A stretch of DNA of 33,601 nucleotides from Burkholderiales bacterium PBB2 (GTDB taxonomy: Bacteria; Pseudomonadota; Gammaproteobacteria; Burkholderiales; Burkholderiaceae_C): contig NKIM01000051.1 of NCBI GenBank assembly GCA_002255955.1, positions 1-33,601 on the forward strand. The letters run 5' to 3'. A program made the position numbers and the translations under genes. The notes under the pieces were generated by a model. It saw only the letters and a list, made by a program, of their open reading frames with translations. It was not told the origin of the DNA and ran no database searches. Shown piece by piece: positions 1-33,601 of the stretch (position 1 is the stretch's first letter; each line of letters opens with the position of its first letter).

Positions 1-84
1 CCCAGCACCAGCACCAGCACCAGCACCAGCACCAGCACCAGCGCCAGCGCCTGCGCCTGCGCCTGCCCCGGCACCGGCACCCAG
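1..84. repeat. Pro-Ala hexanucleotide repeat
   Basis: The window opens with six perfect tandem copies of CCAGCA (2-37), followed by degenerate copies (CCAGCG, CCTGCG, CCGGCA) up to about 79. Read in the frame of the first gene it encodes an alternating Pro-Ala linker. The repeat unit is a multiple of three, so gain or loss of units would change linker length without a frameshift. The repeat may extend left of the window. Confidence 0.9.
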
Positions 85-757
85 CCCCGTCCACAGCAGT
101 GGCCTGACTGCCCTGTTCCTGGGCCAGCAATTCGATGTGTATGCCCCCAAGTCTGCGATCGCAACGCTCGATGCGGGTGCGATTGATCGCAGCAACACCC
201 AGGGTCTGGGCTGGAAGCTCAGCGCCTCGGCTAGCACGGTACTCACCGTCTTGGGCAACGATTTTGGTCTCAGCGCAGTCGGCTACAGCTCGGTGAACCG
301 CGCCAATGGCAGCGTGATCATGTTGTGCAACGGCGCGCCGCTCAAATCCGCTTTCGTGGGCGTGGTCACGCAATCCGGGGCGGGCGGTGTTCAGGCGGTC
401 AAGCTCAGCCGTGCCAGCGAGTTGGCCGGTCAGAGCTTCTATCGCATGGAGGATTGCAGCTTCACCAACAGCAATGGCGAGAGCAGCAATCAAAGCAGCG
501 CACCCACGGCCAGCAGCCTGAAGTACAGCGTGGATGCCAGCGGCAATCTGAGCGGCAATGACGGCACCGCCATCACGGCGGCCGAGCTCAATGGCTTGCT
601 GGCCGGCGGCACCGTCTCGATCGGCGGCGGCAACGGCAAGCTCTACCTGACGGCCTACAGCTTCCAAGTCAATGGCGTGACGCGCTATGTCGTGGTGAGC
701 CGCGGTGTGCCCAACAACGGGGGCCCGGGCTATGTCGATATGTGGCTGCAGAACTGA
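2..757 (+). CDS. C-terminal part of exported protein with Pro-Ala linker, unknown function
   Basis: The gene is open from the window edge; its start lies outside. The visible part is a (Pro-Ala)n linker of about 27 residues followed by a Ser/Asn/Gly-rich domain of about 220 residues, with no motif I recognise. The domain has two cysteines (in MLCNG and EDCSF) that could form a disulfide. Composition and the linker suggest a cell-surface or secreted protein, perhaps a lipoprotein like its neighbour. The stop at 755-757 touches the GTG start of the next gene, so the two are probably co-transcribed and translationally coupled. An internal ATG at 137 is not the true start, because the frame is open and repetitive upstream of it. 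Function unknown. Confidence 0.75.
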   Translation, partial: PAPAPAPAPAPAPAPAPAPAPAPAPAPSPVHSSGLTALFLGQQFDVYAPKSAIATLDAGAIDRSNTQGLGWKLSASASTVLTVLGNDFGLSAVGYSSVNRANGSVIMLCNGAPLKSAFVGVVTQSGAGGVQAVKLSRASELAGQSFYRMEDCSFTNSNGESSNQSSAPTASSLKYSVDASGNLSGNDGTAITAAELNGLLAGGTVSIGGGNGKLYLTAYSFQVNGVTRYVVVSRGVPNNGGPGYVDMWLQN

Positions 758-2710
758 GTGAGTGCCATGAGCCCATGCACTGAAGGGTGCGCAAAGCGTC
801 GCCTGTCCCTGGGTGCGGCCCTGCTCTGGCTCGGTGTGGCCTTGCAGGGTTGTGGTGGTGGAACTGGAAGCGGCAGCAATGAAACGCCGCCGCAGTCTTC
901 ACCCAGCCCCGTGCCAGCCCCCAACCCGACGCCCAGCCCGATGCCCAACGCATCGCCGCTGCAGACGCAAGCCGTTTACCAGCCTGGTGTGAAGACCTTG
1001 GCCGACACGCTTTTGCCGCAGTTGGATGTGGCCGGGCCGGGCAGCCTCGGCTTTGCGCAGCACAGCGGTTTGAAAGTTGGCGATGTCTTCCTGAGCCAAG
1101 GCCGAGCCTATGTGGCCACCGCCGTCAGCGCGGACGGGCGCACGCTGCAAACGCGGGCGCCCTTCATGGACGAGGTCTTCCAGACCCTGCGCATCAGCGG
1201 CACGCTGGACAGCAGCCTGCTGAAGCCGGCGCAGGCCGATATGCGCCAAGCCCTGGCGGCCGGCCACAAGTCAGGCGCCTTGAGCTTGGTGACCGGGACG
1301 GTAGGCTTTGCACAAGACCTGCCGGCCTATGGGCCCGTGCAGCTCAAACTGAACGGGCAGTTGCAGCTGAGTGTGGCCCTGGATCTCGACTACAGCGCGG
1401 CCAGCGGTTTGAACAAGCTGGACTTCAAGGTCAGCGGCAATCTGGAAGAAAGCATCAAGCTCAACCTCGACCCCGCCGGCGGCGCGCAAGGCCAGTCGGG
1501 CGACATCACCCTCACCAAGCTCAGCTGGCCGGTACCGCAGGCTTGGGGCGCTTTGCGCATCGATGTGCCGCTGGTCTTGAGTCTGAAAGCCCAGGCCGGC
1601 AGCAAGCTGGGCGCCGACTTCCTCAGCGGCAGCACCAGCTTCGACTTCAGCTCGCATTGGGATCCCGCGAGCAAGACCTTCAGCCACCAATCCAATAGCA
1701 GCAGCAACGCCTCGTCCAGTGCGCCGGTGCTCAGTGGCAAGGCCCAGGCGGCCACCAGTTCAGTGACCGTGGCACTAGGGCCGGAGCTCAAGTTGGTCTT
1801 GCTGGACAGCATCGCGCCGCTGTCGGCCAGCGCGCGCATGGCGGGCACCTTGGCCGCACAGACCCAAACCGTGCTGGCCAGCGGCTTGAGCTGCTTGAGC
1901 TGGAGCGCTGATCTGGCGGCCCAACTCACAGCCGAGTTCAAGTTGAGCAATGGCATCAAGATGGAAGGGCAGTACACGCCCTACACCAAGCGCCTGGCGG
2001 CCGGCGGTGACCTCAGCCCCTGTACGCCGGCGCCCCCTGCACCGCCCCCCGCGCCACAGCCGCCCTCGCCACCAGCCAGCAGCCCAGATGGCGCAACAAA
2101 CCCTTCGGCCTCGGAATTGGCGGCGCTTTTGCCCATCCCTGCCAATGCGCTGCCCTTGAGTGGCTATGTGCTCAGCACACACATCGACAGCAACCCGCAG
2201 GGCTACTTGAACTACCAGCCCTGCGAATCGGGGAAGCTGCGCGACGGCAGCGACTACACCTACTGCACACGCTATCTCATGATCAACTTGTCAGAGACCG
2301 GCAGCAGCTCCGCGCTCAACGCAGGCGCCACGACACGCTTTTACGATCGATTTGAGATGGCCGACAAGGACTATTCAGACCCGTCCAAGGCAGAGTCCAT
2401 TTGTCGCGTCAAGGCGCCCGAACTGCCGGGTGTGCAGCTGCAGTTTCATCAAGGCGATATCTTGTTGATGAGCGTGGCCGGATTGGGTCAACAAGAAATC
2501 CCGGGCCTGGCTTTCGGGGAAGGCACGGCCAATGTCGTCGACCACTCTCCTGGGCTGCTGACCATGGTCTGCAACCACGTACTCGTTGATCGCTTGAGTG
2601 CTCAGCGCTACTACCTGCGTTTGGCCTATCAGCATCCCACATCGGTACTCAAGCTCAGCAACCCGGCCAATAGCATTTTCAATACCTACTGGTTCAATTT
2701 GAAGCACTGA
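758..2710 (+). CDS. Proline-rich lipoprotein of unknown function
   Basis: A 650-residue protein. The N-terminus has basic residues (KRR), a hydrophobic stretch and a lipobox-like LQGC at about residues 30-33, which predicts lipid attachment and export. A Pro/Ser/Asn linker follows (about 45-70), then a large beta-rich, Ser/Ala/Leu-rich domain (about 75-420), a second proline-rich linker (PPAPPPAPQPPSPP, about 425-440), and a C-terminal domain with four cysteines (CESG, YCTRY, ICRV, VCNH). I recognise no family. The start is either GTG at 758, directly after the stop of the upstream gene, or ATG at 767; both leave the signal intact. The two linkers imply separate domains spanning the periplasm or cell surface. 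The shared linker style suggests a function related to the upstream gene. Confidence 0.8.
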   Translation: MSAMSPCTEGCAKRRLSLGAALLWLGVALQGCGGGTGSGSNETPPQSSPSPVPAPNPTPSPMPNASPLQTQAVYQPGVKTLADTLLPQLDVAGPGSLGFAQHSGLKVGDVFLSQGRAYVATAVSADGRTLQTRAPFMDEVFQTLRISGTLDSSLLKPAQADMRQALAAGHKSGALSLVTGTVGFAQDLPAYGPVQLKLNGQLQLSVALDLDYSAASGLNKLDFKVSGNLEESIKLNLDPAGGAQGQSGDITLTKLSWPVPQAWGALRIDVPLVLSLKAQAGSKLGADFLSGSTSFDFSSHWDPASKTFSHQSNSSSNASSSAPVLSGKAQAATSSVTVALGPELKLVLLDSIAPLSASARMAGTLAAQTQTVLASGLSCLSWSADLAAQLTAEFKLSNGIKMEGQYTPYTKRLAAGGDLSPCTPAPPAPPPAPQPPSPPASSPDGATNPSASELAALLPIPANALPLSGYVLSTHIDSNPQGYLNYQPCESGKLRDGSDYTYCTRYLMINLSETGSSSALNAGATTRFYDRFEMADKDYSDPSKAESICRVKAPELPGVQLQFHQGDILLMSVAGLGQQEIPGLAFGEGTANVVDHSPGLLTMVCNHVLVDRLSAQRYYLRLAYQHPTSVLKLSNPANSIFNTYWFNLKH

Positions 2711-2750
2711 ACACGGGTTGCACACGGTGTCGCGTGCCGTGCCAAAAAAG

Positions 2751-2787
2751 AAAGAGCCGCCGCACTCACATGCGGCGGCTCTTTTTC
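2751..2787. terminator. Bidirectional intrinsic terminator
   Basis: A perfect 14-bp stem, AAAGAGCCGCCGCA (2751-2764) and its complement (2771-2784), with a 6-nt loop. A T run follows on the plus strand and an A-rich run precedes it (2744-2753), so it can stop transcription from the lipoprotein gene and from the yidC side. Confidence 0.9.
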
Positions 2788-2844
2788 TCATCGGTACTGA
2801 AGCAGGCTTTCGTTCTTTACGCCCAACTGCTTGTTGATCATCCA
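2788..2844 (-). pseudogene. Relic of a second yidC 3' end
   Basis: On the minus strand, 2844-2812 reads WMINKQLGVKN, against WFINKQLGVQN at the true end of yidC (3089-3057). That is 9 of 11 residues and 27 of 33 bases identical by my count. The relic frame continues ESLLQYR to a stop at 2790-2788, right at the edge of the 2751-2787 terminator. Similarity stops upstream of the Trp codon. It lies downstream of the current yidC stop and terminator, in the same orientation. It is either the original yidC end displaced by recombination or a partial duplication. Confidence 0.6.
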
Positions 2845-2975
2845 TAGATGGCGCGGGGGAGGCTGGATCCAGCGTTCGCGTGAACTTGGATCTCTGGCCT
2901 GTGTTCATCGACCCGGGTGGGTGATGAAGCTCTGCCCCGCATGACTGGATTGGAGGCTTGTCACGCGCACAAAAA

Positions 2976-3006
2976 AAGCCCCCAGGTACGGGGTATCTGG
3001 GGGCTT
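2976..3006 (-). terminator. yidC operon terminator
   Basis: Stem AAGCCCCCAG (2976-2985) pairs with CTGGGGGCTT (2997-3006) around an 11-nt loop. The seven A residues at 2971-2977 become a T tail on the minus strand, about 50 nt after the yidC stop. The stretch between the two terminators (2845-2970) shows nothing else recognisable. Confidence 0.85.
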
Positions 3007-3053
3007 CGTGAACTATTGCAAGTGCCGGGCACTGGCAAAGGGTGGGTGCAGAC

Positions 3054-4766
3054 CTAGTTCTGCACACCCAGCTGCTTGTTGATGAACCACTGCTGCGCGA
3101 TCGACAGGATGTTGTTCACCAGCCAGTACAGCACCAGGCCCGAGGGGAAGATGAAGAACATGAAGCTGAAGGCCAGCGGCATGATCCACATCATCTTGGC
3201 CTGCATCGGGTCCGGCGGAGTCGGGTTCAGCCAGACCTGGAACAGGCTGGAGGCCGTCATCAGCAGGGGCAGGATGAAGTAAGGGTCCTTGACCGAGAGG
3301 TCGGTGATCCAGCCCAGCCAGGGCGCGCCACGCATTTCCACGGTGGACAGCAGCACCCAGTACAGGCCCATGAAGAAAGGCATCTGCAAGAAGATGGGCA
3401 GGCAACCACCGATGGGGTTGACCTTCTCCTCGCGGTAGATCTTCATCATCTCCTGCTGCATCTGCTGCGGCTTGTCCTTCAGGCGCTCGCGCATTTCCTG
3501 AATCTTGGGGCCGACGGCCTTCATCTTCGCCATGCTCTTGTAGGCGCTGGCATTGAGCCAGTAGAAGGCGATCTTCAGCAGCACGACCAGGGCGATGATG
3601 GCCCAGCCCCAGTTGCCCAGGATGGAGTGCAGCTTTTCCAGCAGCCAGAACAGCGGCTTGGCCAGGATGGCGAAGATACCGTAGTCCTTCACCAGTTCCA
3701 GGCCTGGGGCCAGAGCGGCGAGCTTGTTTTCTTCTTGCGGGCCGACAAACAGCTGATCCAGCTTGGTGGCGGTGGCGCCTGCGGCCAACTGGGGCAGGGT
3801 GAAGACCATGCCGACGGCGTACTGATCAGGGGCTGCGCCCTTGACCTTGTTGACGAAGAATTCGCGCGGCGCGGCATCGGTGTGCAGCCAGGCGCTGGCG
3901 AAGTAATGCTGGACCATGGCCACCCAACCGTCATTGGCGGTCTTTTCGTGGTCGGTCTTGCCCTTGTCGATGTCCTTGAACTCGAACTTCTGGAACTTGT
4001 TCTTGTCGGTGTAGATGGCCGGGCCGGTGAAGGTGCCGGTGAAGGCCGTACCGCCGGGGCCGGCCACGCCGTCGCGCACCAGCTGCACATAGACCTGCGG
4101 GGTCAGCGGGGCTGCGCCCTTGTTGATGACCTCGTGCTTGACGCCGATGACATAGTCGCCGCGCTTGAAGCTGTAGGTCTTCACATAGGTCACGTCGCCG
4201 ACTTCGGCCGATTCCAGGCGCACCAGCAGCTCGTTGGCGCCATCGGCCAGCTTGCGCTCGGGCGTGGTCACCGTCATTAGCGTGTTGTGCGTGGGCAGCT
4301 GCTCACCGCGCGTGCCCACCAGGCCGGTCTGGGCCTTGTAGCTTTGCGAAGCGGCGTCCAGCAGCACGATGGGCGTGGCTTCGACCTTGTGCTTTTCCTT
4401 CAGGCCCACGGCCTGCAGCAGCGGGTCGAACAGGCCCGGTTCGGGCGAGTGCAGGTACTTGGGCAGCTCGACGCGGGTGACGTCACCGCCCTGGGTGTCC
4501 AGGGTGACGGTCAGCACATCGGTGGTGATGGTCAGCTTCTCGCTCTTGGCGGCGAGCGGCGCACCCGGCACGGCCGTGGCACCCGCGGCCTGGCCGGCGG
4601 CGGCTGGCACGCCCGCTTGCGCGGCCGAACCGGCGGCCGCCACAGGCTTGGCAGCCGGCGGGCTGAACATCGACGGGTGTCCGTTGTGCTTTTGCCAACC
4701 GTCCCAGAGCAGGACGAGAGACATGGTGAACACCACCCACAGGACGGTGCGGCGAATATCAGTCAT
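3054..4766 (-). CDS. yidC: Membrane protein insertase YidC
   Basis: YidC inserts and folds inner-membrane proteins, with or without SecYEG. The 570-residue product has the Gram-negative layout: N-terminal membrane anchor (RRTVLWVVFTMSLVLLWDGW, about residues 5-24), an Ala/Pro/Gly-rich linker (about 38-75), a periplasmic P1 domain, then the conserved core of five membrane segments (about 355-560). The core includes the cytoplasmic coiled hairpin with KMKAVGPKIQEMRERLKDKP and the NPIGGCLPIFLQMPFFMGLYW segment. The start is ATG at 4766 (MTDIRRTVLW); a longer reading frame to 4826 lacks family character. Its ATG overlaps the yidD stop as ATGA, indicating translational coupling. It ends the rpmH-rnpA-yidD-yidC operon and is followed by a strong terminator. 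Confidence 0.97.
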   Translation of the reverse strand: MTDIRRTVLWVVFTMSLVLLWDGWQKHNGHPSMFSPPAAKPVAAAGSAAQAGVPAAAGQAAGATAVPGAPLAAKSEKLTITTDVLTVTLDTQGGDVTRVELPKYLHSPEPGLFDPLLQAVGLKEKHKVEATPIVLLDAASQSYKAQTGLVGTRGEQLPTHNTLMTVTTPERKLADGANELLVRLESAEVGDVTYVKTYSFKRGDYVIGVKHEVINKGAAPLTPQVYVQLVRDGVAGPGGTAFTGTFTGPAIYTDKNKFQKFEFKDIDKGKTDHEKTANDGWVAMVQHYFASAWLHTDAAPREFFVNKVKGAAPDQYAVGMVFTLPQLAAGATATKLDQLFVGPQEENKLAALAPGLELVKDYGIFAILAKPLFWLLEKLHSILGNWGWAIIALVVLLKIAFYWLNASAYKSMAKMKAVGPKIQEMRERLKDKPQQMQQEMMKIYREEKVNPIGGCLPIFLQMPFFMGLYWVLLSTVEMRGAPWLGWITDLSVKDPYFILPLLMTASSLFQVWLNPTPPDPMQAKMMWIMPLAFSFMFFIFPSGLVLYWLVNNILSIAQQWFINKQLGVQN

Positions 4767-5098
4767 GAGGAGGCTTCTGATTGGGTGGAATTGCGGGGGG
4801 AAGGGGAAGGCGAATTCGGCGCGCACAGCCCGAGCCGGCTGAACAGCGCAGGCGGATTGTCAGGCACAGCGTCATGGCCACCGGCGCAAAAGGGGTGGCA
4901 GCGCAACAGACGGTGCACGGTGAGATAGCTGCCGGCCGCGGCGCCGTGGCGCTGCAAGGCTTCGATTGAGTAGACCGAACAGGTCGGCTCGAAACGGCAG
5001 GCGCTGCCCAGCCAGGGGCTCAGCAGCAGGCGATAGCCACGCACCAATCCGACCAAGGCGCGCTGGGCGAGCGAGGGAGCGGTGGGGTCGTGGGCCAT
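4763..5098 (-). CDS. yidD: Membrane protein insertion efficiency factor YidD
   Basis: A 111-residue protein with the YidD signature: RGYRLLLSPWLGSACRFEPTC followed by SVYSIEALQRHG and a second Cys-containing stretch (RLLRCHPFCAGGHD). YidD is a small membrane-associated protein that helps YidC-dependent insertion. The family core ends near residue 80; the remaining tail, rich in Ser/Pro/Asn, is variable. The stop overlaps the yidC start by 4 nt (ATGA), and rnpA ends 54 nt upstream. The start is ATG at 5098; no other in-frame ATG fits the length of the family. Confidence 0.95.
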   Translation of the reverse strand: MAHDPTAPSLAQRALVGLVRGYRLLLSPWLGSACRFEPTCSVYSIEALQRHGAAAGSYLTVHRLLRCHPFCAGGHDAVPDNPPALFSRLGLCAPNSPSPSPRNSTQSEASS

Positions 5099-5152
5099 GG
5101 CGGGTGGAGAGGCAAGGCAGACCGGGTGGAAGGCGAAGCGCTGCGCCGCGCT

Positions 5153-5650
5153 TCAGGGCTGGGCCGCGGCAGGCGCCGCTGCACTGGCCGCGGGCGGCGT
5201 CGGCGTGGTTCTGGACAGCAGCCGGCCCACCAGCTGGCTCAGTTCGGCGCGCGCAGCAGCGCGCAGCGCATCAGAGGCAGCGCTGGGGAACAGCTTGCGA
5301 TCGAAAGGCGTGCGCAAACGCACCACCCACAGACCGGGCGGCAACTGCGGCTGGTCGGCAAAGGCGGCGCGAATCTGGCGCTTCAGCAGGGAGCGCGTCA
5401 CGGAGCGACGGGCGTGGCGCTTGGGCACGATGACCCCCAGCCACTGGCCGTCCGGCCGTGCTTCATCCACAGGGCTGTGGGCTTCTTGTGCATCGCCTGT
5501 TGATAACTTGGCTGCGTCGGTGGATAAGACCTTGGCAGGCAAGCTCGGCGAGGCCGACAGATGGTGCACGGCGAAGTGGGGGCTGCGCACGCGGCTGGGG
5601 CGACCCAGCACGCGTTCAAAGTCGGCCGATCGCACGATGCGGCCGATCAT
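5153..5650 (-). CDS. rnpA: Ribonuclease P protein component
   Basis: RnpA is the protein subunit of RNase P, which matures the 5' ends of tRNAs. The conserved RNR-type motif KRHARRSVTRSLLKRQIR is present (about residues 77-94), with the N-terminal FERVLG and SPHFAVHHL strand before it. At 165 residues it is much longer than the roughly 120 of E. coli. The extra length comes from an insert of about 35 residues (32-66) between the strand and the RNR helix, plus an Ala/Pro-rich tail. The insert DNA carries three DnaA-box-like 9-mers (listed separately). The gene sits 23 nt after rpmH in the usual order. Confidence 0.95.
   Translation of the reverse strand: MIGRIVRSADFERVLGRPSRVRSPHFAVHHLSASPSLPAKVLSTDAAKLSTGDAQEAHSPVDEARPDGQWLGVIVPKRHARRSVTRSLLKRQIRAAFADQPQLPPGLWVVRLRTPFDRKLFPSAASDALRAAARAELSQLVGRLLSRTTPTPPAASAAAPAAAQP
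5463..5527. promoter_or_regulatory. Cluster of three DnaA-box-like 9-mers inside rnpA
   Basis: Three 9-mers, each one mismatch from TTATCCACA, lie in 65 bp: TCATCCACA at 5463-5471, TGTTGATAA (complement TTATCAACA) at 5498-5506, and GGTGGATAA (complement TTATCCACC) at 5519-5527. They coincide with the extra segment of RnpA (codons for LST, LST and PVD). They are about 0.9 kb from the dnaA-proximal boxes, so they could be an outlying DnaA-binding part of the origin. Binding is inferred. Confidence 0.45.
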
Positions 5651-5673
5651 GATTCAGGAAGAAAGAACCTGAA

Positions 5674-5808
5674 TTAGACAGCCAGACGCTTGCGGCCCTT
5701 GGCGCGGCGCGCAGCGATGACGGCACGGCCACCGCGGGTCTTCATGCGGACCAGGAAGCCATGGGTGCGGGCGCGACGGGTCTTGGATGCTTGGTAAGTA
5801 CGTTTCAT
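5674..5808 (-). CDS. rpmH: 50S ribosomal protein L34
   Basis: A 44-residue basic protein, MKRTYQ...[29 protein letters not shown], which is the full L34 signature of the large ribosomal subunit. The start is ATG at 5808, with an AGAGG Shine-Dalgarno about 9 nt upstream on the minus strand. It is the first gene of the operon running into rnpA, and its divergent neighbour across the origin region is dnaA. Confidence 0.98.
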
Positions 5809-6410
5809 GATGGAGGCCTCTTGAGAAGGTCTAAGGACGTCGGATGACGCTTTAGCTGTGGTTGGCGATCAATCGCCGGGTGCAAAACGAGTTGCGGATT
5901 GCACCTCAAGCGTCGGCTGGATCGGGGGCTGGTGCTCTGCGGGGCGGATCGCCCGGCGGTTTACAGCTCTTTCACCAACAGCCACTGATGTGTGCCGCGC
6001 CGGGGCGCCGCTCATGCGTTTGCAACAACAAACCCTGAGCCAGTCGCTGACCTGTGAACAAGTCGGCGGCCCCGCTTGGGGTTTGATGCTGCGACGATCG
6101 CCAAGTTCGGCCCAAGCCAAAGTCAGCCAAAGCCAGCCTGGTCACGAGGATGATTGCCTGGCGCCGGCTCTGGGCTTGAGCCCACCGGGGCAGCGTGCTG
6201 CGCCCGAGAGTTGGCACCAAACACCCGACCCAAGGTCCGCAGCGTCCGGAAAACCCGCGATTACACCAAAGAATGCCCCTTCGGTCAATGCCCGGGGATT
6301 TGCCAGCCGGGTTTACCGGGGATTGACCGCGCCGAAAAATCTGTGGATAACCTCTAAATTTGCGGCCCCGAACCCGTACAATCCGGCCGCTCAAGAACAA
6401 GTTTTCCACA
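5809..6410. other. Probable chromosomal replication origin (oriC), rpmH-dnaA intergenic region
   Basis: This 602-bp stretch has no convincing gene; open frames across it are by-products of high GC. It carries a perfect DnaA box TGTGGATAA (6342-6350), a one-mismatch box TTTTCCACA (6402-6410) touching the dnaA ATG, and a relaxed match TGTGAACAA (6053-6061). It also has a perfect inverted repeat GGCGAT-CA-ATCGCC (5864-5877) near the rpmH start. The most AT-rich patch is 6334-6362, a possible unwinding element. Position between rpmH and dnaA is the commonest bacterial origin site. The box count is low, so the origin may also use the rnpA cluster. Confidence 0.65.
6323..6382 (+). promoter_or_regulatory. 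dnaA promoter region with overlapping DnaA box
   Basis: TTGACC (6323-6328) and GATAAC (6346-6351) are 17 bp apart and form a plausible sigma-70 promoter. The perfect DnaA box at 6342-6350 covers its -10, the layout expected for dnaA autorepression. A second -10-like hexamer, TACAAT (6377-6382), has no clear -35. Confidence 0.5.
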
Positions 6411-7967
6411 ATGAGCGCAGACATGTTTGGGGCAGAGGGCCTGAGCCCGCAACCGATGCAGCAAGACCCGGGTTTCGACCTGTGGCAGCGCGGTTGCGAG
6501 AGGTTGGCCGCCGAGTTGCCCGAGCAACAATTCAACACATGGATCCGCCCCTTGCCGCCCGCCGTGGTGGCCGATGGCGCGGGTGCCGAGGGCCTGGTCG
6601 TGTCCCTGCGGGTGCCCAACCGCTTCAAGCTGGACTGGATTCGCAACCAGTACGCCGGCCGCATCGAATCCATCCTCAGCGAACTCGCCGGCAAGCCCGC
6701 CCGCCTGGAGCTGGCCCTGGCCGCGCGAGAGCCGCTGGCACCGATGAGCCGCTCGGCCGCGGTGAGCTCGCCGTCCAGCCAGCCCATCACCGTGGGCCAG
6801 GTGCTGCACAACGGCCTGCGCCCGGTCAGCCACCCTTCTGCCTCCCCCGCCGCGCCGGCTGCGGGCCCCGTGGTGGCCGGCCAGCCGCTTGCGGCCGCGC
6901 CGCAGCAGGCGCCTTCCGCCGCTGCCAACCTGCCGCCGAGCGCCAGCCGTCACCGCATCAACAGCGCACTGACCTTTGACAACCTCGTGCCCGGCCGCGC
7001 CAACCAGATGGCGCGCACCGCCGCCTTGCATGTGGCTGGCGCCCCGGGCCAGATGTACAACCCGCTGTTCATCTATGGCGGTGTCGGCCTGGGCAAGACC
7101 CATTTGATCCACGCCGTGGGCAACGCCCTGCTCAAGGACAAGCCCGATGCGCGCGTGCTCTATTTGCACGCCGAGCAGTTCATCTCCGACGTGGTGAAGA
7201 ATTACCAGCGCAAGACTTTCGACGAGCTCAAGGCCAAGTACCACTCGCTCGACCTGCTGCTGATCGACGATGTGCAGTTCTTCGCCGGCAAGGAGCGTAC
7301 GCAGGAGGAGTTCTTCAACGCCTTCGAGGCCCTGCTGGCCAAGCGCGCCCACATCATCATGACCAGCGACACCTACCCCAAGGGCCTGGCTGACATCGAT
7401 GAGCGCCTGACCAGCCGTTTCGACGCCGGCCTGACGGTGGCCATCGAGCCGCCCGAGCTGGAGATGCGCGTCGCCATCCTGATCAAGAAGGCGGAGGCCG
7501 AACAAACGCCCATGCCCGAAGACGTGGCCTTCTTCATCGCCAAGAACGTGCGCGCCAATGTGCGCGAGCTGGAAGGCGCCCTGCGCAAGGTGCTGGCCTA
7601 CAGCCGCTTCAGCCACAAGGAAATCAACATCCAGCTGGCGCGCGAGGCGCTGAAAGACCTGCTCTCGATCCAGAATCGCCAGATCTCGGTCGAGAACATC
7701 CAGAAGACGGTCGCCGATTTCTACAAGATCAAGATCGCCGACATGTACAGCAAGAAGCGCCCGGCCAGCATCGCCCGGCCGCGCCAGATCGCCATGTACC
7801 TGGCCAAGGAGCTGACGCAGAAGAGCCTGCCCGAGATCGGCGAGCTCTTCGGCGGCCGCGACCACACCACCGTGTTGCACGCTGTGCGCAAGATCGGTGG
7901 CGAGCGCCAGAAGAACACCGAGCTGAACCAGCAGCTCCACGTGCTCGAGCAGACCCTGAAGGGCTGA
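6411..7967 (+). CDS. dnaA: Chromosomal replication initiator protein DnaA
   Basis: DnaA binds DnaA boxes and opens the origin in its ATP form. The 518-residue protein has an N-terminal helicase/DnaB-interaction domain ([25 protein letters not shown], about 24-48), an Ala/Pro-rich linker (about 100-180), and the AAA+ domain with Walker [10 protein letters not shown] (about 223) and Walker [11 protein letters not shown] (about 282). The C-terminal DNA-binding domain contains [14 protein letters not shown] and [11 protein letters not shown] (about 457-493). The start is ATG at 6411 (MSADMFG); a TTG-initiated extension from 6360 would run through the promoter and is rejected. No clear Shine-Dalgarno is seen; a DnaA box sits immediately before the ATG. 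dnaN follows on the same strand. Confidence 0.98.
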
Positions 7968-7973
7968 AAAACG

Positions 7974-8014
7974 GCCGGGAGCGGCCCGCGCTTCGGGCCT
8001 CAGCCCCTCCCGGC
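7974..8014 (+). terminator. GC-rich hairpin after dnaA
   Basis: GCCGGGAG (7974-7981) pairs with CTCCCGGC (8007-8014), enclosing a second stem GGCCCG/CGGGCC (7983-7988/7994-7999). There is no T tail, so it is more likely an attenuating or RNA-stabilising structure between dnaA and dnaN than a full terminator. Confidence 0.4.
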
Positions 8015-8212
8015 GCACTCACTGTGCAAAGACAGGGTTCCCACCCCCGGGAAAGACCCCAATCCTGGGTCAAAATGCGGGTTGTTTCCGCGCGCGCGAC
8101 TGACTGGTGAAGGATGGAGCCCATCGCGCCGCCTGAGCCCGGTCAGAGCTCCGGGCCCGGAAACGCCGTACCGACGAACAGACAAGCAAACAAGCGACAG
8201 AGCGAGGTTGAC

Positions 8213-9349
8213 ATGATTGTGTTGAAAGCCACCCAGGACAAGGTGCTGAGCGCCCTGCAGGCGGTCGCCGGCATTGTGGAGCGGCGCCACACCCTGCCCA
8301 TCCTCGCCAATGTGCTGATCCGCAAGACCGGCGGCCAGCTGGAGCTGACCACCTCCGACCTGGAAATCCAGGTCCGCACCTCGGCCGAGCTCGGCGGCGA
8401 TGCCGGCGACTTCAGCACCACCGTCGGTGCCCGCAAGCTGATCGACATCCTGCGCTCCATGCCTGCGGACCAGACCGTCTCGCTGACGGCCAATGGCTCC
8501 AAGCTGACCCTGCAAGGCGGCAAGAGCCGCTTCACCCTGCAGACCCTGCCCTCGGATGACTTTCCCCTGGTGCAAGAGGCCGCCGATTTCGGCCCCGCCT
8601 TTGCCGTGCCGCAGAAGACGCTCAAGCACCTGATCAACCAGGTGCACTTCGCCATGGCGGTGCACGACATCCGCTACTACCTGAACGGCATCCTGTTCGT
8701 GGCCGAAGGCAAGAGCCTGACCCTGGTCGCCACCGACGGTCACCGCCTCGCCCTGGCCCAGGCCGAGCTGGAAACCGAAATCCCCAAGCAGGAAGTCATC
8801 CTGCCGCGCAAGACCGTGCTCGAGCTGATGCGCTTGCTGAAAGACGGCGCCAAGGCCGACAAGAGCGGCGACAGCGAAGAAGCCCCGATCGAGATGCGCT
8901 TCGCCGGCAACCAGGCCAAGTTCAGCTTCTCGGGCATGGAGTTCGTGACCAAGCTGGTCGAGGGCAAGTTCCCTGACTACAACCGCGTCATCCCCAAGAA
9001 CCACAAGTTCAACGTCACCCTGGGCCGGGTGCAGCTGCTGTCCAGCCTGCAGCGCGCCGCCATCCTGACCAGCGAGAAGTTCAAGGCCGTGCGCCTGTCC
9101 TTCGAGCCGGGCCTGCTGAGCATCGCCTCCAGCAACGCCGAGCAAGAGGAAGCCAAGGAAGAAATCGAAATCGACTACGGCGGCGACCTGATCGAAACCG
9201 GCTTCAACGTGACCTACCTGATGGACGCGCTGCAGAACATGAGCCAGGACATGGTCAGCATCGATCTGAACGACAGCTCCGCCAGCGCCCTGATCACCAT
9301 CCCGGAGCAAAGCGGCTTCAAGTACGTCGTGATGCCGATGCGGATCTAG
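8213..9349 (+). CDS. dnaN: DNA polymerase III subunit beta (sliding clamp)
   Basis: The beta clamp is the ring-shaped dimer that tethers DNA polymerases to DNA. The 378-residue protein starts MIVLKATQDKVLSALQAV, contains RRHTLPILANVLI and the TDGHRLALA motif, and ends with the family's hydrophobic-groove terminus YVVMPMRI. The length is slightly above the usual 366-370, because of an acidic/Lys-rich loop (GAKADKSGDSEEAP, about 217-230). The start is ATG at 8213, with GAGG at 8202-8205 as ribosome-binding site; the frame is open back to 8114 without family character. It lies between dnaA and gyrB in the canonical order. Confidence 0.98.
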   Translation: MIVLKATQDKVLSALQAVAGIVERRHTLPILANVLIRKTGGQLELTTSDLEIQVRTSAELGGDAGDFSTTVGARKLIDILRSMPADQTVSLTANGSKLTLQGGKSRFTLQTLPSDDFPLVQEAADFGPAFAVPQKTLKHLINQVHFAMAVHDIRYYLNGILFVAEGKSLTLVATDGHRLALAQAELETEIPKQEVILPRKTVLELMRLLKDGAKADKSGDSEEAPIEMRFAGNQAKFSFSGMEFVTKLVEGKFPDYNRVIPKNHKFNVTLGRVQLLSSLQRAAILTSEKFKAVRLSFEPGLLSIASSNAEQEEAKEEIEIDYGGDLIETGFNVTYLMDALQNMSQDMVSIDLNDSSASALITIPEQSGFKYVVMPMRI

Positions 9350-9370
9350 GCCACAGCGAGAAATTAAACA

Positions 9371-9400
9371 GCGGGCGTGGGCTTTGAAAGCCCAGCCCGC
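9371..9400 (+). terminator. Hairpin between dnaN and gyrB
   Basis: GCGGGC (9371-9376) pairs with GCCCGC (9395-9400) and TGGGCT (9378-9383) with AGCCCA (9389-9394), around a 5-nt loop. Only short T runs follow (TTC, then CTTTT at 9408-9412), so termination would be weak. Confidence 0.45.
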
Positions 9401-9442
9401 TTCAGTGCTTTTAAGGGGCGGAAATTCTGGCCCCGTGAGTGA

Positions 9443-12007
<2,565 letters not shown>

Positions 12008-12052
12008 CGAGCAACAGCCGTTGCGGTATCTAGTTCAATTCAACCCAACCAC

Positions 12053-12082
12053 AAGCCCGGCCCCAAGCCGGGCTTACTTTTT
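12053..12082 (+). terminator. gyrB terminator
   Basis: Perfect 9-bp stem AAGCCCGGC (12053-12061) with GCCGGGCTT (12067-12075), a 5-nt loop, then T5 at 12078-12082. It closes the dnaA-dnaN-gyrB transcription unit. The 130 bp beyond it (12083-12212) turn AT-richer and hold an inverted repeat TACCG/CGGTA (12151-12155/12166-12170) but no convincing promoter. Confidence 0.9.
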
Positions 12083-12212
12083 GACGAATCATCTGCGACG
12101 TCGGTCGCCAACATAGCACTGGCGCGCTTGCAATGCGGAAGTCTCCCATCTACCGTATCGTCGCCCGGTATAGACTCGCTTACGAATAGGGTAGACAAGC
12201 AAAGGGGGGCAT

Positions 12213-13133
12213 TTGTATTTCAATAGCGAACCACTTGGCGCAGTTGCACTCGCTAAGACTTACCGAGCAAATGGCTTGATGGCCGGAGACGACGGATGGG
12301 GTCCTGATCTGTGGAGGTTCGTTGCCAACCAGGTTGAATTCAAGTTTGATTTAAGCCCGCTGCGACAAGAAGAGCTTAGTCAGGTAATACATAACCGAAT
12401 CGTTAATTACACGGTCTCCAGACTCATTGTTGGTGGTTGCCAAGCAATATCACCCGTACGCAATATTCCAGATTTTCGCCAAGAACCACTTCAACAATTA
12501 GTAGACGATATTCTCGACATTGATGATCAGCGCCGTGATCGCATCGTATGGTACCTGGATAGAATTTGCCCAAGAATACTAAGCGGCGCAAACTCCCTAT
12601 CACGAAAACAAAATAGTTTTATTAGAGGGTTTGCGGCGCAGCGAGATCATCGTTGCTACATTTGCGGAAACTTCCTTCATTATCGATCTAAGCCTTACGG
12701 CAATGACAACTGGGACCGAATTGATGAAATTCGTCGCAACCGTGCTTTTGAGATTGAGCACGTCTGGTGTCAAGCGAGAGGCGGACAGAAGAACATTGAA
12801 AACTTAGCCGCCTCCTGCAACCGTTGCAACAAACTGAAAGCAGAACTTCTATCACCTGTTGACTTGCCTATTGAGGCCTACGTAGGTTCACCATCCAGTG
12901 AATCAAGCGTAAAGACTTTTCTGAATGCGCAACTCCGTTTTTCCCTCATGTGGTACCAAGCAGGACGCTGCGCAACATGCAAGACACCTTTCTTTGAACT
13001 AGAAGATGAGGTCTTAGTTGTGGCATTAAGGGAGCGGGAGCAGCCTTATCATTTCTTTAACATGATGATTTGTTGCGCAGCCTGCGATTCAAGTAAGAAA
13101 CTACAGGGGGTCAAATTCCGTGAACCAATATAA
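12213..13133 (+). CDS. HNH endonuclease-like protein with two zinc clusters
   Basis: A 306-residue protein. An N-terminal helical region (1-140) of unknown role is followed by an HNH fold: C148-x2-C151, then IEH at 181-183, N197, and C202-x2-C205-N206, the usual order of zinc cysteines and catalytic His. A second unit, C253-x2-C256 and C288-x2-C291-D with the spacing N-x4-C-x2-C, looks like a degenerate HNH copy without the catalytic His. HNH proteins cut DNA or RNA; the target is unknown. The start is TTG at 12213, preceded by a strong AAGGGGGG; the first ATG is about 57 nt further in. The stop overlaps the next gene by 14 nt, so they act as a pair. Codons are visibly AT-richer than in gyrB, indicating transfer. 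Confidence 0.8.
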   Translation: MYFNSEPLGAVALAKTYRANGLMAGDDGWGPDLWRFVANQVEFKFDLSPLRQEELSQVIHNRIVNYTVSRLIVGGCQAISPVRNIPDFRQEPLQQLVDDILDIDDQRRDRIVWYLDRICPRILSGANSLSRKQNSFIRGFAAQRDHRCYICGNFLHYRSKPYGNDNWDRIDEIRRNRAFEIEHVWCQARGGQKNIENLAASCNRCNKLKAELLSPVDLPIEAYVGSPSSESSVKTFLNAQLRFSLMWYQAGRCATCKTPFFELEDEVLVVALREREQPYHFFNMMICCAACDSSKKLQGVKFREPI

Positions 13134-14319
13134 AGCCTTTAGAGTTAAGCAACAACCGGACTCAACGGTTGAATTTCTTCTGTTCGTCGCACCTGCAAGG
13201 GATGTCAACAACTGGGCACATGCCGATGACATTCGGCTTGACAAGAATAGTGTTCAACGTGAATTAGTTGAATCTCGCTGGCGTCAAGTTATGCGATTCT
13301 TTAAAGCCGACCCGCAGCGAAATGTCATCCCCACTAATGTGACCCTGGCATTCGACAGCGAACTTAGACGCGTGGAAAACTTAGCCGACCTGGACGACGG
13401 GCAGCCCGGATACTTCCTTTCTGACAACGGTGATCAAACATGGGAATTAGTATTTCCTGACAGTGTTCGGGATCAAACTTACGTTATCGATGGGCAGCAT
13501 CGTCTTAAGGGAATGGCCGCGCACACGCTACCCATAAATGTTCCTATCGCCTTGCTTATGAATTTACCCCCTCTCGAGCGGGCATTTCAGTTTGTTACGA
13601 TCAACAATAAATCACACAAGGTCCCGACTGACAATCTAAAGGCGCTCATTCATAACTTCTCAGATATTGAGGAGGGTTTACGAGCTCGGCTATCCAATGC
13701 GTCCATTACGTCGCCACGATTCGCCACGCACATAGACGTAATGAATGAACAAACCGACAGTCCGTTCTATAAAATGGTGGCCTGGGTGAACAATAGGCAC
13801 GCCGACGGTAAGCAGGTCATTGCGCCCACTGCCATTGAAAACGCCCTTAAAGAAATTACTCGAGCCTTTCCTGAAACAAAGGAAGATGACGCGGATGCGA
13901 TACTTGTTCTTTCCAGTATTTGGAAAGAAGTTTTCAGCAACTATGGGATTACCATAGCCAACATAGAAGACTACAAAAATCTCACTACCAAAGCTGTAAT
14001 TCAAACAATTACAAATATGATTGTTGAGAGAATTGTCAAAGAGCGGGATCCGGCATTTTCACCAGGACCAATAACAAGGGCCGGGGCGAGCGAGGCGCGC
14101 GAAACAGCGATAAAGTTAATTCGAGATATCCCCGCAGACTTCTGGAAAGAGGAATGGTCGCTCCGAAGTCTCGACACATCGGCCGGGCGAGCAATCATCA
14201 TTAATAGCATTCGCCAGCTAAAAATAAACCTGGTCAATCAGCCAAATGAAAATTGGCGAAGCGCTGTCCAACTCTATGGTGGAATAGAAACTGACGGCGA
14301 AGCTCAAGAAGACGTCTAG
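13120..14319 (+). CDS. DGQHR-domain protein (DndB/DpdB-like)
   Basis: A 399-residue protein with the signature VIDGQHRLKG (DGQHR at 124-128), followed by LPPLERAFQFVTINNKSHKVPTDN, typical of the DGQHR-domain family. The family includes DndB of phosphorothioate systems and DpdB of 7-deazaguanine systems. These are ParB/sulfiredoxin-fold proteins tied to DNA modification, with poorly known biochemistry. The start is GTG at 13120 behind an AGGGGG; it overlaps the HNH gene by 14 nt. It is clearly divergent from the two DGQQR proteins further right (DGQHR, not DGQQR, and a longer C-terminal half). The AT-rich base use matches the HNH gene, so both probably arrived together. It may be a restriction partner or regulator. 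Confidence 0.8.
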   Translation: MNQYKAFRVKQQPDSTVEFLLFVAPARDVNNWAHADDIRLDKNSVQRELVESRWRQVMRFFKADPQRNVIPTNVTLAFDSELRRVENLADLDDGQPGYFLSDNGDQTWELVFPDSVRDQTYVIDGQHRLKGMAAHTLPINVPIALLMNLPPLERAFQFVTINNKSHKVPTDNLKALIHNFSDIEEGLRARLSNASITSPRFATHIDVMNEQTDSPFYKMVAWVNNRHADGKQVIAPTAIENALKEITRAFPETKEDDADAILVLSSIWKEVFSNYGITIANIEDYKNLTTKAVIQTITNMIVERIVKERDPAFSPGPITRAGASEARETAIKLIRDIPADFWKEEWSLRSLDTSAGRAIIINSIRQLKINLVNQPNENWRSAVQLYGGIETDGEAQEDV

Positions 14320-14352
14320 TTTTCTCGATTCAACATCACCGGAGGTATACGA

Positions 14353-14383
14353 GGGTCGGTCAATTTATTGAACTGACCCTTTT
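14353..14383 (+). terminator. Terminator of the HNH-DGQHR unit
   Basis: GGGTC (14353-14357) pairs with GACCC (14375-14379), and an imperfect inner stem GTCAA/TTGAAC encloses a short AT loop. TTTT follows at 14380-14383. It lies between two convergent genes. Confidence 0.5.
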
Positions 14384-14399
14384 GCACCCTTAGTTGCGG

Positions 14400-15482
14400 T
14401 TACCCCACAAAGGGCTTGTCCGATCTCTTTATTGCCTTTTTTTGCTCTCTGACAAGATGTTTGGTGAGTAAATCTATATCTGCAGGTGTATTTTGTATAG
14501 CATTCCATGGTCGATCATCGCTATCGCCAAATCGCCACTTACCGCTTGTCCAAGCGGTTGCTACTTTGAGCTCCAACAAATGAGGAATAAAGGCGTCGCG
14601 GTTTAACGATCCACTAGAAGCATAGATTAGCTCCATAACGAAGCCCATAGAAACCAAACCTGCGCCATGACGAAGCCTCGAAGTCTTAGGTGTATGTCCA
14701 TCCCATTCAGGGCCGAAAACTCTTTTGACGGCCCAGAAGAATTCACTGATGAGTCGAAATGCTCTATCTTCGTAGTCGTCGTGTTTGATAAATTCTCGGA
14801 TGGCGCCATCAGCTGATGAATTATTCACCAGCTTCTGCATCGCGGTATCGCTTAGAACCCCCTTCGGATTCGTGTGTTGACGAATTTCACCGCGCAGTGC
14901 TGACGTTGAATCGAAGTTCAGTCGATCTACTATTCGTGCAGCAAACTTTCGGGCCGTGAAGCGCTCTGGCAACCCCTCCACCGTCGGCAACAGTTCGTAA
15001 ATCAAAGTTTTAGGCAGTGGTCTTGTGTTGTTAATCAGTACGAACTGTTGGCGCAACTCGTTGTAGTCGCGACAGATGAGGGCTGACACAAAGACTTGAA
15101 AGCCCGGCTTGTCTAAACCAGCCAACGCACTCAGCCGCTGCTGTCCATCGACGACGAAGCCTGGTCTCTCATTGGTCGCATTGATCTTGACTTCGACAAT
15201 GCCATCGCCGAGATCCTTGACCTTCACATCTGAACCTTCGACAAACGCAACGATCACAGCATTCGGTAGCAGCGCGTCCTCGCGTGCAAGGTAGTCACGT
15301 ATGTCCTTAATGTGCGCCGCCACCTGATGCCGCTGAAAACCTTTCAAATGGCCTTGATCGTCGCGGCCGACGCGGTCAATCTCCGAAAAAGCAAGCACGT
15401 CTTTTGGCGCTGCGGCGAACGAAAAGACCTCATGGTCGGGAGCTTGATTGGCACGAACGGCCTTGAAGCGAAAGACGCTCAT
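14400..15482 (-). CDS. DGQQR-domain protein, second DpdB-like paralogue
   Basis: A 360-residue protein with FVVDGQQRLSAL (DGQQR at 112-116), an upstream GHLKGFQRHQVAAHIKDIRDYL segment and INNTRPLPKTLIYELLP, the same pattern as the gene on the other side of dpdA. DpdB works with DpdA to place preQ0 in DNA in Salmonella Montevideo, and its exact role is unclear (established knowledge). Its ATG overlaps the dpdA stop as ATGA (15479-15482), so it is coupled to dpdA and last in the operon. It shares the LKGFQR, DGQQR and PLP-x-LI-ELLP blocks with the 16777-17907 gene, so the two are paralogues. The base composition is intermediate between the two halves of the island. Having two such genes with one dpdA is unusual. 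Confidence 0.8.
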   Translation of the reverse strand: MSVFRFKAVRANQAPDHEVFSFAAAPKDVLAFSEIDRVGRDDQGHLKGFQRHQVAAHIKDIRDYLAREDALLPNAVIVAFVEGSDVKVKDLGDGIVEVKINATNERPGFVVDGQQRLSALAGLDKPGFQVFVSALICRDYNELRQQFVLINNTRPLPKTLIYELLPTVEGLPERFTARKFAARIVDRLNFDSTSALRGEIRQHTNPKGVLSDTAMQKLVNNSSADGAIREFIKHDDYEDRAFRLISEFFWAVKRVFGPEWDGHTPKTSRLRHGAGLVSMGFVMELIYASSGSLNRDAFIPHLLELKVATAWTSGKWRFGDSDDRPWNAIQNTPADIDLLTKHLVREQKKAIKRSDKPFVG

Positions 15483-16780
15483 TTACTACTTCTCTTGTCC
15501 AAAGTTCTTTGCACATGTCGGTGATAGACGCCTAGGTTGTGCATTCCCCGGCGTTTGTTTCTGTTGCTGGCGCGGAAGATGATCACTTCGACACCCGCTT
15601 GCTTGCAGATGTCGCATCCGCAGCGCTGCCATGGCTTCTCTTCTAGCGTTCGGCGGATCAGATCGCGCTGTTTGACCAGTGCCTTGGCCTCGGCAGCGTC
15701 GCCGCCCGCATTGCCCTTGATCAGAAAGTGCTGGTACTCGGTGATCGCGTCGAGCGTGCTATCCAGGGCCTTGCCCGTGCGGTGATATGCACGCATGGCA
15801 TCAAGAGCCAAGCGCTCCATCTTCTGCAGCGCCTCTGAACTAAATCGCCCTTCTTTGATGCCTTGCATCAGGCGCGGATTCTCTAGCGCCTGAGGAATGC
15901 GAACGGCAGCGTAGTAGTCCAAGCCGCCGCCTGGTTTCTCAAGGTAGTAGTTTTTCTTGGCATCCTTGAAGGCAGCCAACAGCGGCGAAGTCGAGTCAAA
16001 GCTGGTGACGCCGTAACCCGTGAACTCGTGAATGGTGTCGGCTTTGGCAAAGCCAAGCAGGTGAATATGGGTCTCTGGCTTGATGACGAGGCGCAATTCC
16101 TTGAGCACTTGGTGAATGACCTCCACCTTCAGCGGCACCAGGCCCCCGACCGCCAGGTAGCGATAGCCCATCTTCTCCAGATCAACAGCTGCCTGCGCCA
16201 TGCTTTGAGGCGACCATCCTTGGATGGCGCCGAGCGGCTCGAAGGGCCAGTCCTCCGCCTCGGTGATCTTCAGGAACTCCCGCGCATTGGCCTGCGTGAT
16301 GTCGTAGCGATCATGCACGCCGGGCGGCATGGCGCTGCGCGGAGGGTTGCTGGTGTCGCAGTCGAAGATGATGTGGTCAGGCGAACAGCCGTGCGTGAAG
16401 CAGGCATCCGTGTAGAACTCCATCACCTCCATCGGCGAGTAGGCCGGGCGCGGATGTTCAACATAGGCAAATGCACCGCAGTCGCCCATCAGCATGTTGT
16501 CTTTGAACTTGGGGCCGCCATAGCGAAGAAACTTGCGGGCGCCGTCGCGCAGCATGCGCTGCTCTTCAGACGTCGAGTAACGCACCTTGGAATTGGCCAC
16601 GCCTTCGGCCTGCCTGACGGCACTCATGGACACCAACAACCCGTCATAGGGCGCGGGGTCCATCAACTCATGGGCGTACTGATCGTCCCAATAGCGCTTG
16701 TGGCCCGGAGGATTCCTGTCGCCCAGAAAGTCGTAGGCCGGGTCAACATAGTCTTGCGTGTCGGAATAGAGAAACTTCAT
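15479..16780 (-). CDS. dpdA: DpdA: DNA guanine transglycosylase of the tRNA-guanine transglycosylase family
   Basis: A 433-residue TGT-like enzyme. Visible hallmarks are MGDCGAF (98-104, the place of TGT's Asp-Ser-Gly-Gly-Phe with Asp100), GAIQGW (185-189), VGGLVPLK (211-218), and HLLGFAKADT with TSFDSTSP, where Asp262 is the likely nucleophile. A C-terminal zinc site C387-x-C389-x2-C392 ... H414-N-L matches TGT. The central sequence differs from housekeeping Tgt (no DSGGFQ, no FDCVxPTR), as expected for DpdA, which exchanges guanine in DNA for preQ0. Its ATG overlaps the upstream dpdB stop and its stop overlaps the downstream DGQQR gene, both by 4 nt. A QueD gene nearby supports preQ0 as substrate. 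DNA rather than tRNA as target is inferred from family and context. Confidence 0.88.
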   Translation of the reverse strand: MKFLYSDTQDYVDPAYDFLGDRNPPGHKRYWDDQYAHELMDPAPYDGLLVSMSAVRQAEGVANSKVRYSTSEEQRMLRDGARKFLRYGGPKFKDNMLMGDCGAFAYVEHPRPAYSPMEVMEFYTDACFTHGCSPDHIIFDCDTSNPPRSAMPPGVHDRYDITQANAREFLKITEAEDWPFEPLGAIQGWSPQSMAQAAVDLEKMGYRYLAVGGLVPLKVEVIHQVLKELRLVIKPETHIHLLGFAKADTIHEFTGYGVTSFDSTSPLLAAFKDAKKNYYLEKPGGGLDYYAAVRIPQALENPRLMQGIKEGRFSSEALQKMERLALDAMRAYHRTGKALDSTLDAITEYQHFLIKGNAGGDAAEAKALVKQRDLIRRTLEEKPWQRCGCDICKQAGVEVIIFRASNRNKRRGMHNLGVYHRHVQRTLDKRSSK

Positions 16781-17907
16781 CGGTTTGACGCACTGGCGTA
16801 CATGCGCACCAGGGTGTCCTGTAGTCGTTTGATGTCGCGCGTGGTGCTCTGGATTTCATTCCAGGGCATGCCCAGGGCCTCCCAGACTCCCTTGGTCCAG
16901 CGGCAGTCGGGTGCCACCTTCTCCAGTTCCTTGCGCACGGTTCTGTAGTCCTCGTTCGAGCCCGGCAGACGGGCGTAGATGCGATCCATCAGCACTCCCA
17001 TGGCCTCGATGCCTGCCGAGTGCATCAAGCGGCTTTGGCGTGGATCCTTGCCCCAGGCCTCAGGGAACACATCGCGAACAGCCGACCAGTAGGTCAGGAG
17101 GATCTGGTACATCGCCTCAACATCGGCACCGTCGCGACCGGTTGCCTTGTACTGGGCCAGGGCACCCAAGGGGTTGTTCATGCTGTTGCGGATCACCGCG
17201 ATCACTGCGGTGTCCGTGATCACGGCCGAGCGCGTGGCCTTGTCGGAGACTCGCTTGATCAGCTTGTGGAAGGGCGAGTTCGGATCCCGATTCAGCAGGT
17301 TGCAGATCTCAGACGGGATCTTGCGAGTCGCTAGTTCACGGGGTAGCAAGATGCCCCGTGTTTCGGGCAGCAACTCGTTGATCAAACGCATGGGCAAGGG
17401 CTTGGCCTTGTTCACCAGGATGAACTGCTCGCGCTGGATCTCGAGACTGTCCGACACGAAGCCGACCACCGGCACCGGGATGGACTTGTTGACCGCCTGC
17501 GCCAGCGCCAGAGATCGCTGCTGGCCATCGACGATCCAGGCTACCCGTTGCCCTTGGGCATAAACCGGAATGGTCAGGGTGCCGGACTGGGAGATGCCCT
17601 CGTCTCCGGTGGGCTTGCTGCCGCGCGACGCGGCAAACCTGACCTCGGGCGACATCGCCAGAATGATGGAGTTGGGGAAAAGGACGCTGCCTTGGTTCAG
17701 GTAGTCGACGATGCCTTTGACGTGGGAACGAATCTCGGGCCGCTGAAACCCTTTCAGCACATCGCTATCGTCCCGCTCCACCCGACTGATATCGGCGACG
17801 CGCACGATATCGGATCCCTTGATGAAGAAGGCGTAGACATCCAGACCGTCGGCCTGGGTGGTGTGCAGGGCACGAACCACGATCTCTTGCTTCGTCTTGG
17901 TCGCCAT
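16777..17907 (-). CDS. dpdB: DGQQR-domain protein DpdB
   Basis: A 376-residue protein with WIVDGQQRSLAL (DGQQR at 127-131), preceded by LKGFQRPEIRSHVKGIVDYL and followed by EQFILVNKAKPLPMRLINELLP. These are the core blocks of the DGQHR/DpdB group. DpdB is needed with DpdA for dPreQ0 formation in Salmonella Montevideo; a ParB-like nucleotide-binding role has been suggested for the fold. The start is ATG at 17907 (MATKTKQ), 2 nt after the stop of the upstream gene; a longer frame to 17958 overlaps that gene and is less likely. The stop overlaps the dpdA start (ATGA). The proposed partner is DpdA. Confidence 0.82.
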   Translation of the reverse strand: MATKTKQEIVVRALHTTQADGLDVYAFFIKGSDIVRVADISRVERDDSDVLKGFQRPEIRSHVKGIVDYLNQGSVLFPNSIILAMSPEVRFAASRGSKPTGDEGISQSGTLTIPVYAQGQRVAWIVDGQQRSLALAQAVNKSIPVPVVGFVSDSLEIQREQFILVNKAKPLPMRLINELLPETRGILLPRELATRKIPSEICNLLNRDPNSPFHKLIKRVSDKATRSAVITDTAVIAVIRNSMNNPLGALAQYKATGRDGADVEAMYQILLTYWSAVRDVFPEAWGKDPRQSRLMHSAGIEAMGVLMDRIYARLPGSNEDYRTVRKELEKVAPDCRWTKGVWEALGMPWNEIQSTTRDIKRLQDTLVRMYASASNR

Positions 17908-17909
17908 CG

Positions 17910-18875
17910 TCAACTCCGCAATGCATTGGCCTGTTGCTCTTGTTTGAGCCCCAGCCAAAGTTGTCTGAAACGTCCTTGTTCGCAGGCAATGCCCGCACCG
18001 TCACGCAGATAGCGCAGCAGCTTGGTCGAACTGCCCCGGTGTTGCTGCCATTGCTGACGCAAGACATGGATGATTTCGGCATCGTCCAGTTTCTGGCGCT
18101 CGGGCTTAGTCGGGGCGTTCAGCCCTTCCAATGCGGCCAGGACCCTGGAACGAGCCTCGTCCAAACTGGTACCCCGACCGCTCAGTGCCTTGGCAAAGTG
18201 CAGCAGGCAGCGTTGCGGAAAATCGCTGGTGGTGCCCGCAAAGCCCGCGGCTTCCAGACGGGTGTCATAGGGCATCAGGCAAGGACGTAAATGCTCGGGC
18301 AGGACCTCATGGCTCTTGCTCGACGAGAAGATGCGCAGCTTGCGACGAGCAACGCCTGCATCCACTGCGCTGAGTTCGGTGGCCACCATGGACAGATAGG
18401 TCGATGGCATCGCGATCCAGACCTGCTCGATGTGGTCATTGCCAACCAAGCCGGACAGCGGGTGGCCTTGATCCCGCGCAGCGGTCAGAGCCTGCCACCA
18501 CGCTTGATCCGTCACGCCCAGACGGCGCAGCGTAGGTGCAATAGAGCCGGCACCGGCGCTGATGGTCAGGTCATATGCAGGCACATTTTCGTCGCCCGAA
18601 ACAAGACCCAGCCCTGCGGACACGACGAACAACTCGGCGTCAATCATGTTGGCAGCAGCTTCTGCCTCTCGGAAAGCTCGGCCCTGATAAAGCGCTCGCG
18701 CCGGCGTTCTTGCTTGCTGGCCTTCAAGAGCGTCCCGCCAGCGCAGGCTCATCTCTTGCACGGAGCACACGGACTCACTACTGCGGAGTGCGGCACGACC
18801 ACCCAGTTGCACCTTTCGACTCGTGCAACTGGTGACCACTGCGTAAGGTTTGGATTGCAGTTTTTGCATGGGCAT
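17910..18875 (-). CDS. DUF6884/YaaA-like protein leading the dpd operon
   Basis: A 321-residue protein. The N-terminal half shows TSCTSRK (15-21), ARALYQGRAF (59-68) and LFVVSAGLGLVSGDENVPAYDLTIS (82-106). This pattern of S-C-x2-K/R-x, A-x2-LY-x-G-x2-F and S-A-x2-GL-x ... YD is what I know from DUF6884 and related YaaA-like proteins. The C-terminal half is helical with no recognised motif. It is the first gene of the operon, 2 nt before dpdB. In Salmonella a third gene, dpdC, converts dPreQ0 to the amide dADG; this protein holds an equivalent place, but homology to DpdC is not established here. ATGs at 18875 and 18869 are both possible starts. Confidence 0.6.
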   Translation of the reverse strand: MPMQKLQSKPYAVVTSCTSRKVQLGGRAALRSSESVCSVQEMSLRWRDALEGQQARTPARALYQGRAFREAEAAANMIDAELFVVSAGLGLVSGDENVPAYDLTISAGAGSIAPTLRRLGVTDQAWWQALTAARDQGHPLSGLVGNDHIEQVWIAMPSTYLSMVATELSAVDAGVARRKLRIFSSSKSHEVLPEHLRPCLMPYDTRLEAAGFAGTTSDFPQRCLLHFAKALSGRGTSLDEARSRVLAALEGLNAPTKPERQKLDDAEIIHVLRQQWQQHRGSSTKLLRYLRDGAGIACEQGRFRQLWLGLKQEQQANALRS

Positions 18876-18891
18876 CGTCCGGCAACCCGAA

Positions 18892-18942
18892 TTACTGCAG
18901 GAAAATGCGCGATTGTAGTCTTGCAGTAAGTCATCGCTGACT
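18892..18942. promoter_or_regulatory. Inverted-repeat operator and promoter upstream of the dpd operon
   Basis: A perfect 8-bp inverted repeat, TTACTGCA (18892-18899) and TGCAGTAA (18922-18929), flanks a good minus-strand -10, TACAAT (plus-strand 18912-18917). The arms are 30 bp apart centre to centre, about three helical turns on one DNA face. A second inverted repeat AGTCA/TGACT (18929-18933/18938-18942) adjoins it. This looks like a repressor site for the operon; no -35 is convincing and no regulator gene is nearby. The remaining divergent region (18943-19039) holds nothing clear except AGGAG before queD. Confidence 0.5.
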
Positions 18943-19048
18943 TAAGCACTAGTCCCTAGAAAATGCTCAGCCATCAGCGACTACCTTTGCATCAGCCATC
19001 GTCTTACCTCCGTCGGCAACAGCTCCGATCGAGGACACAGGAGTCGCC

Positions 19049-20155
19049 ATGAGCACCCGCCAACTTGTATCCGCGTCCGTAGGCTTCGAGGCCGCCAGAC
19101 AGGTCACCATCCTCCCCGAAGGCCATCGCTCACGGTCGCTCCATGGGCACAGTTTCTTGGCCACAGTCCGTGCCGATCTGCCGGTTGGCTGGGGGCCATT
19201 CCCAGGTGGCGAGGTGGAGGAACTGCGTCGCCGCCTAGAGCGTTGCGCCAAGCCCCTGGACTACGCACTCCTGAACAACACCCTCACGCAGCCAACCGAT
19301 GAGAACCTGGCTCGATGGATCAGGCATGGCCTCGAAACAGACTTCGGTGTACCTGGCATTCAACAGGTGGGCATACAGAGTACCCAGCATTCGGGTGTGG
19401 ATCTGGACGCCTCAGGCCAGGCCCATGTCTGGCGCCGCTACCGCTTCCAAGCCGCCCACAGGCTGCCCAATGTGCCGATGGGCCACAAATGCGGCCGCAT
19501 GCACGGCCATGGCTTCGAGGTGATCCTGCACGCCAATCAGGACTTGGGCGAGCGTGACCTGAGCGTGGATTACGACCATCTGGACGAGGTCTGGGCGCCC
19601 TTCCACATGCAGTTGAACTACCAATGCCTGAACGAGATCGTAGGTCTGGACAATCCGACCAGCGAGGTGATTTCGGCCTGGCTGTGGCAGCGCCTCAAGC
19701 CGCAGTTGCCAGAACTGTCCTGGGTGACCGTCTACGAGACGGGCTCTTGCGGCGCCAATTTCGATGGCAGCCGCTACCGCATCTGGAAGGAGATGACCTT
19801 AGATTCGGCGGTCCGACTCAAGCATGCATCGGCGGACAGTCCGCTGCGCGCTATCCATGGTCACCCCTACACCCTGCGTTTGCATCTGAGCGCAGAACTC
19901 GATGCCATGATGGGTTGGACAGTGGACTTCGGCGATGTGAAGACCTTGTTTGATCCGATCTTCAAGGCTATCGATCACCAACCGCTCTACGAGATTGCCG
20001 ACTTAGCGGACGGCGACACGGCCAGCCTGGCCGCATGGGTGCTGGCCAAGGGCCGTGCTGTGTTGCCGCAATTGGACCGAGTCGATGTGTATGAAACCCG
20101 TGGGTCGGGGGGCATCGTCAGCACTAACGCGGATGATGAGTTGATCCCTGTTTGA
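19049..20155 (+). CDS. queD: Triple-domain QueD/6-pyruvoyl-tetrahydropterin-synthase-like protein
   Basis: QueD makes 6-carboxytetrahydropterin, an intermediate to preQ0. A normal QueD is about 120 residues; this 368-residue protein is three copies in a row. Domain 2 (about 128-248) is closest to QueD: AAH137RLPNVPMGHKC148, H152GH154 and E230. Its Asp-His dyad, however, is N190-Y191. Domain 3 (about 249-368) keeps H259, H270/H272, D309-H310 and E349 but has no Cys. Domain 1 (about 5-120) has R17 for the zinc His, S28 for Cys, D71-Y72 and no Glu. The family's triad forms between subunits, so domains 2 and 3 could together make one site. The start is ATG at 19049 with AGGAG upstream. It is divergent from the dpd operon and probably supplies it with preQ0 precursor. 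Confidence 0.85.
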   Translation: MSTRQLVSASVGFEAARQVTILPEGHRSRSLHGHSFLATVRADLPVGWGPFPGGEVEELRRRLERCAKPLDYALLNNTLTQPTDENLARWIRHGLETDFGVPGIQQVGIQSTQHSGVDLDASGQAHVWRRYRFQAAHRLPNVPMGHKCGRMHGHGFEVILHANQDLGERDLSVDYDHLDEVWAPFHMQLNYQCLNEIVGLDNPTSEVISAWLWQRLKPQLPELSWVTVYETGSCGANFDGSRYRIWKEMTLDSAVRLKHASADSPLRAIHGHPYTLRLHLSAELDAMMGWTVDFGDVKTLFDPIFKAIDHQPLYEIADLADGDTASLAAWVLAKGRAVLPQLDRVDVYETRGSGGIVSTNADDELIPV

Positions 20156-20261
20156 CTTGGGTCGAGCTAGTCCAAGATGCGCCAAGATCTACTTGGGTAC
20201 GGGAGTTCATGACATGGCGAAATGCCGACCGTTTGAGCGCTTGTTCAGCGGAGCGCGCGGG

Positions 20262-20289
20262 TTGCCCCCGGTGCCAGGCCGGGATAATC
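20262..20289 (+). promoter_or_regulatory. Possible promoter before the small-protein gene
   Basis: TTGCCC (20262-20267) and ATAATC (20284-20289) are separated by 16 bp and lie 40 bp before the ATG at 20330. It is the only plausible pair seen in the 20156-20329 gap. No terminator was found after queD. Confidence 0.3.
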
Positions 20290-20329
20290 CCGCCCATTCC
20301 GCCTCCCCCTTCAGCCGCCTTCTAGCCTC

Positions 20330-20692
20330 ATGACCGACTCCCCCCTCCCCGACCGCCTGCACGCCCTGCTCGACGAGCGCGTGTTCAACTTTGCACAGGC
20401 GGCGCAGCGGCACTTCAAGACCAATGACTTGGTGGTGTTGCTGGATTTCCGCGCCGAGACGCCGGAGCTGGAGGCGCTGCCGCGGCAGGCGCTGGCTGAG
20501 GCGGAGGAGCTGTCGCTGGAGGTGAAACTGAAGCTGGCGCGGCCGGCCTCGGCCTTGAGCCCGGTGTTCGGTGCGCCCGAGCAGGTGTTCTGGTTTGTGG
20601 TGATCCACGAGGACGAGGATGCCGACTGCGGCGCCATCAGCGCGGCGGTTCAGGGCGCGCCGTTTGCGGACAAGCTCTCGGCCCAGGGCTGA
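20330..20692 (+). CDS. Small hypothetical protein
   Basis: A 120-residue acidic soluble protein without signal or membrane segments. It has two beta-like stretches (NDLVVLLDF and QVFWFVVIHEDEDADCG) separated by an acidic helix (EALPRQALAEAEELSLEVKLKLA). I do not recognise the family. Codon use is strongly G/C-ending, like the core genes, so it belongs to the host genome rather than the island. The ATG at 20330 is the first start after the gap. The next gene begins 69 nt later on the same strand. Confidence 0.65.
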   Translation: MTDSPLPDRLHALLDERVFNFAQAAQRHFKTNDLVVLLDFRAETPELEALPRQALAEAEELSLEVKLKLARPASALSPVFGAPEQVFWFVVIHEDEDADCGAISAAVQGAPFADKLSAQG

Positions 20693-20761
20693 CGGACTGG
20701 CGCTGGCGACCTTTTGCACTCTGGCACGTTTGCTCGCTGGTCTGTTTCTCGTACCGCATCG

Positions 20762-21019
20762 ATGAACAAGCCCTCCCCCCTGCGCCGCCTGCTCTCCCTG
20801 CGCGCCCGTTCCCCAGCGCCCGTGCCGGCCGGGCCGGTGGACGAGCTGGCGCAGGCCCGCGCCTTGATTGCGGCCATCGATGCCGGCGGCATTCCGCTTT
20901 ACCCGGGCAAGGTGAACCAGATCGCGCGGGCGCTGGGGCTGGAGGTGTCGCGCGAAGCGCCGGTGGAGGCGACCGTGGCGCGCATCCGCGCCTGGCTGGA
21001 TGCTGCGCAGGCGGGCTAG
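20762..21019 (+). CDS. Small hypothetical protein with ALIAAIDAGGIPL motif
   Basis: An 85-residue protein. A basic N-terminus (NKPSPLRRLLSLRAR) and a Pro/Ala linker precede a compact domain with ALIAAIDAGGIPLYPGKVNQIARALGLEVSR and a C-terminal helix (TVARIRAWLD). The domain looks like a small helical, possibly DNA-binding fold conserved in Burkholderiales, from memory only. The start is ATG at 20762; an upstream ATG at 20714 gives a 101-residue form with a poor N-terminus. The function is unknown. Confidence 0.6.
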   Translation: MNKPSPLRRLLSLRARSPAPVPAGPVDELAQARALIAAIDAGGIPLYPGKVNQIARALGLEVSREAPVEATVARIRAWLDAAQAG

Positions 21020-21137
21020 TGGCTGCGGCTGTCTGGCTGGCGCCAGGGCCTAGGATAGAGGCCTGCGCGCCGTGCTTGCGCGCCTCTTTTTCTCCGGGCC
21101 CGTTTTCTTGACTTCTCTTTCGTCATCCCTGTCTTCC

Positions 21138-21161
21138 TCGGCCCTTTCTTCGGCCCTTTCT
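21138..21161. repeat. 12-bp tandem repeat
   Basis: Two perfect copies of TCGGCCCTTTCT (21138-21149, 21150-21161) lie just before the probable start of the Pls-type gene. They encode Ser-Ala-Leu units if the longer GTG start at 21072 is used. Confidence 0.7.
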
Positions 21162-21206
21162 TCGGCGCCCTCCGCGGTTTTGCCTGCATCGGCCGCCTCG
21201 CCCCCG

Positions 21207-24200
21207 ATGATTCTTCGCGGCCCGGACCGGCCCGAGCTGCTGCGCGGCGAGGTGCTGGCCGATCTGTTCGAGGCCACGGCGCGGCGCCTGTCCGAGCAGA
21301 TTGCCCTGCGCGAGGGCGAGCGTTCGCTGAGCTATGCGGCGCTGGACGCGGCGGCCGACCTTGCGGCTTCGCGCCTGATCGCGGCCGGTGTGCGGCCGGG
21401 GCAGATCGTGGGCCTGTGGATGCCGCGCGGCATGGAGCTGCTGATCTTGCAGCTGGCCATCGCCAAGACCGGCGCGGCCTGGTTGCCCAGCGACGCCGAC
21501 ACGCCGGCCGAGCGGGTGGCCGTGTGCCTGGAGGATGCCGAGGCGGCTGGCCTCCTGACCCCCGCCGCCTGGGCGGCCGAGCGCCTGGACGGCCTTGGCC
21601 GGCCGGTGTGGAGCGCGGAAAGCTTGCTTGCCCCCGAAAGCGCGAGCGGCCCGCTGCGCCGCCGCGAGGGCGCGCTGCCCGAGCACACGGCCTACGTGAT
21701 CTACACCTCAGGTTCGACGGGCAAGCCCAAGGGCATTGCCATCAGCCAGGGCAGCATCTGCCATTTCCTGCGCAGCGAGAACGAGGTGCTGGGCGTGCGC
21801 GCCAGCGACACGGTCTACCAGGGCTTCTCGGTCGCCTTCGACATGTCTTTCGAGGAGATCTGGATCAGCTACCTCGTCGGCGCCACGCTCTGGCTGGCGC
21901 CGCGCGAGATCGCTGCCGACCCCGATGCCCTGCCGCAGGCGCTCAAGGCGCATGGCGTGACCGTGCTGCACGCCGTGCCCACCCTGCTGGCCCTGTTCAA
22001 CCAGGAGGTGCCGGGCCTGCGCCTCATCAATCTGGGCGGCGAGATGTGCCCTGAGGCCCTGGTGGCGCGCTGGGCGCGGCCCGGCCGCCAGGTCTTCAAC
22101 ACCTACGGGCCGACCGAGGCCACGGTCTCGGCCAGCCTGGCCGAGCTGCAGGCGGGCGCGCCGGTCACCATCGGCCGGCCCCTGCCCAACTACCAGCTGA
22201 TGGTGATTGCCGCCGATGTCGAGAACGGACTGCGCTTGCAGCCGCAGGGCGAGACCGGCGAGCTGTGCATCAGCGGCCCCGGTGTGGCGGCCGGTTACTT
22301 GGGCCGGCCCGAGCTGACGGCCGAGAAGTTTTTGCCCAACCCCTGGGCCCAGATGCCGGGTGGCGCCGATGCGCGGCTCTATCGCACCGGCGATCTGGCC
22401 CGCATCGACGAGGCCGGCCAGATCCATTGCCTGGGCCGGGTGGACGACCAGGTCAAGATCCGCGGCTTCCGCGTCGAGCTGGGCGAGATCGAGGCCGCGC
22501 TGGCCCAGCAGCCCGGCGTGGGCACGGTGGCGGTGCTGCTGCGCCGTGATGAAGACCAAGGTTCCGCCCAGGAGCTGCTGATCGCCTATCTGGTGGCGGC
22601 TGACAGCGCTGCGACGGGCGCTGTGCAGCCACGGGCCGCCGACTTGCGCGCCGCCCTGGCCCAGCGCTTGCCGCCCTACATGGTGCCCAGCCGTTTCGAG
22701 TGGCTGCCGGCCATGCCCCGCCTGACCTCGGGCAAGATCGACCGCAACACCCTCAAGGCCCGGCCCCTGCTCGCAGACACGCCGCCCGCAGCAGCCGAAG
22801 ACGGCTCCGACTCCCCGCGCAGCGAGGCCGAGGCCGCGCTGTTCGCCGCCCTGCGCCGCCTGTTCCCGGGCCAGGCCCTGCGCCGCGAGGCCGATTTCTT
22901 CAACGAGCTGGGCGGTCATTCGCTGATGGCCGCGCGCCTGGCCTCGGCCCTGCGCGCCCAGCCGCAGTTTGCCGGCCTGACCGTGCGCCACATCTACCAG
23001 GGCCGCCGCCTGGGTGTGATCGCCGAGGCGATGGAGGCCATGGACGCGGCCCACCAGGCCGCAGCCGCGCGCGATGCCGCCGGCGGCGGCCCCGCTGCGG
23101 CCGCCGATACCCCGCCCTGGCAGCCGCCCTCGGCCTGGCGGCGCTGGCGCTGCGGCGCGGCGCAGGCCCTGGCCGTGCCCTTCTTGGTGGCGCTGCGCAT
23201 GGCCAGCTGGCTGGCGCCGTTTTTCACCTTCCACTTTTTCACCGGCGACCCGGCCGATTCGGTGCTCACCGCGGTGTGGATGTCGGTGGCGGTGTTCCTG
23301 GGCACCACGGTGCTGGAGTTTCTGGTGGCCATGGCCGGCCGCCGCCTGCTGGCCGCGCGGCTGAAGCCGGGGCGCTACCCGCTCTGGGGCCTCACCTATT
23401 ACCGCTGGTGGCTGGCCGACCGGCTGATGGAGGTGGCGCCGGTCTACTTCCTCGGCGGCTCCTCGCTCTACGTGGGCTGGCTGCGCCTGCTGGGCGCCGA
23501 CATCGGCCGCGAGGTGCTGATCGGCTCCATCACCGTGCGCGCGCCCGAGCTGCTGCGCATCGGCGATGGCGCCAGCATCGGCAATGCGGTGAACCTGGAA
23601 AACGCCCGGGTCGAGCGCGGCGAGCTGCTGCTGGGCCGCATCGACATCGGCGCGAATGCCTACGTCGGCTCCTACTCGGTGCTGGAGGGCAACACGGCCG
23701 TGGCCGATTGGGGCCATGTCGAGGGCCAGTCGGCCCTGGCCGATGGCACGCGCGTGCCGGAGCGGCGCGTCTGGGGCGGCTCGCCAGCGCGTGATCTGGG
23801 CGCCTTCGACCCTGTAGGGCTGCGCCCGCGGCCCGAGGTGGGCCGGCTGCAGCGCTGGGGCGAGGCGGCCTTTTTCGTGGCCGGCGCCTTGCTGATCGCC
23901 ACGTTGTTCTTCCTGCCGGTCTTCCCCACCTTCATGCTGATCGACAGCCTGGACACTTTGGAGACGCTGGAAGAATGGCCCTCCATGGCCTGGCTGCAGG
24001 GCGATGTGCTGTGGCTGCAGCTGCTGCGTTACTTCGTGTTCGCCCTGCCGGCCAGCGCGGTGCTGATCGTCATCACCGCCCTGCTCTCGGCGGCCATCCG
24101 CTGGGGCGTGCTGCCGCGCATGACGCGCGGCACATGGCCGGTACACAGCTGGGTGTATTGCAGCAAGTGGCTGGTCAACCAGATCCAGGAATCGAGCCTG

Positions 24201-25298
24201 CAAGGCCTGCATGGCGTGTATGCCACCGTGTTCGCGCCCTGGTGGTACCGCTTGTTGGGCGCCCGCGTGGGCCGCGATGCCGAGATCTCCACCGCCCTGG
24301 GCGTGGTGCCCGATATGCTGACCCTGGGCGACGAGACCTTCATCGCCGACGCGGTGCTGCTGGGCGATGAGGAGATCGACGGCGGCTGGATGACGGTGCG
24401 GCCCACGGTGGTATCGCGGCGCAGCTTTGTCGGCAACGGCGCGTACGTGCCCGATGGCACAACCATCCCCGAGAACGTGCTGATCGGCGTGCTCTCGCGG
24501 GCGCCCGAGGGCGGGCAGATGCAGAGCGGCGACACCTGGCTGGGCACACCGCCCATCAATCTGCCGGCGCGCGAAACGGTGCAGGGCTACCCCGAGCACC
24601 TGACCTTCCGGCCCTCGCCGCTGCGCCGCCTGGGCCGCGGCCTGATCGAGACCTTCCGCATCGTCGCGCCGCATGCCATCGTCATCGCCACCGGCTACAC
24701 CATCGTGCTCGACGTTATGCCCGACGCCAGCGAGGGCCGCTGGGGCTTGGTGGCCTGGGAGCTGACCGAATCGGGCCTGCTCTTCGGCCTGGCCTGCTTT
24801 GTCTTCGTGGCCTTGTTCAAGTGGCTGCTGCTGGGCTGCTACCGGCCGCGCGCCGTGCCCATGTGGACGCCTTTCGTCTGGGTCTCCGAGGCGGCCACCA
24901 ATCTCTACGAGGGCATCGCCGTGCCCAACTTCATGCGCTTTCTGCGCGGCACGCCCTGGCTGCCTTTGGCCTTCCGCCTGCTGGGCTGCAAGATCGGCCG
25001 CGGTGTGTACCTGGACACCACCGACATCACCGAATTCGACTGCGTGCACATCGGCGCCCACAGCGAGCTCAACGCCCTGAGCTGCCCGCAGACCCATCTG
25101 TTCGAAGACCGGGTCATGAAGATAGCCCCTGTGCACATTGGCGAGCGCGTCACGGTCGGCGCGCGCAGCACGGTGCTTTACGGCGCCAGCGTTGGTGACG
25201 GCGCGCGCCTGGGCCCCATGACCCTGGTGATGAAGGGCGAGAACATCCCGGCCGGCTCCGCCTGGAGCGGCTGCCCGGCGGCGCCGCAGGGCGCTTGA
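21207..25298 (+). CDS. Pls-type single-module NRPS with carrier, membrane and left-handed-helix domains
   Basis: About 1363 residues. The adenylation domain shows YTSGSTGKPKG (about 166), FDMSFEE (about 212), YGPTEAT, YRTGD and GKIDRN. A carrier domain follows with GGHSLM and phosphopantetheine Ser near 572. The C-terminal half alternates membrane segments (near 660-710, 887-966, 1160-1215) with three hexapeptide left-handed-helix domains (about 762-852, 1016-1100, 1258-1361). This is the NRPS terminal-domain architecture of epsilon-poly-L-lysine synthetase (Pls), which joins one amino acid into a polymer without a thioesterase. By my alignment to GrsA the pocket reads D-M-E-H-I-L-T-V-S-K; Glu at 239 hints at a basic amino acid. 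The start is ATG 21207; a GTG at 21072 adds a Ser-rich stretch with atypical codons. A phosphopantetheinyl transferase follows directly. Confidence 0.85.
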   Translation: MILRGPDRPELLRGEVLADLFEATARRLSEQIALREGERSLSYAALDAAADLAASRLIAAGVRPGQIVGLWMPRGMELLILQLAIAKTGAAWLPSDADTPAERVAVCLEDAEAAGLLTPAAWAAERLDGLGRPVWSAESLLAPESASGPLRRREGALPEHTAYVIYTSGSTGKPKGIAISQGSICHFLRSENEVLGVRASDTVYQGFSVAFDMSFEEIWISYLVGATLWLAPREIAADPDALPQALKAHGVTVLHAVPTLLALFNQEVPGLRLINLGGEMCPEALVARWARPGRQVFNTYGPTEATVSASLAELQAGAPVTIGRPLPNYQLMVIAADVENGLRLQPQGETGELCISGPGVAAGYLGRPELTAEKFLPNPWAQMPGGADARLYRTGDLARIDEAGQIHCLGRVDDQVKIRGFRVELGEIEAALAQQPGVGTVAVLLRRDEDQGSAQELLIAYLVAADSAATGAVQPRAADLRAALAQRLPPYMVPSRFEWLPAMPRLTSGKIDRNTLKARPLLADTPPAAAEDGSDSPRSEAEAALFAALRRLFPGQALRREADFFNELGGHSLMAARLASALRAQPQFAGLTVRHIYQGRRLGVIAEAMEAMDAAHQAAAARDAAGGGPAAAADTPPWQPPSAWRRWRCGAAQALAVPFLVALRMASWLAPFFTFHFFTGDPADSVLTAVWMSVAVFLGTTVLEFLVAMAGRRLLAARLKPGRYPLWGLTYYRWWLADRLMEVAPVYFLGGSSLYVGWLRLLGADIGREVLIGSITVRAPELLRIGDGASIGNAVNLENARVERGELLLGRIDIGANAYVGSYSVLEGNTAVADWGHVEGQSALADGTRVPERRVWGGSPARDLGAFDPVGLRPRPEVGRLQRWGEAAFFVAGALLIATLFFLPVFPTFMLIDSLDTLETLEEWPSMAWLQGDVLWLQLLRYFVFALPASAVLIVITALLSAAIRWGVLPRMTRGTWPVHSWVYCSKWLVNQIQESSLQGLHGVYATVFAPWWYRLLGARVGRDAEISTALGVVPDMLTLGDETFIADAVLLGDEEIDGGWMTVRPTVVSRRSFVGNGAYVPDGTTIPENVLIGVLSRAPEGGQMQSGDTWLGTPPINLPARETVQGYPEHLTFRPSPLRRLGRGLIETFRIVAPHAIVIATGYTIVLDVMPDASEGRWGLVAWELTESGLLFGLACFVFVALFKWLLLGCYRPRAVPMWTPFVWVSEAATNLYEGIAVPNFMRFLRGTPWLPLAFRLLGCKIGRGVYLDTTDITEFDCVHIGAHSELNALSCPQTHLFEDRVMKIAPVHIGERVTVGARSTVLYGASVGDGARLGPMTLVMKGENIPAGSAWSGCPAAPQGA

Positions 25299-25303
25299 GC
25301 GAA

Positions 25304-25894
25304 ATGGCCGAAAGTGACGCTCCATTCCCGGTCTGCCTGTGGCCGGAGTGCAAGCCCGCGCCCGATCAGCGCGTGTTCGTGCTGGCGCTGCTCGGGGCTT
25401 CGTCCGGCCGCCCTGAAGCTCGGCTGGATGCCCGCGCCGCCGCCCGCCTGGCCGCGCGCCAAGCTCTGGCCGCACAGCTGGGCCAGCCGCTCGACACGGT
25501 GCAACTCCACGCCCCGCCCGGCCAGCCGCCCCAGGTCCTGGGCCGGCCTGACATCGGCTTGTCTTTCAGCCATGAAGCGGGGATCAGCTTGGTGGCCGTG
25601 AACCTCGACGGGCCGATCGGGGTGGATGTGGTGCAGGCCTCGGCGCCTGACGATTGGCAGGCGGTGGCGCGCGACTATCTGGGGCCGCAGTCCCTGGCCC
25701 TGGGCGCCGCCGGCTTCGCCCCGGCCTGGGCCGCGCTGGAGGCCCGGCTCAAATGCTGTGGCTTGGATCTGCATGAATGGTCAGCCGAGCGCGAGCTGCG
25801 CTTGCTGGCAGCATGCCTTCCGCCGCCTCTGGCCCTGCCGTGTGCGGCGGATCCTTGGGTTGGTGCATTGGCCTGGCCACGATGGCCAGTTTGA
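25304..25894 (+). CDS. 4'-phosphopantetheinyl transferase (Sfp type)
   Basis: A 196-residue protein with GLSFSHEAGISLVAV, PIGVDVV and WAALEARLKCCGLDL. These correspond to the family's substrate-His strand, the metal-binding G-x-D motif and the W-x3-E-A-x2-K motif. It would transfer phosphopantetheine from CoA to the carrier Ser of the enzyme encoded just before it. The start is ATG at 25304, 5 nt after the upstream stop; a TTG at 25295 overlapping that stop is possible. The second metal acid of Sfp (Glu in GIDIE) is Val here (GVDVV), as in some other members, so the metal site may be two-acid. It is shorter than Sfp (about 224 residues). Confidence 0.8.
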   Translation: MAESDAPFPVCLWPECKPAPDQRVFVLALLGASSGRPEARLDARAAARLAARQALAAQLGQPLDTVQLHAPPGQPPQVLGRPDIGLSFSHEAGISLVAVNLDGPIGVDVVQASAPDDWQAVARDYLGPQSLALGAAGFAPAWAALEARLKCCGLDLHEWSAERELRLLAACLPPPLALPCAADPWVGALAWPRWPV

Positions 25895-26067
25895 TCAAGG
25901 TCAAGAGCTGTTGAGCTTGCGCTTCCACGTGTGCTGAATTGCGCGTGGCTCGCCCCTGATCTGTCAGCCTGGCCCTTGCCCAGCCGGCCGAGAATTCAAC
26001 AGTGCCGGTCAGCCTGAACCCTCCCTGTGGGCCAGGCCTTGTGGCGTTTATTCAATGGAGTTGGACG

Positions 26068-27639
26068 ATGCTGAATCAATGGCGGATCTCGCAGCGCTTT
26101 TCGGTCATCTTGGGCCTGTATTGGCTGACCTTTGTGCTGCTGGCCGGCTTGGCGGCCTGGGGCCTGTCGGGCAGCGCCCGCGCTTTGCGAGAGGTGGCCG
26201 CCCAGCGCATGGGCGCGGTGTTCGAGCTGAACCAGCTGATCAAGAACAACCAAGCCAACCGGACCGAGGTGCTGCTGGCCTTCCAGCATGCACCGGACAG
26301 TGTGCTCGCGGGCATTCACGATCACGAGACCTCGGTGCATCTGCAAGCCCTGGAAAAGCGCCGCCACGAGAACGACACCGCCTGGCCCAAGGTCAAGGCT
26401 GCCGCAGCCATCGACGCGGCCGGCGCGGCGCTGGCCGCCGAAGCTGAGGACAAGCGCCAGGCCTGGACGCGCAAGTCGGACGAAGTCTTTGCCGCGCTGC
26501 GCGCCGGCAACTTCTCGCCCCAGGTGATGGCCGACTTTCTCAAGGCCGGCCGCACCGAGGGCGCCGCCCTGTTCACTGCCCTGGACAAGATGGTGCACTT
26601 TGAACAGGAGCAGGCCCAGCTGGCGGCCTTGCAGGCGGCTGATCGCGTGCGCCAGCTGCAGATGGTGTTTGCGCTGATGGCCCTGGGCATCGGCGCGCCG
26701 ACCACCTGGATGTTTCTGACCCTGCTGCGCCGCATCCGCGGCGGCTTTGCCAAGGCCGACGAGCTGTCCACCGCCATTGCCGAAGGGGACCTGACGGTCG
26801 ATGTGCAAGGCTTGGGTGGCGATGAAATCGCCCATCTGCTCGACCAGATGCACACCATGCGCGAGCGTCTGATCCAGCTGATCAGCGCCGTGCGCCAGAC
26901 GGCCGATGGCGTGCAGACTGCGGCCGTCGAAGTGGCGGCCGGCAATATGGACCTCTCCAATCGCACTGAGCAGACGGCCAGCAACCTGCAGCAGACCGCC
27001 AGCACCACCGACCAGCTGCGCGTGACCGTGGCGCGCAATGCCGACCACGCCGATCAGGCCAATCAGCTGGCCATGGCGGCGAGTGCCGTGGCTGAGCGCG
27101 GCGGCGCCGTCGTGGGCGATGTGATCAGCACCATGCGCGGCATCAATGAAAGCAGCCGCAAGATTTCCGACATCATCGGCGTCATTGATTCGATCGCGTT
27201 CCAGACCAATATCCTGGCGCTCAATGCCGCCGTGGAAGCGGCGCGAGCCGGCGAGCAAGGTCGCGGCTTTGCCGTCGTGGCCTCCGAGGTGCGCGGCCTG
27301 GCGCAGCGCAGTGCTGAGGCAGCGCGCGAGATCAAGTCCTTGATCTCTGCCAGCGTCGAGCATGTGGAGCAAGGCAGCAGCCAGGTCAACCGCGCCGGCG
27401 AGACCATGCAGGAGGTGGTCGATTCGATCCGCCGCGTCACCCAGATTGCCGGGGACATCCGCATCGCCAGCAAGGAGCAGAGCGAAGGCGTCAACACCGT
27501 GGGCCAGGCGATCTCGCAGATGGACCAGGCCACCCAGCAGAACGCGGCCCTGGTGGAAGAAAGTGCTGCCGCCGCGGCCAGCTTGCGCGATCAGGCGCAG
27601 CAGTTGGTCACCGCGGTGGCGGGCTTCCGCATGCCTTGA
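26068..27639 (+). CDS. Methyl-accepting chemotaxis protein
   Basis: A chemoreceptor of 523 residues. Transmembrane segment 1 (about 11-33, [23 protein letters not shown]) is followed by a helical periplasmic sensor domain (about 34-195, four-helix-bundle style), segment 2 (about 199-220), HAMP, and the cytoplasmic signalling domain. The conserved hairpin tip [24 protein letters not shown] is at about 373-396. It would signal through CheW/CheA. No C-terminal CheR-binding pentapeptide is seen (ends AGFRMP). The start is ATG at 26068 with GGAG at 26056-26059; the frame extends to 26002 without family character. The ligand is unknown. The 173-bp gap before it holds only a weak hairpin (about 25926-25950). 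Confidence 0.95.
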
Positions 27640-27690
27640 GCGCGAGACCGCGCCGATCACGGTCCGCGGCGGCGCAGGGTGGCGGCTCGC

Positions 27691-28167
27691 TCAGGCGCCG
27701 CTGGCGGCCACCGGCAGGCTGGTGCGCGCGATCACCTGCTGCAGCACAAAGCTGGAGTGCACGCCGGTGACGCCCTGGATGCGGGTCAGCTTGCCCAGCA
27801 GCAGGCTTTGGAAATGGTCCATGTCCCGGACGATGATCTTGAGTTGGTAGTCGGCCGCCTGGCCGGTGATGAGCAGGCATTCCAGCACCTCGGGCAACAC
27901 CCGCACCGAGGCCTCGAAATTGGCAAAGCGCTCGGGTGTGTGCTGGTCCATGGAGATATGCACCAGGGCCATCAGCGACAGGCCCAGTTTTTTGGCATCC
28001 AGCAGGGCGCGGTAGCCGGTGATCAGGCCGCTCTCTTCCAGCGCCCGCACCCGGCGCAGGCATGGCGAGGGCGAGAGGCCTACCCGGTCGGCCAGGTCCT
28101 GGTTGGCGATGCGGCCGTCTTCCTGCAGCACATCGAGAATCTGGCGGTCAATGCGGTCCAATTCCAT
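27691..28167 (-). CDS. Lrp/AsnC family transcriptional regulator
   Basis: A 158-residue protein with the N-terminal helix-turn-helix DRIDRQILDVLQEDGRIANQ followed by DLADRVGLSPSPCLRRVRALEESGLI, and a C-terminal RAM domain (LECLLITGQAADYQLKIIVRDM, then GVTGVHSSFVLQQV). The layout matches Lrp, which binds amino acids (often leucine) and controls amino-acid metabolism as octamers on DNA. The start is ATG at 28167 with AAAGG about 8 nt upstream; much longer upstream reading is a GC artefact. It is convergent with the chemoreceptor gene. A repeated motif just upstream (28194-28247) is a likely autoregulatory site. Confidence 0.93.
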   Translation of the reverse strand: MELDRIDRQILDVLQEDGRIANQDLADRVGLSPSPCLRRVRALEESGLITGYRALLDAKKLGLSLMALVHISMDQHTPERFANFEASVRVLPEVLECLLITGQAADYQLKIIVRDMDHFQSLLLGKLTRIQGVTGVHSSFVLQQVIARTSLPVAASGA

Positions 28168-28193
28168 GGTGATGCCTTTGAATCTATTGATGG

Positions 28194-28247
28194 CGCAATT
28201 TTCTGCCAAACAAAGACAGAAGTTCGCCATCTTCGCAATTTTCTGCC
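28194..28247. promoter_or_regulatory. Repeated Lrp-type operator
   Basis: CGCAATTTTCTGCC occurs twice, perfectly, at 28194-28207 and 28234-28247, with starts 40 bp apart (about four turns). An inverted partial copy ACAGAAGTTCG (about 28217-28227) sits midway. Evenly phased sites directly upstream of an lrp gene fit cooperative octamer binding. The right-hand copy ends just before a -10-like TACACT (28261-28266) on the plus strand. Confidence 0.6.
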
Positions 28248-28269
28248 CGAGCCCGCGGCCTACACTGAA

Positions 28270-28436
28270 ATCACTGCGAGAGATCGCAAGACACCACCGC
28301 CGAGCCGGACCCCGGCCCGGCGGACATGCAGCCCCGCGGCACCCCCGCGCGGTGCAGGGCCGGCGCCAAGAGCGCCGCAACTTCAGCCCCTGCAGCCCCG
28401 AGAACCCCGAGCACCACAAGCGCTTGGGGTTTTTTC
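28270..28436 (+). ncRNA. Possible structured RNA ending in an intrinsic terminator
   Basis: Five successive hairpins are readable: TGCGA-GAGA-TCGCA (28275-28288, GNRA-type tetraloop), CCGCCG/CGGCGG (28297-28323), TGCA..CCGCG/CGCGG-TGCA (28327-28356), GGCGC/GCGCC (28362-28376), and the terminator stem with T6 (28403-28435). A -10-like TACACT at 28261-28266 lies just before. It fits a small RNA or a leader/attenuator in front of the nuclease gene. High GC makes chance hairpins common, so only the terminator is firm. The rest of the gap to 28673 holds one more hairpin, TTCTGCG/CGCAGAA (28465-28487), and no recognised gene. Confidence 0.4.
28403..28435 (+). terminator. Intrinsic terminator upstream of the nuclease gene
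   Basis: AACCCC-g-AGC (28403-28412) pairs with GCT-t-GGGGTT (28422-28431), followed by T6 (28430-28435). No protein gene ends upstream on this strand, which implies a short plus-strand transcript. Confidence 0.7.
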
Positions 28437-28673
28437 TTTGTGGGGGCGCTTCGCGTCCCGTCATTTCTGCGTGCGCTTTGCGCAGAAGCTCGGGCCAGTG
28501 CTGCCAGCGTGGACGCCGAAGCTGGGCACAATGGCGCGCGCGCAACCGTTTGCGCGTGGAGGGCGGGCCGCATCGGGCCGCGCTTCTTGCCGCCTTTCGG
28601 GCCTCCTGTCTGGCCGTTGTTTGGCCTTGCCTCGGCCTTTCCCGCCCCCTTGTTTCTTTCCGCTGGATTCCTC

Positions 28674-29534
28674 TTGCAGATCGCTTTCCGCCCCCACGCC
28701 TCCCTCGCTTCTTCAGCTCCCTCCGCCTCCTCCCTCTCGTGCTTTCGCCCGCTGGCGTTGCTGGCCGGCCTTGCCCTGGCCGCACCGCTGTTGCTGAGCA
28801 GCGCGCCGGCCCAAGCCTGGGGCGCCGAGGGCCACCGCCTGGTGGCCAGCGTGGCCGAGCAAGGCCTGAGCCCGGCCGCCCGCGCCGAAGTGGAGCGCCT
28901 GCTGGCGCTGGAGCCCGGCGCCACTTTGGCGTCCATCTCCACCTGGGCCGACGAGCACCGCTCGCCGCAGACCGGCGCCTGGCACTATGTGAACTTCCCG
29001 CGCGATGCGGCCTGCCGCTACGAGCCAGCGCGCGACTGCGAGGACGGCGCCTGCGTGGTGGGTGCCATCGAGCGCCAGGTCGAGGTGCTCAAGAACAACC
29101 GTGCGCCCGACGAAGCCCGGCTCAAGGCGCTCAAGTACGTGGTGCATCTGGTGGCCGATGTGCACCAGCCCCTGCACGCCGGCTTTGCCGACGACCGCGG
29201 CGGCAACAGCTACCAGGTCCAGGCCTTCGGCCGGGGCAGCAATCTGCATTCGCTGTGGGATTCGGGCCTGCTGCGCAACCGTGCCGGCGGTGCCGAGGCC
29301 GTGATGCAAGAGCTCAAGGCCAGCCAGGGTGTTCAGCGCCCCGGCCCCGCGGACAGCCGCGCGGCCGCGCAATGGGCGGCCGAATCCTGCCGCCTGGTGT
29401 CGGCGCCGGACTTCTATCCTGAGGGCCACAAGATCGATGCCGGCTATGCCGATGCCCATGACCCGGCCCTGCGTCAGCGCTTGGCCGAGGCGGCGCGACG
29501 ACTCGCCGGGGTCTTGAACAGCAGCTTGCAGTAA
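28674..29534 (+). CDS. S1/P1-type nuclease, exported
   Basis: A zinc-dependent nuclease of the S1/P1 family that degrades single-stranded DNA and RNA. A signal sequence (LALLAGLALAAPLLLSSAPAQA) ends just before WGAEGHRLVA. Mature Trp1 is a zinc ligand in this family, so cleavage at AQA-W fits exactly. Other ligands are visible in order: His (GAEGH), Asp (STWADEH), His (WHYVNF), His/Asp/His in VVHLVADVHQPLHAG, and His/Asp in NLHSLWDSGLL. The start is uncertain: no ATG lies near the signal, and I use TTG 28674. TTG 28758 would leave a signal without basic residues, and ATG 28326 would read through the terminator. It ends 35 bp before the convergent gene. Confidence 0.85.
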   Translation: MQIAFRPHASLASSAPSASSLSCFRPLALLAGLALAAPLLLSSAPAQAWGAEGHRLVASVAEQGLSPAARAEVERLLALEPGATLASISTWADEHRSPQTGAWHYVNFPRDAACRYEPARDCEDGACVVGAIERQVEVLKNNRAPDEARLKALKYVVHLVADVHQPLHAGFADDRGGNSYQVQAFGRGSNLHSLWDSGLLRNRAGGAEAVMQELKASQGVQRPGPADSRAAAQWAAESCRLVSAPDFYPEGHKIDAGYADAHDPALRQRLAEAARRLAGVLNSSLQ

Positions 29535-29568
29535 GCCCCGCTGACTGCGCGGCCGCTCGCTCGCCTTC

Positions 29569-30750
29569 CTACTTGCCGACGCGCAGCTCCACAAACTCAG
29601 AGCCGCGGCGGTGCTGCGGGCCCAGCTGCAGGCGGAAGCCGCCCAGGTCGAGGCTGCCGATGGCGTCCAGGCCTTGGGCCACGCTTTCGCGGCTCAGCGG
29701 CAGGTGGGCGCGGCGCAGGCCTTCGGCCATCACGCGGGCGGCGATATAGCCCTCCAGGCTGATGGCGTCGAACTGCCGGTCGCCATGCGCGCGCATGGCT
29801 TGCTGGTAGTCGGCCACCACGGGCAGGTGGCGGTTCTCGGCATCCGGCACCACCTGGGCCAGGGTCACGCCCTTCATGGCCGGGCCCAGGGCTTGGCGCA
29901 GCGGTTCCAGCCCGGTGAAGGACAAAGCGTAGAAGCGGCCGCGGTAGCCCTTGCGGCGCGCCAGCTTTACCGCCGCGGCGCAGCTGCCGTAGGTGCTGAT
30001 CATGAAGATGGCCTCGCCCTGGCCGTGGGCGAGCAGCTTGCTGATGGCTTCGTCCAGGTCTTCGCTGTTGCGCTTGTGTGGCGCGGCCGTGCCCAGGCTC
30101 AGACCCGAGCGGGCGGCCGCCTGGCGCATGGACTCCAGGCCGGCGCGGCCGAACAGATCGGCCTGGTAGAGCAGGTCCACGGTCTGGATGCCGTCGTCCT
30201 TCATGGCTCGCGCCAGGGCGAGGCCCTCTTCGTTGTAACCGGCGCGGATGTTGAAGACCTGGGCTTGCAGCGGCTCGCGCAGAAAACTGGCCCCGGTATA
30301 GGCGCCGACAAAGGGAATGGCCGCGCGCTTGACCAGGGGCAAGACGGCCATGGTGGTGGGCGTGCCCACATAGCCGAACAGGGCCAGCACGCGCGGGTCG
30401 TCCAGCAGCATGCGGGTGTTGGCTTCGGCCCGTTCGGGCTCGTAGGCATCGTCGCGCACATTGAGCACGATGCTGGCGCCGTGGATGCCGCCCTGGTGGC
30501 TGTTGATGTGCGCGAACGCAGCTTGCGCGCCGGCATGGAAGCGCTTGCCCAGCAGCGCGGCGGGGCCGCTGAGGGCGGCCGAGCTGCCGAGGTGGATGTC
30601 TTGTACGCTGGCCTGCGCTCGGCTTGCCCAGCCGCCGGCCAGGAGGCTGCCGCCCAGCGAGGCCAAGGCCGACATCCAGTGCCGACGAGACCCGTCCGCC
30701 GCGAGGCTGTCGTTGCAAGGATGAGGGGCAGGGAACTTGGTGTCGCGCAT
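29569..30750 (-). CDS. ABC transporter substrate-binding protein, branched-chain amino acid (LivJ) type
   Basis: A 393-residue periplasmic binding protein of fold type I: LGSSAALSGPAALLGKRFHAGAQAAF, GYVGTPTTMAVLPLVKRAAIPFVGAYTGASFLR and the VDLLYQADLFGRAGLESM hinge region. The N-terminus has SRRHWMSALASLGGSLLAGG before AQAS, a twin-arginine-like export signal. The substrate cannot be told from sequence; the LivJ group binds amino acids, amides or aromatic compounds. No permease or ATPase gene is adjacent, so it is an orphan or a sensor partner. The start is ATG 30750; two TTG codons precede it. The gap to the next gene (30751-30857) shows nothing. Confidence 0.88.
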   Translation of the reverse strand: MRDTKFPAPHPCNDSLAADGSRRHWMSALASLGGSLLAGGWASRAQASVQDIHLGSSAALSGPAALLGKRFHAGAQAAFAHINSHQGGIHGASIVLNVRDDAYEPERAEANTRMLLDDPRVLALFGYVGTPTTMAVLPLVKRAAIPFVGAYTGASFLREPLQAQVFNIRAGYNEEGLALARAMKDDGIQTVDLLYQADLFGRAGLESMRQAAARSGLSLGTAAPHKRNSEDLDEAISKLLAHGQGEAIFMISTYGSCAAAVKLARRKGYRGRFYALSFTGLEPLRQALGPAMKGVTLAQVVPDAENRHLPVVADYQQAMRAHGDRQFDAISLEGYIAARVMAEGLRRAHLPLSRESVAQGLDAIGSLDLGGFRLQLGPQHRRGSEFVELRVGK

Positions 30751-30857
30751 CAACAATCAAGGCAGAGGGCGGGCGTGGAGGCGGCTGCGGCGGCGGTGCC
30801 GCAAGCGCGCTCTCAGTCTACGCCCTCGCTTGGTGCGCGGCCGTGCAAGATTGCCGC

Positions 30858-31397
30858 TCAGGGCGCCGCGAACTCCTGCTCATGCAGCCAGGCGGCGTGC
30901 TTGACGGTGCGGCGGGTGCGGCTCCACTCTTCGATCATGGCCGGGGCCAGTTCGCGCAAGCGCTCCAGCTGACCCGGCTTGACCGTGTTGGCCGCCAGCT
31001 CGATGCGGTGGCCGTTGGGGTCGTGCAGGTAGATGGACTGGAAGATCTCGTGGTTGGTCGGGCCCACGACATCGATGCCCAGGGCCTGCAGCTTGGTCTT
31101 GGTGCGCTCCAGCGTGGCCACATCCTCGCCCTGAAAAGCCAGGTGCTGCACCCAGGCCGGGGTGTTCTCGTCGCGGCCTTGCGGCGGCGACTCGGGCAGC
31201 TCGAAAAAGGCCAGCACATTGCCGCGGCCGGCGTCGAGGAAGATGTGCATATAGGGGTTGGCCTCCTTGGTCGAGGGCACGCGGTCCTCGGAGATGGCCA
31301 GCAGCAGGTCCATGTCCAGCGCCTCTTTGTAGAAGCGGATGGTTTCCTGCACATCGCGGCAGCGGTAGGCGACGTGGTGAATGCCTTGGGTCAACAT
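30858..31397 (-). CDS. VOC (glyoxalase-fold) family protein
   Basis: A 179-residue protein starting MLTQGIHHVAYRCRDVQETIRFYKEALDM, the start of a vicinal-oxygen-chelate domain. Metal ligands are expected from HHVAY, VQHLAFQ and the final RIELAAN. A C-terminal helical extension follows (about 140-179). It lies 29 nt after hppD on the same strand, so it is probably in the tyrosine-degradation operon, perhaps as a ring-cleaving dioxygenase or isomerase. The exact reaction is not known from sequence. Confidence 0.85.
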   Translation of the reverse strand: MLTQGIHHVAYRCRDVQETIRFYKEALDMDLLLAISEDRVPSTKEANPYMHIFLDAGRGNVLAFFELPESPPQGRDENTPAWVQHLAFQGEDVATLERTKTKLQALGIDVVGPTNHEIFQSIYLHDPNGHRIELAANTVKPGQLERLRELAPAMIEEWSRTRRTVKHAAWLHEQEFAAP

Positions 31398-31426
31398 GAT
31401 GGCTTGTGCTCCGTCAAAATTGTGAG

Positions 31427-32470
31427 TTAGATGACGCCACGGCGTTCCTGGTCCTTCTCCAAGGATCTGAACAAGGCGCCGAAGTTGCCTTCGCCGAAAC
31501 CGAGGTTGTTGCTGCGCTGGATGATCTCGATAAAGATCGGGCCGATGATGTTCTTGGTGAAGATCTGCAGCAGATAGCCTTGCTCGTCGCCGTCGACCAG
31601 CACCTGGTGCTGCTGGATGCGGGCATGGTCTTCACGCACACCCTGAACGCGGTCAAAGACCTCGGCGTAGTAGTCCTCGTCGATCTCCAGGGTCTCGATG
31701 CCGCTGCCTTGCAGCTGGTCGAGCGAGCCGAGGATGTCGTTCGTGAGGAAGGCCAGATGCTGAACGCCCGGGCCTTTGTACTCGCGCAGGTATTCGGCGA
31801 TCTGGTCCTTGTCGTCCTTGGGCTGGTTGATGGGAATGCAGAAGCTGCCATCGGGTGAACGCAGGGCGAAGCTGGTCAGGCCGGTCTTGGCGCCCTGGAT
31901 GTCGAAGTAGCGCACTTCCGTGAAGCCGAAGATGCCTTTGTAGAAGGCGGCCCACTTGTCCTGCTCGCCGGGGGGCACGTTGTTGGTCAGGTGGTCCACG
32001 GTCAGGAAGCCCTTGTCCGGCTGGATCACCGGGGCATCGAGTGCCACGAAATCGCGCTCGTAGATGCTGGCGCCGGCCGGGTGGGCCTCGATGAAATAGA
32101 TGATGGATTCGCCGATGCCCCAGACGGCCGGGTAGGCATGGTCTTTCATGGCATCGGGCACGGCCACGGCGCCGCGGGCCACGGCGGCAGCCAAAGCAGC
32201 CGCGGCGTTCTCGACACGCCAGCCCATGGCGCTGATCGAGGGGCCGTGGCGGCGCGCGTACTGGGCCGAGTGGCCCGCGCGTTCGCCATTGAGCAGGAAG
32301 AGGATGTCGTTCTGGCGGTAGTAGCTGATGGCCTTGCTCGGGTGGCGGCGCAGCTTGGAAAAGCCAAACGAGAGGAAGAGCGCGTCGAGTGACTCTAGGC
32401 TCGGGCCGCAGAACTCGGTGAACTCAATGCCGGTCAGGCCGACGGGGTTGCTGGGGCTGATGATGCTCAT
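31427..32470 (-). CDS. hppD: 4-hydroxyphenylpyruvate dioxygenase
   Basis: HPPD converts 4-hydroxyphenylpyruvate to homogentisate in tyrosine breakdown and uses Fe(II). The 347-residue protein has two VOC domains. The iron ligands are visible as His in TVDHLTNNV, His in VQHLAFLTND and Glu in IGPIFIEIIQR, with the C-terminal GFGEGNFGALFRSLEKDQ that closes the active site. The start is ATG 32470 (MSIISPSNPVGLTGIEFTEF); a longer frame to 32587 is rejected because it runs through the divergent promoter region. A VOC gene follows, and a LysR gene is divergent and likely its regulator. Confidence 0.96.
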   Translation of the reverse strand: MSIISPSNPVGLTGIEFTEFCGPSLESLDALFLSFGFSKLRRHPSKAISYYRQNDILFLLNGERAGHSAQYARRHGPSISAMGWRVENAAAALAAAVARGAVAVPDAMKDHAYPAVWGIGESIIYFIEAHPAGASIYERDFVALDAPVIQPDKGFLTVDHLTNNVPPGEQDKWAAFYKGIFGFTEVRYFDIQGAKTGLTSFALRSPDGSFCIPINQPKDDKDQIAEYLREYKGPGVQHLAFLTNDILGSLDQLQGSGIETLEIDEDYYAEVFDRVQGVREDHARIQQHQVLVDGDEQGYLLQIFTKNIIGPIFIEIIQRSNNLGFGEGNFGALFRSLEKDQERRGVI

Positions 32471-32579
32471 GACGCGGGTCTCCAGGTGTTGGTGTTGGCT
32501 TGTGGCTTCGCCCCTTGTGGCGATGGAGCGCATTCTTCGTCGGCCTCTACTTCGAGGAAAGCGAATTTCTTTGCAGCTC

Positions 32580-32587
32580 TTGATCAA
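32580..32587. promoter_or_regulatory. Palindrome in the hppD-lysR divergent region
   Basis: TTGATCAA (32580-32587) lies 12 bp before the LysR-gene start, in the only AT-rich part of the 128-bp divergent gap. It is a possible LysR or RNA-polymerase contact site; no fuller T-N11-A box is convincing. Confidence 0.3.
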
Positions 32588-32598
32588 TAATTTCGAAC

Positions 32599-33486
32599 AT
32601 GAAGCTGGATCTCGAAGCCTTGGCGGCGCTGGACGCGGTGGTGCGCCACGGCAGCTTTGCGCGCGCCGCTGAGGCCTTGCACAAGGTCACTTCGGCGGTC
32701 AGCTACCAGGTCAAGAAGCTGGAGGAGCAGCTGAACCTGACCCTGGTGGACCGCAGCGCCTATCGCGTGCGCCTGACCGCTGAGGGCGAGGCCGTGCTGG
32801 CCGAAGGCCGGCGCCTGCTGCGCCAGGCCTACCAGGTCGAGGCCCTGGCCCAGCAGCTGGCCTCGGGTTGGGAGGCGCGCTTGCTGGTGGTGGTAGACGG
32901 CATCCTGCCCTTGGCCGACACCTTGCGGGCGCTCAAGCAACTGGCGGACGAGGGCGTGCCAACGCGCGTGCAGCTGAAGATCGAGTTCCTGCTCGGCGTG
33001 CAGCACCGCTTCGAGAAAGAGCAGGCCGATCTGATGCTGGTCAAGGAGTACCAGCCCTCGGCCCAGCTGCACGCCCAGGCGCAGGCCGAGCTGGAATGCG
33101 TGCTATGCGTGGCGCCCGAGCATGCGCTGGCCCGGTTGGCCGCAGAGACCGGGCGTCCCCTGAACTTGGATGAACTGCAAGACCATGTCGAGCTCAGCGT
33201 GCAGGACAGCAGCGACCAGGGCAGCGACCGACAGATGTTCGGTGGCGAGCGGGTCTTTTACCTGTCCGGTTTCGTCGCCAAGCGCCAGGCCCTGCTGATG
33301 GGCATGGGCTTTGGTTGGATGCCACGCTACCTCGTCGATGAAGCGCTGGCTGCCAGTCAGCTCGTCGAGCTGCCCTACCAGGGCGGCTCCCGCTTCCGCT
33401 TCACCCCTTGGCTGGTCCAGCGCCTCGACCGCCCACCCGGCCGCGCCGGCCAGCGCTTGATCGAGTTGCTCAGTCGGGCTGCTTGA
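32599..33486 (+). CDS. LysR family transcriptional regulator
   Basis: A 295-residue LysR-type regulator. The N-terminal winged helix-turn-helix reads LEALAALDAVVRHGSFARAAE and HKVTSAVSYQVKKLEEQLNLTLVDRS (about 5-55), followed by the linker helix and a periplasmic-binding-like effector domain (from about 90). It is divergent from hppD, the usual arrangement for control of the neighbouring operon; the effector would plausibly be an aromatic acid such as 4-hydroxyphenylpyruvate or homogentisate (inference). The start is ATG 32599. The last 115 bp of the window (33487-33601) show no further gene. Confidence 0.92.
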   Translation: MKLDLEALAALDAVVRHGSFARAAEALHKVTSAVSYQVKKLEEQLNLTLVDRSAYRVRLTAEGEAVLAEGRRLLRQAYQVEALAQQLASGWEARLLVVVDGILPLADTLRALKQLADEGVPTRVQLKIEFLLGVQHRFEKEQADLMLVKEYQPSAQLHAQAQAELECVLCVAPEHALARLAAETGRPLNLDELQDHVELSVQDSSDQGSDRQMFGGERVFYLSGFVAKRQALLMGMGFGWMPRYLVDEALAASQLVELPYQGGSRFRFTPWLVQRLDRPPGRAGQRLIELLSRAA

Positions 33487-33601
33487 TTGGCGAGTTAGCC
33501 TCTGGTGATTGGAAGCGGCACATTGCGGACTTTCGCTGTCTTGATTGATCTTTCTCGCTGCGGTGTCTCGGCCCGCCGCCGGGCTCATGGTTCGCGGGTC
33601 G

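Follow-up and report, generated by a model that had tools for sequence, protein, structure and literature searches.

Ordinary QueD, the 6-carboxytetrahydropterin synthase, assembles as a homotrimer of single T-fold domains, and PTPS-type active sites need residues of neighbouring subunits. We took E. coli QueD (structures 4NTK, 4NTM, and 4NTN; PTPS-I subfamily of COG0720) as our reference, with a site that we take to consist of zinc histidines H16, H31, and H33, cysteine C27, an Asp-His dyad (D70-H71), and two glutamates, E86 of the PTSE motif and E110 of the YET motif. Uricase and GTP cyclohydrolase IB, whose chemistry differs from that of QueD, carry tandem T-folds in a single chain, as does the protein described here.

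PTPS is reported to form a dimer of trimers in which three monomers contribute residues to the active sites (PMC4790348, PMC7546909). The closest precedent for our protein is bimodular QueF of Vibrio cholerae and E. coli, in which, according to the available part of the source, tandem T-folds divide the catalytic parts between them and form one inter-domain site (PMC5372742). PTPS genes also accompany islands for 7-deazaguanine modification of DNA (dpd islands): GATOR-GC places them in 78% of such islands, a figure given without domain counts in the available part of that report, which also records extra dpdB copies (PMC11888242).

The window analyzed here, a stretch of 33,601 nucleotides from Burkholderiales bacterium PBB2, encodes within a dpd island a QueD homologue with three fused PTPS domains. 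We consider it likely, with a probability of roughly 0.84, that this protein is a working single-chain QueD, folded as a fused pseudo-trimeric barrel in which only the domain 2/domain 3 interface would hold a complete site. This reading draws on sequence, conservation, the direction of covariation, gene context, and the finding of no other PTPS domain in most genomes searched.

Three PTPS domains with complementary residue losses

The open reading frame (ORF) is intact from its ATG to its stop codon (Table 1). An earlier note, made from the sequence by eye, had described three fused QueD domains with complementary loss of catalytic residues. Profile searches found the three domains in the chain: Pfam PTPS (PF01242) matched three stretches of the 368-residue protein (whole-protein E value, 1.3e-51; 174 bits versus a cutoff of 22.4), as did the NCBIfam QueD equivalog TIGR03367 (143.8 bits versus a cutoff of 89.25); the score for the broader TIGR00039 was under its cutoff (108.5 versus 125.5).

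We assigned residues in each domain by alignment to E. coli QueD. The zinc histidines correspond to R17/H32/H34 in domain 1, H137/H152/H154 in domain 2, and V255/H270/H272 in domain 3; the cysteine to S28, C148, and L266; and the dyad to D71-Y72, N190-Y191, and D309-H310, respectively. The PTSE glutamate is E85 in domain 1, E206 in domain 2, and replaced by A325 in domain 3, while the YET glutamate is replaced by S111 in domain 1 and kept as E230 and E349 in domains 2 and 3. The CxxxHGH motif, as defined in the available part of PMC5041015, occurs once in the window protein, at C148. All residues named in the earlier note lie where it placed them; its account of domain 3 was right about the lost cysteine, D309-H310, and E349, but left the losses at V255 and A325 unmentioned.

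Table 1. Positions of the three-domain gene, its predicted site residues, and the neighboring dpd genes in the window
Feature	Position	Strand	Evidence or remarks
HNH-type protein, same dpd island	12213..13133	+	weak PtuB/IscB-like matches only; adjoins DGQHR gene
DGQHR-domain protein, same dpd island	13120..14319	+	TIGR03187, E 2.5e-22
dpdB copy 2	14400..15482	-	NCBIfam DpdB, E 3.7e-112
dpdA, DNA 7-deazaguanine transglycosylase	15479..16780	-	NCBIfam DpdA, E 2.4e-160
dpdB copy 1	16777..17910	-	NCBIfam DpdB, E 3.5e-142; start approximate, open frame to 17958
dpdC	17910..18875	-	PADLOC DpdC, E 9.3e-94
Three-domain QueD (6-carboxytetrahydropterin synthase), 368 aa	19049..20155	+	PF01242 x3, TIGR03367 x3
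T-fold domain 1, residues 4-119, degenerate	19058..19405	+	R17, S28, S111, D71-Y72; H32-G33-H34 kept
T-fold domain 2, residues 125-240	19421..19768	+	zinc site, Cys, both anchor glutamates; dyad lost (N190-Y191)
His137 codon, predicted zinc ligand	19457..19459	+	186/186
Cys148 codon, predicted catalytic Cys	19490..19492	+	186/186
His152-Gly153-His154 codons, predicted zinc ligands	19502..19510	+	CxxxHGH motif; 186/186
Glu206 codon (PTSE motif), predicted pterin anchor	19664..19666	+	186/186
Glu230 codon (YET motif), predicted pterin anchor	19736..19738	+	186/186
T-fold domain 3, residues 244-359	19778..20125	+	gives Asp-His dyad; without Cys, first zinc His, PTSE Glu
Asp309-His310 codons, predicted dyad of composite site	19973..19978	+	186/186

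One complete residue set is kept across homologues

Scanning genome contigs yielded 87 confirmed relatives, the best 80 of which were retained; all 80 match across the three domains and are labelled mostly Beta- and Gammaproteobacteria, with one MAG labelled as a cyanobacterium (L055). Of 200 genomes from the window's family, 36 had three-domain matches of near full length. At the level of the order, 61 of 399 genomes gave strong family-profile matches (E value of 1e-60 or less), as did 19 of 369 at the level of the class; within the phylum, 14 of 398 genomes had matches at E below 1e-100. Our alignment holds 186 non-identical three-domain proteins (the window protein, 79 of the best 80 contig-scan loci, the second copy from the same genome, 13 proteins from the phylum, 2 from the family, 38 from the order or class, and 52 further ones), to which the window protein is 31 to 83% identical (median, 55%).

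In each protein a single complete residue set persists, split between domains 2 and 3, because the zinc, Cys, and Glu residues of domain 2 and the Asp-His dyad of domain 3 are kept in all 186 proteins while their counterparts elsewhere drift or are lost. In domain 2, H137, H146, C148, H152, H154, P203-T204-S205-E206, and E230 never vary; the domain has 21 invariant columns, six of which are H137, C148, H152, H154, E206, and E230. Domain 3 has only five (G271, W290, D293, D309, and H310), and the probability that the dyad would make up two of them is 0.0012 if invariant columns fell randomly within the domain. The first zinc histidine is missing from domains 1 and 3 in every protein, and the cysteine is present in none of the third domains and in 10 of 186 first domains. 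At the dyad position, domain 2 most often has NY (n = 54), followed by HH (31), DH (26), NH (15), and other pairs in the remainder; domain 1 has DY in 102 proteins and DH in 40. The complementary loss first noticed in one protein thus holds across 186 homologues. The contrary pattern named beforehand, an intact triad in one domain with random loss in the others, was not seen: leftover dyads persist in domain 1 (40/186) and domain 2 (26/186), and that of domain 3 is never lost.

Domains 1 and 3 may have a role beyond completing the barrel, since E349 is kept in only 143 of 186 proteins and since H32-G33-H34 (19142 to 19150) are the sole fully invariant residues of domain 1 although the rest of its zinc site is gone. 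Loops in domains 1 and 3 are also richer in arginine, with a mean of 1.8 and 1.6 Arg, respectively, in the five residues preceding the HGH motif, versus 1.0 in domain 2. Based on the invariant HGH and these loops, one could speculate that the incomplete interfaces form a second type of site in which the old zinc sites would bind the triphosphate of the substrate, a pathway product, or some other regulator, giving one working and two sensing sites and hence allosteric control; we regard this elaboration as doubtful.

Covariation and predicted fold

The earlier note had proposed a composite site built from domains 2 and 3. Mean-field couplings calculated from the 186 sequences agree: among the top 100 inter-domain couplings, 16 connect a Cys/zinc loop to helix 1 of the next domain and none to helix 1 of the previous domain. 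With the set reduced to 70% identity, the counts were 11 and 1, and the largest next-over-previous excess in 20 block-shuffled controls was 5. The position sets behind all these counts were picked after inspection of the coupling list. For loops against dyad regions, averaged mutual information (95 sequences) gave no clear signal; the mean-field couplings (186 sequences) did. Because covariation sets each Cys/zinc loop against helix 1 of the next domain, the domain 2 loop is predicted to lie opposite the domain 3 dyad. Together with the invariant residue split, the direction of covariation supports a single composite active site at the domain 2/domain 3 interface.

The proposal of a compact single chain gained support as well. 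AlphaFold2 predicted the monomer with confidence (pLDDT, 92.3; pTM, 0.90), couplings also link domain 3 to domain 1, and VIA-align superposed domains 1-2 and 2-3 on the tandem T-folds of uricase and domains 1-2 on GTP cyclohydrolase IB, at sequence identities of 4 to 10%. Foldseek two-domain alignments to uricase were poor, with TM scores up to 0.35 of the query.

An unlikely alternative is that the composite site forms between chains, with domain 2 of one chain meeting domain 3 of another through a domain swap or a barrel-barrel interface, so that a chain would not be self-sufficient. The three-monomer sites of PTPS cited above are in keeping with this, and an AlphaFold2 monomer prediction cannot show inter-chain contacts; however, the couplings are consistent with a ring that follows the chain (1 to 2 to 3 to 1), and only 4 to 5 residues join strand 4 of one domain to strand 1 of the next in the predicted chain, which makes swapping less likely.

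In the single-chain reading that we prefer, three T-fold domains fused head to tail would close into one pseudo-trimeric barrel. Domain 2 would hold zinc through H137, H152, and H154, contribute the catalytic C148, and anchor the pterin through E206 and E230; domain 3 would supply the D309-H310 dyad; and domains 1 and 3 would otherwise complete the barrel. The site would convert dihydroneopterin triphosphate to 6-carboxytetrahydropterin. The chains perhaps pair as a dimer of pseudo-trimers, which would give two sites per six domains.

Queuosine genes and the dpd island

Searching the PBB2 genome for PTPS domains gave just two genes, both of the three-domain type: the window copy and one on another contig (C82). 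The latter is followed, 33 nt past its stop codon, by queE, whose product shares 28% identity with E. coli QueE across 222 residues; no queE adjoins the window copy. Among the best 80 of the 87 relatives, queE is encoded on the same strand no more than 300 nt away in 70 loci. It was undetected in the other 10, five of which have 1.5 kb or less of downstream sequence; the remaining five (L032, L033, L052, L079, and L082) have 5.6 to 10 kb.

We also searched 28 further genomes, hand-chosen from those behind the best 80 loci and of unstated completeness. In 21 of them no PTPS domain was found other than that of the three-domain protein, and in 7 a separate PTPS domain is also present; QueC and tRNA-guanine transglycosylase (TGT) were found in all 29 genomes checked, PBB2 included. 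The three-domain protein is very probably a true QueD, because of its linkage to queE, its standing as the sole PTPS protein in 21 of 28 genomes, and the presence of QueC and TGT throughout. Since those 21 genomes have no other PTPS domain that we could find, it is their only candidate QueD, a point that matters for annotation because two of the three domains appear inactive if considered singly.

The window copy is part of a dpd island (Table 1). There, dpdA is flanked by two dpdB genes (14400 to 17910), and a third DGQHR protein is encoded nearby (13120 to 14319). A PADLOC scan of seven window proteins gave no match to DpdD-DpdK, the products of restriction genes dpdD-dpdK. In three congeneric genomes, the interval from gyrB to the ORF at 20330 is occupied by other genes, with nothing matching the three-domain protein, so the window gene is probably part of an inserted dpd module; by eye, a SAM-methyltransferase-like protein is encoded there in two of the congeners and a type I restriction-modification-like set in the third. 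The corresponding part of the window (12007 to 20330, from gyrB to the small ORF) is variable within the genus and may be an insertion hotspot. Further along, a long ORF (21072 to 25298) appears by eye to encode an adenylating protein of the NRPS type that also has a carrier domain and left-handed helix repeats, and the short ORF directly after it (25295 to 25894) may encode a phosphopantetheinyl transferase.

DpdA homologues adjoin the three-domain gene in 9 of the best 80 loci, one of which (L033) has the same divergent layout as the window. The window copy is 60 to 66% identical to these nine DpdA-linked copies, 84% identical to one relative (L007), and 80% identical to the C82 copy; the last two are followed by queE and lie outside dpd islands. 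Its placement is uncertain in a tree separate from the domain tree below (support at the three nearest nodes: 0.149, 0.896, and 0.215). A division of labor may be envisaged in which the copy beside queE serves tRNA queuosine and the window copy supplies preQ0 to the dpd island.

Two of three sites without catalytic residues, and a gene within a dpd island, might suggest a pseudoenzyme or an altered chemistry peculiar to the island. We consider this very improbable: all QueD catalytic residues are kept across domains 2 and 3 in every protein aligned, the 21 genomes with the three-domain type as their sole detected PTPS member all have QueC and TGT, and the usual neighbor is queE rather than dpdA (70 versus 9 of the best 80 loci). 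Random drift, with one domain alone still building ordinary homotrimeric sites, is scarcely credible, since domain 2 keeps a D-H dyad in 26 proteins but the other 160 of 186 have no domain combining a full zinc/Cys site with that dyad, and the dyad of domain 3 is invariant.

Origin of the three-domain form

A midpoint-rooted tree was built from 17 ordinary QueD sequences and 16 representatives of each domain; in it, domains 1, 2, and 3 each form a clade (support of 0.996, 0.728, and 0.992, respectively), and domain 2 groups with the ordinary enzymes. Because each domain is a clade of its own, the three-domain form probably has a single origin that predates the divergence of the sampled lineages. 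A phage- or plasmid-borne origin was rejected: plasmid and phage collections had no record that spans at least 80% of the protein, and the best segments at 70 viral-contig loci were about 0.3 to 0.5 kb, the length of a single domain.

Comparison with known systems

The window resembles known dpd islands, as far as the available part of PMC11888242 describes them, in having dpdA, dpdB, and dpdC with a PTPS/QueD gene nearby. That part makes no mention of a three-domain QueD, which is paired with dpd genes here in the window and in 9 of the best 80 loci. The earlier note knew of no described case, and the literature that we searched, which left out most subscription journals and so is weak evidence of absence, yielded no published three-domain QueD either. 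The protein appears to be a conserved yet undescribed variant of a familiar enzyme.

It is not an ordinary homo-oligomeric single-domain QueD. Whereas in the latter each chain has a single domain and all sites are equivalent, the window protein and its relatives have three fused, non-equivalent domains with one full residue set of a possible three. If our reading is right, fusing the ring and keeping a single site would allow zinc, Cys, dyad, and anchor residues to be altered one copy at a time, unlike in a symmetric enzyme.

Compared with bimodular QueF, as described in the available part of PMC5372742, the three-domain QueD belongs to the same pathway and the same T-fold superfamily and shares domain duplication, complementary loss, and, as predicted here, an inter-domain site within one chain. 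The two differ in that QueF has two domains, is a nitrile reductase, and lacks a canonical tunnel, whereas three-domain QueD would be a pseudo-trimeric ring; the QueF motif E(S/L)K(S/A)hK(L/Y)(Y/F/W), taken from the same source, occurs in none of the 186 three-domain proteins. QueF is a later enzyme of the pathway, and the parallel would mean that a similar route was taken twice.
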